Shown: positions 1-64,000 of the stretch, one piece after another
Layout of the letters: the number at the start of each line of letters is the position of its first letter
Numbering within the stretch: position 1 is the first letter of the stretch
Assembly (NCBI RefSeq): GCF_004345675.1
Contig: NZ_SLWU01000014.1
Span: 1-64,000 of the forward strand
Reading direction: 5' to 3'
Source: Caldanaerobacter subterraneus
GTDB taxonomy: Bacteria > Bacillota > Thermoanaerobacteria > Thermoanaerobacterales > Thermoanaerobacteraceae
DNA length: 64,000 nt
Program-made: the position numbers and the translations under genes
Notes under the pieces: generated by a model
Seen by the model: the letters and a program-made list of their open reading frames with translations, nothing else
What the model was told of the DNA's origin: nothing
Databases searched by the model: none

Positions 1-10
1 TTGTATTATC

Positions 11-35
11 ATTTTTGATATATTGTATCAAAAAT
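11..35. repeat. Perfect inverted repeat at window start
   Basis: Two 10-bp arms (ATTTTTGATA and TATCAAAAAT) are separated by 5 bases. There is no T-run typical of a terminator, so it may be an operator or the end of a gene lying before the window. Function unknown. Confidence 0.4.
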
Positions 36-63
36 ATATCACTATGTCAAAAGAGTAAAATTA

Positions 64-105
64 AAGGGGCTACCCACTTATCTTTTTGGACAGCCCCTTT
101 TTTTT
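64..105 (+). terminator. Rho-independent terminator
   Basis: An AGGGGCT/AGCCCCT stem is followed by eight T's. It probably ends a plus-strand gene that lies before the window. Confidence 0.65.
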
Positions 106-430
106 GCTTTTGGGGGCTGTAGCTTAAATTCCGTCAAAGCTTAAAATAACGTGGGCGTTGGGGTGGTGAGCATCGACTTACGCTCCGGCTGAGAATGAAG
201 GACGAGGAGTGCGAACTACGACGAAGACTCCCAACAGAAGAGGAATATTTAAAAGGGTGATATAATAAAATTGAAAAAGGAAATGGTGAAAGAATGGATA
301 ATTGAGAAAAATTGCAACATTGGTAATATGTTTTTTATTGCAAGACGAAGGTTTTCTTGCAACAAAGGCAAAAAAATTTTTAAAGAGGAATTACAATATC
401 TGTTGCACGCCTTATACCTCTTGTAGTTGT
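106..430. other. Gene-free stretch with a GC-rich segment
   Basis: No convincing coding frame. Positions 150-235 are clearly richer in G and C than the surroundings and contain GTTGGG near 157 and CCCAAC near 230, which could pair to close a structured segment. It does not match the repeat element found elsewhere in this window. A TATAAT-like box near 260 could belong to the mntH promoter. Possible small RNA or intergenic repeat; not recognised. Confidence 0.3.
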
Positions 431-468
431 AAAGAGCGCAGATTAATTATTTAAAAAGAGGTGAACAA

Positions 469-1731
469 ATGTTTAAAGATATAAAGAATTTGTTTAAAGG
501 TAAACACCCTCCTAAGTTTATGGCTTTAGATTTTATTAGATACATAGGTCCAGGGTTATTAGTTACTGTTGGCTTTATTGACCCGGGGAATTGGGCTTCT
601 AACGTTGCTGCAGGGTCTTCATATGGTTACAAGCTTTTATGGATGGTGACTTTATCTACTGTTATGCTTATTATACTCCAGCACAACGCTGCGCATTTGG
701 GTATAGTTACAGGTTATTGCATGTCTGAAGCTGCAAGTAAATTTTTGCAACCTTCTGTGTCCAAATTTGTGCTTATTTCAGCAGTTTTAGCTTCTATACT
801 TACGGCGATGGCGGAAATTTTAGGAGCTGCAATAGCTCTTCAAATGCTTTTTAAAATTCCTATAAAGATAGGAAGTTTGATTACTGTTGTTTTTGTGTCA
901 TGGATGCTTTATACAAATTCCTACAAAAAGTTGGAAAAATGGATTATAGGTTTTGTATCACTTATCGGTATTTCTTTTATATTTGAGCTTTCATTAGTTG
1001 ATGTAAAGTGGACAGAAGCAGCTACAAGCTGGGTGAAACCAGAATTTCCGCTTGGTTCAATGCCTATAATCATGAGTGTGCTTGGTGCTGTTGTTATGCC
1101 CCACAATTTGTTTTTACATTCAGAGATAATCCAGAGCAGGCAGTGGAATTTAGAAGATGAAGAAATAATTGTAAAGCAGCTTAATTATGAGTATTTTGAT
1201 ACTATTTTTTCCATGGTAATAGGTTGGGCGATAAACAGTGCTATGATTATTGTTGCTGCATCAGCCTTTTTTGCTAATCGCATAAATGTCATAGAATTAG
1301 ACCAGGCACAGCAGATGTTAAAACCTCTTTTAGGAAATGCATCAGCAGTTGTTTTTGCTTTGGCTCTTCTTTTTGCAGGAATTTCTTCATCTATAACAGC
1401 AGGAATGGCAGGTGGAAGTGTTTTTGCAGGGATATATAAAGAGCCTTATGATATAAATGATATTCATACAAAAGTTGGCGTAGGAATTACATATATTTTT
1501 GCAGTGCTAATAATATTCTTTGTAAAAAGCCCCTTCCAAGGACTGGTTTATTCGCAGATGTTTTTAAGTGTACAGCTTCCAATTACGATCTTTTTGCTCA
1601 TTTATTTGACTTCTTCAAAGAAGATAATGGGAAAGTTTGCAAATACATTGCTTTATAAGATATTGTTATGGACTATAGGAATTATAGTGACAATTTTAAA
1701 TGTTATGCTTCTTATAAGTTTTGTGGTGTGA
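469..1731 (+). CDS. mntH: NRAMP family Mn2+/Fe2+ transporter (MntH-like)
   Basis: Predicted proton-coupled divalent metal importer of the inner membrane. The 420-residue protein is hydrophobic throughout and has the two family hallmarks: the DPGN metal-binding motif in the first membrane segment (residues 38-41) and an MPHNL motif in segment 6 (near residue 209). Length is normal for bacterial MntH. The ATG start has an AAGAGGTG ribosome site 6 bases upstream. It is monocistronic with no neighbours of related function, and no MntR or Fur box is obvious upstream, so regulation is unclear. Family call is firm; metal preference is inferred. Confidence 0.93.
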   Translation: MFKDIKNLFKGKHPPKFMALDFIRYIGPGLLVTVGFIDPGNWASNVAAGSSYGYKLLWMVTLSTVMLIILQHNAAHLGIVTGYCMSEAASKFLQPSVSKFVLISAVLASILTAMAEILGAAIALQMLFKIPIKIGSLITVVFVSWMLYTNSYKKLEKWIIGFVSLIGISFIFELSLVDVKWTEAATSWVKPEFPLGSMPIIMSVLGAVVMPHNLFLHSEIIQSRQWNLEDEEIIVKQLNYEYFDTIFSMVIGWAINSAMIIVAASAFFANRINVIELDQAQQMLKPLLGNASAVVFALALLFAGISSSITAGMAGGSVFAGIYKEPYDINDIHTKVGVGITYIFAVLIIFFVKSPFQGLVYSQMFLSVQLPITIFLLIYLTSSKKIMGKFANTLLYKILLWTIGIIVTILNVMLLISFVV

Positions 1732-1783
1732 TTGATACTTTTTAAGTTGTAAAGGTATAAATATCTTTGTTTAAGAGAGTTAG

Positions 1784-1957
1784 TTGAAGGGAAAGCTAAA
1801 AAAATCATTTATAAAAGAATACAATAGTGAGATAAACAGCAAATTGCTCGATATATTAGAAAAAACTAATGAAAGAGCCGAAAAATACCCCATATCATTA
1901 GAAGGAATAACTGAAGAAGTAAAGTATATTAGAAGGAAAAGATATGAAAAAAATTAG
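1784..1957 (+). CDS. Small antitoxin-like protein (57 aa)
   Basis: A TTG-initiated 57-residue frame, charged and helical, ending in a basic KYIRRKRYEKN tail. It overlaps the start of a degenerate PIN-domain reading frame, the usual layout of a type II antitoxin upstream of its toxin. There is no good ribosome site. Likely the remnant antitoxin of a dead toxin-antitoxin pair; could be non-functional. Confidence 0.4.
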   Translation: MKGKLKKSFIKEYNSEINSKLLDILEKTNERAEKYPISLEGITEEVKYIRRKRYEKN

Positions 1958-2130
1958 TTGTTGATACAAATATTTTTATTAGTGCTTTTTTTGGGAAGTA
2001 TCCTGTTATTTCTTTTCGGTGTAAGCTTCTCAATTTTATTACTGGTACTTTGACTACCTACATAACTCATAATAAAAATACCTACTGCTACTTTAGTTCA
2101 CTTGACTTTTTTGTTGTACTAAATGTATAA
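1944..2130 (+). pseudogene. Degenerate PIN-domain toxin fragment
   Basis: After ATG 1944 an A7 run puts the start out of frame with a stretch reading LVVDTNIFISAFFGKYP, the typical N-terminus of PIN-domain RNases (first conserved Asp in VVDTN). Similarity ends about 20 residues in and the frame closes at 2130. The rest of the toxin, with its other acidic residues, is absent. Seen: the motif and the frameshift. Inferred: a decayed VapC-type toxin. Confidence 0.5.
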
Positions 2131-2184
2131 TTTTATATGTCGGCTTAAAAAGTGTTAAAATAGTGGTATACCCCTGTATGGTAT
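2102..2184 (+). promoter_or_regulatory. Promoter and dyad upstream of bpsA
   Basis: TTGACT (2102) and TATAAT (2126) are 18 bases apart. Downstream lies ATACC-N7-GGTAT (2168-2184), overlapping a GGTATACC palindrome (2165-2172). ATACC/GGTAT half-sites resemble CsoR/CstR-type operators, but this is only a resemblance. Confidence 0.4.
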
Positions 2185-2232
2185 TTTGAAGGTGTAAAAG
2201 CTTGTAAAAATACTATTATAGGGGGTGAGAAA

Positions 2233-3309
2233 ATGAAGAATCTACAAGACATAGCACAACAAATATACCAAAAAACAGGGGTCGTGACATCAACAAAAGA
2301 TGTGGAGAAGATTTTATCTGCTTCTGCAGCTACTTCACATTTTTGGGAGATTATTACTTTATCTCAAAGGCCTTTCCCTGTAGTTGCAGAAGTGATTGAG
2401 TTGTTGCGCCAGGAAGGGCTAGTAGAAGTTGACCAAAATAGAGAAATAAAGTTTAATTCCAAAGGGATGGAGTATTTAAAGAGCCTAAACATAGCGCCTA
2501 AGAAAGTATATACTTGCCCTCACTGTGAAGGAAGGGGAATAAATCTTTCTCAATTAGAATATTTAGTGAGAAGATTTGATGAAATTACAGTGGATCGTCC
2601 AAAAGCTATTAGCAATTATGACCAGGGGTTTGTCACTACTCAAACAGTAATAAGCAGAATAGCTCTGATGGCTGAAAGGGGAGATTTAGAAGGGAAAAAA
2701 CTATTTGTTTTAGGTGATGATGACCTTGTCAGCATTGCAGCAGGGCTTTCTGGCATGCCAAAAGAAATTGTGGTTTTGGAGATAGATGATAGGTTAGTAA
2801 ATTATATTAATGACACTGCTAAGAAGTATAATCTACCTATAGAAGCAATGAAATATGACTTTAGAGATAAATTGCCAGAAAAGTATTTGGGATATTTTGA
2901 TACCTTCATCACTGACCCACCAGAGACTGTAGAAGCTTTAGAACTTTCTGTAGGGAGAGGAATTTCTACTCTCAGAAAAGAAGGATGTGCGGGATATTTT
3001 GGTGTGACTTTGATAGAAGCATCTTTAGAAAAGTGGAATATATTCCAACAAATTTTAACTAGTAAGTTTAAAGTAGCTATCACTGACATAATCTATGACT
3101 TTAATCATTATGTCAACTGGGATTATCTTTTAAAAACTGTTGGCAAGCCATATGATTTTATACAAGTAGAGCCAAAGCTCAATTGGTATAGGTCTTCTAT
3201 GTACCGCATAGAAACTTTGAAGGATTCAAAAGGAATTGAAAATGAATATAAGCCTTGTGAACTATATGTAGATGAAGAGGCAATAATTTATAAAGGAGAA
3301 GACAAATAG
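2233..3309 (+). CDS. bpsA: N4-bis(aminopropyl)spermidine synthase (BpsA family)
   Basis: Predicted cytosolic aminopropyltransferase that adds aminopropyl groups from decarboxylated S-adenosylmethionine to spermidine, making branched polyamines that stabilise nucleic acids at high temperature. The 358-residue protein has an N-terminal winged-helix-like region (about 1-90), a CPHCEGRG cysteine pair (near 95-102), a Rossmann-type core with GDDDLVSIA (near 161) and the DPPET active-site motif (near 228). Length and motifs fit the DUF43/BpsA family of Thermococcus and Thermus. GGGGTGAG precedes the ATG. Monocistronic, with its own terminator. Confidence 0.85.
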   Translation: MKNLQDIAQQIYQKTGVVTSTKDVEKILSASAATSHFWEIITLSQRPFPVVAEVIELLRQEGLVEVDQNREIKFNSKGMEYLKSLNIAPKKVYTCPHCEGRGINLSQLEYLVRRFDEITVDRPKAISNYDQGFVTTQTVISRIALMAERGDLEGKKLFVLGDDDLVSIAAGLSGMPKEIVVLEIDDRLVNYINDTAKKYNLPIEAMKYDFRDKLPEKYLGYFDTFITDPPETVEALELSVGRGISTLRKEGCAGYFGVTLIEASLEKWNIFQQILTSKFKVAITDIIYDFNHYVNWDYLLKTVGKPYDFIQVEPKLNWYRSSMYRIETLKDSKGIENEYKPCELYVDEEAIIYKGEDK

Positions 3310-3341
3310 GCTTCCGCTAACTGTGGAAGCCTATTTTTAGT
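3308..3341 (+). terminator. Terminator of bpsA
   Basis: Stem TAGGCTTCC / GGAAGCCTA starting at the stop codon, followed by a short T-rich tail. Confidence 0.75.
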
Positions 3342-3419
3342 AAAAGTGCACAAGCACAATAAAAGTGATGAAATCATATATAAAAATGGGCACATAAATT
3401 TTTGGAAAAGGTGATATAG

Positions 3420-3551
3420 ATGGAAAAGAAAAAAGAGGGGTTTAATGCATATTTATTTGTAATAATTTTCTCTTTAATTCTTTACTTTGCTTTAGGATAC
3501 GCGCGAACTGAAGAGCCAGCAATAATAATTTTCCCATTGCCTATAAGATAA
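3420..3551 (+). CDS. Small single-pass membrane protein (43 aa)
   Basis: ATG-initiated frame preceded by GGTGATATAG. The first residues are lysine-rich (MEKKKEGF), followed by one hydrophobic segment (about residues 10-28) and a short tail with a hydrophobic end (IIIFPLPIR). It lies 22 bases before the next gene and is probably co-transcribed with it. No family recognised; it could be a small accessory membrane protein. Confidence 0.5.
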   Translation: MEKKKEGFNAYLFVIIFSLILYFALGYARTEEPAIIIFPLPIR

Positions 3552-3573
3552 TATAGAGTCAGGAGGAGAAGAA

Positions 3574-3963
3574 ATGTTTTCATCTGATAATTTTGAATCT
3601 CAATTAAAAGATTTATTATTAAAATTAGGATTGAAAGAAAATAATGGAAGTGATAGTGAAAATTCTGGTGGTGGAAGTGACAATGGGAATGAAGGAGAAA
3701 AAGGCCCTTCAGGAGGGGATAAAAAGAAAAAAGGGGTATTAACTCCCTCCCAAATAATGGTTATTTTAGCTATACTTAGCGGAGCGTTAGAGCCTATTTC
3801 AATAATAGTGGATAGAAATCAAAATGTACAGGTGGTTTTGTCTGGTACTTTGCGAGAGATAATATCTGTTCCAGAGGTAGTACCTATTCCACCGGAAAAG
3901 GATCCACCGCAGGAGGACAATTTTTTAGATAATGCAATAAAGGCATTACTTTCAAAAGAATAG
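3574..3963 (+). CDS. Hypothetical protein with Gly/Ser/Asn-rich linker
   Basis: 129 residues: an amphipathic N-terminal segment (1-22), a low-complexity G/S/N/E/D linker (about 23-48), a lysine cluster, a hydrophobic stretch with VILAILSGALEPISIIV (about 62-82) and a proline/acidic tail. AGGAGG sits 7 bases before the ATG. It follows a small membrane protein and converges with the methyltransferase on the other strand, ending 3 bases from that gene's stop. Family not recognised. Codon use resembles the neighbours, so it looks like a real gene. Confidence 0.6.
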   Translation: MFSSDNFESQLKDLLLKLGLKENNGSDSENSGGGSDNGNEGEKGPSGGDKKKKGVLTPSQIMVILAILSGALEPISIIVDRNQNVQVVLSGTLREIISVPEVVPIPPEKDPPQEDNFLDNAIKALLSKE

Positions 3964-3966
3964 TTT

Positions 3967-4596
3967 TTATTTTTTTGCACTTATAACTACAAAAGAACCC
4001 TTCCCAAAGCCGTATTTTACAGGCTCTTTTTCTTTTATTTCATCAAGTTTTTTGAATATAGTTTGAGAGAAATTAAAGTCTCTAAAACCCGCTTCATAGA
4101 GTAGTTCTACTATTTCACTTGTAGTAAAAAATGTTGCTTCTTTGTAAAACAAACTTTTTTCTTTATTTGCTTGATATATCTTCCCAATTGTGCTATCTCT
4201 GTCCACAAAACCTATTAAGATTGTGCCATTGTTTTTAAGTACTCTAAAGCACTCTTTTAAAGCTTTAGGTGCGTCATCTACAAAACATATTGTAGTCACC
4301 ATCAAAACAAGGTCAAAAGAATTGTCTTCAAAGGGAAGATTTTCTGCTACTCCTTCTACTACATTAAGTCCCCGCTCTATTGCTATTTTTCTCATTTGAT
4401 AAGAAGGTTCTACTCCGTTTTTTATACCAAGAGGTACTGCAAATCTTCCTGTTCCGATTCCTACTTCTAAACCCTTTTCAAATTTTGGCATGAGAAGTTT
4501 TACTGCGTCTAATTCCGACTGATAAGCATATTCATTTTCTATAAACCATTCTTCATACCTGTCAAAGTGCTTTTCAAAAGGGGATATCTTAGGCAT
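3967..4596 (-). CDS. Class I SAM-dependent methyltransferase
   Basis: 209-residue methyltransferase of the Methyltransf_11/UbiE-like type. The glycine-rich SAM-binding motif I is GLEVGIGTGRFAVPLG (near residues 43-58), followed by an acidic motif and the motif IV region NSFDLVLMVTTICFVDD (near 98). The N-terminal SPFEKHFDRYEEWF is typical of small-molecule methyltransferases of this group. Substrate cannot be told from sequence or context; it stands alone on the minus strand. Confidence 0.8.
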   Translation of the reverse strand: MPKISPFEKHFDRYEEWFIENEYAYQSELDAVKLLMPKFEKGLEVGIGTGRFAVPLGIKNGVEPSYQMRKIAIERGLNVVEGVAENLPFEDNSFDLVLMVTTICFVDDAPKALKECFRVLKNNGTILIGFVDRDSTIGKIYQANKEKSLFYKEATFFTTSEIVELLYEAGFRDFNFSQTIFKKLDEIKEKEPVKYGFGKGSFVVISAKK

Positions 4597-4644
4597 AATT
4601 TTCCTTCCTTTCTAAGATTTTTATATTTTTAAAGGTCAAACACA

Positions 4645-4905
4645 CTACTTAAGTCTATCAAAAGGTGATATAATTTCAACAATTAAATCAGGTGCTCCCT
4701 TACATCCTTCATCATCAAGTTTTGATTTATCGCATACAACTACAATATCAGGTTCCACCACTGTTTTTATTTCCTTGTCATTTTTTTATTTCCAGTTGGA
4801 AATCTTACAGCAAAAGGAGCGACATATACTCTCTATTTTTTCATTTCCAGACCATTTTATGTAGTCTTCATAAGTATAAACTTTGTTTTCTTTTGGCAAA
4901 GGCAT
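4645..4905 (-). pseudogene. Uma2-family (DUF820) nuclease relic
   Basis: The start MPLPKENKVYTYEDYIKW matches the N-terminus of Uma2 restriction-nuclease-fold proteins. After about 20 residues the frame breaks; downstream, in another frame, VEPDIVVVCDKSKLDDEGCKGAPDLIVEI matches the family's catalytic core region. Middle and C-terminal parts are missing. A good ribosome site (AAGGAGG) remains upstream of the start. Clearly a decayed gene. Confidence 0.75.
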
Positions 4906-5010
4906 CGCCAAAACCTCCTTTTGTACTATTATACAATATATTCTCACTAAAATTTTGATAAAGTAGCAATTTTCTGAGCAAATAAAAAGGATTTTTTGCA
5001 TAAAATATTA

Positions 5011-5065
5011 TTGACATAAGTTCAAAATGGTGATATTATATAACTAGGTAATGGTCATATGACCA
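5011..5065 (+). promoter_or_regulatory. Promoter and operator of the DUF5320 gene
   Basis: TTGACA (5011) and TATTAT (5034) have a 17-base spacer. Just downstream of the expected start site is a perfect 14-bp palindrome, TGGTCATATGACCA (5052-5065), well placed for a repressor. Confidence 0.65.
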
Positions 5066-5085
5066 ATATAAAAGGAGGGATTAAA

Positions 5086-5451
5086 ATGCCAAGAGGAGAT
5101 GGAACTGGTCCTCTCGGATTAGGTCCAAGAACAGGGAGAGGATTAGGGTATTGTGCAGGATATAATGTACCTGGTTATTTAAACCCTATTGGAGCATATT
5201 GGGGTTGGTGGGGAAGAGGTCCAGGCTGGGGAAGAGGAAGAGGATTTAGATGGATGTACTACTTGACAGGACTTCCTGGCTGGGCAAGAGGATGGTATGG
5301 TTATGTTCCCCCATATCCTGCATACAATCCTTACAATGTAAATGAAAAAGACATTCTAAGCGTAGAAGCAAAGTATTTAGAGGACCAACTCAAATATATA
5401 AGAGAGAGATTGGACCAACTAGAGAGGAAAGAAGATAAAAAAGAGGATTAA
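5086..5451 (+). CDS. DUF5320 protein (Gly/Trp/Tyr-rich)
   Basis: 121 residues from the ATG that follows AGGAGG; an upstream in-frame codon is less likely. The start MPRGDGTGPLGLGPRTGRGLGYCAG is diagnostic of DUF5320. A glycine, tryptophan and tyrosine-rich middle leads to a charged coiled-coil-like tail (about 88-121, EAKYLEDQLKYIRERLDQLERK). Genes of this family commonly sit next to NifX-like and MinD-like genes in anaerobes, as here. Biochemical role unknown. Confidence 0.75.
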   Translation: MPRGDGTGPLGLGPRTGRGLGYCAGYNVPGYLNPIGAYWGWWGRGPGWGRGRGFRWMYYLTGLPGWARGWYGYVPPYPAYNPYNVNEKDILSVEAKYLEDQLKYIRERLDQLERKEDKKED

Positions 5452-5463
5452 CGGTTTAAAGGT

Positions 5464-5495
5464 GCAGTCACATAAATGTGGCTGCTTATTTTTTT
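5464..5495 (+). terminator. Terminator of the DUF5320 gene
   Basis: Stem GCAGTCACAT / ATGTGGCTGC followed by a T-rich run. It separates this gene from the NifX/MinD operon. Confidence 0.75.
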
Positions 5496-5543
5496 AGCTA
5501 TGATTTACTTTAATTTGTAACACACACTTGTTTAATAATTTTA

Positions 5544-5598
5544 TTGACATATGCCAAAAATAATAATATATTAGTAAGTGTAAATTAACATATGTCAA
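5544..5598 (+). promoter_or_regulatory. Promoter with double ACATAT operator (NifX/MinD operon)
   Basis: TTGACA (5544) and TATATT (5567), 17-base spacer. The -35 box lies inside TTGACATATGCCAA (5544-5557). A second copy, TTAACATATGTCAA (5585-5598), lies downstream of the start site. The same arrangement occurs at the Fur-family gene at 39529. Confidence 0.65.
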
Positions 5599-5620
5599 TA
5601 ATGGATGGAGGAGATGGAAC

Positions 5621-5986
5621 ATGAAAGTAGCTGTATCTTCACAAGGTAAAACTTTAGAATCCCATGTAGATACCAGATTTGGGAGAGCACAGTTTTTTAT
5701 CATAGTGGATACTGAAACCATGGATTACAAAGTAGTTGACAATTTGGCAGTGGCGCAAAGTAGTGGTGCTGGAACTAGGGCTGCACAAACTCTTTTGGAT
5801 GAGGGTATTGAGGCTTTAATTTCAAGCAATGTAGGACCTAATGCTATGGAGGTATTTAAAGCAGCAGAAATTCCTGTATATAAAGCGGTAGACAAAGATG
5901 TAAAGACAAATATAGAACTGCTTAAAAAAGGTGAGTTAGAAAAAATAACAGAAGCTACAAATCACGGACACCATCATCACTGGTAA
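5621..5986 (+). CDS. NifX-like (dinitrogenase FeMo-cofactor biosynthesis) protein, His-rich tail
   Basis: 121-residue protein of the NifX/NifB-C family. It starts MKVAVSSQGKTLESHVDTRFGRAQFF, has the family's FGRA segment and the late ISSNVGPNA segment, and ends in HGHHHHW, a likely metal-binding tail. Known relatives bind metal-sulfur clusters; the Desulfovibrio orange protein (ORP) is one. First gene of the operon, 13 bases before the MinD-type gene. There are no nitrogenase genes in the window, so a role in nitrogen fixation should not be assumed. Confidence 0.8.
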   Translation: MKVAVSSQGKTLESHVDTRFGRAQFFIIVDTETMDYKVVDNLAVAQSSGAGTRAAQTLLDEGIEALISSNVGPNAMEVFKAAEIPVYKAVDKDVKTNIELLKKGELEKITEATNHGHHHHW

Positions 5987-5999
5987 AGGAGCAGTAGAA

Positions 6000-6848
6000 A
6001 TGGAAAGAATTAAGATTTCAGTTTTAAGCGGGAAAGGTGGAACAGGAAAGACTACTGTCTCTGTAAATCTCGCTAAGACTTTAAAGGAAAGTTTCTATGT
6101 TGACTGTGATGTAGAAGAACCAAATGGGTATCTATTTTTAAACCCTGAAATCGAATATGAAAAAGATGTAAATGTGTTGATTCCGGAAATAGATTACGAC
6201 AAATGCACTTTGTGTGGTGAATGCGTGAAGGCGTGCCGCTTTGGCGCTTTGACTAAGTTAATTAAAAAGATACTGGTGTTTGACCATTTGTGCCATTCTT
6301 GCGGTGCCTGTTATGAAATCTGCCCTTACAATGCTATAAGAGAAGTCCCTAAAAAGATTGGAACGATAAGAAAAGGGAAAGTGGATACTCTGGATTTTAT
6401 AGATGGCAGGTTAAATTACGGAGAGGCGACAGGAGTTCCGATTTTAAGGGAGATAAACAAAATGATAAAGGATGTAGCCAAACCTGTAATAGTTGATAGT
6501 CCTCCCGGCACTTCCTGTTCTGTCATACATTCTATTGAGGGTAGCGATTTTTGTATATTAGTTACAGAGCCTACCCCATATGGCTTACATGACCTTGATT
6601 TAGCAGTCCAATTGGTAAAAGAGATGAATATACCTATGGGAATTGTGATAAACAAAGCCGGAGAAAGGGACGAATTAATAGAAGAGTATGCCCAAAAAGA
6701 GGGTATAAGAGTGCTTGCCAAAATTCCCTTTAAAAGGAAACTGGCGCAGGCTTATTCAACAGGAAAGTTGTTAATTGAAGTGGATGAAGAGATAAAAAGC
6801 ATTTTTGGAAGATTAGCAAGTGATGTATTGGGGTTGATAAAAAAATGA
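6000..6848 (+). CDS. MinD/Mrp-type ATPase with inserted ferredoxin domain (1)
   Basis: 282-residue P-loop ATPase of COG1149. The deviant Walker A motif is GKGGTGKTT (near residues 10-18). Inserted after the first strands are two [4Fe-4S] ferredoxin motifs, CTLCGECVKAC (near 66) and CHSCGACYEIC (near 98). The Walker B region is VIVDSPPGTSC. Such proteins are thought to couple ATP binding to cluster assembly or electron transfer. Its stop overlaps the start of the paralogous next gene by 4 bases, so the two probably form a heterodimer. Confidence 0.85.
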   Translation: MERIKISVLSGKGGTGKTTVSVNLAKTLKESFYVDCDVEEPNGYLFLNPEIEYEKDVNVLIPEIDYDKCTLCGECVKACRFGALTKLIKKILVFDHLCHSCGACYEICPYNAIREVPKKIGTIRKGKVDTLDFIDGRLNYGEATGVPILREINKMIKDVAKPVIVDSPPGTSCSVIHSIEGSDFCILVTEPTPYGLHDLDLAVQLVKEMNIPMGIVINKAGERDELIEEYAQKEGIRVLAKIPFKRKLAQAYSTGKLLIEVDEEIKSIFGRLASDVLGLIKK

Positions 6849-7717
6849 AACAGATTGCGATTTTAAGTGGCAAGGGTGGAACGGGTAAGACTACTGTTGC
6901 TGCAACTTTAAGCACAATTGTTAAAAACAAAATTATGGCAGATTGCGATGTAGAGGCTCCTAATTTGAATATAATTCTGCAGGGTGAAATAGTAGAAAAA
7001 TACGATTTTTACGGCAAAGAAACGGCTGTGATTGACAAAGACAAGTGCATAGAATGTGGGCTGTGTGAAGAGCTATGCCGCTTTAATGCGATTTCTAATT
7101 TTGAAGTAAATCCTTACTACTGTGAAGGCTGTGGCCTTTGCATGTATAAGTGCCCTGTTGAGGCTATTAAAATGGTAGAGGAAAAAACAGGTCATGTCAT
7201 ATATGCAAAGACAAAAGAAGGGGAAAAAGTAGTTTATGCAGAGCTTTTCCCCGGTGCTGATGGGTCAGGTAAACTGGTAACTGAAGTGAGAAAAAAGGCT
7301 AAAGAGGTGGCGGAAGAGGAGGAATATTTAATAATTGACGGTGCCCCTGGGATAGGGTGTCCTGTTCTTGCTTCTGCTACAGGGGTTGACCTTGTTTTAA
7401 TTGTGACTGAACCAACTTTATCGGGCTTTGCCGATATGAAAAGAGTGATGTCCGCAATTGAGACTTTTAAGGTACCTGTGACCGTCTGTATAAACAAATG
7501 GGATTTAAACAAAGAAGTGTCAGAGGAGATAGAAAATTATTGCGAACAAAATGGCATTCCTGTTGTTGGGAGAATAAATTTTGATGAAACTGTAGTAAAA
7601 GCCTTAAAGAATCTGAAGAGTTTAAAAGATTATCCTGAGAGCGTAGCTTACAGGCAGATTCTAGACATGTGGGAAAATATAAAGAGAATTTTAGAGGAAA
7701 GGGCGGTGACTCAATGA
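6845..7717 (+). CDS. MinD/Mrp-type ATPase with inserted ferredoxin domain (2)
   Basis: 290-residue paralogue of the preceding gene, overlapping it by 4 bases (ATGA) and overlapping the next NifX-like gene in the same way. Walker A GKGGTGKTT lies near residues 9-17; ferredoxin motifs are CIECGLCEELC (near 61) and CEGCGLCMYKC (near 90); the Walker B region is LIIDGAPGIGC. The tight double overlaps argue for translational coupling and a stoichiometric complex. In Desulfovibrio the equivalent pair belongs to the ORP cluster; function here is inferred from that. Confidence 0.85.
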   Translation: MKQIAILSGKGGTGKTTVAATLSTIVKNKIMADCDVEAPNLNIILQGEIVEKYDFYGKETAVIDKDKCIECGLCEELCRFNAISNFEVNPYYCEGCGLCMYKCPVEAIKMVEEKTGHVIYAKTKEGEKVVYAELFPGADGSGKLVTEVRKKAKEVAEEEEYLIIDGAPGIGCPVLASATGVDLVLIVTEPTLSGFADMKRVMSAIETFKVPVTVCINKWDLNKEVSEEIENYCEQNGIPVVGRINFDETVVKALKNLKSLKDYPESVAYRQILDMWENIKRILEERAVTQ

Positions 7718-8067
7718 GGATTGCAGTGGCATCAGAGGGGAAAGAGGTTTCTATGCATTTCGGGCATTGCGAAGGGTTTTGGATTTTTGATGTGGAAGGG
7801 AAAGAAATAAAAAACTCTTCTTTTTTGCCTAATCCAGGGCACAGACCTGGCTTTTTGCCCGAATTTTTAAAAAACCACGGTGTAGACTGTGTAATTTCTG
7901 GAGGTATGGGCATGAGCGCTATTGAGCTTTTCAATAACTACGGAATAGACGTTATAACAGGTGCAGAAGGTGAAGTTGATAAAGTGGTAAAAAAATATTT
8001 AGAAGGGACTTTGATGGCTTCTAACAGTCCTTGTGAAGAGCATAAATCTCATGGACATTATCACTGA
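7714..8067 (+). CDS. NifX-like protein (2)
   Basis: 117 residues from the ATG at 7714, which overlaps the previous stop as ATGA; longer in-frame starts would run deep into the ATPase gene. It begins MRIAVASEGKEVSMHFGHCEGFWIF, with the family's H-F-G-H segment, contains ISGGMGMSAIELF, and ends in a CEEHKSHGHYH metal-binding tail. Likely a cluster or metal-binding partner of the two ATPases. Confidence 0.8.
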   Translation: MRIAVASEGKEVSMHFGHCEGFWIFDVEGKEIKNSSFLPNPGHRPGFLPEFLKNHGVDCVISGGMGMSAIELFNNYGIDVITGAEGEVDKVVKKYLEGTLMASNSPCEEHKSHGHYH

Positions 8068-8086
8068 GGGAAGGGGATGAGAAGGA

Positions 8087-8905
8087 GTGGAGGTACAAGT
8101 TTTAATAGAAAATGTGGTTTTTGCTAGAAATTTTGTGGCAGAGCACGGGCTTTCTCTCCTCCTTAAAAAAGGGAATAAGGAAATAGTGGTGGATACAGGT
8201 CAGAGTGAGAATTTCATAAAAAATTGCGGGCTTATGGGGATAGATGTAGGAAGGATAAAGAAAGTGGTTTTAACCCACGGCCACTATGACCACATAGGAG
8301 GGCTAAAGGGCCTTCTTGAGAGAAATCCAGAGGTAAAGATATACACCCATAAGGAAATTTTAAATAAGAAATACGCTATGAGAAAAGGGGGGCAGTTTGA
8401 AGAGATAGGATTTGATTTGTCTTTTTATGAAAAGTACAAAAATAATTTTGTGCTAATTGATAAAGATGCAGAAATTGAAGAGGGTTTTTATGTAATAACA
8501 AATACGGACATAACCTATGACAATGAATTTACTACCAAAAACTTCTTTGTAGAAAAAGAAGGGAAAAGAATACCGGATAAATTTTTAGACGAGGTTTTTG
8601 TAGTTGTTAAAGAAGAAGATGGGATAAATGTAGTTACCGGATGTTCTCATGCTGGCATTTTAAATATACTGGAAACCGCCAGAAATCGCTTCGGTGTGTC
8701 TTACATAAAGTCTCTAATAGGTGGTTTTCACCTAAGAGGGATGGAGGAAGAGAAAGTAAAGGATATTGCCAGGAAAATTGAGGAATACGGCGTGAAAAAG
8801 GTTCTTACCGGCCACTGTACCGGCATAGATGAATACGGATTTTTGAAGTCTGTTTTAAAGGACAAAATTTCGTATTTAACCACAAGCTCTTCCATTGTTG
8901 TTTAA
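8087..8905 (+). CDS. MBL-fold metallohydrolase (COG1237)
   Basis: 272-residue metallo-beta-lactamase-fold protein starting at GTG 8087. Metal ligands are visible in THGHYDHIGG (near residues 63-72), in GCSHAG (near 187) and in a late TGHC (near 242). The subfamily is the one annotated as dihydropterin-linked metal-dependent hydrolases, but the true substrate is unknown. It often travels with NifX/MinD-ferredoxin genes, as here, about 20 bases after the NifX-like gene. Confidence 0.8.
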   Translation: MEVQVLIENVVFARNFVAEHGLSLLLKKGNKEIVVDTGQSENFIKNCGLMGIDVGRIKKVVLTHGHYDHIGGLKGLLERNPEVKIYTHKEILNKKYAMRKGGQFEEIGFDLSFYEKYKNNFVLIDKDAEIEEGFYVITNTDITYDNEFTTKNFFVEKEGKRIPDKFLDEVFVVVKEEDGINVVTGCSHAGILNILETARNRFGVSYIKSLIGGFHLRGMEEEKVKDIARKIEEYGVKKVLTGHCTGIDEYGFLKSVLKDKISYLTTSSSIVV

Positions 8906-8934
8906 ACCAAAGAAAACAGGGGGGATTTTAATTG

Positions 8935-9267
8935 GTGAAAGTAGCTGTTGGTTCCAACGATAAAGTTCACCTTTCTGACAAACACTTCGGCATGAGTAAA
9001 TTTTTTATAATTTTTGAGGTAGATGAAAATAGTAATTTCAAAAAAGTGGAAGAAAGGGAAAACCCCTATGGGGATGGCAAGCACAGGCATGCAGAGACAG
9101 AGGAGATAATGGAAGTTTTAAAGGACTGCGATGTCTTAATAGGCAAGTCTATGGGCAAGGAAAGCCAAAGGAGGATAAAAGAAGAGTGGAATAAAACTCC
9201 TATTGTGGCTAAAGAAGTGGAGATGGTTGAAGAAGCTATGAAGTTTTATTGCGAAAAATATTTGTAA
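8935..9267 (+). CDS. NifX-like protein (3)
   Basis: About 110 residues from GTG 8935 (a TTG one codon earlier is possible), behind a GGGGG ribosome site. It starts VKVAVGSNDKVHLSDKHFGMSKFF, with the HFG segment, and has CDVLIGKSMG where relatives have GG(M/V)G. More diverged than the other two copies and without the His-rich tail. Third NifX-like member of the operon; probably another cluster-binding or scaffold subunit. Confidence 0.7.
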   Translation: MKVAVGSNDKVHLSDKHFGMSKFFIIFEVDENSNFKKVEERENPYGDGKHRHAETEEIMEVLKDCDVLIGKSMGKESQRRIKEEWNKTPIVAKEVEMVEEAMKFYCEKYL

Positions 9268-9282
9268 GAAGGGGACGATCAT

Positions 9283-9753
9283 ATGCCGGGTTTTGGTAGA
9301 GAAATGGGAAGAGGCGGTGGATTCGGAGGAGGATATGGAAGGGGTAGAGGATTTGGAAGGGGAGCAGGGTTTGGACCTGATGGCACTTGTATGTGTCAGA
9401 ATTGCGGTTACGAAATTCCCCATCAAAGGGGAGTTCCTTGCTACACCTTAAAATGTCCCAAGTGCGGAGGGCCTATGGCCAGAAAAGATGTAATGTCTAT
9501 GGGCGGATATTTTGCTCCACCTGCTCCACCTGAAGCTTATACGCCAGCAGGTGAAAAGAAAGAAAACTATAAATACACCAAACCGCCAAAGCCAAAAGTT
9601 GATGAAGAAAAGTGTATAGGTTGCGGTGAATGTTTGAGATTTTGTCCTTTTAAAGCTATTGAACTAAAAGATGGTGTTGCTCACATAGATCCAAATAAAT
9701 GTAGAGACTGTGGAAGATGCATCGATGTATGTCCAGTAGGAGCAATATCCTAA
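9283..9753 (+). CDS. Gly-rich zinc-ribbon/2x[4Fe-4S] ferredoxin
   Basis: 156 residues with three parts: a glycine, arginine and phenylalanine-rich head like DUF5320 proteins (1-30), a zinc-ribbon-like segment CQNCGYEIPH...CPKCGG (about 38-66), a proline-rich linker, and a C-terminal bacterial ferredoxin with CIGCGECLRFC and CRDCGRCIDVC (about 108-150). Last gene of the operon, followed by a terminator. Likely the electron-transfer partner of the MinD-type ATPases. Confidence 0.8.
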   Translation: MPGFGREMGRGGGFGGGYGRGRGFGRGAGFGPDGTCMCQNCGYEIPHQRGVPCYTLKCPKCGGPMARKDVMSMGGYFAPPAPPEAYTPAGEKKENYKYTKPPKPKVDEEKCIGCGECLRFCPFKAIELKDGVAHIDPNKCRDCGRCIDVCPVGAIS

Positions 9754-9756
9754 GAC

Positions 9757-9803
9757 AAAGGCTATCGCATCAGTGAAAGACCTTTTTGCGATAGCCTTTA
9801 TCT
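9757..9803 (+). terminator. Hairpin ending the NifX/MinD operon
   Basis: AAAGGCTATCGCA / TGCGATAGCCTTT, 13-bp arms with a 20-base loop. It also contains the 3' end of the pseudogene on the opposite strand. Confidence 0.65.
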
Positions 9804-10280
9804 TTGCCAATACTTCTATTTTGTGATAGGATTACTTTTTTGATATTTTCAATACTGTTTACAGCTTCATTGGGGTCATCCGGCACTTTGCCCGGATAGA
9901 GCTTGTAAAGCCTTTTATACTCTTCTATTCCTATATTTGGCATTATTACATTGGCTACGCACTGAAGCCCTTTTGCGTAGCCATCCTTGTCTTTGACTGC
10001 TAAAGCGGTAGTGGCAGGTATATTTATATCAGGAAGAAGAAGCCTTGAAAGAGCTATCATCTTTTGAGCACTAAATTAACATCTCCACCTTTTTCTTTTT
10101 CTAAAGGAGTGTTTTCACAGGGTATAAAAGGACCAATACCTAACATATCTTGCTAACATTTCTAAAGTCTGTCCGGGTAGAGAGAAGCATTACAAGGTCT
10201 TCTTTGTCAAGAGCATGCTGTTTTTCTAATTTTTCAATTAAACTAGATATATTTTTTTCTGCTGTCAATTCTTTTATCAT
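9770..10280 (-). pseudogene. hydE: HydE-like radical SAM protein, core deleted
   Basis: Read on the minus strand, an N-terminal stretch (MIKELTAEKNISSLIEKLEKQ) runs from 10280 for about 45 codons. It jumps directly to the late core segment MLGIGPFIPCENTPLEKEKGG in another frame, then shifts again to ALSRLLLPDINIPATTALAVKDK...GANVIMPN-like sequence. These are recognisable parts of [FeFe]-hydrogenase maturase HydE or a close radical SAM relative. The whole region that should carry the CxxxCxxC cluster motif is missing, and there are at least two frameshifts. Not functional. Confidence 0.7.
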
Positions 10281-10385
10281 GGCATATCACACTCACTTTC
10301 TTCTCATAATAAGTATAAAACATTTGTCAACAAAAAATCAATTGAATTGTTAAACTATTTTCTTAACAAAATTTTTGATATTTTA

Positions 10386-10446
10386 TTGACATAATTTCAT
10401 TAGAAGCCTATAATTGAGATAGGGGCCCCTCAGGGTAGGGGGGTAA
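10386..10446 (+). promoter_or_regulatory. Promoter with G-tract operator-like site
   Basis: TTGACA (10386) and TATAAT (10409), 17-base spacer. Immediately downstream is AGGGGCCCCT, then CAGGG and TAGGGGGG. G-tract dyads of this kind resemble CsoR/CstR-type operators, and CoA-disulfide-reductase-like genes belong to CstR regulons in staphylococci. The operator call is tentative. Confidence 0.5.
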
Positions 10447-10478
10447 AAGAAAAATATAATTAGGAGGTAATTTACAGT

Positions 10479-11819
10479 ATGGAGACGGATGTTTTAGTAA
10501 TTGGAGGAAGTGCAGGTGGAATTTTAGCGGCTTTATCTGTTAAAAAGACGTACAAAGACAAAAAAGTAACAGTTATAAGAATGGCAGAAAGAGTGATGGT
10601 TCCTTGTGGAATCCCTTATATTTTTGGTACTTTAAAAGATACTTCAAAAAATGTGATCCCTGATTCTATGCTTACAAATGCAGGAGTAGAGTTGGTAATA
10701 GACGAAGTTGTCTCTATTGATAGGCCAAATAAAAAAGTTTCTACAAGAAAAAATGGAGATATTTCTTATAAAAAATTAATTTTAGCGACAGGTTCCCTAC
10801 CGATAGTTCCGACATTTATACCTGGCTATGACTTGGACAATGTGTTCACAATAAAGAAGGATGAGGAGTATTTGAAATTTGTTCAACAAAAGATTAACGA
10901 AGCAGAGGATGTTGTAGTAGTAGGTGGGGGCTTCATTGGAGTTGAAATGGCAGAGTAGGTACAATTATTAGGTAAGAATGTAACAATCATTGAGGTGGCA
11001 GACAAACTTCTGTGGCAGGCTTTTGACCCAGAATTTAGTGATATGGCGGAAACTAAATTAAAAGAGCATGGTATAAAAGTGCTTACAGGTACAAAAGTTA
11101 CAAAGTTTATTGGAGAAAAAGAAGTCAAAGAGGTAGAAATCCATACTGGAGAGAGGATAAAGGCAGACGTTGTTATAGTAGCTATGGGAGTAAAGCCTAA
11201 TACAAAGTTAGCTGAAGAAGCGGGTATTAAACTAAATGAAAAAGGCGCAATAACTGTTGATGAATATATGAGGACAAATGACCCAGATATTTTCGCAGTA
11301 GGTGACTGCGCGGAAAAGAAATGTTTCTTCACAAGGAAAAACGTACCAATACTTTTGGCTTCTATTGCAGCTAATGAAGCTAAAATTGCTGGTGTAAATG
11401 CATTTGAGTTAAGATTAGTAAGAGAAAATAAAGGCACTATAAGTGCTTTCTCAACAAAGATATACAATACTGCTTTTGCTGCAGCAGGCCTCACAGAAAC
11501 ACAAGCTAGAGCTGAGGGATTTGATATAGTCATTGGTGAATTTAACACTATAGACAAACACCCTGGAACACTGCCAAATACCATGAATGTTAAGATAAAA
11601 TTGATTTTTTCAAGGTATTCAGGAGTTATACTGGGAGCTCAACTAGCAGGTGGAGATAATGTGGGTGAAATGATAAACATTTTAAGCCTAGCAATACAAA
11701 AAGGGACAACAGCTTCAGAATTGACTACTTTCCAAGTGGCGACCCATCCACTTCTTACTTCATCGCCAGTTTCTTACCCAATAAGTTCTGCTGCTTTAGA
11801 TGCTTTGTCAAAAATATGA
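10479..11819 (+). pseudogene. CoA-disulfide reductase/NADH oxidase-like flavoprotein, in-frame TAG
   Basis: FAD/NAD(P)-dependent pyridine nucleotide disulfide oxidoreductase of about 446 codons. It shows the N-terminal FAD motif GGSAGGILAAL, the active-site cysteine in MVPCGIPYIF (near residue 44), the NAD motif VVVGGGFIGVEMAE, and the late FAVGDCAE. A single TAG at 10956-10958 interrupts it right after the NAD motif; the downstream part continues in exactly the same frame (VQLLGKNVTIIEVADKLL). The family has Gln at this point in many members, so CAG to TAG is likely. Either a very recent pseudogene or a sequence error. Confidence 0.75.
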
Positions 11820-11844
11820 TTAAGTGTTATAATTAAATTAAAAT

Positions 11845-11880
11845 GAAAAAAGGCAGGATTTTAACAAACCTGCCTTTTTT
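11845..11880 (+). terminator. Terminator after the flavoprotein gene
   Basis: AAAAAAGGCAGG / CCTGCCTTTTTT with a 12-base loop. Confidence 0.85.
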
Positions 11881-11909
11881 CATGAGTTAAAAGGGGAGGG
11901 AGAATTTTT

Positions 11910-12479
11910 ATGGATAATATAGTTGATGCAAGGGGTAAAAACTGCCCTATTCCTGTCATTATGACTAAAAAAGCGTTGGAAAACATTCAGGAAGGAAAAA
12001 TTTTAGTAATTGTGGACAATGAAACGGCTAAAGAGAATGTTTCAAAATATGCGAAAAGTGCAGGTTGTGAAGTGGCAGTAGAAGAAAAGGAAAAAGAATT
12101 TTACATAAATATTTACAGGAAAAAGACTGTAATCAATGAAAAGAGCGATAATTATGTAGTTGTCGTTACTTCTGACAAATTTGGTGAGGGAGATGAGAGA
12201 CTTGGTAAAATTCTAATGAAGAGCTTTATTGTTTCTCTAAAGGAGCAGAGTAAAAAGCCTGAAAGTATAATTTTTATAAATAATGGTGTAAAGCTTACCA
12301 CAGAAGGTTCAGAAGTCATCGAAGATTTGAAAGAGTTAATGGAAATGGGAGTGGAGATTATCTCTTGTGGAACTTGTCTTGATTTTTATGGCATAAAAGA
12401 AAAGCTTTTAGTGGGCAGTATTTCAAATATGTATTCAATAGCAGAAAAAATGACTACTTTGAGGGCAATCAGGGTATAA
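11910..12479 (+). CDS. yedF: Selenium metabolism protein YedF (TusA-DsrE fusion)
   Basis: 189 residues. The N-terminal TusA-like domain (1-70) carries the CPxP motif in DARGKNCPIPVIMTKKAL; the C-terminal DsrE-like domain (about 85-189) contains LTTEGSEVIEDLKEL and a conserved ISCGTCLDFYGI cysteine pair. This architecture is the selenium-associated YedF family, found in genomes that make selenoproteins and thought to handle reduced sulfur or selenium. It lies directly upstream of the glycine reductase and sel genes. GGGGAGGGAG precedes the ATG. Confidence 0.85.
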   Translation: MDNIVDARGKNCPIPVIMTKKALENIQEGKILVIVDNETAKENVSKYAKSAGCEVAVEEKEKEFYINIYRKKTVINEKSDNYVVVVTSDKFGEGDERLGKILMKSFIVSLKEQSKKPESIIFINNGVKLTTEGSEVIEDLKELMEMGVEIISCGTCLDFYGIKEKLLVGSISNMYSIAEKMTTLRAIRV

Positions 12480-12497
12480 CCTTTAAGAGAAAATGTA

Positions 12498-12526
12498 TTG
12501 ACATTGGTGATTTTATGGAATATAAT
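12498..12526 (+). promoter_or_regulatory. Promoter of the glycine reductase operon
   Basis: Consensus TTGACA (12498) and TATAAT (12521) with a 17-base spacer, about 45 bases before the glycine riboswitch. Confidence 0.8.
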
Positions 12527-12571
12527 ATAATTGTAAAGTATTTAACAAACAATTTAATATTGAAATGGGAT

Positions 12572-12747
12572 GAAGAATGCGGGAGAGACCCTAACCGGGC
12601 GCCGAAGGGGCAAGCGGGTATATGGCCTGTATACTCGTGAAACTCTCAGGCAAAAGGACCGCATTCGGACCATATCCCGGAAAGCCTCTAAAGAGGCACC
12701 GAAGGAGCAATTCTTCTATAAAGAAGAATCTCTCAGGTAAACAGACG
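12572..12747 (+). ncRNA. Tandem glycine riboswitch
   Basis: Two consecutive aptamers. The first is closed by GAATGCG / CGCATTC (12575-12666) and contains GGGAGAGAC, CCGAAGGGGCAA and CTCTCAGGCAAAAGGACCG. The second contains GCACCGAAGGAGCAA and TCTCTCAGGTAAACAGACGG. These are the signature segments of the gcvT glycine riboswitch. It sits between the promoter and grdX. It should sense the substrate of the operon, so glycine presumably turns on glycine reductase. Confidence 0.93.
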
Positions 12748-12787
12748 GGGGAATAAAAGGCGTAAGGTCCTTTTATTCCCCTATTTT
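12748..12787 (+). terminator. Riboswitch expression-platform terminator
   Basis: GGGGAATAAAAGG / CCTTTTATTCCCC stem followed by TATTTT, starting right at the end of the second aptamer, so aptamer folding can compete with it. It lies 10 bases before grdX. Confidence 0.85.
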
Positions 12788-12796
12788 GGTGATATT

Positions 12797-13174
12797 ATGA
12801 AATACGTTATCATCACAAATAACCCTTTAGTAAGAGATAAATATCCTCAAAACTGTGAGTTTGTTGTGGGAACAATTGTTAATGTATTGACAAGGTGTAG
12901 AGACCTCATCCATAAAGGATATGTCTTAATGTCCCATCCTCTTGCGGGAAACGTAAAACCAGATTGTTCTCCTTTTAAATCTGTTTTGCTTAAGGAAAAT
13001 AAAGGCCCTGTTGATTTTAATAGTGTGATGATAATTGAGGAATGCCTTAATAGAGTAAAAGAGATAATAGAGAAGGAAGGAATAAATTATATAAACGATG
13101 AAAAGGTTTTAAATGACTTTGCCTACCTTGATAAAGAATTGATAAAAGAAGCTATAGAAACTTTTAGAGAATAG
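12797..13174 (+). CDS. grdX: GrdX family protein
   Basis: 125 residues starting MKYVIITNNPLVRDKYP, with GYVLMSHPLAGNVKPDCSPFKSV in the middle, characteristic of GrdX. GrdX is encoded at the head of glycine/sarcosine/betaine reductase operons in clostridia; its biochemical role is unknown. First gene behind the riboswitch and promptly followed by trxB. Confidence 0.88.
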   Translation: MKYVIITNNPLVRDKYPQNCEFVVGTIVNVLTRCRDLIHKGYVLMSHPLAGNVKPDCSPFKSVLLKENKGPVDFNSVMIIEECLNRVKEIIEKEGINYINDEKVLNDFAYLDKELIKEAIETFRE

Positions 13175-13186
13175 CGAGGTGAAATT

Positions 13187-14113
13187 GTGCCTACTTTATA
13201 TGATTGTCTCATAATTGGTGGAGGGCCTGCTGGACTATCTGCAGCGATTTACGCTTCAAGAGGAAAATTGAATACTGTAGTTTTTGAAAGAAGTAAGATT
13301 GGAGGTCAAGCTGCTATAACGGATGATATAGAAAATTATCCCGGTTCTGTGGAAGAGGCGACAGGACCTAAAATTGTAAAGAGGATGAGAGAACAGGCAG
13401 AATCTTTTGGAACTTGTTTTGTCATGGAAGAAGTCAAAAAAGTAGAATTGAGCGAAAAGATAAAAAAGGTTATAACTACAAAAGGCTGTTATGAAGGGAA
13501 GACGGTTATAATTGCTACAGGAGCGGAACATATGAAATTAAATGTGCCAGGAGAAGAAGAATTTATAGGCAAAGGAGTTTCTTATTGCGCAACCTGTGAT
13601 GCAGATTTCTTTACTGATTTGGATGTGGTAGTGGTAGGAGGAGGGGACTCTGCTGTTCAGGAGGCGTTATACCTCACTAAATTTGCTAAAAACGTTACAA
13701 TTATCCACAGAAGAGATAAGTTAAGAGCAAACAAATGCTTGCAAGATAAGGCTTTTAAAAATCCCAAAATAAAATTTCTGTGGGACAGCGTAGTGGAAAG
13801 GATAGAAGGGGATGGGATAGTAGAGAAAGTTATAGTGAGAAACGTCAAAACAGGAGAGTTGAAGGAAGTAAAAACGGATGGGGTGTTTATTTTCATCGGG
13901 ATGAAGCCCAGTACAGAAATTTTCAAGGGATTAATTGAGATGGATGAAAGGGGATATATTCTGACAGATGAAAATATGAGGACAAATATTGAAGGAGTGT
14001 TTGCCGCAGGGGATTGCAGGGCAAAACTGTTAAGACAAATAGTGACAGCAGCGGCAGATGGGGCGATAGCAGCAGTAGCTGCTGAGAGGTATATTGAAGA
14101 ATTGGAGTGTTGA
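13187..14113 (+). CDS. trxB: Thioredoxin reductase
   Basis: 308-residue NAD(P)H:thioredoxin oxidoreductase from GTG 13187. FAD motif GGGPAGLSAAIYAS (near 10), redox-active pair in SYCATCDADFF (near 132-137), NADPH motif GGGDSAVQEAL (near 151) and late FAAGDCR. In this operon it supplies electrons to the thioredoxin that reduces the selenoprotein GrdA during glycine reduction. Spacing to grdX is 12 bases and trxA follows, so it is dedicated to the pathway. Confidence 0.93.
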   Translation: MPTLYDCLIIGGGPAGLSAAIYASRGKLNTVVFERSKIGGQAAITDDIENYPGSVEEATGPKIVKRMREQAESFGTCFVMEEVKKVELSEKIKKVITTKGCYEGKTVIIATGAEHMKLNVPGEEEFIGKGVSYCATCDADFFTDLDVVVVGGGDSAVQEALYLTKFAKNVTIIHRRDKLRANKCLQDKAFKNPKIKFLWDSVVERIEGDGIVEKVIVRNVKTGELKEVKTDGVFIFIGMKPSTEIFKGLIEMDERGYILTDENMRTNIEGVFAAGDCRAKLLRQIVTAAADGAIAAVAAERYIEELEC

Positions 14114-14129
14114 AAGGAGGTGAGAATTG

Positions 14130-14444
14130 GTGATTGAAGTGAATAAAGACAATTTTGATGAAGTAGTAAAAAAGGAAGAAAAGTTGGTCTTGATTGACTT
14201 TTGGGGACCAAAGTGCGAACAGTGCCTTGCTTTAATGCCTGAAGTAGAAAAGTTAGAGCAAAAATATGCTGATAAAGTTAAATTTTGCAAATTAGATGCT
14301 TCACAAAACAGGAGATTGTGCATTTCTTTGAAGGTATTAGGACTTCCAACTTTTCAGCTTTACAAAAATGGCGAAAAAGTGGATGAAATATCAAAAGATG
14401 TGACAATAGAGAAGATTGAGGAGATGATAAAAAGGCATATTTAG
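14130..14444 (+). CDS. trxA: Thioredoxin, glycine-reductase type
   Basis: About 104 residues from GTG 14130 (TTG 14127 is an alternative). The active site is FWGPKCEQCLALMP, i.e. CEQC instead of the common CGPC, as in thioredoxins encoded in clostridial glycine reductase operons. A late cis-proline is in GLPTFQLYKNG. It passes electrons from TrxB to GrdA. AAAGGAGGTGAG lies upstream, giving a 9-base spacing to GTG. Confidence 0.9.
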   Translation: MIEVNKDNFDEVVKKEEKLVLIDFWGPKCEQCLALMPEVEKLEQKYADKVKFCKLDASQNRRLCISLKVLGLPTFQLYKNGEKVDEISKDVTIEKIEEMIKRHI

Positions 14445-14457
14445 AGGAGGTGATTTT

Positions 14458-15744
14458 ATGAGGCTGGAAATAGGGAATATTTATATAAAAGATGTGGTGT
14501 TTTCTGATGTAACAAAAGTAAAAGATGGAGTGCTTTACTTAAATAAAGAAGAAATAATTAAAGCTTTAAAGCAAGACAGCAGACTAGAAAGAGTAGATAT
14601 AGAAATTGCAAAGCCGGGAGAAGAAGTGAGAATAATACCAGTAAAGGACGTAATTGAACCGCGTGTCAAAGTTAGAGGAAAAGGAGGAATATTTCCAGGA
14701 TTTATAAGCAAAGTAGAGACAGTAGGAGAGGGTAGAACTCATGTCTTAAAAGGGACAGCTGTGGTGACAACCGGTAGGATTGTGGGATTCCAGGAAGGCA
14801 TAATTGACATGTCAGGGGAAGGTGCAAAATATACTCCTTTTTCGAAGCTTATAAATATCGTAGTGGTGTGTGAACCCGTAGAAGGGCTTCCAAAACATGA
14901 ACATGAGGAAGTTGTAAGAATAGCTGGTTTAAAAGCAGCAGCTTTGATAGGGGAAGCTGGAAGAGATGTAGAACCTGATGAGATAAAGGAATATGAAACT
15001 TTGCCACTCCTTGAAAGTGTGAAAAAGTATCCCGATTTGCCTAGAGTAGGATATATTTACATGTTACTGAGCCAGGGGTTGCTTCACGATACTTATGTGT
15101 ATGGAGTTGATGCTAAGAAAATTGTTCCAACTTTCATTTATCCTACAGAAGTGATGGACGGGGCTATAGTCAGCGGCAATTGCGTTTCAGCCTGCGATAA
15201 AAATACCACCTATGTTCACATGAATAATCCCATCATAGAAGATTTATATGAAAAGCATGGCAAAGAAATAAATTTTGTGGGAATAATCATAACAAATGAA
15301 AATGTCACACTAGCGGACAAAGAAAGGTCTTCTGATTATACAGCCAAATTGGCAGAATACCTTGGGCTTGAGGGAGTCATTATTTCAGAAGAAGGTTTCG
15401 GGAATCCAGACACAGACTTGATAATGAATTGTCGTAAGCTGGAAGAGAAAGGAATAAAAACGGTTCTTGTTACAGATGAATTTGCAGGAAGAGACGGTTT
15501 GTCTCAGTCTTTAGCAGATGCAGACCCGAGAGCAAATGCTGTTGTAAGTACAGGAAATGCAAATGAGATAATAAGGCTCCCAAAAATGAAAAAGATTATA
15601 GGGCATATAGAAGCAGCAAATGTAATAGCGGGTGGTTTTGAGGGAAGCGTTAAAGAAGATGGCAGCATAGAGGTAGAATTACAGGCTATTATTGGTTCTA
15701 CTTCTGAAGTGGGATTTAATAATCTGACTGCAAGAGAATATTAA
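14458..15744 (+). CDS. grdE: Glycine reductase component B, GrdE proprotein
   Basis: 428 residues. GrdE is made as a proprotein cleaved at a conserved cysteine, which becomes the pyruvoyl group that binds the glycine amino group. The cleavage region is visible as SGNCVSACDKNTTYVH near residue 240, giving two fragments of roughly 240 and 190 residues. Together with the GrdB selenoprotein it forms the substrate-specific component B. AGGAGGTGATTTT precedes the ATG. Confidence 0.93.
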   Translation: MRLEIGNIYIKDVVFSDVTKVKDGVLYLNKEEIIKALKQDSRLERVDIEIAKPGEEVRIIPVKDVIEPRVKVRGKGGIFPGFISKVETVGEGRTHVLKGTAVVTTGRIVGFQEGIIDMSGEGAKYTPFSKLINIVVVCEPVEGLPKHEHEEVVRIAGLKAAALIGEAGRDVEPDEIKEYETLPLLESVKKYPDLPRVGYIYMLLSQGLLHDTYVYGVDAKKIVPTFIYPTEVMDGAIVSGNCVSACDKNTTYVHMNNPIIEDLYEKHGKEINFVGIIITNENVTLADKERSSDYTAKLAEYLGLEGVIISEEGFGNPDTDLIMNCRKLEEKGIKTVLVTDEFAGRDGLSQSLADADPRANAVVSTGNANEIIRLPKMKKIIGHIEAANVIAGGFEGSVKEDGSIEVELQAIIGSTSEVGFNNLTAREY

Positions 15745-15759
15745 AGGGAGGTAGAAAGA

Positions 15760-16224
15760 ATGTTAGAAGGTAAGAAAGTGATAATAGTAGGCGATAGGGA
15801 TGGAATACCAGGTCCTGCCATTGAAGAGTGTATAAAGACAACTGGAGCAGAAGTGGTGTTTACTGCTACTGAATGCTTTGTCTGAACTGCTGCAGGAGCA
15901 ATGGACCTGGAGATCCAAGGTAGGATTAAAGAGTTAGCAGAAAAATACGGTCCGGAAAATGTAGTAGTGATTTTGGGAAGCAATGAGGCAGAAGCTGCAA
16001 GTTTGGCTGCAGAAACGGTTACAAATGGAGATCCTACCTATGCAGGTCCACTGGCAGGGGTCCCGTTGGGACTCAGAGTTTACCACATATTAGAAGAGGA
16101 AATAAAGAAGGAGATAGACCCTAATGTGTATGAAGAACAGGTCGGCATGATGGAGATGGTGCTAGATGTTGAGGCAATTTCTAAAGAAGTCAGGTCTATA
16201 AGAGAACAGTATTCAAAATATTAA
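15760..16224 (+). CDS. grdA: Glycine reductase selenoprotein A (UGA = Sec42)
   Basis: 154 residues with an in-frame TGA at 15883-15885 read as selenocysteine in [13 protein letters not shown], the diagnostic GrdA motif. GrdA is the small redox protein that carries the carboxymethyl group as a Sec selenoether from component B to component C. Downstream of the TGA a CAGG / CCTG stem-loop could be part of a bacterial SECIS. Standard annotation would miss the start and call only the part after position 15900. GGGAGG sits 8 bases before the ATG at 15760. Confidence 0.95.
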
Positions 16225-16249
16225 GTTTTCCTCGAAAGGAGGAGATAAT

Positions 16250-17548
16250 TTGTTAAGGGTTGTCCATTATTTAAATCAGTTTTTTGGTCAAATTGGAGGA
16301 GAGGACAAAGCTTCAATTCCGCCCATGGTGAAAGAAGGACCGGTAGGTCCGGGAATGGCTTTTAAAGGTTCTTTTGGTGATAAAGCAGAGATTGTAGCAA
16401 CAGTAATTTGTGGAGACAGCTATTTTAATGAAAACATTGAAAAGGCTACACAAGAGATTCTACAGATGATTGAAAGATATAAGCCTGATGTTTTCATAGC
16501 TGGTCCTGCTTTTAATGCGGGAAGGTATGGAACAGCTTGTGGCACCATCTGCAAAGCTGTTCAGGATAAGTTTGGAATTCCTGCGGTTACTGGAATGTAT
16601 CCTGAAAACCCAGGAGTTGACCTATATAAGAAGCATGTGTACATCATAAAAACTACTGATTCGGCAGCAGGAATGAAAAATGCAGTTTCTAAAATGGCAA
16701 GTTTAGCTTTGAAGTTAGGTTTTAAGGAGCCCATAGGTGCGCCTGAAGAAGAGGGATATATTCCAAGAGGAATAAGAAAAAACATCTTTGTTGAAGAAAG
16801 GGCTTCTAAAAGGGCTGTAGAAATGCTCATCAAAAAGTTAAAAGGAGAGCCTTTTACCACGGAATGTCCTATGCCTGATTTTGACAGAGTTCCTCCCGCT
16901 AAAGCTGTAAATGTCAAAGAGGCCCTGATCGCACTCGTCACTTCAGGCGGAATTGTTCCAAAAGGCAATCCAGACCACATAGAATCTTCCAGTGCTTCTA
17001 AGTACGGCAAATACAGTATAGAAGGAATAGATAATTTAACTAGCGAAACTCATGAAACGGCTCATGGAGGATATGACCCTGTATACGCCAATGAAGACCC
17101 TGACAGGGTGCTTCCGGTTGACGCTTTAAGGGAGTTAGAAAGGGAGGGCAAGATTGGCAAGCTTTATAACTACTACTATGCTACTGTGGGAAATGGCACT
17201 TCAGTAGCTAATGCGAAAAGATTTGCTCAAAATATTGCTAAGGAATTGCTTGAAGCCAAAGTGCAGGCTGTTATTCTAACCTCTACCTGAGGAACCTGTA
17301 CTCGTTGCGGTGCAACGATGGTAAAAGAGTTGGAAAGGGCCGGTATACCAACAGTTCACGTTTGCACCATAGTTCCAATCTCCAAGACAGTAGGTGCGAA
17401 TAGAATTGTGCCAGCAGTGGCTATACCACATCCTTTGGGCAATCCTTCACTTGGGCCTAAAGAAGAATATGCTTTAAGGAAAAAATTAGTAGAAAAAGCT
17501 CTAAAAGCTTTAGAAACAGATATAGAAGGGCAAACTGTTTTTGAATAA
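16250..17548 (+). CDS. grdB: Glycine reductase component B selenoprotein (UGA = Sec347)
   Basis: 432 residues from TTG 16250 behind AAAGGAGGAG. In-frame TGA at 17288-17290 gives TST-U-GTCTRCGATMVKE, the UxxCxxC motif of GrdB. A perfect CGTTGC / GCAACG stem with a GGT loop (17303-17317) begins 12 bases after the UGA and is a plausible SECIS. GrdB captures the substrate carboxymethyl group from the GrdE Schiff base. The start MLRVVHYLNQFFGQIGGEDKA and GPAFNAGRYGTACG are family hallmarks of the glycine-specific enzyme. Without Sec decoding it looks like two separate genes. Confidence 0.95.
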
Positions 17549-17555
17549 AATTTTA

Positions 17556-17579
17556 TGCAGCTCTTTTTAAAAGAGCTGC
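17556..17579 (+). promoter_or_regulatory. Intercistronic stem-loop between grdB and grdC
   Basis: GCAGCTCTTTT / AAAAGAGCTGC, a nearly loopless stem without a T-run. It may protect or process the mRNA, setting different levels of components A/B and C. Confidence 0.55.
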
Positions 17580-17605
17580 AATTTCATGTGAAAGGAGTGG
17601 CGCTG

Positions 17606-19135
17606 ATGAATCCAGTGATAAAAGGATGTAGTCATATTTTGGTTCATGTGCCTAACGTAATGCTGGAAGCAGGTACAACCCAAATATTAGAAAGAGAAAA
17701 CAAAAATTCCGATTATCTCTTAAAAATAAATGACTACATAAGGTCTTATGAAGACTGTATTTCTTACCCTCCAAATCAAGCTTATATAGGGAATATATAT
17801 CCTGACAAACTGAATGATATTCCACGGCCATGGTATCAAAATCCATTGCCTCCTAAAAGATTTGGGTCATTTGGAGAGATAATGCCTGAGGATGAGTTTT
17901 ACGCTTTGATGCAGATATCTGACGTTTTTGATTTAGTGTTTTTGGAAAAAGACTTTGTAAAAGAAGTTAGAAGAAAATTAGAAGGACATCCATTGATCAG
18001 TGAGAAAGATTTGTCAAGATTAAAAGAAGGAGTCTCTTTAGAGGAGATAGAGAGGCAGATAGAAAATAAGGCGGTACCTCTTAGATTTAACGGCAAAATA
18101 GTTGGATGTGTAAAGAAAGCTCATGACAAAGATATAACTCTTTCCTCCCATGTAATGTTGGAAAATCTGGCCACAAAGGCTTCTGCAGTATTGGCCTTTA
18201 AGCATTTGTTAAAAAATACAGGGATGAGTCCGGAAGAAATAGACTACATAATAGAATGTTCGGAAGAAGCTTGTGGGGACATGAATCAGAGAGGTGGCGG
18301 AAACTTTGCAAAAGCCATCGGTGAAATTGTAGGTTGCAGTAATGCCACAGGTGCCGATGTAAGGGGATTTTGTGCCGGACCTGCCCATGCTCTTTTGAAT
18401 GCTGCGTCGTTGGTAAAAGCAGGTGTTTTTAAAAATATAGTAGTGGTAGCTGGTGGGGCTACTGCTAAATTAGGAATGAATGGGAGAGACCATGTTAAAA
18501 AAGGATTGCCTCTCCTTGAGGATGTGTTGGGCGGTTTTGCTGTACTAGTTTCACAAGATGATGGAATAAATCCAATTATTAGATTGGATAGCATTGGAAG
18601 ACATACAATAGGAGCAGGCGCTTCGCCTCAGGCTGTTATGCATGCAGTAGCAGTGGAACCTCTTGAGAAGTTGGGACTTAAAGTGACAGATGTTGACAAA
18701 TATTCAGTTGAGATGCAAAACCCAGAGATAACAGAGCCAGCAGGTGCAGGAGATGTCCCTAAAGCTAACTACAAGATGATTGCAGCACTAGGTGTGAAGC
18801 GAGGGGATATAGAAAAGAGTCAAATAGATGAATTCATACTAAAACACGGCATGCCTGGTTTTGCTCCCACTCAAGGGCACATTCCTTCAGGTGTTCCTGT
18901 ATTGGGGCATATAAGAGAAAAAATACTAAAGGGAGAAATTAAAAGAGCTATGATAATAGGGAAAGGTAGCCTCTTTCTGGCGCGCATGACAAATCTGTTT
19001 GATGGGATTTCAATGATTATAGAGGCAAATCCGGGGGTAAAAGAAGAAAAGGGAGTTGAAGAAAAAGAGATAAGGAAAATGATAGCTAAAGCCCTGAGGG
19101 ACCTTGCAGAGCATCTCATTGGTAGTGAGGTGTAA
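17606..19135 (+). CDS. grdC: Glycine reductase component C, subunit beta
   Basis: 509 residues from ATG 17606, chosen because MNPVIKGCSHILVHVPNVMLEAG is the family start and AAAGGAG lies upstream; a longer frame would begin inside the preceding hairpin. The fold is 3-oxoacyl-ACP-synthase-like, with the central GFCAGPAHALLNAA segment. GrdC/GrdD convert the carboxymethyl-selenoether of GrdA to acetyl phosphate, which gives ATP. The stop is 3 bases before grdD. Confidence 0.93.
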   Translation: MNPVIKGCSHILVHVPNVMLEAGTTQILERENKNSDYLLKINDYIRSYEDCISYPPNQAYIGNIYPDKLNDIPRPWYQNPLPPKRFGSFGEIMPEDEFYALMQISDVFDLVFLEKDFVKEVRRKLEGHPLISEKDLSRLKEGVSLEEIERQIENKAVPLRFNGKIVGCVKKAHDKDITLSSHVMLENLATKASAVLAFKHLLKNTGMSPEEIDYIIECSEEACGDMNQRGGGNFAKAIGEIVGCSNATGADVRGFCAGPAHALLNAASLVKAGVFKNIVVVAGGATAKLGMNGRDHVKKGLPLLEDVLGGFAVLVSQDDGINPIIRLDSIGRHTIGAGASPQAVMHAVAVEPLEKLGLKVTDVDKYSVEMQNPEITEPAGAGDVPKANYKMIAALGVKRGDIEKSQIDEFILKHGMPGFAPTQGHIPSGVPVLGHIREKILKGEIKRAMIIGKGSLFLARMTNLFDGISMIIEANPGVKEEKGVEEKEIRKMIAKALRDLAEHLIGSEV

Positions 19136-19138
19136 AAA

Positions 19139-20275
19139 ATGAACAAGAAGGTGATTGCAGAGATTTTTAATCAAATGGCGGATTTTGTTGAGAAGGGGGA
19201 ATACAGCAAGAAAATAAGAGTAGGAATAACTACCTTAGGCAGTGAACATGGAAGTTCTGAAATAATCCTGGGAGCTAGGATGGCACAAGAGAGGTTTAGC
19301 GATGTCGAAGTTGTACTCATTGGGGATAGGGGAGATAGTGACTTAAAATGTTATGAAGCAAAAACACTTGAAGAATGCCACAAAATAATGGAGGATTTAT
19401 TAGATAGAAAAGAATTGGATGCCTGTGTCACAATGCATTACAATTTCCCTCTGGGTGTTGCTACAGTAGGAAGAGTTGTAACACCTGCAAAAGGGAAGGA
19501 ACTTTTGATAGCTACCACAACAGGTACTGCTGCTTTTGATAGAATAGAAGCTATGGTGAGAAATGCTGTGTACGGCAATATTGTGGCAAAAGCGCTGGGG
19601 ATCAAAAAGCCTAGAATAGGAATCTTAAATGTAGATGGTGCAAGACAGGTTGAGCGGATTTTGCTTGAGCTTCGGGAAAGAGGTTATGACATAGATTTTG
19701 CGACTTCTATAAGGCAGGATGGCGGCTTGATAATGAGGGGAAATGACCTTTTGTCCGCTTCCTGCGACGTGATGGTGACGGACACACTTACAGGAAATAT
19801 CATTGTAAAGATTCTCTCTGCTTATACTACGGGAGGAGACTATGAAGCGTTGGGATATGGCTATGGACCGGGGATAGGAGAAAATTATGGAAGACTTATA
19901 CTGATTTTATCGCGAGCTTCTGGAGCTCCTGTAGCTGCCAATGCCATAAGGTTTGCAGCAGATTTAGTAAAGGGGAATATCTTTGAAATTGCATCAAAAG
20001 AGTTTGAGCTGGTTAGAAGAACAGGATTTGATGATGTAATAAAGGGGTTGAAGGGTAAAGAGATAGAAGAGAAGCAAATTTCTGTTAAAATACCCGAGAA
20101 AAAGCCAGTTACGGAAGAAATTTCTGGGATTGATGTTCTGGAGCTTGAAGATATGGTGAAACTCTTATGGGAAAATGGGATTTATGCAGAGAGTGGAATG
20201 GGCTGCACAGGGCCTGTGATCCTTGTAAGTAAAGAGGATTATGAAAAAGCATTAGAAGTTCTCAACAGGCGGTAA
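19139..20275 (+). CDS. grdD: Glycine reductase component C, subunit alpha
   Basis: 378 residues of PlsX/phosphotransacetylase-like fold, with GITTLGSEHGSSEIILGA at the start and GYGPGIGENYGRLILILSRASGAP in the core. The C-terminal ESGMGCTGPVILVS carries the conserved cysteine that accepts the ketene-derived acetyl thioester before phosphorolysis to acetyl phosphate. Translationally close to grdC; together they form component C. Confidence 0.92.
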   Translation: MNKKVIAEIFNQMADFVEKGEYSKKIRVGITTLGSEHGSSEIILGARMAQERFSDVEVVLIGDRGDSDLKCYEAKTLEECHKIMEDLLDRKELDACVTMHYNFPLGVATVGRVVTPAKGKELLIATTTGTAAFDRIEAMVRNAVYGNIVAKALGIKKPRIGILNVDGARQVERILLELRERGYDIDFATSIRQDGGLIMRGNDLLSASCDVMVTDTLTGNIIVKILSAYTTGGDYEALGYGYGPGIGENYGRLILILSRASGAPVAANAIRFAADLVKGNIFEIASKEFELVRRTGFDDVIKGLKGKEIEEKQISVKIPEKKPVTEEISGIDVLELEDMVKLLWENGIYAESGMGCTGPVILVSKEDYEKALEVLNRR

Positions 20276-20332
20276 TTTTCATAGTGACAAGGCCCTGGGC
20301 CGATTTATAATAACAGAAAGGAGGTATCAGTT

Positions 20333-21367
20333 GTGATAGAAAAAATAAAACTTACACAATTTACAAAAAGCGCTGGTTGAGCAGCCAAGATTGGCCCTGA
20401 GGCCTTGGCACAGGTTCTGTGCCAGTTAGAGATAACCTGGAATGAAAATTTGCTAGTTGGTTTGAATACCAATGATGATGCTGCTGTGTACAGATTAAAT
20501 GAAGACATTGCGATAGTCCACACAGTTGACTATTTTACTCCTGTGGTGGATGACCCTTATGACTTTGGACAGATTGCGGCAGCAAATGCCCTAAGTGATG
20601 TATATGCCATGGGAGCAGTTCCTTTGTTTGCGCTAAACGTGGTGTGTTTTCCAGCTGCTTACATTGACGTGCTGAAGGAAGTGTTAAGAGGTGGAAATGA
20701 CAAAGTGAAAGAAGCTGGAGCTTTAATAGCAGGAGGTCATACTATTGAGGACGAAGAACCTAAATACGGTTTGAGCGTCACAGGAATTGTGCATCCTGAG
20801 AAGGTGATAAAAAATTCTACTGCTAAGCCGGGAGATGTGCTGATTCTCACGAAGCCCTTGGGAATTGGTGTTATAAATACTGCCATAAAAGGAGAGATGT
20901 GCCCATCTGAAACATATTTATTGGCAGTGGAAGTTATGAAGTATTTAAATAAAGAGGCTTCTGAAATAATGAAGGAAGTTGGAGTTAATGCCTGTACTGA
21001 TATAACAGGATTTGGACTTTTGGGACATGCCTATGAGATGGCTTTTTCCAGCGGTGTTACTATTGAATTTGATAAAGATTCTATTCCTTTGATTGAAGGG
21101 GCGAGAGAATTGGCTCAAATGGGGTTAATCCCTGGGGGATGTTACAGGAATAAAAAGTATTTAAAAGGAAAAGTTTGCATAAAGGTGGAAGAGGACGAGG
21201 TCATTGACCTTATGTTTGATCCCCAAACTTCAGGAGGATTGTTAATATCAGTGTCAGAAGAGAAAGCAGAAGAACTTTATCGAAGGCTTAATAAAAAGTT
21301 AAAATTTGGAGCTTTTATTGTAGGAAGGGTGAAAGAAAAACAAGAATATGATATTTATGTCAGATAA
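20333..21367 (+). CDS. selD: Selenide, water dikinase, selenoprotein (UGA = Sec16)
   Basis: 344 residues from GTG 20333 behind GAAAGGAGG. In-frame TGA at 20378-20380 reads as FTKSAG-U-AAKIGPEAL, the active-site position occupied by Cys or Sec in SelD. A perfect GGCACAG / CTGTGCC stem with GTT loop (20407-20423) follows, with a CCAA-GGCC / GGCC-TTGG stem between. SelD makes selenophosphate from selenide and ATP. NDDAAVYRL, GGHTIEDEEPKYG and GLLGHAYEM are family motifs. Because SelD itself needs Sec, its synthesis should be self-limiting when selenium is scarce. Confidence 0.94.
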
Positions 21368-21389
21368 CTCCGGCGAGAGGAGCTGTGCT

Positions 21390-22775
21390 ATGGAGGACTT
21401 GTACAGAAAACTTCCGTCAGTAGATGAGATACTTAGGGAAGAAAAAATAAATGAGGTTTTGAAATTTAATAAGAGGGAAGTAGTAAAAAACTGTATAAGG
21501 GAAGTTCTTGAAAGATACAGAGAAAAAATTAGAAGGGGAGAAGTAAAAAAGATTGACATAGAAAAAATTTTGGAAGATGTGGTAAGCCAGATTGAAGAGA
21601 AAAAGAAAATGAGCTTGAGGAGGGTAGTGAATGGAACAGGAATTATTCTACACACAAATCTTGGAAGAGCTCTATTCCCTCCTCAAGTGAAAGAACATCT
21701 GTTAGATATAGCCTTTTGCTATTCCACTTTAGAGTATGATGTGGAAAAAGGAGAGAGGGGTTCTAGGTATTCTCATGTAGAAAAGCTTTTGTGCGAACTT
21801 TTGGATGTGGAGGCAGCTTTGGTTGTAAATAATAATGCAGCTGCTGTGCTCCTTGCTCTTAACACTCTCGCTAAAGGGAAAGAGGTTATAGTTTCAAGGG
21901 GACAGCTTATTGAAATAGGAGGATCTTTTAGAATTCCCGATGTAATGCTTCAAAGCGGAGCCATTTTAAAAGAAGTGGGTACTACGAACAAGACTTACGA
22001 CTTTGACTATATAAATGCTATTACTGAGAATACCGCTCTTCTCTTAAAAGTTCACACCAGCAACTACAGAATTGTAGGTTTCACCCATGACATAGCAACT
22101 GAGGAATTGGTTCAGATTGGCAGGAAGTACGACATTCCTACAATGGAGGATTTGGGCAGCGGAGTTATGGTAGATTTAAGAGAATACGGTTTGCCCCATG
22201 AACCAACTGTCCAGGAAGTTGTAAAAGCAGGTGTGGATATTGTCACTTTCAGTGGAGATAAGCTTTTGGGCGGACCACAGGCCGGGATAATCGTCGGGAA
22301 GAAAAAATACATTGACCTCATGAAAAAGAATCCTCTTACAAGGGCATTGAGAGTGGATAAGCTTTGTCTTGTCTCTCTAGAATGTGTGTTAAGAATTTAT
22401 AGGGATTATAATCCAGTAGAAGCCATCCCTACTTTAAAGATGCTGACTGCAAAACCTTCCCAATTATATGAAAAGGCAGCTATCTTAAATAAGCTTGTTT
22501 TAACAATTCCTAAAGTTAAATCAAAAGTTGTAGAAATTACATCCTTGTCGGGGGGAGGATCACTGCCAGAAGAAAGTTTGCCTTCCTATGGTATTACTTT
22601 AGAGGTGGAAGGGTTTGATACTGAAGATTTAGAAAGAAGGCTAAGAATACGAGATATTCCTATAATAACCCGTATAGTTGATGGTGTTGTTACAATAGAT
22701 GTGAGGACTTTATTAGAGGGTGATGAAGAGGTAATTCTTCATGCTCTAGAAGAAATAACGGGGGTGTGCCAGTGA
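21390..22775 (+). CDS. selA: L-seryl-tRNA(Sec) selenium transferase
   Basis: About 461 residues. ATG 21390 is preferred because [15 protein letters not shown] is the family start; an upstream in-frame ATG at 21348 would overlap selD. SelA is a PLP enzyme that converts Ser-tRNA(Sec) to Sec-tRNA(Sec) with selenophosphate; the PLP lysine lies in [13 protein letters not shown] (near residue 290). The N-terminal helical domain binds tRNA. The GTGA overlap with selB indicates coupling. Confidence 0.93.
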
Positions 22776-24652
22776 AAAATATTATAATTGGCACAGCAGG
22801 ACATATTGACCACGGTAAAACGACCTTGATAAAAGCTCTTACAGGGAAGGATACAGATAGGCTCAAAGAAGAAAAATTAAGGGGAATTACCACGGATTTG
22901 GGATTTGCTTATTTTGATTTGCCTTCTGGCATAAGAGCGGGTATAATTGATGTGCCAGGCCATGAAAAATTTATTAAAAACATGCTGGCAGGGGCTCACG
23001 GTATAGATATAGTCATGCTTGTAATTGCTGCTGATGAGGGAGTAATGCCACAGACTAAAGAACACGTGGATATACTATCTTTTCTCGATATAAAGGCTGG
23101 CATAATTGTGCTGACAAAATGTGATTTGGTAGAAAAAGATTGGCTTTTAATAGTAGAGGAAGATGTAAGAGAGAATTTAAAAGGTACTTTTCTAGAAAAT
23201 GCGCCAATAGTTCATGTATCGTCTGTTACAGGAGAAGGATTAGATATTTTGGTAAATACACTGGATGAATTAGCGCAAAAAGTTAAGGAAAGAAGTTCAG
23301 AAGGAATATTTCGCCTGCCTGTAGACAGAGTTTTTTCTATTGCCGGCTTTGGGACTGTAGTCACTGGTACTTTGATATCTGGAAAGATAAAAGTCGGAGA
23401 TAAAGTGATGATCTATCCCAAGATGATCGAGTCAAGAGTGAGAAACCTTCAGGTGCATGAAAGAAATGTTGAGTGTGCTTTTGCAGGGCAGAGAACTGCA
23501 ATAAATTTAGCAAATGTCAAGGTAGAAGAGATAGAAAGAGGAGATGTGATTGCTCCTCCTGAGGCCATTATTCCTTCTACTATGATAGATGTGAAGCTCT
23601 CTCTTTTAAAAGAAGCAAAAACTCTTAAAAATAGAGAAAGAATAAGATTTTATACAGGTGCTTCAGAAGTAATAGGAAGAGCAGTGTTGCTTGATAGGGA
23701 TGAGCTACATGGTGGAGAAAGCTGTTATGCGCAGATTTACCTGGAGGATTGTGTCTCTGTGTTGAGAAAAGATAAATTTGTCATTAGAACTTATTCCCCC
23801 ATGCTTACGATAGGAGGAGGTATCATATTAGATCCGAATCCGGAAAAACACAAAAGATTTGATATAGAGGTCATTGAAACGCTGAGTAACATTGAAAAAC
23901 TTGGAGATAAATTTGTGATAGAGAAATTAGTGTATGAGTCGCTATTGCCATTGTCAGAAGAAGAAATTAAGAGAAAAGCAAATGTGGTTGATATAGGTAA
24001 ATTTTCTCTTAAAAATTTGATTAAGCTAAAATTAGAAGAAAAAGATTATTTTTATCACCGGGAAAAGTATGAAGAGATGTGTTTGAGAACAAAAGAAATC
24101 CTCGAGGATTTTCACAGGAAAAACCCTTTAAAAGAAGGCATTTCAAAAGAAGAGCTGAAAAATAAGCTGTTTGGAGATATTAAATCTAAGCTCTGCGATT
24201 TTATCTTTGAATTAATGGAAAAGGAAGAGATAATAAAGATAAAAAATCAGCTAGTAGCTTTAAAAGACTTTAAAGTCGTACTTAATGAAGAGCAAGAAAA
24301 GTTAAAAGAAAGGATAATAAAAATTTATAGAGACTCAAAATTTGAACCTCCGAAACTTTCCGAGTTAGAAGGGTATCCCGAAATAATTCCTATGGTAGAA
24401 TATTTGGTAAATATAGGAGAGTTAGTAAAACTTGATGAGGAAATTTTTCTTTCAAAAGATAATTATGAAGAAGCCCAAAATGTGCTGATAAATTATCTTA
24501 AGGAAAATAAGGAAATCACTTTGGCAGTTTATAGGGATCTGTTAAATACCAGCAGAAAATACGCTATGGCAATTTTGGAATACTTTGATTCTATTAAACT
24601 GACTAAAAGAATAGGAGATGTAAGAGTTCTAGCAAGGGAAATAAAGAATTAA
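22772..24652 (+). CDS. selB: Selenocysteine-specific elongation factor SelB
   Basis: About 626 residues from GTG 22772, overlapping the selA stop (GTG 22766 is also possible). G1 motif [14 protein letters not shown]2 region [12 protein letters not shown]3 DVPGHEKF, G4 LTKCD, then EF-Tu-like domains II/III and C-terminal winged helices (about 380-626) that bind the SECIS hairpin. It delivers Sec-tRNA(Sec) to UGA codons in grdA, grdB and selD. The selD-selA-selB order is a complete Sec insertion set with the nearby tRNA. Confidence 0.94.
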
Positions 24653-24678
24653 GCCCATGGGAACACCATGGGCTTATT
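24650..24678 (+). terminator. Terminator after selB
   Basis: TAAGCCCATGG / CCATGGGCTTA stem beginning at the selB stop codon, followed by TTTATC. Being symmetrical, it may also serve the tRNA gene on the other strand. Confidence 0.75.
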
Positions 24679-24688
24679 TATCAATAGA

Positions 24689-24783
24689 TGGCGGGAGTAT
24701 GTGGGAATCGAACCCACCTCTCGCTTAAATAGCGAGACCGTAGATTTGAAGTCTAGGAGGCACACCAGCGCCTATCTACTCCC
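24689..24783 (-). tRNA. selC: tRNA-Sec (anticodon TCA)
   Basis: 95-nt minus-strand tRNA with an acceptor stem starting GGGAGTA and ending TACTCCC, encoded G-CCA tail, anticodon loop CTTCAAA with UCA anticodon, a long variable arm (TCTCGCT / AGCGAGA) and T-arm GTGGG-TTCGATT-CCCAC. Size and long acceptor/variable arms match bacterial tRNA-Sec. It lies tail-to-tail with selB, completing the selenocysteine machinery. The pair at position 8 of the acceptor stem looks mismatched. Confidence 0.95.
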
Positions 24784-24843
24784 GATAGTTTATTTTATAA
24801 CATTTTTTAAAGCTTTTCAACAAAAATTTTAGGAGGAAAAAAG

Positions 24844-25065
24844 ATGAAAGGCAATTACATAGCTTTTCCAAGCGTGAATTATGTCATGAGAGCAGAGGAT
24901 ATTTTGAAGAAAAAGAATTTGTGGTATAAAGTGGTACCAACGCCAAGGTCTATTGATTTAAGCTGTGGAATATCGATAATGTACGATAAGAAAGATGAAG
25001 AGATAATACGGAAGCTTTTAGAAGAAAATGGTGTTTTAGTAAAGGGATTTTACTCTATAGAATAG
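24844..25065 (+). CDS. DUF3343 protein, putative Se/S carrier
   Basis: 73 residues starting MKGNYIAFPSVNYVMRAEDILKK, with PTPRSIDLSCGISIMY holding a single conserved cysteine (near residue 41). The Pfam family is described as putative selenium/sulfur carrier-like, and the position just behind the Sec machinery fits that. AGGAGGAAAA precedes the ATG. It may carry persulfide or selenide on the cysteine; this is inference from family and neighbourhood. Confidence 0.75.
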   Translation: MKGNYIAFPSVNYVMRAEDILKKKNLWYKVVPTPRSIDLSCGISIMYDKKDEEIIRKLLEENGVLVKGFYSIE

Positions 25066-25197
25066 ATAAAAATTTTTTTGAGACCTTATTGTTTTTTTAT
25101 ATTGCGCGTGTTACAATTTTTATAAAAGTAGCACTAAATTAAAACTAGAGTATACAGTGTACAAGTGCAATTAGAAAATTTTAGTGGAGGTGCGGAA

Positions 25198-26337
25198 ATG
25201 TTAAAAGGTTTTAAGAGGTTAAACGTTGTGCTAGCTATACTGCTAATAATTGTTATGTCTTTAACAGCCTGTAGTAAATCGCAGAATCAGGCGCAAATCT
25301 CTGAAACTTCCAAAGAGACAGTTCAAACTATAACAGTTACAGATTTGGTAGGAAGGCAGGTGGAAGTAAAAGGTCCAGTACATAAAGTAGTTGCTATTGG
25401 TCCTGGAGCTTTAAGGCTTGTGACCTATGTTGATGGTATTGACAGAATTGCAGGGGTTGAAAACATAGACAAAAAATTGACTAATGGCAGAACCTACAAC
25501 ATGCTTTTCCAGGAAGAGTTTGCGAAGCTTCCTACCATTGGGCAGGGAGGTCCTGATTCTACACCGGACGCAGAAAAGCTGGTGCAAGTAAATCCCGATG
25601 TAATTTTTGTCATATCTTTGCTTGACAAGTCAAAAGCTGATGACTTGCAGTCAAAGACAGGAATTCCTGTAATTGTTTTGAGTTATGGTAAATTGGGGAC
25701 TTTTGAAGAAGATATATACACCTCTTTAGAGATTATAGGAAAAGTGTTAGGGAAAGAGGATAGAGCAAAAGAACTGGTGGAGTATATAAAGGGAATTCAA
25801 AAGGACTTGCAGGACAGAACTAAAGATATTCCCGATGATAAAAAACCGACAGTTTATGTAGGGGCGTTGGGATTTAAAGGCGCTCACGGCATAGAAAGCA
25901 CTCAAGGAAATTATCCCCCTTTTATGGCGGTTAATGCTAAAAATGTGGCTGATACTTTAGGGCAAAAAGGTAGTGTAATGATAGAAAAAGAAAAGTTATT
26001 GGCTTGGAATCCAGATATAATCTTCATTGATGAGGGGAATCTTGATTTGGTCAAGCAAGATTATCAGAAAAATCCCGATTTTTATAATAATTTGAAGGCA
26101 GTTAAGAATGGCAATGTGTATGGGATACTCCCATATAACCAGTACAACACAAATGTTGACACGGCTCTGGTTGATTCATACTGGGTAGGCAAAGTTTTAT
26201 ACCCTGAAAGATTCAATGATGTAGACCCTGTAGAGAAAGCGAAAGAAATATATGCGAAGTTTTTTGGTGAAAAGGGTAAAGTCCTCTACGATAAGATGAA
26301 AGAGGTCTATGGCGGTTTTGAAAAAATTAAATTTTAA
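25198..26337 (+). CDS. ABC transporter substrate-binding lipoprotein (iron-siderophore/cobalamin type)
   Basis: About 379 residues. ATG 25198 follows GTGGAGGTG and gives a proper signal peptide: MLKGFKRLNVVLAILLIIVMSLTACSK, lipobox LTAC with Cys near residue 25. The mature part begins with the TVTDLVGRQVEVKGPVHKVVAIGPGALRL pattern of periplasmic-binding class III proteins (FhuD/BtuF-like). First gene of an operon with permease and ATPase. The ligand could be a siderophore, a cobamide or an oxyanion; the downstream FmdE homologue hints at a metal, not proof. Confidence 0.88.
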   Translation: MLKGFKRLNVVLAILLIIVMSLTACSKSQNQAQISETSKETVQTITVTDLVGRQVEVKGPVHKVVAIGPGALRLVTYVDGIDRIAGVENIDKKLTNGRTYNMLFQEEFAKLPTIGQGGPDSTPDAEKLVQVNPDVIFVISLLDKSKADDLQSKTGIPVIVLSYGKLGTFEEDIYTSLEIIGKVLGKEDRAKELVEYIKGIQKDLQDRTKDIPDDKKPTVYVGALGFKGAHGIESTQGNYPPFMAVNAKNVADTLGQKGSVMIEKEKLLAWNPDIIFIDEGNLDLVKQDYQKNPDFYNNLKAVKNGNVYGILPYNQYNTNVDTALVDSYWVGKVLYPERFNDVDPVEKAKEIYAKFFGEKGKVLYDKMKEVYGGFEKIKF

Positions 26338-26350
26338 GGGATAATCAAAG

Positions 26351-26382
26351 ATAAATTCCTCCACTTTTTGTGGGGGAATTAT
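26351..26382 (+). promoter_or_regulatory. Stem-loop between binding protein and permease
   Basis: AATTCCTCCAC / GTGGGGGAATT with a short T loop and no T-run. Such structures often keep binding-protein mRNA more abundant than permease mRNA. Confidence 0.5.
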
Positions 26383-26403
26383 AAAGGACGAGGGGATGAA
26401 GTC

Positions 26404-27468
26404 TTGAGGCAGTTGATATTAGAGGCGGTACCTGAAAGTTACAATCGTTATATAAGGAGAAAAATATGGATAATACTTCTTACTATATTAACAACTTTTC
26501 TCCTTGCTGTGTATGCCATAAATGCTGGTTCTGCAGGACTTAGCGTGAAGGATGTAGTAAAAACTTTGGTAGGACAAGGGGAAGAAAGATTCAGGATAAT
26601 TGTGTGGAATATAAGGATGCCGAGAATTTTATCGGCTATGATGGCAGGAGTAGGGCTTTCTGTAGCTGGGTGTGTTACGCAAAGCATATTGAGAAATCCC
26701 TTGGCGTCCCCTTTTACTTTAGGGATATCACAGGGTGCAGCTTTTGGAGCGGCAGTTGCCATTATCTTATTTGGGGCAGGAAGCACTACAAATCCTGATT
26801 CTGTAATAATAAACAATCCTTATCTGGTAGTTATCTTTGCTTTTTTGGGGTCTATGGGTTCTACTGTAGTTGTGCTTATGTTGGCAAAAAATTTTAGAGT
26901 TACACCTGAAGCGATGGTGCTTGCAGGGGTTGCCTTGGGTTCTCTATTTTCTGCCATCACGATGATTTTGCAGTACTTTGCAGATGATGTAAAAGTGGCT
27001 TCAATAGTTTTCTGGACTTTTGGTGATTTGGGAAGGGCTTCCTGGAGAGATTTAACTATAATGTCTGTTGTGGTAGGGATTTCACTTATATATTTTATGT
27101 TAAACCGATGGAATTACAATGCTTTAGACAGCGGAGAGGAGACGGCAAAGGGGTTAGGCGTAGAAGTTGAGAAGATAAGGCTTTATGGCATGTTTATGTC
27201 TTCTCTTGTTGCTGCAGTGATTACATCTTTTGTTGGCATAATAGGATTTGTTGGGCTTGTAGGGCCCCACATTATGAGAAGATTGATTGGAGAAGACCAC
27301 AGGTTTTTAATTCCTGCGTCTTCTGCAATAGGTGCACTGATACTTCTTGCTTCAGATACTCTGGGCAGGACAATAATTTCTCCGATAGTTCTGCCCGTTG
27401 GAGCTATCACTTCCTTTTTAGGTGCCCCGGTTTTCCTGTATGTGCTTTCTAGGGGGTATAGAAGGTGA
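26404..27468 (+). CDS. FecCD-family ABC transporter permease
   Basis: About 354 residues from TTG 26404 (GAGGGG upstream; an earlier in-frame TTG lies in the stem-loop). Multi-spanning permease of the FecCD/BtuC type: the NIRMPRILSAMMAGVGLSVAGCVTQSILRNPLASP block after the first membrane segments is the family signature, and VGPHIMRRLIGEDHR is the late cytoplasmic loop contacting the ATPase. The stop overlaps the ATPase start. Confidence 0.9.
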   Translation: MRQLILEAVPESYNRYIRRKIWIILLTILTTFLLAVYAINAGSAGLSVKDVVKTLVGQGEERFRIIVWNIRMPRILSAMMAGVGLSVAGCVTQSILRNPLASPFTLGISQGAAFGAAVAIILFGAGSTTNPDSVIINNPYLVVIFAFLGSMGSTVVVLMLAKNFRVTPEAMVLAGVALGSLFSAITMILQYFADDVKVASIVFWTFGDLGRASWRDLTIMSVVVGISLIYFMLNRWNYNALDSGEETAKGLGVEVEKIRLYGMFMSSLVAAVITSFVGIIGFVGLVGPHIMRRLIGEDHRFLIPASSAIGALILLASDTLGRTIISPIVLPVGAITSFLGAPVFLYVLSRGYRR

Positions 27469-28217
27469 TTTTAAACATAGATGGTATAGAATTCAGTTAC
27501 ACCAGCGTTCCTGTGTTAAGAAATGTGAAATTTCATCTTGAAAAAGGAGAATTTTTATCTATTTTAGGAAATAATGGGGCTGGAAAGTCTACTCTTTTAA
27601 AATGCATAAACAGGATTTTGAAGCCCCACAAAGGTACTATATACATTGAAAAAGACGAGATTTCAAAGCTCAGTAGGGTGGAAATTGCAAAGAAAATTGG
27701 GTATGTCGCTCAAAGAAATGAGAATGGCCGGTTTACAGTATTTGATGCTGTGCTTTTGGGGAGAAAGCCCTATATAAAGTGGGATATTACTGAAAAGGAC
27801 ATAAAAATTGTAAATGAGGTTTTAAAAAAGTTTGATTTAGAAAAACTTGCCTTAAGATACTTAAATGAGTTAAGCGGTGGAGAATTGCAAAAAGTGGTTA
27901 TAGCGCGGGCTTTGGCGCAGCAACCAGTTGTTATGCTATTAGATGAGCCTACGAATAATTTGGATTTAAAAAATCAGATTGAGGTTTTAAAAATTATAAA
28001 AGAGACTGTAAAAGAGCAGAATATCGCCGCAATTGTAATAATTCACGATTTGAATTTGGCTTTGAGGTTTTCAGATAAATTTTTGCTTTTAAAAGACAAT
28101 ACCATTTTTGCCTATGGTGGAATGGAAGTCATGACTGAAGAAAACATAGAGGCTGTATATGGGATTCCTGTTGCAGTAGAAACCTGCCGAGGAGTACCCG
28201 TTGTCATTCCACTTTAA
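27465..28217 (+). CDS. ABC transporter ATP-binding protein (FepC/BtuD type)
   Basis: 250 residues from GTG 27465, overlapping the permease stop. Walker A GNNGAGKST (near 36), Q-loop region GYVAQRNE, signature LSGGELQKV (near 138), Walker B VMLLDEPTNNLDL, H-loop IIHDLN. It energises uptake of the ligand bound by the upstream lipoprotein. Complete and normal length. Confidence 0.92.
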   Translation: MILNIDGIEFSYTSVPVLRNVKFHLEKGEFLSILGNNGAGKSTLLKCINRILKPHKGTIYIEKDEISKLSRVEIAKKIGYVAQRNENGRFTVFDAVLLGRKPYIKWDITEKDIKIVNEVLKKFDLEKLALRYLNELSGGELQKVVIARALAQQPVVMLLDEPTNNLDLKNQIEVLKIIKETVKEQNIAAIVIIHDLNLALRFSDKFLLLKDNTIFAYGGMEVMTEENIEAVYGIPVAVETCRGVPVVIPL

Positions 28218-28218
28218 C

Positions 28219-28318
28219 AGCTCAGACAAGGGGGACGGTTCCTTCCGTCTGAGTTTTCAGACAGGAGGAACCGTCCCTCCCGTCTGAGTCCCTCCCGTCT
28301 GAATTTTTATTCTACTTT
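28219..28318. repeat. Hairpin-rich REP-like intergenic repeat
   Basis: CTCAGAC, GGGACGGTTCC, CCGTCTGAG, CAGAC, GGAACCGTCCC and two tandem copies of TCCCTCCCGTCTGA pack into 80 bases. GGGACGGTTCC / GGAACCGTCCC form an 11-bp inverted repeat bordered by CAGAC / GTCTG pairs. The compact nested palindromes look like a REP element; the TTTTT after the last copy could let it act as a terminator. Confidence 0.6.
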
Positions 28319-28342
28319 AACGGAAAGGAAGGGAGAATTGCT

Positions 28343-28756
28343 GTGGAACTAGTACCTATAGGTGTTATACACAGCCCTTATAAAAGGAAAGGGGAAGCGC
28401 CTCATCAAGGAAGGGCTAGGAATGAGGAGGCAATATTGGAAATATATCCTGAATTTCAGGAAGGGCTTCAAGAGATAGAGAAGAAAAAGCACATAATAGT
28501 TCTTTATTGGTGCCATTTAGGGAAAAGAGACGTGATAAAAACGGCTACTCCGTGGGGACCGGAGATAAAAGGTGTTTTTGCTACCCGTTCACCTAATAGG
28601 CCTAATCCTATAGCTTTTTGTGTAGCGGACCTTATAAAGGTGGAGGGCAATAAGCTGTATGTTAAAGGGGTTGATGCTCTTGATAAAAGTCCTATTCTGG
28701 ACATAAAACCTTACGTATACGAGCTAGACAGTGTCAAACCAGAAGATAGGCTGTAA
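28343..28756 (+). CDS. trmO: tRNA (N6-threonylcarbamoyladenosine37-N6) methyltransferase TrmO (TsaA/YaeB family)
   Basis: 137 residues from GTG 28343. Family motifs: IGVIHSPYKRKGEAPHQG near the start and FATRSPNRPNPIAFC (near residues 88-102). The family's fold is a small beta-barrel SAM methyltransferase. It lies 18 bases before the FmdE-like gene and after a transporter. In many anaerobes TsaA-domain proteins sit in metal or cofactor operons, so a role other than tRNA methylation is possible. Confidence 0.82.
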   Translation: MELVPIGVIHSPYKRKGEAPHQGRARNEEAILEIYPEFQEGLQEIEKKKHIIVLYWCHLGKRDVIKTATPWGPEIKGVFATRSPNRPNPIAFCVADLIKVEGNKLYVKGVDALDKSPILDIKPYVYELDSVKPEDRL

Positions 28757-28774
28757 AGGTAGAGGAGGATTTTT

Positions 28775-29284
28775 ATGGACAAAAAGCTTTGGGAAGAATG
28801 TGTTTCCTTTCACGGGCATGAGTGCCCAGGACTTGCAATAGGTTTTAGAGCCAGTGAAGCGGCAATTAAAAAATTGAATCTCACCTTTTCTAAGGGCGAA
28901 GAAATTGTCTGCATCACAGAGAACAATGCCTGTGGAGTCGATGCCATTCAGTATATCACAGGGTGTACTTTTGGAAAAGGAAATCTAATTTTTAAGGATA
29001 AAGGCAAGCAGGCATTTACATTTTTTAGAAAAGATACCCGGGAAGGTGTTAGAATAGTATTAAAGGCTTTTAATCACGCTGATGACAGAAAAAAGTGGAT
29101 GGAATACTTGCTTAATGCTCCGCTGGAGGAAATTTTTGATTTTAAGACACCGCCTTATGAAATACCCCCAAAAGCGCGAATATATCCCTCTATTAAATGC
29201 GAAATATGCGGAGAGTACGCTGGAGAGCACAGAATAAGGTTAAAAGATGGTAAAAAAGTTTGTATAGATTGTTTTGGGGAATGA
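28775..29284 (+). CDS. FmdE-family protein with C-terminal zinc ribbon
   Basis: 169 residues. The N-terminal FmdE domain has CVSFHGHECPGLAIGFRAS (near 9-27) and CITENNACGVDAIQYITGCTFGKGN (near 50), typical metal/cluster-binding motifs. The C-terminal zinc ribbon is CEICGEYAGEH...CIDC (about 145-167). FmdE homologues are linked to molybdenum formylmethanofuran dehydrogenase in methanogens, but in bacteria the function is open. Co-location with an ABC importer suggests a metal- or pterin-related task. Confidence 0.82.
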   Translation: MDKKLWEECVSFHGHECPGLAIGFRASEAAIKKLNLTFSKGEEIVCITENNACGVDAIQYITGCTFGKGNLIFKDKGKQAFTFFRKDTREGVRIVLKAFNHADDRKKWMEYLLNAPLEEIFDFKTPPYEIPPKARIYPSIKCEICGEYAGEHRIRLKDGKKVCIDCFGE

Positions 29285-29285
29285 A

Positions 29286-29305
29286 AAAGCACGGGAAAGT
29301 GCTTT
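29286..29305. repeat. Left copy of duplicated terminator hairpin (20 bp)
   Basis: AAAGCAC-GGGA-AAGTGCTTT-type stem-loop directly after the FmdE gene. It is identical to 29559-29578 and abuts the left end of the mobile element exactly. It is the direct target duplication. Confidence 0.85.
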
Positions 29306-29558
29306 CAGTTTGTTGACAAAATTAGAGAAGTGGCATTTTGTGTGTAAATGCGACTTGTTACAAAGCGGTAACAAAACTTAGCGAGCTTGAGGAGCGAAGG
29401 TGGGGCGAGCGAAAGCGAGCGGCCACGTTGAGCCTGAAAGGCGAATTGGCCGGGACCCCGGCGGAGCCCGAAAAGCGAGCCTTAGTTTTGTCGCTTTGTA
29501 ACTCTGGAGCATTAACACAAAATGCCACTTAAATAAGAGGGACTTTGTCAACAGTCTG
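29306..29558. mobile_element. MITE-like element, copy A (253 bp)
   Basis: Termini are CAGTTTGTTGACAAA and, inverted, CAGACTGTTGACAAA. A second inverted pair AGTGGCATTTTGTGT / ACACAAAATGCCACT and a third GTTACAAAGCG...CAAAACT / AGTTTTG...CGCTTTGTAAC lie nested inside, so the element folds into one long hairpin with a GC-rich core. No coding capacity for a transposase; a short open frame inside it is not a gene. Flanked exactly by a 20-bp duplicated terminator hairpin. Homologous to 44309-44559 and 63481-63533. Confidence 0.85.
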
Positions 29559-29585
29559 AAAGCACGGGAAAGTGCTTTTTCTTTT
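29559..29585 (+). terminator. Right copy of duplicated hairpin; functional terminator
   Basis: The 20-bp hairpin 29559-29578 repeats 29286-29305, and here it is followed by a T-rich run. This is the original terminator T-tract, now separated from the FmdE gene by the element. Confidence 0.8.
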
Positions 29586-29595
29586 TTATAAAAAG

Positions 29596-29625
29596 TTGAC
29601 AGCCCTTTTTTTATGCGTTTATAAT
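29596..29625 (+). promoter_or_regulatory. Promoter of the NEW3/ABC operon
   Basis: TTGACA (29596) and TATAAT (29620), 18-base spacer. Confidence 0.6.
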
Positions 29626-29698
29626 AAAAAACAGGGATTATCTACGCTTATAAAACGTTTACCACCACTATTAAAAATAATGTAGGAGGGGTTAAGAA

Positions 29699-30844
29699 AT
29701 GAAGATTGTCAAAGTATTAACTTTGGCTGTTACATTTCTAATGCTTTCTACTTACTGGAATAATATCGCTTATGCTGATGTTTCAGGAGTGACCTTTTTT
29801 ACGCCCTATATAAATATAGCGGTTACACCTGGAGAGACTATTTCCTACAGCATAGATGTTCAAAACAAATCTGGTCAAATTAAAAACATACCTTTAAGTG
29901 TAAAAGCCCCTGAGGGATGGCAGACTACTTTGACAGCTGGGGGATGGAAGATCGAAGAAATTTCTGTAAAGCCTAATGACAGCCAGACAATAACTCTTAC
30001 TGTGGAAGTGCCTTTAAAGGTTGATAAAGGAAGCTATAAAGTGGTGCTTTTAGGCTCTGGAGTTCCTGTTTTAACTCTTACAGTAAATGTGACAGAGCAG
30101 GGTACTTATCAGACAGAGTTGACTACAGACCAGCCCAATATGGAGGGGACGAATAAGTCTACCTTTAGTTATGAGCTTAAGCTTAAAAACCGTACCCCAG
30201 ATACGCAAAATTATGCTCTTATCGCTGATGTGCAACCTGGCTGGAACGTGCAGTTTACTGTGGAAGGCAAAGAGGTGACATCCGTATCAGTTGAGCCAAA
30301 CAGTCAGAAGCTAATTAGGGTTTCTATAACACCTCCATCTCAGATTAAAGCTGGTACTTACAAGATACCAATTAAGGCAGAGACGAAGAATACAAGCGCT
30401 TCTGTTACGTTGGAAGTGGTGATAAGGGGCACATATGGGTTAAAGCTTACTACTCCTACAGGAGTGCTTTCAATTGATATAGTTGCCGGTGGAGATAAAA
30501 AGGTGACTTTGCAGGTGAAAAATACAGGTTCGGCACAGCTGGCAAAGATAAAGTTTTATGCGGATACGCCTGTGGATTGGCAGGTAACCTTTGAACCTGA
30601 TACTATAGATACCCTCGCTCCTGGAGAGACAAAAGAGGTTACAGCTACGATACACGCTGATAAGAAAGCCATAGCAGGAGACTATGTGGTCACAATGAGG
30701 GCAAGTACCCCAGAGGCTAGTGACGAGGCTGTATTTAGAGTTACTGTAAAGACAAGCTGGGGTTGGGGAATTGTAGCGCTTCTCATAATTGCTGCTACAA
30801 TAGGGGTTTTATATTATCTGATTGAGAAATACGGGAGGCGGTAA
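29699..30844 (+). CDS. Exported NEW3-domain membrane-anchored protein
   Basis: 381 residues: signal peptide (MKIVKVLTLAVTFLMLSTYWNNIAYA, cleavage near 26), then three Ig-like NEW3/CARDB-type repeats of about 100 residues (each with a pattern like P-G-x-x-x-x-Y-x-x-x-V-x-N and a later E-V-P-x-x-A-G-x-Y), and a C-terminal membrane segment (about 355-375) with a short positive tail. It lies 3 bases before an ABC exporter ATPase, as COG1470 proteins often do. Probably an extracytoplasmic accessory of that transporter; substrate unknown. Confidence 0.82.
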   Translation: MKIVKVLTLAVTFLMLSTYWNNIAYADVSGVTFFTPYINIAVTPGETISYSIDVQNKSGQIKNIPLSVKAPEGWQTTLTAGGWKIEEISVKPNDSQTITLTVEVPLKVDKGSYKVVLLGSGVPVLTLTVNVTEQGTYQTELTTDQPNMEGTNKSTFSYELKLKNRTPDTQNYALIADVQPGWNVQFTVEGKEVTSVSVEPNSQKLIRVSITPPSQIKAGTYKIPIKAETKNTSASVTLEVVIRGTYGLKLTTPTGVLSIDIVAGGDKKVTLQVKNTGSAQLAKIKFYADTPVDWQVTFEPDTIDTLAPGETKEVTATIHADKKAIAGDYVVTMRASTPEASDEAVFRVTVKTSWGWGIVALLIIAATIGVLYYLIEKYGRR

Positions 30845-30846
30845 AA

Positions 30847-31785
30847 TTGGCTGATGTTGTAATAGAGCTAAAAGGTCTCACTAAAATCTATGGTACTCAG
30901 CCAGCCGTCGACCATCTGGATTTAGAGATAAAAAGAGGAGAGGTTTTTGGACTTTTGGGCCCTAATGGTGCGGGCAAAACTACTACTATTTTAATGATAT
31001 TAGGCCTTGTGGAACCAACCGAGGGGGAAGTAAAAGTTTTAGGGATTAATTCAACGCGAGAGCCACTTAAAGTAAAAAAATGGGTTGGCTATTTGCCCGA
31101 GGATGTCGGGTTTTATGAAGACATGACAGGGCTTGAGAATCTGAAGCTCACTGCTGCTTTAAACGGTATGGAGGAGAAAGAAGCGGTAAAAGCAGCAGAA
31201 GAACTGCTTGAAAAGGTGGGGCTTGGGGAAGCTAAAGACAAAAAAGTGGGAGCATATTCCAGAGGCATGAGGCAGAGACTGGGGCTTGCAGATGCCCTTA
31301 TAAAAAAACCTCAGATAGTGATTCTCGATGAGCCGACTTTAGGGCTTGACCCGGAGGGGATGAAAGAATTTTTGGAACTCATAAAGAATTTGAGCAGAGA
31401 AGGCGGTATGACTGTTCTTTTGTCTTCTCACCATCTCCATCAAGTTCAGGAGATATGCGATAGAGTAGGGATATTTGTAAAAGGGAAGCTAATAGCAAAA
31501 GGTACTGTGTCGGAACTGGCAAAAGAGCTGTTTTCTACAGAACTTTACACCTTTGAAGTTGCTGTTAATCCTATGGAGGATGACCTTATTTCCAAACTTA
31601 TGAGTGTGGAAGGCGTGAAAAAAGTAGAAAAGGAAGGTAAAGCCTTCATCGTCCATGCTGAAAAAGACGTTTCTGCTGAAGTTGCCAAAACTGTGGTAAA
31701 GGAAGGCTATAATCTTGTAAGGCTTATGCCTAAAAGCTATGGATTAGATGATATTTACCATCGCTATTTTGAGGGGGTGCAATAA
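30847..31785 (+). CDS. ABC exporter ATP-binding protein
   Basis: 312 residues from TTG 30847. CcmA/DRA-type ATPase: Walker A GPNGAGKTT (near 38), signature SRGMRQRLGLADAL (near 139), Walker B IVILDEPTLGLDP, H-loop SSHHLHQ, and a C-terminal extension (230-312) with a ferredoxin-like fold common in export ATPases. It pairs with the permease that follows. Confidence 0.9.
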   Translation: MADVVIELKGLTKIYGTQPAVDHLDLEIKRGEVFGLLGPNGAGKTTTILMILGLVEPTEGEVKVLGINSTREPLKVKKWVGYLPEDVGFYEDMTGLENLKLTAALNGMEEKEAVKAAEELLEKVGLGEAKDKKVGAYSRGMRQRLGLADALIKKPQIVILDEPTLGLDPEGMKEFLELIKNLSREGGMTVLLSSHHLHQVQEICDRVGIFVKGKLIAKGTVSELAKELFSTELYTFEVAVNPMEDDLISKLMSVEGVKKVEKEGKAFIVHAEKDVSAEVAKTVVKEGYNLVRLMPKSYGLDDIYHRYFEGVQ

Positions 31786-31786
31786 A

Positions 31787-32728
31787 ATGCGCCACTCACT
31801 GCGAGTCCTTATTAAAAAAGAAATTGCCGACCATATACACAGCTGGAGATTTAACATACTTTTGGCTCTGATATTTTTGACAGCACTTGCCTCTATCTAC
31901 ACTGCTGGAATGGCTATAAGAGATGCAGTATCAAAAGCTGATACTCCGCTGGGCGATTTGTACCTTTTTTTGAAGGTTTTTACTGTATCTGATGGGCGAC
32001 TGCCTTCTTTTATCACATTTGTGGGATTTTTAGCCCCTCTTTTGGGAATAGGCATGGCTTTTGATGCTATAAATGGGGAGATAAATCGAAGAACATTGGT
32101 GAGGCTTATAGCTCAGCCTATTTACAGAGATGACGTAATTTTATCAAAATGGATTGCAGCTCTTCTGGTGATAACAGTTTTCTTCCTGGCACTTGGCTTT
32201 TTTGTGATGGGGCTTGCTATATTATTTTTCGGCATTCCTCCTACCTTTGAAGAGGTAATGCGAATAATCGTGTTTTTGCTGGCTACAGCCCTGTACGTAG
32301 GAGTATGGCTGAGTTTGGGAATTTTATTTTCTATATATTTCAGACAGCCGGCAACTTCATTGCTTGCCAGCATAGCTGTGTGGCTCTTCTTTGCGCTATT
32401 TTACGATATGATAGTAAATATCTTGGTCCCAATAGATACAGAGGGACCTGCACAGATAGTGTTTCGTCAGATGCAGATTCATCAATACCTTTTGAGGATT
32501 TCACCAACTACTCTGTATCAAGAAGTTGTTACTACCCTTTTGTCTCCAAATGTAAGGTCACTAGGGCCACTTACAGTTGCTCAGGTAGTTGGAGCGATAC
32601 CTACGCCTCTTTCTTTTGACCAGAGTCTCCTTTTGATTTGGCCTCAGATTGCTGGGCTTGTTGCTCTTAGCGTTTTCCTCTTTGCAATTTCCTTTACACT
32701 TTTTATGAGACAGGATATCCGCCACTGA
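31787..32728 (+). CDS. ABC-2 type transporter permease
   Basis: About 313 residues from ATG 31787; an earlier in-frame start would run into the ATPase gene. Six or so membrane segments, an N-terminal cytoplasmic helix (RVLIKKEIADHIHSWRFN), a large outer loop after segment 1, and GFLAPLLGIGMAFDAINGEINRRTLVRLIAQPIYRDDVILSKW, the hallmark of ABC-2 NosY/YhgE-like permeases. It forms an exporter with the preceding ATPase and the NEW3 protein. Confidence 0.88.
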   Translation: MRHSLRVLIKKEIADHIHSWRFNILLALIFLTALASIYTAGMAIRDAVSKADTPLGDLYLFLKVFTVSDGRLPSFITFVGFLAPLLGIGMAFDAINGEINRRTLVRLIAQPIYRDDVILSKWIAALLVITVFFLALGFFVMGLAILFFGIPPTFEEVMRIIVFLLATALYVGVWLSLGILFSIYFRQPATSLLASIAVWLFFALFYDMIVNILVPIDTEGPAQIVFRQMQIHQYLLRISPTTLYQEVVTTLLSPNVRSLGPLTVAQVVGAIPTPLSFDQSLLLIWPQIAGLVALSVFLFAISFTLFMRQDIRH

Positions 32729-32748
32729 TTGGCGGATTATTTTTTTAT
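32716..32748 (+). terminator. Terminator after the ABC exporter
   Basis: ATCCGCCA / TGGCGGAT stem with a CTGAT-type loop, then ATTTTTTTA. Confidence 0.85.
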
Positions 32749-32749
32749 C

Positions 32750-32804
32750 TTGACTTTTAAAGAGGGGTGTGCTATTCTTTTATTAGATAATGAGAATTAT
32801 TCTC
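32750..32804 (+). promoter_or_regulatory. feo promoter with Fur box
   Basis: TTGACT (32750) and TATTCT (32773), 17-base spacer, followed by GATAATGAGAATTATTCTC (32786-32804), which matches 16 of 19 positions of the classical Fur box. This indicates repression of iron uptake by a Fur protein when iron is plentiful. Confidence 0.8.
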
Positions 32805-32859
32805 AATATCAAGTATTACTGTATATCAATTTCATGTCGAAAAGAAGGGAGGCATTAGT

Positions 32860-33099
32860 TTGGAAGAGAAAGTGAGTACGCTTGATAAGCTACCTGTTGG
32901 GACAAAAGGGAAAATAGTGAAAATTAAGGCGGTGGGGGAACTGAGAAGGCGACTTGTGGATATGGGAGTAATTCACGGGACAGAAGTCAAAGTGGAAGGG
33001 GTAGCGCCACTTGGAGACCCGATTGAAATTACAGTGATGGGCTACAGGTTAAGTCTTAGAAAAAGGGAAGCTTCTCAGATAGAAATCGAGGTGATATAA
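32860..33099 (+). CDS. feoA: FeoA family protein (1)
   Basis: 79 residues from TTG 32860 behind GGGAGG. SH3-like FeoA fold: LDKLPVGTKGKIVKI at the start, RRRLVDMGVIHGTEVKVEG in the centre and DPIEITVMGYRLSLRKREA at the end. FeoA is a small cytosolic partner of the ferrous iron transporter FeoB. Two FeoA genes in tandem precede feoB, and the Fur box upstream supports iron control. Confidence 0.9.
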   Translation: MEEKVSTLDKLPVGTKGKIVKIKAVGELRRRLVDMGVIHGTEVKVEGVAPLGDPIEITVMGYRLSLRKREASQIEIEVI

Positions 33100-33100
33100 T

Positions 33101-33343
33101 TTGTTAAAAAAGGGAGGAATTGTATTGCCTCTTTCTATGCTTCCACCGGGGAAAAAGGCTGTGGTAGTGGACATAATAGGAGGGGAAGGTATAAGAAGAA
33201 GGTTAATTGACATGGGGATTGTAAGGGGAGTAGAGATTTTGGTTGTAAAAAACGATGTAGGACCTCTTATAGTAGGAGTTGGGGAGATGAGGTTTGCTTT
33301 GGGCTTTGGCATGGCTCAAAAAATATTAGTGGAGGAATTATAG
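33101..33343 (+). CDS. feoA: FeoA family protein (2)
   Basis: 80 residues from TTG 33101, one base after the previous stop. LSMLPPGKKAVVVDIIGGEGIRRRLIDMGIVRGVEILVVKND is a second FeoA domain. It diverges from the first copy (no DPIEI segment; FALGFGMAQKILVEEL at the end). Duplicated FeoA proteins are common in clostridial feo operons. Confidence 0.88.
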   Translation: MLKKGGIVLPLSMLPPGKKAVVVDIIGGEGIRRRLIDMGIVRGVEILVVKNDVGPLIVGVGEMRFALGFGMAQKILVEEL

Positions 33344-33355
33344 GGGAGGGCAAAG

Positions 33356-35398
33356 ATGGAAAAGATGGGCGTTTTAGAAGGTAGAAAGGAATTAGTGGTT
33401 GCATTGGCAGGGAACCCAAATTCAGGTAAAACAAGCTTGTTTAATGAGCTTACAGGATCAAGACAGCACGTGGGGAACTGGCCAGGAGTTACTGTTGAGA
33501 AAAAAGAAGGAAGGCTTAAATTTGAAGGTATAGATTTTAAGGTAGTAGACCTTCCTGGCACTTACAGTTTGGGGGCTTACACGGAAGATGAAGTGATTGC
33601 CAGGAATTTTATAATATACGATAAGCCAGATGTTGTGATTAATGTGGTAGATGCCACTAATCTGGAGAGAAACTTGTACCTTACAATGCAGCTTTTGGAG
33701 ATGAATGCAAACCTGGTTATAGCTTTAAACATGTCGGATGAGGCAAAGGCTAAGGGCATTGAGATTGATAAAGATAAGCTGTCGCAGATTTTGAAAGTGC
33801 CAGTTGTAATGACAGTGGCCACTAAAGGGGAAGGTGTAAAAGAGTTACTGGAGAACGTACTAAAAGCGGTAGAATTTAAAGGAGAAAGATATCGCATAGA
33901 TTATGGGAAGGAATTGGAAGAGGGCATTTCTGAGCTTGAAAGTTTGATTAAGGAAGATGAAGAGCTTTCAAAGAAGTTTTTTCCTAGGTGGCTGGCTATT
34001 AAATTCATAGAAAACGATGAGAACATAATGAAAGAGTTTTCATCCAAAACGGCATTGATGGAGAAAGTCAAGTTGATCCAAAAGAAGTTAGAAGGGATTT
34101 TTGGAGAAGATGCAGAGGTTGTCGTCGCTGATAAAAGATATGGGGTCATTTCTGGTATAGTAAAGGAATGTGTAAAAAAGAGGAGTACTCCTGAAGAGAG
34201 GTACACCTTATCTGACAGAATAGATAGGATTGTGACGAATAAATACCTCGGCATTCCAATATTTCTTGTAGCTATGTGGGCGGTTTTTGAATTCACTTTT
34301 GCTTTGGGCAATCCCCTATCAGACTGGATAGAAATGTTTTTTGACTGGCTGGGTGAAGTTACAGCCTCCTGGCTTTTGTCAATCGCTGCACCGGACATTT
34401 TAATTTCCTTTATAAGAGATGGAATAATTGCAGGAGTTGGTTCTGTACTGGTATTTATACCACCGATTTTCCTCTTATTCTTTGCAATTTCTGTGTTAGA
34501 AGATAGCGGCTACATGGCGAGAGCCGCTTATGTTATGGATAGATTTATGACTGCTTTGGGACTTCATGGCAAATCTTTTATACCTATGCTGATTGGTTTT
34601 GGCTGCAATGTGCCCGGCATAATGGCTACTAGAACTTTGGAAAACAAGGAGGATAGATTGGTTACTATTCTGGTAAATCCTTTAATGTCTTGTGCTGCCA
34701 GGCTTCCAGTTTATGTGCTTTTCGCAGGAGCTTTCTTTGCAGAGAATCAAGGGCTTGTGGTGTTTTCTATATACCTTTTGGGGATAGTGCTGGCAGTTAT
34801 AATGGCTAAAATATTTAAAAAATTTCTTTTCAAAGGCAAGACAGCTCCTTTTGTGATGGAGCTTCCTCCTTACAGAGTGCCTACTCTAAAGGGCTTGCTT
34901 ATTCACATGTGGGAGAGAGGAAGTTTATTTGTGAGAAAAGCTGGCACCATAATTTTGGGAGTAGTTGTGCTGGTATGGATTTTATCTAGCCTTCCCGCGG
35001 GAGTGGAATATGCCAGCGCTGAGAGCTATATTGGTAGATTGGGAAGCGCTGTAGCGCCCATTTTAAAGCCGGCTGGATTTGGTACTTGGGAAGCGGCTTC
35101 AGCCTTGATATTCGGCATTTTAGCGAAGGAAACGGTAGTTGGTACTCTTGGAGTGGTGTACGGTGCAGAGGGAGATGCTTTGTTTGAGGCTATAAGGCAG
35201 CATTTTACGCCTCTGTCTGCCTATGCCTTTATGGTTATGACTCTTATATACATCCCCTGTGTGGCTACAATTGCCGCTATAAGAAGAGAGACAAATTCAT
35301 GGAAATGGACTTTCTTTGCAATAGGATACACTCTGGTTCTCGGATGGCTAATGGCGGTTTTGGTATATCAGGGAGGGCGAATTCTAGGGCTTGGGTAA
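33356..35398 (+). CDS. feoB: Ferrous iron transporter FeoB (1)
   Basis: 680 residues. N-terminal G-protein domain: G1 GNPNSGKTS (near 20), G3 DLPGTYSL (near 64), G4 NMSDE; helical spacer to about 270; then the C-terminal Gate/Core membrane domain with [40 protein letters not shown] and a second gate motif further on. Imports Fe2+ across the inner membrane. Third gene of a Fur-controlled operon. Full length. Confidence 0.94.
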
Positions 35399-35433
35399 AA
35401 ATTTTGTAAAATAAAAGGAAAAAGGTGTTTACC

Positions 35434-35573
35434 GTGGAATATATTATATTAGTGGGAGCAGGAGTTTTTCGGCCGCTATGATTTGGATTGGGATGAGGAG
35501 ACAGTTTGAGAAAGGCGGTAAGTGTCATCGTTGTCCTTTTAAAAGGGAGTGTAAAATGACTTGTAAAAATTAA
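35434..35573 (+). pseudogene. FeoB-associated Cys-rich small protein, frameshifted
   Basis: From GTG 35434 the frame encodes VEYIILVGAGVF, a single hydrophobic start, then stops at a TGA. In the next frame it continues AAMIWIGMRRQFEKGGKCHRC and ends with CPFKRECKMTCKN. The joined product of about 46 residues matches FeoB-associated Cys-rich membrane proteins. The break falls in a TTTTT run near 35465, so one missing T explains it. Pseudogene, slippage site or sequencing error. Confidence 0.65.
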
Positions 35574-35591
35574 GTTCAGGGGGGAGAGGCA

Positions 35592-36167
35592 ATGGAATGG
35601 CTTAAAGTGTTGAAAGAGGATATTTTGAGATTTTTAAAGGAAAAAGAAGGCAATAAGTCTTCATTGGAAGAAATAGCAATAGAGAGTAAAGTAGCTAAAG
35701 AAGACGTAATTGAAGCAGTGAGAAGTTTAGAAAAAGATAATTTTGTCAACTTTGAAAAGCAAGAGGTCTCTCTCACAGAAGACGGGAAAAAAGAGGCTGA
35801 AGGTATATATGAAAAACACAATCTCGTAGAAAGTGTGTACGGGCATCAAATTGCTCATGCTTTGGAGCATTACGCCATGAAGGATATGAAAAAAGCTTTT
35901 GAGTCTGCCTCTTCCCCTAAAAAATTAAAAGATTTTAAAGAGCAACAAATAGGGTTTGTTGTGCGCCTTTCTATAGATAACCCCATGGTATTGTCAAGGA
36001 TTATAGGGTTAGGCTTTGCACCTGGAAGCTATTTTAAGATTGTCAAGAAAAGAGATGACTTTTTAGTGATAGAATCCCATGGTAGGCTTGTGGTTTTAGG
36101 AAGAGAAATTGGAGATGATATAGAGGGGGTAGAAGCTTTTGAGGATGCTTCTGGTAGGACAGCCTAA
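35592..36167 (+). CDS. DtxR/FeoA-type metal-responsive regulator
   Basis: 191 residues: N-terminal winged helix (about 1-70, EEIAIESKVAKEDVIEAVRSLEKDNFV), a metal-binding/dimerisation helix region with YGHQIAHALEHYAM (near 80-93), and a C-terminal FeoA/SH3-like domain (about 120-185). DtxR-like regulators of this layout control iron or manganese genes. The 3' end overlaps the second feoB by about 20 bases, so it is translationally tied to the transporter it probably regulates or modulates. Confidence 0.78.
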   Translation: MEWLKVLKEDILRFLKEKEGNKSSLEEIAIESKVAKEDVIEAVRSLEKDNFVNFEKQEVSLTEDGKKEAEGIYEKHNLVESVYGHQIAHALEHYAMKDMKKAFESASSPKKLKDFKEQQIGFVVRLSIDNPMVLSRIIGLGFAPGSYFKIVKKRDDFLVIESHGRLVVLGREIGDDIEGVEAFEDASGRTA

Positions 36168-38019
36168 TGTAGGGAAATCGCTCTTTTTGAACACTCTAAC
36201 AGGAGCAAAGGTTATAGTGTCTAATTACCCTGGTACAACTGTAGATGTTACAGAAGGTAGAACAAAAGTTGGAGATGAATCATGGGAATTTGTAGATACC
36301 CCCGGCATTTACAGCCTTACCCCTTCCAGTGAAGAAGAAAAAGTTACATATAGGATAGTATTAGAAGGAAATTATGATTTTGTGATACACATTTTAGATG
36401 CACTTGCTTTAGAGAGAAATCTCATAATTTCCCTCCAATTGGCAGAATTAGGAGTTCCTTTCATGATAGCGGTTAATTTTTATGAGGAAGCGCTGAAAAA
36501 GGGGATGAAAATTGACTTAAGGGCTTTGGAGGAATTATTGGGCGTTCCTGTTGTGGTGATAAATCCTTTTAAAAAGGAGATTGAAAAATTAAAAAATGCT
36601 TTTAAATCAGTAAAAAAGTCTAACTACTCTATTCAGTACGATGACCACATAGAAGAGATGATAGAAATAATAGAAAGAGAAATTGATTATGAGGGAAAGT
36701 TTTCTAAAAGAGGCATTGCTGTAAAAATATTAGAAGAAGGGGACATGGTATGTAGACTGTTAAACTTGAATAAGTTTGAAAATTTAAAGGAAAGATATAG
36801 GGGAGTTCATCCAAATGTGACAAAAGACATAGTTATAACAAGGGCAGGATATGCCTTTTATATTTCTCAAAAGATTTTAACCTATAAAGAAGAAAGGGCA
36901 AATAAATTAAATTTACTTGATAACTTTATACTTAACAATCCAATAGGTAGTGCAGTTTTTAGCTTAAGTGTCCTTTCCCTTATATTTTTAGGGCTTTTCT
37001 ACATTGGCGGATGGTTTCAGGACGCTTTAGGAAATTTATTTGAAGGATATATTGAAAGCTTAAGCGCATATCTTTCGGCTTACCATCCTCTTCTTGACGT
37101 TTTGGTGACAAATGCTTTCATAGGCCTTGCTGCAGGTATAAGTATAGCTGTACCTTATGTGGGGATATTCTATATTTTTCTTACATTCATGGAAGATACT
37201 GGTCTTTTATCCCGCTTTATAATCGCATTAAATGGCTTGATGTCAAGGCTTAACCTCCCTGCGAAGGCTATCATTCCTTTGATGCTGGGTTTTGGTTGCA
37301 GTGTGCCTGCCATAAAATCTACAAGGATTCTCAGTAATTTCAAGGACAGGTTTAAGGTGGCAATACTCTATTCAGTTGTCCCGTGTTCTTCACGAAATGC
37401 CATACTCTTTGGAGTGGTCGGGCATTACGCAGGAATAGGGTATCTTATATTAACTTATTTTACGTTACTCGTTGTTTTTATAATCACTTCAAAGATTTTA
37501 GGAATAGTCGTTTCAAAGGAAAGACTGCCTCTTGTAGAAGAAATGCCTCCATATCGCATGCCTGTTGTTAGAAATTTACTGGTTAAAGCATGGGTTAGGA
37601 TGGAAGACTTTGTAAAAGTGGTTATTCCTCTTTTGGTAGCTGGAGGAATTTTGTACGGCATGTTAGACTATTATGACCTTACTGCTTTTATAGTTAAACC
37701 CTTTAGGTTTTTGACAGTAAGCTGGCTTGGACTTCCTGCAAATACCGTAATACCGCTTCTTTATGGCTTTTTACAAAAAGACCTTGTGATTGCAATGCTG
37801 GCAAATGCCATGGGGACTTATGACTTTGGGACGGTCTTGTCAAAATTTCAAATATTTACTTTTGGGCTTGCATCTTCAGCACAGATTCCTTGTATAATAG
37901 CCTTTGGCATGTTTATAAAAGAATTTGGCTTTAAAAGGGCTTTGATTGTTACGTTTTCTGCTTTTATATACGGCATGTTAATCGCTGGTCTTATTTATAG
38001 ATTAATTGCATTGATATAA
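36145..38019 (+). CDS. feoB: FeoB-like ferrous iron transporter (2)
   Basis: About 624 residues from ATG 36145 (TTG 36139 possible), overlapping the regulator gene. G1 GQPNVGKSLF at the very N-terminus, G3 DTPGIYSLTP, G4 replaced by the weaker NFYEEALKKG instead of N-x-x-D; then membrane Gate domains with GFGCSVPAIKSTRILSNFKDRFKVAILYSVVPCSSRNAI. Lower similarity and the altered G4 motif suggest a FeoB subfamily with different nucleotide specificity or metal. Paired with its own DtxR/FeoA protein. Confidence 0.85.
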   Translation: MLLVGQPNVGKSLFLNTLTGAKVIVSNYPGTTVDVTEGRTKVGDESWEFVDTPGIYSLTPSSEEEKVTYRIVLEGNYDFVIHILDALALERNLIISLQLAELGVPFMIAVNFYEEALKKGMKIDLRALEELLGVPVVVINPFKKEIEKLKNAFKSVKKSNYSIQYDDHIEEMIEIIEREIDYEGKFSKRGIAVKILEEGDMVCRLLNLNKFENLKERYRGVHPNVTKDIVITRAGYAFYISQKILTYKEERANKLNLLDNFILNNPIGSAVFSLSVLSLIFLGLFYIGGWFQDALGNLFEGYIESLSAYLSAYHPLLDVLVTNAFIGLAAGISIAVPYVGIFYIFLTFMEDTGLLSRFIIALNGLMSRLNLPAKAIIPLMLGFGCSVPAIKSTRILSNFKDRFKVAILYSVVPCSSRNAILFGVVGHYAGIGYLILTYFTLLVVFIITSKILGIVVSKERLPLVEEMPPYRMPVVRNLLVKAWVRMEDFVKVVIPLLVAGGILYGMLDYYDLTAFIVKPFRFLTVSWLGLPANTVIPLLYGFLQKDLVIAMLANAMGTYDFGTVLSKFQIFTFGLASSAQIPCIIAFGMFIKEFGFKRALIVTFSAFIYGMLIAGLIYRLIALI

Positions 38020-38042
38020 AAATAAAAGGAGGGCTACTATTT

Positions 38043-39074
38043 ATGAGAATATATTTTGAAAGGGATTGGATGAAAGAGCTTCTTTTTGAAGGGTGGGTGT
38101 ACGAAAAACCTCTGTTGGTAAGCGGACCTGGAGGCTCAGGGAAGCCTTTAATAGGAAATTTCTTTGCTGATGAGTGGCTTAAAAAAGGCGGGAATGTGAT
38201 ATTTATGACTGCTAGCACATCAATTGAAACACACAAGAGAATGATGAAGCATTTGGGATGTGAGTTAGAAAAATATGAGGAGGAAGAGAGGGTATTCTAC
38301 ATTGAACTTGCACCACAGATAGAGGATATAGAGGAAGTTTCTGAAAATTCAATAAGAGCAAATTATGTCAAACCAGAAGTTTGGGACAAAGCGTTGGATT
38401 TTGCAGGAGATAAGGTCAAAAAGGGAAGCGATTTAGGCACACTTGTTACAAGTGCCTCTCTTAATTTACTGTTTTTTTCAAAGACCTATGGAGAAAAGAT
38501 GTATGAGAAGTTAAAGTTTTTAGTTAAAGGTGAAGATAAAAATTACTTTTACGTTCTTACTTTAAATAGCGATGCTTACAAGGATTGGGCAAAAGCACTG
38601 GAGGATTCTTCATATAACCTTATGGTAAGCGGTATGAGTGAGAATATGAAGCTTACATTAAAAGTGATTAAGATGCACGAGGTTAAATACAAGGATGAAG
38701 AGATTATACTGCCTTTGACACCGGATATAATCATGGAAATTAAAAAAGAGGCTGAAGGCGGGAGGACAAACCTGATACCTGCTATTAGAAAGTTGTAGAA
38801 AAATCTAACCTCTTTTGTGGCAGTAAATTCTGATATGTTTCAGGAATTTAATGAAAGGCTAAAAGAGGTTTCTGACAATATACTGGAGTTTTTCAAAAAA
38901 GGCGAAGGCATTTGGATAAAGGTAAGGAAATTTAAAGGAGAGTACGATAATGAAGAGAAGGAGTTTAAATTTGCCAAAGAGCTTTTTACAACTACAAAAA
39001 AAGAGGTAGCAGAAAGGACCTCAAAAATGATATGGGCAAAAAGAGAGGGACATAAACTTAGTTATTTCTTTTAA
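38043..39074 (+). pseudogene. KaiC/RecA-like ATPase with altered P-loop, in-frame TAG
   Basis: Two frames, 38043-38798 and 38817-39074, are exactly in register and separated only by a TAG (38796-38798) and six sense codons, so they read as one protein of about 343 residues. GPGGSGKP (near 31-38) has proline where a Thr/Ser normally follows the P-loop Lys. The domain resembles short KaiC-like proteins (NVIFMTASTSIETHKRMMKHLG; late RTNLIPAIRKL). The second part is KNLTSFVAVNSDMFQEF... No ribosome site precedes 38817. The gene follows feoB2 by 23 bases. CAG to TAG would explain the break. Function unknown. Confidence 0.6.
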
Positions 39075-39133
39075 TTCTAACCTTTCTATAGTAAAATATA
39101 AAAAGGAAACCAATAAATATGGTGGTGAATATA

Positions 39134-39361
39134 ATGACTTTAAAGGAACGAGCTTACAAGATAATAGACAAAATCCCGGAAGACAAAATGGCAAAAGTTA
39201 TAGCCATTCTTGAAAACTTAAAAGAATTAATAGAAGAGGAATTGGACGAATTTGATATTCAACTTATAGAAGAAGCTAAACAAGTTCTTGCCAGCGAAAA
39301 TGAATATGTACCTTTTGAGGAGGTGCTTAAGGAGGCTGGAATTAATGGGGAAGAATTATAA
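39134..39361 (+). CDS. RelB/Phd-like antitoxin
   Basis: 75 residues from ATG 39134. MTLKERAYKIIDKIPEDKMAKVIAILENLKEL followed by an acidic helix and YVPFEEVLKEAGI is the pattern of small antitoxins partnered with RelE/ParE-type toxins. The 3' end overlaps the start of a truncated toxin frame. Without an intact toxin it is probably an orphan. Confidence 0.6.
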   Translation: MTLKERAYKIIDKIPEDKMAKVIAILENLKELIEEELDEFDIQLIEEAKQVLASENEYVPFEEVLKEAGINGEEL

Positions 39362-39428
39362 AATAGAATTCAGCAAAAAGGCTGCAAAGTTTTTTAAAAC
39401 CCAGCCTCTTCTTTTTTGTTTTTCTTAA
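39345..39428 (+). pseudogene. Truncated RelE-type toxin (N-terminal 27 codons)
   Basis: ATG 39345 (AAGGAGG upstream, overlapping the antitoxin end) encodes MGKNYKIEFSKKAAKFFKTQP, the typical RelE start, then LLFCFS and a stop. The catalytic C-terminal half is gone. GGCTG / CAGCC followed by a T-rich run inside the fragment (39379-39418) may act as a terminator. Confidence 0.6.
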
Positions 39429-39454
39429 TTTAGCTATTTTTATAAAAAGGCTTG

Positions 39455-39532
39455 CAGTTTGACCCTGTCTTGGTGGATGAGATAGATGATTTTCTGTGGG
39501 AGAAATGGAGAAAAATGTACGAAAGTTATTGA
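39455..39532 (+). other. Short unassigned coding remnant
   Basis: One frame reads LQFDPVLVDEIDDFLWEKWRKMYESY then TGA, without a start codon or ribosome site. It looks like the C-terminal end of a lost protein, perhaps part of the same deletion that truncated the toxin. Not recognised. Confidence 0.3.
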
Positions 39533-39573
39533 CATATGTCAATAAAAATTGTATATTTAAATTGAACATATGT
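39529..39573 (+). promoter_or_regulatory. Promoter with double ACATATGT operator (Fur-family gene)
   Basis: TTGACA (39529) and TATATT (39552), 17-base spacer. The -35 box is inside the perfect palindrome TTGACATATGTCAA (39529-39542). A second ACATATGT (39566-39573) lies downstream of the start site. This mirrors the promoter at 5544. Confidence 0.7.
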
Positions 39574-39592
39574 CTGAAATTTGGTGAGTTGT

Positions 39593-40069
39593 ATGGTGAA
39601 AAATCAAAAAAACCTTATGCCTCTTTTAGTTAAGGTTCTAAAAGGTAGGGGCTTGAAGGTTACGGAAAAGCGGCAGATCCTTTTGGATGTATTTTTAAAA
39701 AATCCGGATAAGCATTTTGATATTGATTCACTTTATGAAGAAGTAAGGAAAAGGTGGCCTCACTATGGAATTGCTACTCTATACAGGAACTTAAAAATTT
39801 TAGTAGAAAGCGATATTATCTCTGAAAATCTTATCGGAAACAAGAAATACTATGAGCTCAAGATGTTTAGCAAAAAAAGGATACACGCGCATTTAATCTG
39901 CAAATACTGCGGTAATATTGACGAGTATTATAGCCCAGAGCTTATAAAAACTGTAAAAGAGATAGAAAAAAAGTATGACTTTGATATTTACTATGGAGAA
40001 CTAAATTTTTATGGAATATGCAGCAATTGCAAAGCCAGGCTTTTAGCAAATTCAGAGGAAAAGTCTTAA
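39593..40069 (+). CDS. Fur-family transcriptional regulator
   Basis: 158 residues from ATG 39593 (GTG 39584 possible). N-terminal winged helix (GLKVTEKRQILLDVFLKNPDKHFDIDSLYEEVRKRWPHYGIATLYRNLKIL, about 20-75), metal-site histidines in HAHLICKYCG (near 103) and two CxxC pairs, CKYC and CSNC, for structural zinc. It could be Fur, Zur or PerR-like; residues do not decide. Palindromes over its own promoter suggest autoregulation. Confidence 0.88.
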   Translation: MVKNQKNLMPLLVKVLKGRGLKVTEKRQILLDVFLKNPDKHFDIDSLYEEVRKRWPHYGIATLYRNLKILVESDIISENLIGNKKYYELKMFSKKRIHAHLICKYCGNIDEYYSPELIKTVKEIEKKYDFDIYYGELNFYGICSNCKARLLANSEEKS

Positions 40070-40098
40070 AGTGCGGCGGGTTTCCGCGCTTTATTTTT
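40067..40098 (+). terminator. Terminator of the Fur-family gene
   Basis: AAAG-GCGG / CCGC-CTTT type stem after the stop codon, followed by ATTTTTTTA. Confidence 0.65.
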
Positions 40099-40101
40099 TT
40101 A

Positions 40102-40130
40102 TTGACTTGGATAGGTGACCATGATATACT
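40102..40130 (+). promoter_or_regulatory. nrdD promoter
   Basis: TTGACT (40102) and TATACT (40125), 17-base spacer. The 80-base leader that follows has no clear NrdR box. Confidence 0.6.
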
Positions 40131-40213
40131 AAATATTGAGGCATTAAATTAAGATACTACTATATTTTGTGTCATATTGAGAGTTTTTTAAACAAAAAAA
40201 TGGAGGGTTACGT

Positions 40214-42292
40214 ATGGAAATTGAGATGAAGGTGATTAAAAGAGACGGGCGAGAGGTGAAATTTGATAAGACAAAAATCTCAAATGCGATTTATAAGGCT
40301 TTTAAAGCTGTGGGAGAAGGGGAATACGAAGAGGCATTAGAAATCGCTGATGAAGTGACAAAGCACGTAGAACAGGTTTTTGAGGGGATAGCCAGTGTTG
40401 AGCAAATTCAGGATGTGGTGGAAGTATTTTTAATAAAAAGGGGATATGCTAAAGCTGCAAAAGCTTATATTCTTTACAGAAAACAACACCAAGATATAAG
40501 AGAGTTTAAAAAGATGGTCATGGATATTGAGAAAATGGTAGATGAGTACCTGGGAAAGCAGGATTGGAGAGTAAATGAGAATAGCAATATGAGCTATTCA
40601 CTGCAAGGGCTCAATAACCATATATCGAGCAGCATTACTGCTCACTACTGGCTGAATAAAATATACCCTCCAGAGGTGAGAGATGCGCATATAAGCGGGG
40701 ATTTACATATTCACGATTTGGGACTTTTATCTGTTTACTGCTGCGGCTGGGATTTAAGGGATTTGCTTTTGAACGGGTTTACAGGAGTGGAAGGAAAGGT
40801 TCAGAGCAAACCGCCAAAGCACTTCAGGTCAGCCCTTGGGCAGATTGTCAACTTTTTCTATACGCTTCAAGGAGAAGCAGCAGGGGCCCAGGCTTTTTCC
40901 AATTTTGATACATACCTTGCTCCCTTTGTTTACTATGACAATTTGTCTTACAGGGAAGTCAAACAGGCCATGCAGGAATTTATATTCAACCTGAATGTCC
41001 CAACAAGGGTGGGCTTTCAGACACCTTTTACGAATATAACCATGGATTTGGTTGTGCCCGAGATTATGGCAGATGAGCCTGTAATAATAGGTGGAAAGAT
41101 TATGGACAGGACCTACAAGGAATTTCAAAAAGAGATGGACATGATAAATATGGCTTTTGCAGAGGTGATGATGGAGGGGGACGCGAAAGGGAGGATATTC
41201 ACATTCCCCATACCCACTTATAACATAACTAAAAATTTTGACTGGGACAGCCCTGTTGTAAACAAAGTGATGGAGATGACAGCAAAATACGGCCTTCCTT
41301 ATTTCAGCAATTTTGTAAATAGCGACCTAGACCCAAATGATGTCAGGTCAATGTGCTGTAGACTTAGATTGGACAACAGGGAGTTGAGGAGAAGGGGAGG
41401 AGGGCTTTTTGGAGCAAATCCCTTGACAGGGTCAATAGGTGTTGTGACGATAAATATGCCCAGGATTGGATATCTGTCCAGGACGAAAGAGGAGTTTTTC
41501 CAGAGGTTAGAAAGACTTATGGACATTGCAAAGACCAGCCTTGAGATAAAGAGGGAAGTACTTGAGAAGATGACAGAAATGGGGCTTTATCCTTATTCCA
41601 AGTTTTACCTTAGAGATGTGAAAAAGAGGTTTGGGTATTACTGGCAGAACCATTTCAACACCATAGGGCTTATTGGTATGAATGAAGCCTTGCTCAATTT
41701 CATGGGAGTGAGCATTGCCACAGAAGAGGGGAGAAAATTTGCACTTGAGGTCTTAGACTTTATGAGGCATAAGTTAGAACAGTATCAACTGGAATCCAGT
41801 TTTATGTACAACCTGGAGGCAACTCCTGCAGAAGGAGCCTCTTACAGATTGGCCAAAAAAGATAAAGAGCTTTTTCCAGATATAATTACTGCAGGAGATG
41901 ATGTTCCGTACTATACCAATTCTACTCAACTGCCAGTGGATTTTACAGAGGATATATTTACTGCGCTTGATTTGCAAGAGGAATTGCAGACTAAGTACAC
42001 TGGAGGGACTGTATTTCACGGTTTTATAGGGGAAGCCATTAGCGATGTGGAAACTTGCAAGTCATTGGTAAGGAAAATCGCCTATAATTACAGGATTCCC
42101 TACTACACAATAACTCCTACTTTTTCCATATGCGAAGACCACGGGTACATTTCAGGCGAGCATTTTGAATGTCCCTACTGCGGTAGAGAATGTGAGGTTT
42201 ACAGCCGCGTAGTGGGATACTATAGGCCTATTAAAAACTGGAATGAAGGGAAGAGAAAAGAATTTGAGCAAAGGAAGGAATTTGTGGTATGA
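40214..42292 (+). CDS. nrdD: Anaerobic (class III) ribonucleoside-triphosphate reductase
   Basis: 692 residues. N-terminal ATP-cone (about 5-95, VIKRDGREVKFDKTKISNAIYKAF) for allosteric control; glycyl-radical reductase core with GDLHIHDLG, GLNNHISSSITAHYW and late zinc cysteines CEDHGYISGEHFECPYCGRECEVYSRVVGYYRP, whose RVVGY holds the radical glycine. Makes deoxynucleotides without oxygen. Its stop overlaps the nrdG start (ATGA). Confidence 0.94.
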   Translation: MEIEMKVIKRDGREVKFDKTKISNAIYKAFKAVGEGEYEEALEIADEVTKHVEQVFEGIASVEQIQDVVEVFLIKRGYAKAAKAYILYRKQHQDIREFKKMVMDIEKMVDEYLGKQDWRVNENSNMSYSLQGLNNHISSSITAHYWLNKIYPPEVRDAHISGDLHIHDLGLLSVYCCGWDLRDLLLNGFTGVEGKVQSKPPKHFRSALGQIVNFFYTLQGEAAGAQAFSNFDTYLAPFVYYDNLSYREVKQAMQEFIFNLNVPTRVGFQTPFTNITMDLVVPEIMADEPVIIGGKIMDRTYKEFQKEMDMINMAFAEVMMEGDAKGRIFTFPIPTYNITKNFDWDSPVVNKVMEMTAKYGLPYFSNFVNSDLDPNDVRSMCCRLRLDNRELRRRGGGLFGANPLTGSIGVVTINMPRIGYLSRTKEEFFQRLERLMDIAKTSLEIKREVLEKMTEMGLYPYSKFYLRDVKKRFGYYWQNHFNTIGLIGMNEALLNFMGVSIATEEGRKFALEVLDFMRHKLEQYQLESSFMYNLEATPAEGASYRLAKKDKELFPDIITAGDDVPYYTNSTQLPVDFTEDIFTALDLQEELQTKYTGGTVFHGFIGEAISDVETCKSLVRKIAYNYRIPYYTITPTFSICEDHGYISGEHFECPYCGRECEVYSRVVGYYRPIKNWNEGKRKEFEQRKEFVV

Positions 42293-42975
42293 TGTACGAT
42301 TTTTTGCCGGTTTCTTTTGTAGATTTTCCTGGGAAAATTGCAGCCACTGTGTTTGTGAGTGGCTGCAATTTTAAATGTCCATACTGCCATAACTCTTATT
42401 TGATACAAATGAGAGAAGGAATAAAAAGTGAAAAAGAGTTTTTTGATTACCTTAAAAAGAGGGCAAATTTGATAGAGGGGGTATGCATAACAGGAGGAGA
42501 GCCTACACTTTGGAAAGGGCTTAAAGATTTTATAAAAAATATAAAGGACTTAAATTTTGAAGTTAAACTTGACACCAATGGTTCAAGACCTCAAGTGTTG
42601 GAAAGTTTGCTTGAAGAAGGATTACTGGATTATATAGCGATGGATATAAAAGCGCCAATAGAAAAGTATGATATGTTTTTAAAAAATGAAAAGGACATAG
42701 AAAATATTAAAAAAAGTGTAGAGTTAATAAAAGACTCGGATATAAATTATGAGTTTAGGACAACTGTAAATGATAAATTGCTTACTCTTGAGGACTTCAC
42801 TTTTATTGCAGATTGGATTTCTCCTGTAAAAAGATATGTTTTACAGAGGTATAAATATGCTGAAGGAGTACTTGATAAAAATTTAAGCGGAACAGGTAAT
42901 TGTGATATTGATTTTTTGTTAAAAGTAAAAGAGATTGTATCTCAAAAAATAAAAGAAGTGTTAATTAGAGAATAA
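42289..42975 (+). CDS. nrdG: Anaerobic RNR activating radical SAM protein
   Basis: 228 residues. Radical SAM motif GCNFKCPYCHNSYL (near 24-37), i.e. CxxxCxxC, then GVCITGGEPTLW (the GGE motif). It uses S-adenosylmethionine and a [4Fe-4S] cluster to install the glycyl radical on NrdD. Translationally coupled to nrdD by the ATGA overlap. Confidence 0.92.
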   Translation: MMYDFLPVSFVDFPGKIAATVFVSGCNFKCPYCHNSYLIQMREGIKSEKEFFDYLKKRANLIEGVCITGGEPTLWKGLKDFIKNIKDLNFEVKLDTNGSRPQVLESLLEEGLLDYIAMDIKAPIEKYDMFLKNEKDIENIKKSVELIKDSDINYEFRTTVNDKLLTLEDFTFIADWISPVKRYVLQRYKYAEGVLDKNLSGTGNCDIDFLLKVKEIVSQKIKEVLIRE

Positions 42976-42995
42976 GAGTGACAATTTAATTTGTA

Positions 42996-43139
42996 ATGGA
43001 CATGCGTCTAAAAAGGATTTATAATGGAATTAGGAAGATTTGTTATAAATATGAGGCCTTAGAAGAGATTAAAAAGATGGCGGATGACAATTTGACCCAA
43101 TTTTGGTTGAAAAGTTTTTTGGATTTCATGAGGGATTGA
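42996..43139 (+). CDS. Small hypothetical ORF (47 aa)
   Basis: ATG-initiated frame MDMRLKRIYNGIRKICYKYEALEEIKKMADDNLTQFW... ending LDFMRD. No ribosome site, and its start overlaps a TetR-type operator-like sequence (42997-43011). It may be the remnant of a lost gene and not a true one. Confidence 0.25.
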   Translation: MDMRLKRIYNGIRKICYKYEALEEIKKMADDNLTQFWLKSFLDFMRD

Positions 43140-43207
43140 TATTTTTTCGCAGAAAGTATAAAATATTAAAGTAATTGCAATTTATAAAAATAGTAGGGTG
43201 TGATAAA

Positions 43208-43564
43208 ATGCCAAGACCGCCGAAGTGGAGATGGGTTAGAAGCGAACCAAATGTTACTTATTTTAAACCAGTAGGGATTCCGCTTTCTATGCTGGAAGAA
43301 GTGATACTCACAGTAGAAGAACTGGAGGCTATCAGGCTGAAGGATTTAGAAGGGTTGGAACAGGAAGAATGTGCCGATATGATGAAGGTATCTCGGCCAA
43401 CTTTTTTTAGAATAATAACTTCTGCTAGGCAGAAGATAGCTGATGCATTGGTAAATGGCAAGGCTATAAGGGTAGAAGGAGGAAATTACAAAGTATACGG
43501 GGAGGATATGAGGGGGCACGGTGGAATGAGGCACAGGCATGGCTGGTATAACGAAGAAGATTAA
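43208..43564 (+). CDS. DUF134 (UPF0251) HTH protein
   Basis: 118 residues from ATG 43208. MPRPPKWRWVRSEPNVTYFKPVGIP is the diagnostic start; the helix-turn-helix is EECADMMKVSRPTFFRIITSARQKIADAL (about 57-85). The C-terminus is glycine, histidine and arginine-rich (GHGGMRHRHGW), probably metal-binding. DUF134 proteins are often encoded near NifX/MinD-ferredoxin genes, so it is a second candidate regulator of the 5.6-9.8 kb operon, here about 34 kb away. Confidence 0.8.
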   Translation: MPRPPKWRWVRSEPNVTYFKPVGIPLSMLEEVILTVEELEAIRLKDLEGLEQEECADMMKVSRPTFFRIITSARQKIADALVNGKAIRVEGGNYKVYGEDMRGHGGMRHRHGWYNEED

Positions 43565-43604
43565 ATTTTGATTAAAATTTCTCGTATTTTCACACAACCT
43601 TTCG

Positions 43605-43637
43605 TATATATAGTATAATTGAAAAGGACTATATATA
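43605..43637. promoter_or_regulatory. Inverted repeat around a -10 box before the DedA gene
   Basis: TATATATAGT (43605-43614) and ACTATATATA (43628-43637) are perfect inverted arms with a 13-base loop; TATAAT (43614-43619) lies within. Positioned to act as an operator or leader hairpin. Confidence 0.5.
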
Positions 43638-43644
43638 TGGAAGG

Positions 43645-44283
43645 ATGAAGTTAATGGACATCGTAAAAAATTTTGTAGATATTGTACTTCACTTGGATAA
43701 ATATCTTGGAACGATAATTCAAACTTATGGCACATGGACCTATAGCCTTTTGTTTTTTATCATTTTTCTTGAGACGGGTTTTGTAGTGACCCCTTTTCTC
43801 CCAGGTGATTCGCTTTTATTTGCTGCAGGGACCTTTGCTGCGATAGGGAGTCTGAACGTGTACTATGTGATTGTGCTTTTAGCTTCTGCTGCAATATTGG
43901 GAGATACGGTTAATTACCATATAGGTAAGTTTATAGGTGAAAAAATTTATGAGAGTGAAAATTTGAGATGGATAAAAAAAGAGCATTTACTGGAAGCTCG
44001 TGATTTTTATGAGAAGTACGGCGCTATTACTATTGTGGTAGGAAGGTTTATCCCTATCATCAGAACCTTTGTCCCTTTTGTTGCAGGAATTGGCCAGATG
44101 AGATATTTTAGGTTTTTGTTTTACAACGCGTTTGGCGGAATTCTCTGGGGTTCTCTTTTTACTTTGGGAGGATACTTTTTTGGAAATTTGAAAATAGTCA
44201 AGGACCATTTTGGGTTGGTTACTATTGCTATAATTGTGATTTCAGTGATACCTGCAATTACCACTTTTCTTAAAAGAAAATGA
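43645..44283 (+). CDS. DedA family membrane protein
   Basis: 212 residues with about five membrane segments. Family motifs: [25 protein letters not shown] (near 45-70) and [32 protein letters not shown] with its conserved arginines (near 130-160). DedA proteins help flip undecaprenyl phosphate or phospholipids and support envelope homeostasis. Start at ATG 43645 behind GGAAGGATG. Single gene. Confidence 0.88.
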
Positions 44284-44306
44284 GCTGGGGTTTTGCACTA
44301 GCTCAT
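44282..44306 (+). terminator. Hairpin after the DedA gene, no T-run
   Basis: TGAGCT / AGCTCA arms start at the stop codon. The T-run expected of a terminator is missing; the mobile element begins 2 bases later. It looks like a terminator stem whose T-tract was lost with the element insertion. Confidence 0.5.
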
Positions 44307-44308
44307 CT

Positions 44309-44559
44309 CAGACTGATGACAAACTCAGAGAAATGGCATTTTGTGTGTAAATGCGACTTGTTACAAAGCGGTAACAAAACTTGGCGAGCTTGAGAGCGGA
44401 GGCAGGGCGAGCGAAAGCGAGCGGCCACGTTGAGCCGTAAAGCGAATTGGCCGGAACCCCGCTGGAGCTCGAAAAGTGAGCCTTAGTTTTGGCGCTTTGT
44501 AACTCCGGAGCATTAACACAAAATGCCACTTAAAAGATAAGGACTTTGTCAGCACTCTG
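44309..44559. mobile_element. MITE-like element, copy B (251 bp)
   Basis: Termini CAGACTGATGACAAA and, inverted, CAGAGTGCTGACAAA. The interior aligns with copy A end to end: the GGCATTTTGTGT / ACACAAAATGCC arms, the GTTACAAAGCG arm and GC-rich core. Core differences from copy A are mostly small substitutions and single-base indels. Unlike copies A and C, the two flanking hairpins differ from each other. No transposase coding capacity. Confidence 0.85.
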
Positions 44560-44587
44560 AGGCAGGATAAAATGTCCTGCTATTTTT
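44560..44587 (+). terminator. Terminator on the right side of copy B
   Basis: GCAGGA / TCCTGC stem followed by TATTTTTT. Different in sequence from the left hairpin at 44282. Confidence 0.8.
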
Positions 44588-44630
44588 TATGCTATAATAA
44601 TAGCAACAAATTTATAAGGAGGGGAAAGAG

Positions 44631-45050
44631 GTGGAGGCAAAAAATGCAGGAATAGATGAGAAACTTTTTGAAGAGCTTTTAGAGGTGAACAGAAATACAA
44701 ATTTTCATCAGTTAATAGGAGTTCATGTGGTAGAACTGGGACAAGGCTATGCTGTGACAGAAATAGAAATTGAAGAAAAGCACCTTAATCCTCTTAATAT
44801 TGCTCATGGAGGCGTGCTTTTTTCAGTGATGGATATCACTATGGGTATGGCGGCAAGGACAGTAGGTAAACAGGTGATAACTATTGAGATGAATATAAAT
44901 TACCTTTCCCCAATAAGAGTAGGGGAAAAAGTGAAAGCCAAAGGCAAAATAGTTCATGCGGGGAGTAAAACTACTGTGGCAGTTTGTGAAGCCTATGCTG
45001 AAGATGGGAGACTTTTGGCTGTAGCTAGAGAAACTTTTTTCAATATGTAA
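44631..45050 (+). CDS. Hotdog-fold thioesterase (PaaI family)
   Basis: 139 residues from GTG 44631 behind AGGAGGGG. Hotdog motif NPLNIAHGGVLFSVMDITMGMAA (near 52-74) with the catalytic Asp/His-Gly-Gly, and ITIEMNINYLSPIRVGEKVKAKGKIVHAGSKTTVAVCEAY later. Hydrolyses acyl- or aryl-CoA thioesters; exact substrate not evident. Single gene. Confidence 0.87.
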   Translation: MEAKNAGIDEKLFEELLEVNRNTNFHQLIGVHVVELGQGYAVTEIEIEEKHLNPLNIAHGGVLFSVMDITMGMAARTVGKQVITIEMNINYLSPIRVGEKVKAKGKIVHAGSKTTVAVCEAYAEDGRLLAVARETFFNM

Positions 45051-45120
45051 TACATTATGTTTAAGAATTGTTTTTATGGTATAATTTTGGTAAGAATAAA
45101 CATATAAAGGGGTGTTTTTT

Positions 45121-45867
45121 ATGAATTTTGATAGCTTTTTGTATAACACTAGGCCCTTTTTAAATTACCTTTTTGACTTTTACAGTAACCTTGAAGAAAA
45201 AAGCTTGAGTAGTGTAATATACAATGCTGGTGGAGAGGATAAGGTTTCAGTTTTGGTTGTGGATATGCTAAACGGTTTTTGTAAAAGCGGTCCATTAGCT
45301 AGTCCAAGAGTGGCAGGCATAATAGAACCTATAAAGAATTTATTGAAAGCCTGCTACAGAATGGGGATAAAAAATGTGTTCTTTTTAAATGACGCCCATC
45401 CTTCAGATGCAGTTGAATTTGGAGAATTTCCACCTCATTGTGTAAAAGGTACTTTTGAAAGTGAAATTGTGGACGAATTAAAAGAAATAATTGAAGGAGA
45501 ACCTGTGATTGTAGAGAAAAATTCGTTGAATGTATTTTTTGGAGGGGAATTAGAAGGCGGGAATGAGTTTTTAAAGAAAGTTGTTGAAATGATAAAGGAA
45601 GGAAAATCTACTTTTATTGTTGTAGGAGATTGTACTGATTTATGCGTTTACCAGACAGCTATGTCTATAAAAATGATTGCAAATGCCAATAATCTTAAAG
45701 TAAATGTAATTGTACCGGAAAATTGCGTTGAAACCTATGATACATCTGTAAAAACTGCTCAATCCCTCAAAATAATGCCTCATGATGGCAATTTGATACA
45801 TACCATGTTTTTGTATCACATGAAATTAAACGGTATAGAAGTTGTAAAAGAGCTTCTTGAGGAGTAA
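45121..45867 (+). CDS. Isochorismatase-family (nicotinamidase-like) hydrolase
   Basis: 248 residues from ATG 45121. The catalytic triad is visible: Asp in VLVVDMLNGFCKSGPL (near 45), Lys in VIVEKNSLNVF (near 127), Cys in VVGDCTDLCVYQTA (near 177). FLNDAHPSDAVEFGEFPPHCVKGTFES is the metal-binding D-x-H region typical of nicotinamidases. A 35-residue N-terminal extension is unusual. Possibly nicotinamide salvage. Confidence 0.85.
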   Translation: MNFDSFLYNTRPFLNYLFDFYSNLEEKSLSSVIYNAGGEDKVSVLVVDMLNGFCKSGPLASPRVAGIIEPIKNLLKACYRMGIKNVFFLNDAHPSDAVEFGEFPPHCVKGTFESEIVDELKEIIEGEPVIVEKNSLNVFFGGELEGGNEFLKKVVEMIKEGKSTFIVVGDCTDLCVYQTAMSIKMIANANNLKVNVIVPENCVETYDTSVKTAQSLKIMPHDGNLIHTMFLYHMKLNGIEVVKELLEE

Positions 45868-45920
45868 TAAAATTCCATATTGACTTTAGGAAATTTTAGT
45901 ATATAATATTAATAGAGATA

Positions 45921-45936
45921 TTAGGACGGATGTCCG
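45921..45936. promoter_or_regulatory. TetR-type operator-like palindrome
   Basis: GGAC-GGAT-GTCC dyad in TTAGGACGGATGTCCGAA, just after the TATAAT-like box near 45902. It precedes the operon that includes a TetR-family gene, so autoregulation is plausible. Confidence 0.45.
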
Positions 45937-45962
45937 AATTAATTTTGAAAGGGGTTATATAT

Positions 45963-46289
45963 ATGACAAGTTTGCTTGAAAAATCTATCAATTTTGGTTT
46001 GGGATTATTTGCATTATCACGAGAGAAAATAGAAAAAATAGTAGAAGAACTTGTAGATAGAGGAGAAGTTGCAAGAGAAGATGCACAAAAAATGGTAAAA
46101 GACTTGGTAAAAAAAGGTGAAGAACAGAAGGAAGAATTGAGAAAAATGATTAAAGACGCAGTTGCTGAAACGTTAGGCTACATGAATGTTGCCAAAAAGG
46201 AAGATATTGTTACTAGGGAAGAGATAAAAAGTATTGTTCGTGAGGAAGTCAGAAAAGTGCTGGAGGAAATGCAAAACACAGAAAAATAA
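45963..46289 (+). CDS. Phasin-like coiled-coil protein
   Basis: 108 residues from ATG 45963 (an upstream in-frame start is possible). A hydrophobic start (LLEKSINFGLGLFALS) is followed by a long charged helix (KIEKIVEELVDRGEVAREDAQKMVKDLVKKGEEQKEELRKMI) and a second one. Matches the polyhydroxyalkanoate synthesis regulator phasin family, commonly next to UbiB-like kinases. Probably membrane- or granule-associated; role unclear without PHA genes. Confidence 0.7.
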   Translation: MTSLLEKSINFGLGLFALSREKIEKIVEELVDRGEVAREDAQKMVKDLVKKGEEQKEELRKMIKDAVAETLGYMNVAKKEDIVTREEIKSIVREEVRKVLEEMQNTEK

Positions 46290-46323
46290 GTAACTATAAA
46301 ATTTTGATGACAGGTGTGAAATA

Positions 46324-48000
46324 ATGCAACATTTAAGAAGATATAGAGAAATAATTTTTGTATTCATCAAATACGGGTTTGGTGCTATAATTGACAATAT
46401 TGGAATTTTAAAACATATAAATGTAAGAAGAAAAATCTTGAAGCAAACAAATGATGAAAATATTGCGAAACTTTCCCGTGGAGAAAGATTAAGACTTGCT
46501 CTTGAAGAATTAGGACCTACTTTTATAAAAATGGGGCAGATTTTAAGCACAAGGTCTGACATTTTGCCAAAAGATGTCATAAAAGAATTGGAAAAATTAC
46601 AGGACAAAGCTCCTGCTTTTTCTTTTGATGAGGTGAAATCAGTTATACAAAATGAATTTGGCGAAAGTTTGGAGGAAGCCTATGCTGAATTTGAACCTAC
46701 TCCTCTAGCGGCGGCTTCTATAGCACAAGTTCACAAGGCTTTGTTGTGGTCAGGCAAAACTGTTGTTGTCAAGGTTCAAAGGCCAGGGATAGAAAAAATC
46801 ATAGCCCAAGATATGAGGATATTAGAAGATATTGCCAAATTTGTTGATAATCATACAAAATATGGAAAAATATACAATTTTACAAAAATGGTAGAAGACT
46901 TCAAAAAGAGATTGGAAGAGGAATTAGATTTTAGAATAGAGGGGGAAAACGCAGAAAAGTTCAAAAAGAATTTTTTAAAAGACAAAAAAGTCAAAATTCC
47001 TTCTATAATCTGGACCCATACGACAAGACGTGTATTGACGATGGAATACATTGGTGGCATTCCGTTAAATGATTTTAATGCAATTGATGAGGCTGGATTA
47101 GACTGCGGTGCAATTGCAAGAAACCTTGCAAAATCTGTATTGAATCAGATTTTAAGGGATGGTTTTTTTCATGGAGACCCTCATCCGGGAAATATTATGG
47201 TGCTAGAGGATGGGACAATAGCATTTTTAGATTTTGGAATGGTAGGTAGCTTAAGTCCAGAAAGGAAAAGACAGTTTTCTAAAATGTTGTTGGGGATTGT
47301 TTACAAAAATAGCAGGATGATTATTGAAAGCATTATAGATTTAAATGCTGTGACTCTAAATGTCAATATGAAAAAGCTAGAAAAAGACATAAATAATTTG
47401 CGAGATAGATATGTTGAAATACCGTTAGAAAAGCTCAAAGTTGGGGAAGTCCTCAATGGGATATTTGACCTTGTATTTTCGTATAATATTGTAATTCCCA
47501 ATGAATTTAATATGCTGGCTAAAAGCCTTATAACGTTAGAGGGAATAGTAGAAAAGTTAGATCCCAAAATTAGCGTTTTAGAAGTGGCAAAACCAATTGC
47601 AAAGCAGTTGATACCTAAAATGTTTTCTACTCAACATATGAAAGAAGAGATAATAAATGCCACAATGGATTATAGCAGATTGATAAAGGAGTTGCCATCA
47701 TTTTTATTGAATTTTTTAAGGAAAACAGAAGAAGAAAATTATGCTATAGAATTGAAAATAAGAGACCTTGAAAATTTAGAGAAACGGGTTGATAAGGTAT
47801 TTAATCGGCTTTCCACCAGTATTATACTTTTGGCTTTAAGTATTGTCATTGCAGGGATTTTAATAGGGTCAGGAATGAGTGCTAATGCTGGTGCAGAAAT
47901 GTATAAGCTTAATGGGATAATTTTAAAGATTGGTTTAGCGATAGCTTTTGTCATAGTTTTAGGTTTAGCAATTTCTATTTTCCGATCTGGGCGGCTTTAA
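46324..48000 (+). CDS. ABC1/UbiB-family atypical protein kinase
   Basis: 558 residues. Family motifs in order: GPTFIKMGQILSTRSDILP (the KxGQ motif, near 60-78), PLAAASIAQVHKA (alanine-rich nucleotide loop, near 129), EEELDFRIEGENAEKFKKNF, FHGDPHPGNIMV (near 285) and FLDFGMVG. Two C-terminal membrane segments (about 500-555) anchor it. UbiB proteins support quinone or lipid metabolism; ATPase activity is known for relatives. Operon with the phasin-like gene and likely the TetR gene. Confidence 0.9.
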   Translation: MQHLRRYREIIFVFIKYGFGAIIDNIGILKHINVRRKILKQTNDENIAKLSRGERLRLALEELGPTFIKMGQILSTRSDILPKDVIKELEKLQDKAPAFSFDEVKSVIQNEFGESLEEAYAEFEPTPLAAASIAQVHKALLWSGKTVVVKVQRPGIEKIIAQDMRILEDIAKFVDNHTKYGKIYNFTKMVEDFKKRLEEELDFRIEGENAEKFKKNFLKDKKVKIPSIIWTHTTRRVLTMEYIGGIPLNDFNAIDEAGLDCGAIARNLAKSVLNQILRDGFFHGDPHPGNIMVLEDGTIAFLDFGMVGSLSPERKRQFSKMLLGIVYKNSRMIIESIIDLNAVTLNVNMKKLEKDINNLRDRYVEIPLEKLKVGEVLNGIFDLVFSYNIVIPNEFNMLAKSLITLEGIVEKLDPKISVLEVAKPIAKQLIPKMFSTQHMKEEIINATMDYSRLIKELPSFLLNFLRKTEEENYAIELKIRDLENLEKRVDKVFNRLSTSIILLALSIVIAGILIGSGMSANAGAEMYKLNGIILKIGLAIAFVIVLGLAISIFRSGRL

Positions 48001-48029
48001 TAAATAAACTTCAAAAGGGGAAATCCAAG

Positions 48030-48595
48030 ATGGAAGAAACCAATCGCAAAGAATATTAAATGCTGCATATAAGTGTATTTCAACTAAAGGATATGCTAAT
48101 GTTTCCTTAAGAGACATTGCAGAGGAAGCTGGTGTTGTATTAAGCCAATTGCATTATTATTTTGGCAGTAAGGAAGGGCTTTTTACAGAGGTAATAAAGA
48201 TGATGATAAATAAATATTTAAAAGAAATAAATGAAGCTTTGAGTATGGGAGAAACTGCAAAAGATAAGATGCTATCCTTAGTGAATTTTTTTAAAGACCT
48301 TTTAAAAAATAATCCAGGACTTTTTAAACTGTTGTACGATTTTACAGGTTTAGCTATGTGGTCCTCTTCTTTTAACAGTTTATTAAAAGATTTATTTAAT
48401 GACTTATCTAAAATGATTGAGGAAAAAATTCTAAGTAACAGTGCTTTAGGAGAGAATTTTAGAAATTATTCTCCACGAGCAGTGGCGAGGATGATACTTG
48501 GTGCAATGTTTGGTACGGGAATTCAAGTGATTTTAGATTCTAATGAAAATGAAATTTTGGATGCGTTAAATGCCATACAAATTATCTTTGAGTAA
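48030..48595 (+). pseudogene. TetR-family regulator, N-terminal frameshift
   Basis: From ATG 48030 the frame reads MEETNRKEY and stops. The TetR helix-turn-helix starts in another frame: RILNAAYKCISTKGYANVSLRDIAEEAGVVLSQLHYYFGSKEGLF, then a normal ligand-binding domain to 48595. No start codon exists in the HTH frame before an upstream stop, so one base is missing near 48046. The family keeps the whole DNA-binding domain, so decay is recent or the sequence has an error. Confidence 0.7.
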
Positions 48596-48610
48596 AAATG
48601 GTGATGGGAA

Positions 48611-49475
48611 ATGAGACCAAGAGTAGGACTTATACTGGGCGGTGGAGCAGCAAGAGGATATGCGCACTTAGGTATACTAAAAAGATTTGAAGAAGAAAAT
48701 ATTCCTATTGATTTTATAATAGGCATAAGTATGGGAGCGATAATAGGAGCAATCTATGCTTCAGGACATAATGTAGACAAACTTATAAGTGATGCAAAAA
48801 AGATTAATATGTTAAAATTTATAAGTTTATTGGATTTTAAAGCCTCACGAACCGGCTTAGTAAAGGGTGAAAAAATAGAGAAATATTTGCGGGGTTATGT
48901 GAAAGAAAGTTTTGAGGAACTTAATATTCCTCTATATATTGTGGCTACTGATATTCAAACAGGAAAGGGAGTAGTATTTAAAGAGGGAGACTTGATAAAA
49001 GCTATAAGGGCAAGCATTTCTATCCCTGCCTTTTTTGAACCTGTGGAGTACAATGGAACCAAGTTAGTTGATGGATCAATTGTTGATTCTGAGGCAATAG
49101 AATTAGCAGCTAGCTTGGGAGCAGACATAATTATAAATTGCGATGTAAGCTCAAGCATTGATATGGGCTTTTTCGAAAGGTTTTTTTTATTCTTTAGCTA
49201 ATAGTGAGAAAGTGCTGCCAATAAAAAAGTATTTTAATATAAAAAGGCCTTTACCTGAAATCATATCTATTACAACAACCGCTATTAAATTGTTAAAAGA
49301 CAATTCTAATAAGAATCTTGAAAAAATGGAGGGAAATAAACGGGTTTATACAATAAAACCTAATGTCGATAATATACGCTGGTATAGATTTGACCAGGCA
49401 GAAAAATGTATAAATATGGGATTTGAAGCTGCCGATTCTATTGTTGCGAGAATAAAGAGGGAATTAGAAATGTAG
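48611..49475 (+). pseudogene. Patatin-like phospholipase (RssA/YchK type), frameshift in T8
   Basis: About 288 residues when joined. Patatin motifs: oxyanion hole GGGAARGYAHLG (near 10), nucleophile elbow GISMG (near 39-43) and catalytic Asp in VDGS (near 156). The first frame ends FFERFFLFFS at 49201; the next frame continues YSLANSEKVLPIKKYFNIKRPLPEI to 49475. The shift sits in a run of eight T's at 49181-49188. The catalytic domain is complete before the break, so a shortened protein might still work. May be phase-variable, decayed or misread. Confidence 0.7.
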
Positions 49476-49544
49476 GGCAAACGACTTGTGTTTATTTATT
49501 CTAGGAGAAAAAGCATAAAAAGAGGAGAAATATTAAGAAAATGC

Positions 49545-49576
49545 AGGAAAAAGTCCAAAATATTAGACTATTTCCT
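49545..49576. promoter_or_regulatory. Inverted repeat upstream of small zinc-ribbon gene
   Basis: AGGAAA-A-AGTC / GACT-A-TTTCCT arms with a 10-base loop, about 15 bases before a TATAAT box (49591). Operator-like. Confidence 0.4.
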
Positions 49577-49679
49577 ATTTGCATTATGTGGTATAATATT
49601 TAATGGACAAAAGTAGGGTGTGTACATAAAATATTCAAAATTTTGAGAAGATTGTTGGTAATGAAGAGGTGATTACTTT

Positions 49680-49850
49680 ATGGAATGCCCAAATTGCAAG
49701 AGTACTAATGTGGGCAAGATAGGAAATAACCTCTATTTTTGCAGGGACTGCAATTGCGAGATAAAAATAAAAAAATGCACGGCGGTTGTCAGCATGTACG
49801 ATGCAGAAGGGTGTGTTACAAAAAGGTTTAAGGTATGTTACAACGCATGA
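49680..49850 (+). CDS. Small zinc-ribbon protein (56 aa)
   Basis: MECPNCKSTNVGKIGNNLYF-CRDCNCEI: two CxxC pairs (residues 3-6 and 21-24) form a zinc ribbon, and an extra Cys cluster follows (26, 33, 45, 53). AAGAGGTG lies 7 bases before the ATG and a terminator follows, so it looks like a real single-gene unit. Function unknown; possibly nucleic-acid binding. Confidence 0.65.
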   Translation: MECPNCKSTNVGKIGNNLYFCRDCNCEIKIKKCTAVVSMYDAEGCVTKRFKVCYNA

Positions 49851-49851
49851 A

Positions 49852-49879
49852 AGGAGGGGCTATCCCTCCTATTTATTTT
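49852..49879 (+). terminator. Terminator of the zinc-ribbon gene
   Basis: AGGAGGG / CCCTCCT stem with a GCTAT loop, then ATTTATTTTG. Confidence 0.65.
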
Positions 49880-49987
49880 GTAAATAAAAAGTGGTATTAT
49901 AAAATTGCACATGGAATGAAATTAACATGTAATTGATAGACTATAGATGGAATAATTTTTTGATTTTTAATTTTGAGGAGTGGTACA

Positions 49988-50896
49988 GTGGCTGAGATAC
50001 TTGTTGATAAATTGAAAGAAATTTTAAAAGAGGGGAAATTATATTTAAATGAGCCAATGAAAAGGCATACCTCTTTTAAAATAGGAGGGCCAGCTGATGT
50101 ACTAGCTGTTCCGGGAAGCAGAGACGAACTTATTAATCTCATCGCATATTTAAGACAGGAAAAAATACCTTTTTTTATTCTAGGGAATGGCACTAATTTG
50201 CTGGTAAGTGAAAAAGGTATAAGAGGCGTGGTTGTAAAACTTAGTTCTTTGAGGAATGTCATTGTAGAAGGAACTAAGATAATAGCAGAAGCAGGAGCTT
50301 CCCTGTCCTATATTGCAAATGTAGCATTGGTACATGAGCTTACCGGTTTTGAATTTGCAAGTGGCATACCTGGCACTTTGGGTGGGGCCATAGTGATGAA
50401 TGCCGGTGCCTATGGGCCTGAGATGAAGGACGTGGTAGAAAAGGTAGAAGTCTTAGATGAAAATAACAATATATTGATTCTTTCCAATCAGGAAATGAAG
50501 TTCTCTTATAGATATAGCATTTTGCAAGAAAAAGAATGGATAGTTTTGAGAGCCTGGATTTCTCTTGAAAGAGGGAATTATGAAGAGATAAAAAAGAAGA
50601 TGGAGGAACTAAATCAGAGGAGAAAAGAAAAACAGCCTTTAGATTATCCCAGTGCAGGGAGCACTTTTAAAAGGCCTCCAGGGTGCTATGCAGGAAAGCT
50701 TATTGAAGATGCGGGGCTCAAAGGGTACTCGATCGGGGGTGCTAAAGTTTCAGAAAAACATTCGGGATTTATTATAAACACTGGGAATGCGACTTTTTAC
50801 GATGTGCTCAACTTGATTGAGTATATCCAGAAAGTAGTAAAAGAGAAATTTGGAGTTGAGCTTATGCCTGAGATAAAAATTGTGGGGGAAAAATAG
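49988..50896 (+). CDS. murB: UDP-N-acetylenolpyruvoylglucosamine reductase
   Basis: 302 residues from GTG 49988 behind GAGGAG. FAD-binding PCMH domain with LGNGTNLLVSEKGIRGVVVKL (near 75) and SGIPGTLGGAIVMNAGAYGPEM (near 120); the catalytic region YPSAGSTFKRPPGCYAGKLIEDAGLKG contains the active serine. Reduces the enolpyruvyl group in peptidoglycan precursor synthesis. It opens the murB-PHP-rapZ-yvcK-whiA block. Confidence 0.94.
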   Translation: MAEILVDKLKEILKEGKLYLNEPMKRHTSFKIGGPADVLAVPGSRDELINLIAYLRQEKIPFFILGNGTNLLVSEKGIRGVVVKLSSLRNVIVEGTKIIAEAGASLSYIANVALVHELTGFEFASGIPGTLGGAIVMNAGAYGPEMKDVVEKVEVLDENNNILILSNQEMKFSYRYSILQEKEWIVLRAWISLERGNYEEIKKKMEELNQRRKEKQPLDYPSAGSTFKRPPGCYAGKLIEDAGLKGYSIGGAKVSEKHSGFIINTGNATFYDVLNLIEYIQKVVKEKFGVELMPEIKIVGEK

Positions 50897-50908
50897 GAGA
50901 GAGAACAA

Positions 50909-51640
50909 ATGAGGATTTTTGCAGATTATCACACCCATACGATATACAGCCACGGCAAAGGGACAATAGAAGAAAATGTGAAAAAAGCGGTAGAGCTTGG
51001 GCTTAAGGCTATTGCTATTACTGACCATGGCCCTGCTCATGTGTTTTATGGCATGAGAAAAAAAGACTTTAAGAAAATGAGAGATGAAATAGACAGGCTT
51101 AGGGAAAAATACTCTCAGATAAAAATACTGATGGGAGTGGAAGCGAATTTGATAAGTATAGAAGGGGATATTGATGTTCCCGATGAACTTCTGAAGTATC
51201 TAGATATTTTGCTTGTGGGGTACCACACTGGAATAGTGCCGAAAAGTTTTAAAGACGCCATTGACCTTTTTGGTAAAAATATGGTGTCAAAGTATACAGG
51301 TTATCTTAAAGAAGAGGTGAGAGAGAAAAATACAGAAGCGATGGTAAAAGCAATAAAAAAATATAGAATTGATATAATAACTCATCCTGGAGCAAAGGTG
51401 GATATTGATACGCGAAAATTGGCCAGAGCAGCAAAAGAAAGTAGAACAGCACTGGAGATTAACTCGAGTCACGGATACCTGACAGTGGAGTATGTAAAGA
51501 TAGCAAAGGAAGAAGGATGTAAATTCGTCATAAACAGCGATGCCCATACTCCTTCTAGGGTGGGGGATTTTAAAAAGGGAATACAAATTGCGAAAGAGGC
51601 TGGACTCACTGAGGAAGACGTGATAAACGCCGAGAGGTGA
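50909..51640 (+). CDS. PHP-domain phosphatase
   Basis: 243 residues. PHP metal motifs: DYHTHTIYSHGKGTIEEN (near 4-20), ITDHG (near 38), ITHPGAKVDI (near 155) and NSDAH (near 211). Similar to YcdX/histidinol-phosphatase-type enzymes. It sits between murB and rapZ, a conserved location in clostridia. The phosphoester substrate is unknown. Confidence 0.88.
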   Translation: MRIFADYHTHTIYSHGKGTIEENVKKAVELGLKAIAITDHGPAHVFYGMRKKDFKKMRDEIDRLREKYSQIKILMGVEANLISIEGDIDVPDELLKYLDILLVGYHTGIVPKSFKDAIDLFGKNMVSKYTGYLKEEVREKNTEAMVKAIKKYRIDIITHPGAKVDIDTRKLARAAKESRTALEINSSHGYLTVEYVKIAKEEGCKFVINSDAHTPSRVGDFKKGIQIAKEAGLTEEDVINAER

Positions 51641-51646
51641 TAAATT

Positions 51647-52501
51647 ATGAGGTTTGTGATAATAACAGGGCTTTCCGGTGCAGGAAAGACGCAGGCTTTA
51701 AAGGCGATGGAGGATATGGGATTTTTTTGCATAGATAATTTTCCTCCCGCCTTAATACCAAAACTTGCTGATTTGTTTTATCAATCAAAAAATATTGACA
51801 AGGTAGCTTTGGGGATGGATTTGAGAGGAGGGCAGTTTTTTGAAGATATTTATTTCAGTTTGGACTTTTTGAAAAAAAATAACTACGATTACGAGATAGT
51901 GTTTTTAGAGGCTTCTGATGAGGTCTTGATAAAAAGGTTTAAAGAGACCAGAAGGAGACATCCTTTATCTGAAGAGGGGAGAATAGTTGACGGTATAAAC
52001 GAAGAAAGAAAAAGGCTTTCAGATATAAGGAAAATTGCTAATTATATTATAGACACTTCTAATTTGACTTCTTCTCAATTAAAAGAGGAGTTATCTAATA
52101 TCTTCCTAAAAGGGAAAAAATTTAAGGGAATTATAATTGATGTTATGTCTTTTGGCTATAAGTACGGAATACCTCTTGAGGCTGACCTTGTGTTTGATGT
52201 GAGGTTCTTACCTAATCCTTTTTATATTGACGAGCTGAGACCTTTAACTGGAAATGACGAGAAAGTAAAAGAATATGTGATGAAGTGGGAAGAAGCGAAG
52301 GAATTTTTGAAAAAATTGGGGGACATGATCAAATTTTTGATTCCATATTATATTAGAGAAGGGAAATCACAGCTTGTAATAGCAATTGGCTGTACAGGAG
52401 GAAAGCACAGGTCTGTTGCGATTGCCAATGCCCTTTATGACCTTTTAAAAAAAGAGGATTATTCTGTTGTGGTGAATCACAGAGACATTGGAGAGGAGTA
52501 G
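51647..52501 (+). CDS. rapZ: RNase adapter/nucleotide-binding protein RapZ (YvcJ)
   Basis: 284 residues. Walker A GLSGAGKTQAL (near 7-17), DNFPPALIPKL, Walker-B-like FLEASDEVLIKRFKETRRRHPL, and the C-terminal IAIGCTGGKHRSVAIANAL (near 243) typical of RapZ. In E. coli RapZ controls glmZ sRNA; in Firmicutes (YvcJ) it affects competence and signalling. Coupled closely to yvcK. Confidence 0.93.
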   Translation: MRFVIITGLSGAGKTQALKAMEDMGFFCIDNFPPALIPKLADLFYQSKNIDKVALGMDLRGGQFFEDIYFSLDFLKKNNYDYEIVFLEASDEVLIKRFKETRRRHPLSEEGRIVDGINEERKRLSDIRKIANYIIDTSNLTSSQLKEELSNIFLKGKKFKGIIIDVMSFGYKYGIPLEADLVFDVRFLPNPFYIDELRPLTGNDEKVKEYVMKWEEAKEFLKKLGDMIKFLIPYYIREGKSQLVIAIGCTGGKHRSVAIANALYDLLKKEDYSVVVNHRDIGEE

Positions 52502-52507
52502 ATATTT

Positions 52508-53464
52508 ATGCGAAAACAGCCTCGCATTGTGGCGATTGGTGGAGGTACAGGGCTCTCTACTATGTTAAGAGGGCTCAAGCTTTTCACAACAAATATAACT
52601 GCGGTGGTGACAGTGGCAGATGATGGAGGAGGGTCGGGAATTTTGAGAGAAGACTTAGGTATACTTCCTCCTGGAGATATACGAAATTGCATATTGGCTT
52701 TGGCAAACACAGAGCCTACAATGGAACAGCTTCTCCAGTACAGATTTACAGAGGGGATGTTAAAGGGGCAGAGTTTTGGAAATTTGTTTTTGGCTGCAAT
52801 GATAGGAATTTCTAACAGTTTTGAAGAGGCTGTCAAGAGGATGAGTGAAGTATTGGCTGTGTCAGGGAAAGTCCTTCCTGTTACAGTAGAAGATGTAAGG
52901 CTTATAGCAGAACTGGAAAATGGCACTATCATAAGAGGAGAGTCCAAAATACCTGAGATACAGCAAAAAGAAAACAGCAGAATAAAGAGAATATATTTGG
53001 AACCTTCTCCTGCTGCTCCTTTTGAAGAAGTTTTAGTGGATATATTGAATGCCGAGGCGATAGTGTTAGGGCCGGGGAGTTTGTATACAAGTGTTATTCC
53101 GAACCTTTTGGTAGATGGAATTTGTGATGCTATTGAAACATCTAAAGCCATAAAAATATATGTATGTAATATAATGACACAGCCGGGTGAGACTTTGGGG
53201 TATACTGCTACTGACCATATAAAGGCTCTTTTTGACCATGGGCTTAAGTCTTTGGACTATGTGATTGTGAACAAAGGTGAAATCCCTGAGGAGTACAGGC
53301 AGCGCTATATAAGAGATTTATCTGAGCCCGTGAAATATGACAAAGAGGAGATAGAAAAAATGGGTATAAAAGTTGTTGAAGAAGACTTGGTAACTGTAAA
53401 GCAGGAATATATAAGGCATGATGAGCAAAAGCTTGCAGAGATTATTGTAGATTTGATAAGTTAA
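52508..53464 (+). CDS. yvcK: YvcK/CofD-like gluconeogenesis factor
   Basis: 318 residues. Start QPRIVAIGGGTGLSTMLRGLK and VTVADDGGGSGILREDLGILPPGDIRNCILAL are the YvcK signature for UDP-sugar binding; later IVLGPGSLYTSVIPNLLV. Needed for growth on gluconeogenic carbon and for cell shape in Bacillus. Normally followed by whiA, but here about 10 kb of other genes intervene. Confidence 0.93.
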   Translation: MRKQPRIVAIGGGTGLSTMLRGLKLFTTNITAVVTVADDGGGSGILREDLGILPPGDIRNCILALANTEPTMEQLLQYRFTEGMLKGQSFGNLFLAAMIGISNSFEEAVKRMSEVLAVSGKVLPVTVEDVRLIAELENGTIIRGESKIPEIQQKENSRIKRIYLEPSPAAPFEEVLVDILNAEAIVLGPGSLYTSVIPNLLVDGICDAIETSKAIKIYVCNIMTQPGETLGYTATDHIKALFDHGLKSLDYVIVNKGEIPEEYRQRYIRDLSEPVKYDKEEIEKMGIKVVEEDLVTVKQEYIRHDEQKLAEIIVDLIS

Positions 53465-53500
53465 GTTTAATTTTTAGTCCATCTTGTACAAAAAAATCTA

Positions 53501-53611
53501 TTGACATTCGTCTAAATAAGATATACAATATTATTGAAACGATAGCGCAAGCGATTGCAATGAAATTTTCTACTTTGCTCTTTTTTAATTGCATTTCAGG
53601 AAAGCGATTGC
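53501..53611 (+). promoter_or_regulatory. Amylase promoter with two LacI-type half-operators
   Basis: TTGACA (53501) and TACAAT (53524), 17-base spacer. AAGCGATTGC occurs at 53549 and 53602, exactly 53 bp apart (about five helical turns), with GCGC before the first; consistent with a LacI-family (MalR-like) repressor that loops DNA. TTGACATTCGTCTAA (53501-53515) also resembles a TetR-type operator covering the -35 box. Confidence 0.55.
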
Positions 53612-53649
53612 TGTAATATTATGGTATTAAAAGTGTAAGGGGGAAAGAG

Positions 53650-55224
53650 ATGAGAAAAAATTTAAAAGCATTTGTGGCGCTTTTTGCAGCAATTTTGCTG
53701 TTCTTTAGTGGGTGCAGTAGCAAGCAAGAGGCAAAAGCCCCAAAGTCAGAAGTCATATATCAGGTTATGGTGGATAGGTTTTACAACGGAGACCCTTCAA
53801 ATGACGACCCAGAAGTGAGCAAAGGAATGTTTGACCCCACCCATACCAACTGGAGGATGTACTGGGGAGGGGATTTGAAAGGACTGACAGAAAAAATCCC
53901 TTATATAAAGGGGATGGGGGTCACTGCTATCTGGATTTCTCCAGTAGTGGATAATATAAATAAACCAGCCGTATATAATGGCGAGATTAATACCCCCTAT
54001 CACGGATACTGGGCAAGAGATTTCAAAAGAGTAGAAGAACACTTTGGTACATGGGAGGACTTTGACAATTTTGTAAAGGTTGCGCATGAGAATGGAATAA
54101 AAGTGATTTTAGATTTTGCGACAAATCACACGAGCCCTGCCGATGAAGAAAATCCTGATTTTGCAGAAAATGGCGCATTATATGACGATGGGAAGCTATT
54201 AGGTACTTACAGTAATGATTCACTTAAGCTTTTTCACCACAATGGCAGCATAAGCAACTGGAATAATTTAAAGGAACTTCAGGATAAAAATTTGTTTGAT
54301 TTGGCAGATTTGGACCAGAGCAACCCTATTGTTGATAAATACTTAAAAGACTCTATTAAGTTATGGTTTAATCATGAAATTGATGGAGTAAGGCTGGATG
54401 CTGCAAAGCATATGCCTATGGAGTGGGTGAAAAGCTTTGCTAACACTATTTACAGTATTAAAAAGGATGTGCTTCTTTTTGGTGAATGGATGTTAAGCGG
54501 TCCTACTGACCCGTTGTATGGGTATAATATACAGTTTGCTAATACTACCGGCTTTTCTGTCCTGGATTTTATGTTAAACGGTGCTATAAGAGATGTATTT
54601 GGCAAGGGGTACGGATTTGAGAGGTTAAATGACACGTTAGAGGATACCAATAAAGATTACGAAAATCCTTATAAGCTGGTTACTTTTATAGACAACCATG
54701 ACATGCCTAGATTTCTGTCCTTGAACAATGACAAGGATAAATTACACGAAGCTATTGCTTTTATAATGACGACTCGAGGGATACCTGTAATATACTATGG
54801 CACTGAGCAGTACCTTCATAACGACACAAATGGCGGGAATGACCCGTATAATAGACCAATGATGGAAAAGTTCGATGAGAGCACAAAGGCTTATACATTG
54901 ATAAAAGAGCTGTCAAGGTTAAGGCAGCTCACTCCAGCCCTACAGTATGGAACTACTACGGCAAGGTATATTTCTGACGATGTGTATATTTATGAAAGGC
55001 AGTATGGAAAAGATGTGGTGCTGGTTGCGATAAATAAAGGAGAGAAAACTACTGTTAAGGCAGTAAAAACATCTTTGAGGAAGGGAATTTATAAAGACTA
55101 CCTTAAAGGTCTGTTGGAGGGTGTTGAGTTAAAAGTCACAAAAGGTAATGGAGAAAACCTAGTGCAAGGTTTGACTTTACCTGGGGACAGCGTAAGTGTT
55201 TGGACAAATGTGAAAGCGAAGTAA
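53650..55224 (+). CDS. Extracellular GH13 alpha-amylase lipoprotein
   Basis: 524 residues. Lipoprotein signal MRKNLKAFVALFAAILLFFSGCSS (lipobox FSGC). GH13 barrel from about residue 35 with conserved regions: DFATNHTSP, GVRLDAAKHM (nucleophile Asp), LLFGEWM (acid Glu) and FIDNHDMPRF (transition-state Asp). It should hydrolyse starch or similar alpha-glucans at the cell surface, feeding the MalEFG importer downstream. Length is typical of amylases without extra binding domains. Confidence 0.88.
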   Translation: MRKNLKAFVALFAAILLFFSGCSSKQEAKAPKSEVIYQVMVDRFYNGDPSNDDPEVSKGMFDPTHTNWRMYWGGDLKGLTEKIPYIKGMGVTAIWISPVVDNINKPAVYNGEINTPYHGYWARDFKRVEEHFGTWEDFDNFVKVAHENGIKVILDFATNHTSPADEENPDFAENGALYDDGKLLGTYSNDSLKLFHHNGSISNWNNLKELQDKNLFDLADLDQSNPIVDKYLKDSIKLWFNHEIDGVRLDAAKHMPMEWVKSFANTIYSIKKDVLLFGEWMLSGPTDPLYGYNIQFANTTGFSVLDFMLNGAIRDVFGKGYGFERLNDTLEDTNKDYENPYKLVTFIDNHDMPRFLSLNNDKDKLHEAIAFIMTTRGIPVIYYGTEQYLHNDTNGGNDPYNRPMMEKFDESTKAYTLIKELSRLRQLTPALQYGTTTARYISDDVYIYERQYGKDVVLVAINKGEKTTVKAVKTSLRKGIYKDYLKGLLEGVELKVTKGNGENLVQGLTLPGDSVSVWTNVKAK

Positions 55225-55278
55225 AATTTTGGGGTGCACCCCAAATTATTATAAAACCAATTTAAGAGGAGGATTTGT

Positions 55279-56529
55279 ATGAAGAAGTATTCAAAAATAC
55301 TTGCGTTGTTGACAGCAATGGTGTTTGTGCTGTCAATTGCTCTGACTGGCTGTGGCGGCGGCAGCAAGACAAGTGAAAGTCAGTCATCACAGACTCAGAC
55401 AGCAGAGCAGAAAAAGGAACCTGTAGAATTGATAGTATGGTCCCACTTGACAGACCCTGAAATAGCAAAAGTTCAAGAAATTGCTAACAAATGGGCTGAA
55501 CAGACAGGAAACAAGGTCAAAGTTCTAGCAGACCAGAGCGATTTCCAAGCTTTTGCTACAGCTGCTCAAAGCGGTAAAGGGCCAGACATAATGTTTGGAT
55601 TGCCCCATGACAACTTGGGAACTTTCCAAAAGGCAGGACTTTTAGCTGAGGTTCCAGAGGGAGTTATAAACAAAGATGACTATGTGCCAATGAGCATAAG
55701 CGCTGTTTCCTATGATGGAAAGATGTATGCAGTGCCAATTGCTATGGAAACTTATGCCCTTTTCTACAATACGGATAAAGTCAAAACTCCTCCAGCTACA
55801 TTAGATGACTTGATTAAATTGGGGAAAGAAGTAGGGTTCCAGTATGATGTCAATAACTTCTATTTCAGCTTTGCTTTTATCGCAGCGTATGGCGGATATG
55901 TTTTTAAAGACACAGGAGGCGGACTTGATCCAAACGACATAGGGCTCAACAACGAAGGCGCAAAGAAAGGGTTAGAGCTTATAAAAGATTTTGTTCAGAA
56001 ATATAAATTCATGCCCCCAGACATAAACTATGACATGGCAAAAGGTAACTTCCAGAGTGGTAAAATTGGACTTTATATAAGCGGTCCATGGGATGTGGAC
56101 GGATTCAAGAAAGCCAATGTTCCATTTAAAGTTGCTCCACTTCCAGAAATTGATGGCAAGCCAACTCCTTCTTTTGCAGGTGTGCAGGCTGCATTTGTGA
56201 GCGCAAATTCAAAGCATCAGAAAGAAGCTTGGGATTTGATGAAGTACTTGGTTGAAAATACAGGGCTTCCATTGTTTGAGACAGGAAACAGAATTCCTGT
56301 GATTAAGTCCTTGCTGGACAATCCAGAAGTTAAGGGCAACGAGATACTAAGTGCATTTGCTGAACAGGCACAGCATGCTATTCCAATGCCAAATATTCCT
56401 CAGATGAGCCAGGTATGGACACCTGCTGGTAATGCGCTGCAGCTTATAACCTCAGGAAAAGTGCCTGTTGACAAAGCAGCTGACGATATGGTAAAACAAA
56501 TTAAACAGGGAATTGCTACAATGCAGTAA
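55279..56529 (+). CDS. malE: Maltose/maltodextrin-binding lipoprotein
   Basis: 416 residues. Lipobox LTGCGGG (Cys near 25), followed by a Ser/Gln/Thr-rich linker, then a solute-binding type 1 fold: ELIVWSHLTDPEIAKVQEIANKW...GKGPDIMFGLPHDNLG...YDGKMYAVPIAMETYALFYNTD...KIGLYISGPWDVDGF. Binds maltodextrins for the MalF/MalG permease. A GGGGTGCACCCC dyad precedes it and a terminator follows it. Confidence 0.9.
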   Translation: MKKYSKILALLTAMVFVLSIALTGCGGGSKTSESQSSQTQTAEQKKEPVELIVWSHLTDPEIAKVQEIANKWAEQTGNKVKVLADQSDFQAFATAAQSGKGPDIMFGLPHDNLGTFQKAGLLAEVPEGVINKDDYVPMSISAVSYDGKMYAVPIAMETYALFYNTDKVKTPPATLDDLIKLGKEVGFQYDVNNFYFSFAFIAAYGGYVFKDTGGGLDPNDIGLNNEGAKKGLELIKDFVQKYKFMPPDINYDMAKGNFQSGKIGLYISGPWDVDGFKKANVPFKVAPLPEIDGKPTPSFAGVQAAFVSANSKHQKEAWDLMKYLVENTGLPLFETGNRIPVIKSLLDNPEVKGNEILSAFAEQAQHAIPMPNIPQMSQVWTPAGNALQLITSGKVPVDKAADDMVKQIKQGIATMQ

Positions 56530-56556
56530 AAAGGGGCTTTATGCCCCTTTTTTTAA
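56529..56556 (+). terminator. Attenuating terminator between malE and malF
   Basis: AAAGGGGC / GCCCCTTTTTTT stem straight after malE. No new promoter is obvious before malF, so read-through would yield less permease than binding protein. Confidence 0.75.
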
Positions 56557-56573
56557 GGGAAAGGAGGTACAGG

Positions 56574-57494
56574 ATGAACCAGCATAAATCGTTGAAAGAT
56601 AAGCTAAGACCTTATGCCTATTTGTCTCCAGCAATACTTTCTATGACTGTTTTAAGCTTTGCTCCAATGGCATACACTATCTACATCGCTTTTACTAATT
56701 TTAATCTGTATCACTTTAAGAATTATCAATTTGTAGGTTTTAAAAATTTTGTCGACATACTGACAGGACCTTTTAAAAATGTTTTTGCACCTGTTTTTGT
56801 GTGGACTGTAATTTACGCCTTATCAGCGACATTGCTAAGCTATATTGTTGGACTTTTATTAGCAGTAATTTTAAATAACAAACATATGTGGGAGACGAAT
56901 TTTTACAGAGCTATTTTGATTATACCGTGGGGGCTGCCTGGTACTATTGCAGTTCTTACCTGGACAGGACTTTTAAACCAGCAGTACGGCGGTATAAATT
57001 TAATACTTCAAAAACTGCACTTACCCATGATACCTTGGCTTTTAGAGCCTTTTTGGGCAAAAGTTGCTATTATAATGGTGAGCGTATGGATGGGTTATCC
57101 TTTTATGATGAATGCCTCCCTTGGGGCATTACAGGCTATTCCGCCAGAACTTTATGAAGTGGCGGATATTGACGGGGCTTCGTGGTTTCAGAAGCTTACT
57201 AAGATAACTCTTCCGATGCTCACTTCTTCTACATTGCCCTTGATAATATCTTCCTTTGCGTATAATTTCAATAACTTTGGAACAGCTTTCCTCATCACAG
57301 GAGGAGGACCACCTAGAACTGACACTTCTTTTGCAGGACATACGGATATACTAGTGAGTGCTGCTTATAAATTGACAATGCAGGCAAACCGCTATGATTT
57401 GGCAGCGGCTCTTTCTATAATCATATTCCTTATCATAGGTACTTTAAGCCTTCTCAACATGAGGCTTACAGGTGCTTTTAAGGAGGTGGATTAA
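56574..57494 (+). CDS. malF: Maltodextrin ABC transporter permease MalF
   Basis: 306 residues from ATG 56574 behind AAAGGAGG. Six membrane segments in a compact MalF and the EAA loop PPELYEVADIDGASWFQKLTKITLPML (near 215). Pairs with MalG in the membrane. The GAPDH-like long periplasmic loop of E. coli MalF is absent, as usual in Gram-positives. Overlaps the malG region closely. Confidence 0.9.
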   Translation: MNQHKSLKDKLRPYAYLSPAILSMTVLSFAPMAYTIYIAFTNFNLYHFKNYQFVGFKNFVDILTGPFKNVFAPVFVWTVIYALSATLLSYIVGLLLAVILNNKHMWETNFYRAILIIPWGLPGTIAVLTWTGLLNQQYGGINLILQKLHLPMIPWLLEPFWAKVAIIMVSVWMGYPFMMNASLGALQAIPPELYEVADIDGASWFQKLTKITLPMLTSSTLPLIISSFAYNFNNFGTAFLITGGGPPRTDTSFAGHTDILVSAAYKLTMQANRYDLAAALSIIIFLIIGTLSLLNMRLTGAFKEVD

Positions 57495-57495
57495 A

Positions 57496-58389
57496 GTGGA
57501 ATATGCAAGTGTGAGGACCCAAGCTCAAAAGCCGGCAAGGAAAATTCAGTATAGAGAAAGATTAAAACCCCATGAGAAAGTTTCTCTGTGGATAAGCCGC
57601 CTCATCATATGGGCAGTGATAATTGTGATGATGTTTCCGGTGGCGTGGGTAGTGGGAGCTTCTTTTGCGCCAGGAGATGCTTTCTTTTCTGGAGCGATTT
57701 TTCCTAGCCACATCACTTTTGAAAATTACACCACTGTATTAAAGAAAACTAATTTTTTGCTCTGGGTAAAAAACAGTATGATTTTAAGTGTGGGGGTAGC
57801 AACTATTCAGCTGTTTTTAACAGCTACTTCTGCCTATGCTTTCAGCAGAATGAAATTTGCGGGAAGAAAAAATGGCTTAAAGACTCTTTTAATACTTCAG
57901 ATGTTTCCAACCTTTATGGCATTGCCAGCCATATATGGGATAATGGCGAAGTTAAATTTATTAGACAATCTATATGCTTTGATGCTGGTGATGGCAGGAA
58001 GCAGCGCTTTTAGCATATGGCTTTTAAAAGGGTATATTGATAGCCTTCCAAAAGAGCTGGATGAAGCCGCTTTGGTGGACGGAGCCACTCATTGGCAGAT
58101 TTTCACAAAAATAATACTTCCACTGGCAACCCCTATGCTCGTAGTGATATTCTTATTTAGTTTCATGGGAGTGTACAGTGAATTTATTTTGTCCAGTGCT
58201 GTATTAAAATCACCTGAAAACTATACAATAGCATTAGGACTTCAAAGATTTATAACTAACCAATTTTCAGCTCATTGGACTCAATTTGCGGCTGCTTCTG
58301 TGATGGCTTCACTACCACTTGTAATACTATTTATGGTATTGCAGAGATACTTGCAGGCAGGTCTTGCTGCAGGGGCTGTGAAAGGATAA
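57496..58389 (+). CDS. malG: Maltodextrin ABC transporter permease MalG
   Basis: 297 residues from GTG 57496, just past the malF stop. Six membrane segments with SFAPGDAFFSGAIFPSHITFENY in the outer loop and the EAA loop LPKELDEAALVDGATHWQIFTKIILPLATP (near 195). No ATPase gene follows; a shared MsmX/UgpC-type ATPase elsewhere in the genome presumably energises it. Confidence 0.9.
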   Translation: MEYASVRTQAQKPARKIQYRERLKPHEKVSLWISRLIIWAVIIVMMFPVAWVVGASFAPGDAFFSGAIFPSHITFENYTTVLKKTNFLLWVKNSMILSVGVATIQLFLTATSAYAFSRMKFAGRKNGLKTLLILQMFPTFMALPAIYGIMAKLNLLDNLYALMLVMAGSSAFSIWLLKGYIDSLPKELDEAALVDGATHWQIFTKIILPLATPMLVVIFLFSFMGVYSEFILSSAVLKSPENYTIALGLQRFITNQFSAHWTQFAAASVMASLPLVILFMVLQRYLQAGLAAGAVKG

Positions 58390-58415
58390 AAATTGTTATA
58401 CATGGAACAATTTGT

Positions 58416-58447
58416 AAATACCGGATTTTGTCCGGTATTTTTTTATT
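58416..58447 (+). terminator. Terminator after malG
   Basis: AAATACCGGA / TCCGGTATTT stem with a TTTTG loop, followed by TTTTA. Confidence 0.85.
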
Positions 58448-58495
58448 TCTTTTAGGGAAAAATAGATAGTGTATTTGCAATGGAGGAGGTTAAAA

Positions 58496-59488
58496 ATGGG
58501 AAAAATAGTAGGCATACCAAAAGGGCTTTTGTATTACGATTTTTATCCCATGTGGAAGACATTTTTTGAAGTGCTGGGGGCCAAAGTAATTACTTCACAG
58601 AATACGAATAAAAAAATTGTGGACGATGGCGTAAAGAACAGCGTTGAAGATGCTTGTTTGCCTGTTAAAACTTATGTAGGCCATGTGATGGATTTAAAAG
58701 AAAGAGGAGTGGATTATATTTTTATACCTAGAATTGTAAGTGTAGAGAAAAAGAAATACTTGTGCTCTAAATTTTTGGGGCTACCTGACTTTATAAAAAG
58801 TTTAATAAAGGATTTGCCGCCTGTTATAGACATTGAGATTAACTACTACAAAGATGAAGAATTTACAAAAAGAGAATTTATAAGAGCTGGGAAAATGCTT
58901 GGAAGGACAAAGGGGGATGCTTTAAAAGCCTATCTAAAAGGGATGGAGGAGCAGAGGCGGTTTAAAAATTTGCTGAAAGAAGGGTTTACAAATTTAGAAG
59001 CTTTGAAAATGTGGGAGGAAGGGAAAGTAAAAGTAAGAGAAGAAAGAAGAAGGTTCGATTTGAAAATAGCGCTGCTTTCCCATCCTTATAACATCATGGA
59101 TGAATACATAAGCATGGGGTTAATTGAAAAATTAAGAAATATGGGAGCGGAAGTGATTACTGTAGAGATGCTTAACAAAGCTTCAATATTAGAGGGAGTG
59201 GCATTTCTTCCAAAAGATATATTTTGGACGTACGAAAGAGATATTCTAGGGGCAGGGATGTACTTTTTAAAGAAGAAAGGAGTTGACGGAGTTATTATGG
59301 TGTCAGCTTTCGGATGTGGTCCCAATTCTATGACGGAGGAGCTTCTTGAGAGATTTTATAAAAGGGAAAAGAATTTGCCTTTTATGCTGCTTACTATAGA
59401 TGAGCATACAGGAGAAGCAGGAGTTATGACAAGAATTGAGGCTTTTGTAGACCTTTTAAGGTTTAATAAAAAGGCGGTGGTGGTGTGA
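58496..59488 (+). CDS. COG3580-type (DUF2229-like) CoA enzyme activase-related protein
   Basis: 330 residues from ATG 58496 behind GGAGG. GKIVGIPKGLLYYDFYPMWKTFFEVLGAKVI and the cysteine in SVEDACLPVKTYVGH, then CSKFLGLPDFIK, and late VSAFGCGPNSMTEELL...DEHTGEAGVMTRIEAF, identify the family related to 2-hydroxyacyl-CoA dehydratase components. Conserved cysteines probably hold a [4Fe-4S] cluster. Coupled to the next gene by GTGA. The ASKHA activase partner is missing here. Confidence 0.8.
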   Translation: MGKIVGIPKGLLYYDFYPMWKTFFEVLGAKVITSQNTNKKIVDDGVKNSVEDACLPVKTYVGHVMDLKERGVDYIFIPRIVSVEKKKYLCSKFLGLPDFIKSLIKDLPPVIDIEINYYKDEEFTKREFIRAGKMLGRTKGDALKAYLKGMEEQRRFKNLLKEGFTNLEALKMWEEGKVKVREERRRFDLKIALLSHPYNIMDEYISMGLIEKLRNMGAEVITVEMLNKASILEGVAFLPKDIFWTYERDILGAGMYFLKKKGVDGVIMVSAFGCGPNSMTEELLERFYKREKNLPFMLLTIDEHTGEAGVMTRIEAFVDLLRFNKKAVVV

Positions 59489-60552
59489 AAATTACATATC
59501 CTCACATGGGTTCTTTGAATATGATTTTAAAGACTATGTTTGAAGGGATAGGAATAGAGGTCATAGACCCTCCTCCCTCCAGCAACAAAACGTTAACTTT
59601 AGGGGTGAGAAATTCTCACGAATTTGTCTGCCTTCCTTTTAAAATCAATGTCGGCAATTTCATAGAGGCTTTGGAAAAGGGGGCTGACACGATTGTAATG
59701 CTTGGGGGGATAGGACCCTGCAGGTTTGGGTATTACGGCCAGGTTCAGAGGGAGATTTTAAAAGATTTGGGATATAATTTTGAAATGATTATCCTCGATC
59801 CACCCCATGGGAGGGTGAAAGATTTTTTAAAGGAATTGGCTTCCCATTTTCCCAATGTGGATTGGAAGGTGGCTTTGAAGTCTTTTATGCTGGCAGTGAA
59901 GAAGATGATTGCAGCGGACAAGTTAGAAAAATTTTTATTGATACAAAGAGCTCATGAGGATGCGCCTGGCATTACTACTAAGATATATGAGGAGTACATA
60001 AAAAAGTTAGAAAAGGCTCAAAATGCCAGAGAAATAAATCAAATCCTTTCTGAGGGGATGAATAAGATAAAGCAAAATGCCAATGTAAAAAGGAAAATAC
60101 AGCTTAGGGTGGCTTTAGTAGGGGAAATATACATGCTGTTGGAGCCTTCTACTAATATGAACATAGGGAAAACTCTAAATGAACTTGGAGTGGAGGTGAC
60201 AAAAACAGAGTACCTATCTGATTACCTTATAAACAGCGCTTTTAAACTGCCTCAGAGGCTGGAGTTTAAGAAAAATGCCAGAGGTTACCTTGAGAGAGAT
60301 ATAGGAGGTCATGGACTTAATACTGTTGCAAATACTGTGAAATATGCTAAACTAAAATATGACGGAGTGATTCACATCCTTCCTTTTACCTGCACCCCTG
60401 AGATAATAGCACAAGGGATAATTGCCAAAGTAAGTCGGGATTACGACATTCCAGTAATGTCATTAGTGTATGATGAAAATACCGGGCAAGCAGGTTATCA
60501 GACCAGAATAGAGGCTTTCGTAGACCTTTTATACAAAAGAAGAGGTTTATGA
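59485..60552 (+). CDS. COG3581-type 2-hydroxyacyl-CoA dehydratase-related protein
   Basis: 355 residues from GTG 59485, overlapping the previous stop. HMGSLNMILKTMFEGIGIEVIDPP...NSHEFVCLPFKINVGNFIEALEKGADTIVMLGGIGPCRFGYYGQVQ contains the conserved Cys positions; the end has LPFTCTPEIIAQG and DENTGQAGYQTRIEAFVDLL. It forms a pair with the upstream protein, mirroring its C-terminal motif. In this family the enzyme reaction is unknown. Confidence 0.8.
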   Translation: MKITYPHMGSLNMILKTMFEGIGIEVIDPPPSSNKTLTLGVRNSHEFVCLPFKINVGNFIEALEKGADTIVMLGGIGPCRFGYYGQVQREILKDLGYNFEMIILDPPHGRVKDFLKELASHFPNVDWKVALKSFMLAVKKMIAADKLEKFLLIQRAHEDAPGITTKIYEEYIKKLEKAQNAREINQILSEGMNKIKQNANVKRKIQLRVALVGEIYMLLEPSTNMNIGKTLNELGVEVTKTEYLSDYLINSAFKLPQRLEFKKNARGYLERDIGGHGLNTVANTVKYAKLKYDGVIHILPFTCTPEIIAQGIIAKVSRDYDIPVMSLVYDENTGQAGYQTRIEAFVDLLYKRRGL

Positions 60553-60623
60553 AAATTAATGGAGGAAAATTGTATTTTGTGTGGAATATATATAGTGGAT
60601 GGTTTGGCAAGGGGTGATAGGTA

Positions 60624-61427
60624 ATGAACGAATTAGGAGAATTTTTAAAGAGCGAAAGGCTTAAAAAAGGCATGACTCTGGAAGAAATTCAGGAAATAAC
60701 TAAAATTCGGACAAGATATTTAAAGGCTATTGAAGACGGGGATTTCAGCGTAATGCCTGCTATGGTCTATGCCAAGGGATTTGTAAAAAGCTATGCAGAA
60801 GCTTTGGGGCTTGATGGCAATGAAATTGTGAAAAAGTACGAATACCTCTTCAAAGAAAAGGAAGAGGAAAATTTGTCCAAGGCTAAGAGCTATAAAAAAA
60901 CCACTTTGGATTTGTCTTGGCTTTTTTCAGCTTTGAAAAAGGCTTTAGTATCTATTTTGATAATAGGCATTATTGGATATGGATTTTATTATTTTTTCGC
61001 CCAGATAAAGAAAGGGCTTGCGCCACTCCCTCCTAAACAGGAAGTTTCACAAACTGTGCCTGAAAAAAATGAAACTCCTTCTACACCTTCTACTCAAGAG
61101 AATGTGACTTCCACTGTTTCTCCAAAGACTGTGATAGAAAAGGTTTCAGAAACCTCCAAAAAAATAGAATACAAAATATCTCCTGCTTCTCAATCTTACA
61201 AGGTTGAAATCAACATGGTAGGCGAAAAGTGCTGGTTTAGTATAAAAGTAGATGGGAATGTGGTGTACGAGGGTTTGATGACAGCTGGCATGATGAAAAC
61301 TTTTGAAGTTAAAAATGACATAACTATATTGATGGGATATCCACCAGCTGTTAAAATAAGTGTAGATGGTGAAGAACTGCCAGCTGTAAGTAGTCCCTCT
61401 CCAGTTACTATAAACATACACACGTAG
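60624..61427 (+). CDS. RodZ-like HTH membrane protein
   Basis: 267 residues. Cytosolic HTH_25 domain (MNELGEFLKSERLKKGMTLEEIQEITKIRTRYLKAIEDGDFSVMPAMVYAKGFVKSYAEALGL), one membrane segment (about 106-126), a Pro/Thr/Ser-rich linker and a C-terminal DUF4115-type domain. RodZ links MreB to the envelope and shapes rods. Found apart from usual shape genes, between enzyme genes and a GH13 enzyme. Confidence 0.82.
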   Translation: MNELGEFLKSERLKKGMTLEEIQEITKIRTRYLKAIEDGDFSVMPAMVYAKGFVKSYAEALGLDGNEIVKKYEYLFKEKEEENLSKAKSYKKTTLDLSWLFSALKKALVSILIIGIIGYGFYYFFAQIKKGLAPLPPKQEVSQTVPEKNETPSTPSTQENVTSTVSPKTVIEKVSETSKKIEYKISPASQSYKVEINMVGEKCWFSIKVDGNVVYEGLMTAGMMKTFEVKNDITILMGYPPAVKISVDGEELPAVSSPSPVTINIHT

Positions 61428-61440
61428 AAAGGGGAAAGAT

Positions 61441-63165
61441 ATGATAAAAGAGGCTATATTCCACAAAAGCGATATACCTTATGCATATCCTGTAAATAAA
61501 GACCAATTAAAAATAGTCTTGAGAACGGCAGTTTTCGATGTGGATAGGGTATACATTCTTTTTAAAGACAGGTATGACTGGCTGGGCAAATTTAAAATAA
61601 AGCCTATGACCTTAGTTCACACTAACGAGCTTTTTGACTATTATGAGACTACTCTTGAATTAAATAAGAGGTTTTTGTACTTTTTTTATTTAGTTTCAGA
61701 AACGGGAGAAAAACTTTATTACACAGAAGCTGGTTTTTTCAAAAAGAGGCCAGAGGATAGCTTCTGGGGTTTTTTCCACTATCCCTATATAAGGGAAAAG
61801 GATATATTTTCTCCTCCGGATTGGGCAAACAAGTGCATAGTGTATCAGATATTTCCAGACAGATTCAACAATGGAGACAGAACTAATGACCCCGAAAACG
61901 TAAAGCCATGGGGGGAAAAGCCGACTGCAGATTCTTTTTTTGGAGGGGATTTACAGGGAATAATCGACAAAATAGATTATTTAAAAGAGTTAGGGATAAA
62001 TGCCATTTATTTAACTCCAATATTTTTGTCTCCTTCTACTCACAAATACGACACCACGGATTATTACACGATAGACCCTCATTTTGGTGACACGGAAAAA
62101 GCTAAAGAATTGGTGAGGAAGTGTCATGACAATGGCATAAAAGTTATATTCGATGCAGTGTTCAACCACTGTGGATACGACTTTTTTGCATTTCAGGATG
62201 TGGTTAAAAATGGGCCGAAGTCAAAGTACTGGGATTGGTTCAATGTGTACGAATGGCCCATTAAAACGCATCCCAAACCTACTTACGAGACTTTTGGCGA
62301 GAATGTGTGGAGAATGCCTAAGCTTATGACTAAAAACCCGGAAGTGCAAAAGTACCTACTAGAAGTGGCTGAATACTGGATTAAAGAAGTAGACATTGAC
62401 GGCTGGCGATTGGACGTTGCCAACGAAATAGACCATCACTTCTGGAGAAAGTTTAGAGAGGTTGTAAAAAATGCCAAAAAAGATGCCATAATAGTAGGAG
62501 AAGTGTGGCATGATGCTTCTCCGTGGTTAAGAGGGGACCAGTTTGACTCTGTCATGAATTATCCTTTTAGAAATGCAGTTGTAGACTTTTTTGCGAAGAG
62601 GAAAATAAGTGCTGTAAAATTCAACACACTGATAACTGAGCAGCTTATGAGACACATGGATAGCGTTAATAGAGTCATGTTTAACCTCATAGGTAGTCAC
62701 GACACTGAAAGGTTTTTGACTCTCGCAAATGGCATGGTGGCGCGGATGAAATTAGCTTTGGTTTTCCAGTTTACATTTGTGGGAGTGCCGTACATCTACT
62801 ATGGAGACGAGGCTGGAATGGTGGGAGGATTTGACCCTGACTGCAGAAGGTGCATGATATGGGAGGAGGAAAAGCAGAACAAGGGACTTTTTGAGTTTTA
62901 CAAAAAACTTATCCGCATAAGAAAGGAGCATGAAGAACTTAAGTATGGCAATTTCACCACTTTGTACGCTGTTGGAAGGGTGTTTGCTTTTAGAAGGGAA
63001 TATAAAGGAAATTCAATTGTGGTGATTATAAACAACAGCAGCAAAGAGGAAGTGATATTTTTAGAAGAGGCGGGAGGAAAAGAGGATATATTAAAAATGG
63101 GAGAATTAAAAAGGAGTGGCAATTTGCTGTATCTTAAGCCTAACACTGCCTATATTTTGAAGTAG
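61441..63165 (+). CDS. Neopullulanase/cyclomaltodextrinase-type GH13 enzyme
   Basis: 574 residues, no signal peptide, so intracellular. N-terminal CBM34-like domain (about 1-120), then the GH13 barrel: VIFDAVFNHCGYDFF, DGWRLDVANEIDHHFW (nucleophile), IIVGEVWHD (acid) and IGSHDTERF. Degrades imported maltodextrins and cyclodextrins. It completes a breakdown route: surface amylase, MalEFG import, intracellular cleavage. AGGGGAAAG precedes the ATG. Confidence 0.9.
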   Translation: MIKEAIFHKSDIPYAYPVNKDQLKIVLRTAVFDVDRVYILFKDRYDWLGKFKIKPMTLVHTNELFDYYETTLELNKRFLYFFYLVSETGEKLYYTEAGFFKKRPEDSFWGFFHYPYIREKDIFSPPDWANKCIVYQIFPDRFNNGDRTNDPENVKPWGEKPTADSFFGGDLQGIIDKIDYLKELGINAIYLTPIFLSPSTHKYDTTDYYTIDPHFGDTEKAKELVRKCHDNGIKVIFDAVFNHCGYDFFAFQDVVKNGPKSKYWDWFNVYEWPIKTHPKPTYETFGENVWRMPKLMTKNPEVQKYLLEVAEYWIKEVDIDGWRLDVANEIDHHFWRKFREVVKNAKKDAIIVGEVWHDASPWLRGDQFDSVMNYPFRNAVVDFFAKRKISAVKFNTLITEQLMRHMDSVNRVMFNLIGSHDTERFLTLANGMVARMKLALVFQFTFVGVPYIYYGDEAGMVGGFDPDCRRCMIWEEEKQNKGLFEFYKKLIRIRKEHEELKYGNFTTLYAVGRVFAFRREYKGNSIVVIINNSSKEEVIFLEEAGGKEDILKMGELKRSGNLLYLKPNTAYILK

Positions 63166-63201
63166 CAAATTAAAGGTTATGTGAATAATATGTACAGTAG
63201 A

Positions 63202-63236
63202 AAATAGAGGGGAATCTTAATTCCCTTCTATTTTTT
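63202..63236 (+). terminator. Terminator after the neopullulanase gene
   Basis: ATAGAGGGGAAT / ATTCCCTTCTAT stem with a CTTA loop, then TTTTTT. Confidence 0.85.
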
Positions 63237-63255
63237 AGAAAACAGGGGTGATGTT

Positions 63256-63456
63256 ATGAAAAATACCTCCCGCTATGGAAGAGATTACTATTATTACAAA
63301 GATTATGAAAGACTTTACGCAAATTACGATGCAAGTAAGCTAGAAATTATTAAGAAATTGATAGAAGCTGGAGAGTATGAGAAGTTGAAGGCTTACAGGG
63401 GTTTTGATACGAGATACCGTGAAAAAGGAGAGAATAATGAAAATATTCTTTTTTAA
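63256..63456 (+). CDS. Small Tyr-rich hypothetical protein (66 aa)
   Basis: MKNTSRYGRDYYYYKDYERLYANYDASKLEIIKKLIEAGEYEKLKAYRG...: a tyrosine-rich start and a charged helix. CAGGGGTGATG gives a weak ribosome site at the ATG. Own terminator (with mobile element) follows. Not recognised; could be a real small protein. Confidence 0.5.
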   Translation: MKNTSRYGRDYYYYKDYERLYANYDASKLEIIKKLIEAGEYEKLKAYRGFDTRYREKGENNENILF

Positions 63457-63461
63457 AGGCT

Positions 63462-63480
63462 TCCTCCTTTTTAAGGAGGG
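63462..63480. repeat. Left copy of duplicated terminator hairpin (19 bp)
   Basis: TCCTCC-TTTTTAA-GGAGGG-type stem-loop, identical to 63534-63552 and directly adjoining the element. Confidence 0.85.
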
Positions 63481-63533
63481 TAGAGTGTTGACAAAATTAC
63501 CACTTGAAAGATAAGGACTTTGTCAACAAACCA
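63481..63533. mobile_element. MITE-like element, minimal copy C (53 bp)
   Basis: Contains only the two ends of the longer element: GTTGACAAAATTA as in copy A on the left and CCACTTGAAAGATAAGGACTTTGTCAAC, close to copy B, on the right. The nested arms and GC-rich core are missing, so it is an internal-deletion derivative. Flanked exactly by a 19-bp duplicated terminator hairpin. Confidence 0.8.
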
Positions 63534-63562
63534 TCCTCCTTTTTAAGGAGGGGTTTTTTTTT
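63534..63562 (+). terminator. Right copy of duplicated hairpin; terminator
   Basis: Second copy of the 19-bp hairpin, followed by a run of nine T's, i.e. the original terminator tail. Confidence 0.85.
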
Positions 63563-63607
63563 CAAAAATATGTAGTATAATAATGATAAGCCGGTGAGGT
63601 GGTCTCT

Positions 63608-64000
63608 ATGTCTTTTTCTTCAGATACAAAAAACGAATTATCAAGAATTTATCCTGAGGATAGGGAAAGCAAAATTGCAGAGTTGGCTGTTATAATTAGA
63701 ATGATAGGAAGTGTATCATTTTATGGAAATAATAAACTATCTCTTACTTTGAGCACAGAAAATGCTTCAGTGGCTCGCTTAACTTTTAAACTTTTGAAAG
63801 ACCTTTTTAAAGTAGCACCTGAGGTAATGGTAAGGAGAGGGAAATATTTAAAAAAGGCATTGACATATATTTTGTTTGTGAGTGACACCAAAGCTGTGAG
63901 AGATATTTTAGAAGAGACTAAGATATTGAATAGAGAAAGAGGACATGTAAAATTGAACTATGGAATAGATAGAAAAATTATAAGGACTGTGAAGATGAAA
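63608..64000 (+). CDS. whiA: Sporulation/division regulator WhiA (partial)
   Basis: N-terminal 131 residues; runs off the window. Starts [38 protein letters not shown] and continues with [24 protein letters not shown], the LAGLIDADG-like N-terminal part of WhiA. The C-terminal HTH lies beyond the window. WhiA follows yvcK directly in most Firmicutes; here it is separated by the glucan island. GGTGAGGTGG precedes the ATG. Confidence 0.92.

Follow-up and report, generated by a model that had tools for sequence, protein, structure and literature searches.

Duplicated terminator hairpins around a MITE of Caldanaerobacter subterraneus and their probable origin in targeting by an IS1182-family transposase

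The window analyzed in this work, a stretch of 64,000 nucleotides from Caldanaerobacter subterraneus, carries a short element (copy A, Table 1) whose two ends each abut the same terminator hairpin, AAAGCACGGGAAAGTGCTTT. This raises the question of which element this is and of how a whole hairpin came to stand on both of its sides. The most probable answer, to which we give a probability of roughly 0.88 on the basis of sequence comparisons, is that copy A is a MITE mobilized in trans by a resident IS1182-family transposase, which would target terminator hairpins through their inverted repeat.

Copy A, its relatives and their empty sites

Copy A is bounded by CAGTTTGTTGACAAA at one end and by an inverted CAGACTGTTGACAAA at the other, and no ORF of at least 80 aa is present in it. 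When folded with its flanking hairpins, it forms one long imperfect hairpin from end to end (z -9.4); the lack of an ORF and this fold are as expected for a MITE. The search of Rfam with copy A assigned it to no family, its only two matches being far below the gathering scores. The insertion site lies between the gene ending at 29284 and the promoter at 29596-29625. As the original prediction had described, the two hairpins are flush with the element and only the right one is followed by a T-run. The same prediction stated that such insertions leave a terminator on both sides: the hairpin is indeed duplicated, but this wording is overstated, since the left copy has no T-run and only an A-run, so that the right copy is the sole complete terminator of the upstream gene.

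Table 1. Positions of copies A, B and C in the window, with their flanking hairpins and the neighbours of copy A
Feature	Position	Strand	Description or basis
Upstream gene, 169 aa, ended by the terminator	28775..29284	+	FmdE-like, by eye
Left hairpin of copy A, AAAGCACGGGAAAGTGCTTT (20 bp)	29286..29305	.	Target site duplication, T-run absent on right side; direct sequence, terminator scan
Copy A, 253-bp MITE	29306..29558	+	ORF-less (at least 80 aa); end-to-end fold
Terminal inverted repeat, CAGTTTGTTGACAAAAT	29306..29322	+	First 15 bp = IS right end
Opposite terminal inverted repeat, reverse complement CAGACTGTTGACAAAGT	29542..29558	-	First 15 bp = IS left end
Right hairpin of copy A, AAAGCACGGGAAAGTGCTTT (20 bp)	29559..29578	.	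Direct sequence; empty site in sister species G006
T-run, right hairpin only	29579..29588	+	Direct sequence, terminator scan
Perfect consensus promoter, outside copy A	29596..29625	+	Precedes downstream gene 29699-30844
Left hairpin of copy B, ATGAGCT..AGCTCAT	44280..44306	.	Sequence
Copy B, MITE, ~90% identity to copy A	44309..44559	+	Two unlike flanking hairpins; probable recombinant
Right hairpin of copy B, AGGCAGGATAAAATGTCCTGCT	44560..44581	.	Sequence; unlike left hairpin
Left hairpin of copy C, TCCTCCTTTTTAAGGAGGG (19 bp)	63462..63480	.	Sequence
Copy C, 53-bp internally deleted mini-MITE	63481..63533	+	Sequence
Right hairpin of copy C, TCCTCCTTTTTAAGGAGGG, then T-run	63534..63552	.	Sequence

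The source genome (2.58 Mb in 79 contigs) contains 12 full copies of the MITE and one degenerate copy. Duplicated hairpins surround 11 of these 12 copies, with a hairpin sequence that differs from one copy to the next, and copy C is likewise placed between two hairpins of a sequence other than that of copy A. These results uphold the proposal that a non-autonomous element duplicates whole terminator hairpins of variable sequence. Related MITEs were found in all 10 genomes of the genus, most of which have a common core that is only 71-76% identical to the query. Among 52 further loci of congeners, both ends were found at 47; 38 of these 47 show a direct repeat of 12 bp or more, and several of the remaining ones show diverged hairpin pairs. 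Duplicated flanking hairpins are thus found around most copies, as had been anticipated. One genome (G007) was left out of this analysis because many of its loci have one common right flank, probably an assembly artefact. In this metagenome bin, MITEs of loci L171-L177 have different left flanks and a single right flank (AGAGAGTAT...ACTCTCT).

The comparison with empty sites gave the same picture. The copy A site of the sister species G006 is empty, with flanks that are joined and align over their full length (97% identity), and it holds one hairpin followed by a T-run, in agreement with the expectation that empty sites carry a single hairpin. At locus L094 of G003, an IS insertion is surrounded by a duplicated 28-bp hairpin, and the empty orthologue in G004 has one hairpin that is three bases shorter. 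Both sites with full-length orthologues hold one hairpin when empty. A search for the empty site of another MITE (L006) gave weak partial matches only.

These sites bear on a reading inspired by IS1272, a member of the IS1182 family that replaces or trims its target hairpins without duplicating them (PMC4923244, PMC5678879): the target hairpin would have been deleted, and the flanking hairpins would have another origin, for example as part of the element. However, the flanking hairpins vary between sites, those of one pair are identical and correspond to the hairpin found once in empty sites, and the IS1272-like transposase shows only 28% identity along a portion of its sequence, which makes this reading very improbable. 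Replacement of a hairpin at copy A is refuted by the empty site of G006, and the differences in hairpin sequence between sites led us to reject the flanking hairpins as part of the element.

Copy B, with its two unlike flanking hairpins, is the sole exception among the 12 full copies of the source genome. Its two flanks are separated by 10-17 kb in relatives, and its right site corresponds in G006 to a MITE flanked by duplicated hairpins; for these reasons, copy B is likely a hybrid of two copies that arose by recombination or deletion, with loss of the intervening DNA. The comparison of positions 44269-44640 of the window with positions 60433-77828 of G006 contig C33 suggests that, with respect to congeners, 10-17 kb were probably lost or rearranged in a MITE-mediated event. 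Together with the probable scaffold artefacts of G007, this hybrid could suggest that duplicated hairpins arise in general from recombination between copies or from assembly errors rather than from transposition. However, the same pattern is found at dozens of independent sites in single-contig genomes, besides the two sites that have one hairpin when empty, so that this explanation appears extremely unlikely.

A partner insertion sequence of the IS1182 family

The ends of the MITE also bound an insertion sequence of ~1.56 kb (1560-1568 bp) in the source genome, whose terminal inverted repeats are CAGACTGTTGACAAA and CAGTTTGTTGACAAA. Its transposase matches the IS1182 profile NF033551 with 410.7 bits (cut-off 270; 490-498 bits for full-length copies of congeners) and contains domains PF05598, PF01609 and PF13751, which include DUF772 and DDE_Tnp_1, so that its DDE domain is of the IS1182/IS5-like type. 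The MITE and the IS have only their terminal 15-17 bp in common, with conservation of the left/right asymmetry CAGAC/CAGTT. Duplicated hairpins were found at 7/7 IS copies of the source genome; these copies sit at contig ends, and the contigs were paired by eye through their identical hairpins (C20/C8, C13/C9, C32/C19, C51/C24, C21/C60, C43/C3 and C2/C23). In three complete congeneric genomes (G001-G003), they were found at 15 of 17 IS copies, the two exceptions being an IS located inside an ORF and flanked by a 6-bp duplication that is not a hairpin (L085) and an IS without duplication (L110).

The MITE thus carries the terminal repeats of the IS, is devoid of any transposase gene and shows the same dyad-centred hairpin duplication as the IS, which suggests that it would be mobilized in trans by the transposase of the latter. 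The original prediction had instead linked the element to the IS30 family, following IS1630. This assignment, whose appeal lies in the target behaviour of IS1630, is most unlikely here: the IS that has the same ends, the same copy pattern and the same hairpin duplications encodes an IS1182 transposase, and no IS30 protein was found adjoining any inspected end. The IS30 origin was rejected on the basis of the transposase, all full elements examined with CAGnnTGTTGACAAA ends carrying IS1182 genes.

Several other features of these insertions were observed. In the left end of the IS (for example positions 1408-1480 of L094), the terminal repeat includes a TTGACA -35 motif and is followed by a TATGAT/TATTAT -10-like motif that lies inside a GGGAACCCG..GGGTTCC hairpin with a T-run; the IS therefore seems to possess a promoter and a terminator of its own, immediately inward of its end. 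In Thermoanaerobacter wiegelii Rt8.B1 (G001), the four IS copies analyzed (L254-L257) all harbour an ORF-less group II intron of ~670 bp (Rfam RF02001, RF01998 and RF00029). It is located within one terminal repeat, 7 nt past the duplicated hairpin (CAGnnTG^intron; for example ~117-780 of L254), at the left end in two copies and at the right end in two others, and looks like a group IIC intron targeting the hairpin duplicated by the IS. In G002, a group II intron of the same kind starts a few bases past the terminator copy on the right side of an IS (L107, ~3010) and of a MITE (L149, ~880), so that two unrelated mobile elements are stacked on one terminator.

Geometry of the duplication and proposed mechanism

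The geometry was analyzed on 53 distinct sites where the duplication is clean, using an inverted-repeat finder run blind to the position of the duplication. The duplication is 17-33 bp long (mean 23.7), and the best inverted repeat is centred on it within 0.5 nt at 44 of the 53 sites, compared to 2% of random placements. Symmetric positions of the duplication are paired in 446/507 cases, compared to 40% after shuffling. Chance is therefore excluded as the source of these hairpin-centred duplications. At 45/53 sites, the duplication ends 1-3 nt beyond the outermost G:C pair, and almost all sites (52/53) are rich in T on the right or in A on the left (at least four T or four A, respectively, among the 8 adjacent nt). 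The inverted repeat runs at least 2 bp beyond each edge of the duplication in 17 of 45 centred sites, which indicates that the cut is symmetric but not simply located at the end of the repeat.

Since the length of the duplication varies while its centre is fixed, the transposase appears to read the folded repeat. Recognition of the hairpin by its shape and not by its sequence, as initially proposed, is thus the best inference, with the caveat of the repeats that run past the cut. Alternatively, the target could be a double-stranded A-tract/T-tract around a G+C-rich core, read by a symmetric transposase dimer without any need for hairpin formation. Most duplications begin with A or T and finish with T or A, the cut is made 1-3 nt beyond the edge of the G:C core and is often overrun by the repeat, all of which would fit such a target. 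However, a length that varies from 17 to 33 bp around a constant dyad is hard to explain by a rigid dimer on linear DNA, and G+C-rich targets from Proteobacteria behave alike; we consider this alternative unlikely.

If the folded repeat is what is recognized, the DDE transposase would take the hairpin of an intrinsic terminator as its target through the inverted repeat rather than the sequence, and strand attack would presumably occur at an extruded hairpin or cruciform. Each of the two 3' ends of the element would be joined to one of the two strands, with joining points placed symmetrically around the dyad of the hairpin; these points would usually lie 1-3 nt beyond the outermost G:C pair and correspond, on either strand, to the 5' foot of the hairpin. 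Through gap repair, the whole hairpin would then be copied to both sides, the left hairpin keeping the upstream A-run and the right one the T-run. Given these two runs, transcripts that leave the element would be expected to end at the two hairpins, and transcription of the upstream gene would be expected to cross the MITE and to stop at the right copy of the hairpin.

Duplication of the hairpin also renews the targets, as illustrated by serial insertions at one site: hairpin-MITE-hairpin-MITE-hairpin at L155 of G003 and hairpin-MITE-hairpin-IS-hairpin at the C2/C23 junction of the source genome. Three hairpin copies around two elements were observed at a single terminator in these two cases and at L164 of G004.

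Extent of hairpin duplication and comparison with known systems

Flush palindromic duplications also surround related IS1182 elements from other bacteria: three copies in Alkalihalophilus pseudofirmus OF4 (the plasmid copy being annotated ISBspe1) and elements from Evansella, Paenibacillus, Thermotalea, Anaerococcus, Clostridia, Bacilli and an Atribacteria bin. They were also found at an IS of another family from the same order (L253), at plasmid-borne IS1182 elements from Sutcliffiella, Enterococcus faecium, Aminobacter, Providencia and Acinetobacter, and at IS1182-type elements of two streptococcal phages, one of which is annotated IS1562. Some G+C-rich targets from Proteobacteria, such as AGGGCGGCATCTGCCGCCCT, show the same behaviour. 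Some plasmid copies (ISEfa7, Staphylococcus simulans, E. faecalis) have unlike hairpins at their two ends. Hairpin duplication was not seen at the IS1182 copies of G012 and G019 nor for lower-scoring families in G002, G018 and elsewhere, which were used as negatives; the IS1272-like element is also among the IS1182-type transposases without this signature. In the transposase tree, the tested transposases that bear the signature are grouped in one clade and the negatives lie on the other side of a branch whose support (88/93) is moderate, with long outgroup branches. Distant IS1182 branches do not show hairpin duplication.

The elements described here resemble known members of the IS1182 family (NF033551; ISBspe1, ISEfa7, IS1562) by their transposase, their DUF772/DDE domains, their size (~1.5-1.7 kb) and their ends (approximately CAGrCTGnTGACAAA). 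Some members are reported to target palindromes (Siguier, as cited in PMC5678879 and PMC4923244). In the open-access literature searched, we found no description of a clade which, MITEs included, duplicates whole hairpins in a dyad-centred manner; searches on structure-guided targets and on ISEfa7 and ISBspe1, from which subscription journals were mostly missing and which are therefore weak evidence, found nothing either. The original prediction presented such a non-autonomous element as seemingly undescribed, which holds in part only, IS1630 and IS1272 being precedents. Hairpin targeting is already known for IS1272, where the hairpin is replaced, and duplication of whole repeats is known for IS1630 of the IS30 family. 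What appears to be new is the duplication of hairpins by IS1182 elements of a whole clade and by a non-autonomous derivative, the wider clade being the main addition.

IS1630 from Mycoplasma fermentans duplicates inverted repeats (Calcutt 1999, as cited in PMC3317919) and therefore has a target behaviour in common with the present elements, whose duplications range from 17 to 33 bp; however, the transposase families are unrelated and these elements are not members of its family. Group IIC introns also insert at intrinsic terminators through recognition of a stem-loop (PMC7161350), but their retromobility is RNA-based and they insert after the hairpin and not around it, without any duplication. 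In the same genus, the megatransposon TnCO-1 of T. kivui, a mobilized circle of 86 kb, has been linked to an IS1182-type element (PMC12056078); its mobilized region likewise adjoins an IS1182-type transposase, whereas a hairpin target is not reported in that paper.

The closest comparison is with IS1272 and TnSha1, IS1182-family elements of staphylococci that target hairpins, often transcription terminators, without any sequence consensus (PMC4923244, PMC5678879). These elements delete or replace the hairpin and leave no duplication, whereas the hairpin described here is present twice, and once in the empty site; moreover, the IS1272-like transposase, with its partial identity of 28%, belongs to a separate branch. 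Wan et al. (PMC5678879) proposed attack at the 3' foot and hairpin loss for IS1272 and drew duplication of the whole hairpin as a hypothetical pathway b, which was only sketched and now becomes testable. The dozens of natural insertions found here show a target duplication whose length is variable and defined by structure, which is unusual for DDE transposases. If the proposed scheme is true, the host terminator continues to serve the upstream gene through the right hairpin, and the two hairpins are outward-facing, so that insertion would be nearly harmless and each one would recreate fresh targets. Insertion at terminators that leaves one complete terminator suggests a route to the tens of copies found per Thermoanaerobacter genome. 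In practice, duplicated hairpins make it possible, in draft assemblies, to match the contig ends on either side of a collapsed IS copy. Overall, it seems reasonably probable that a widespread IS1182 clade reads a DNA hairpin as its target, with symmetric insertion points, and lands at gene ends. This would be a terminator-homing strategy common to MITEs and autonomous elements, in which duplication is the counterpart of the replacement carried out by IS1272, and the presence of duplicating and replacing branches within one transposase family offers a direct comparison of strand-attack positions.
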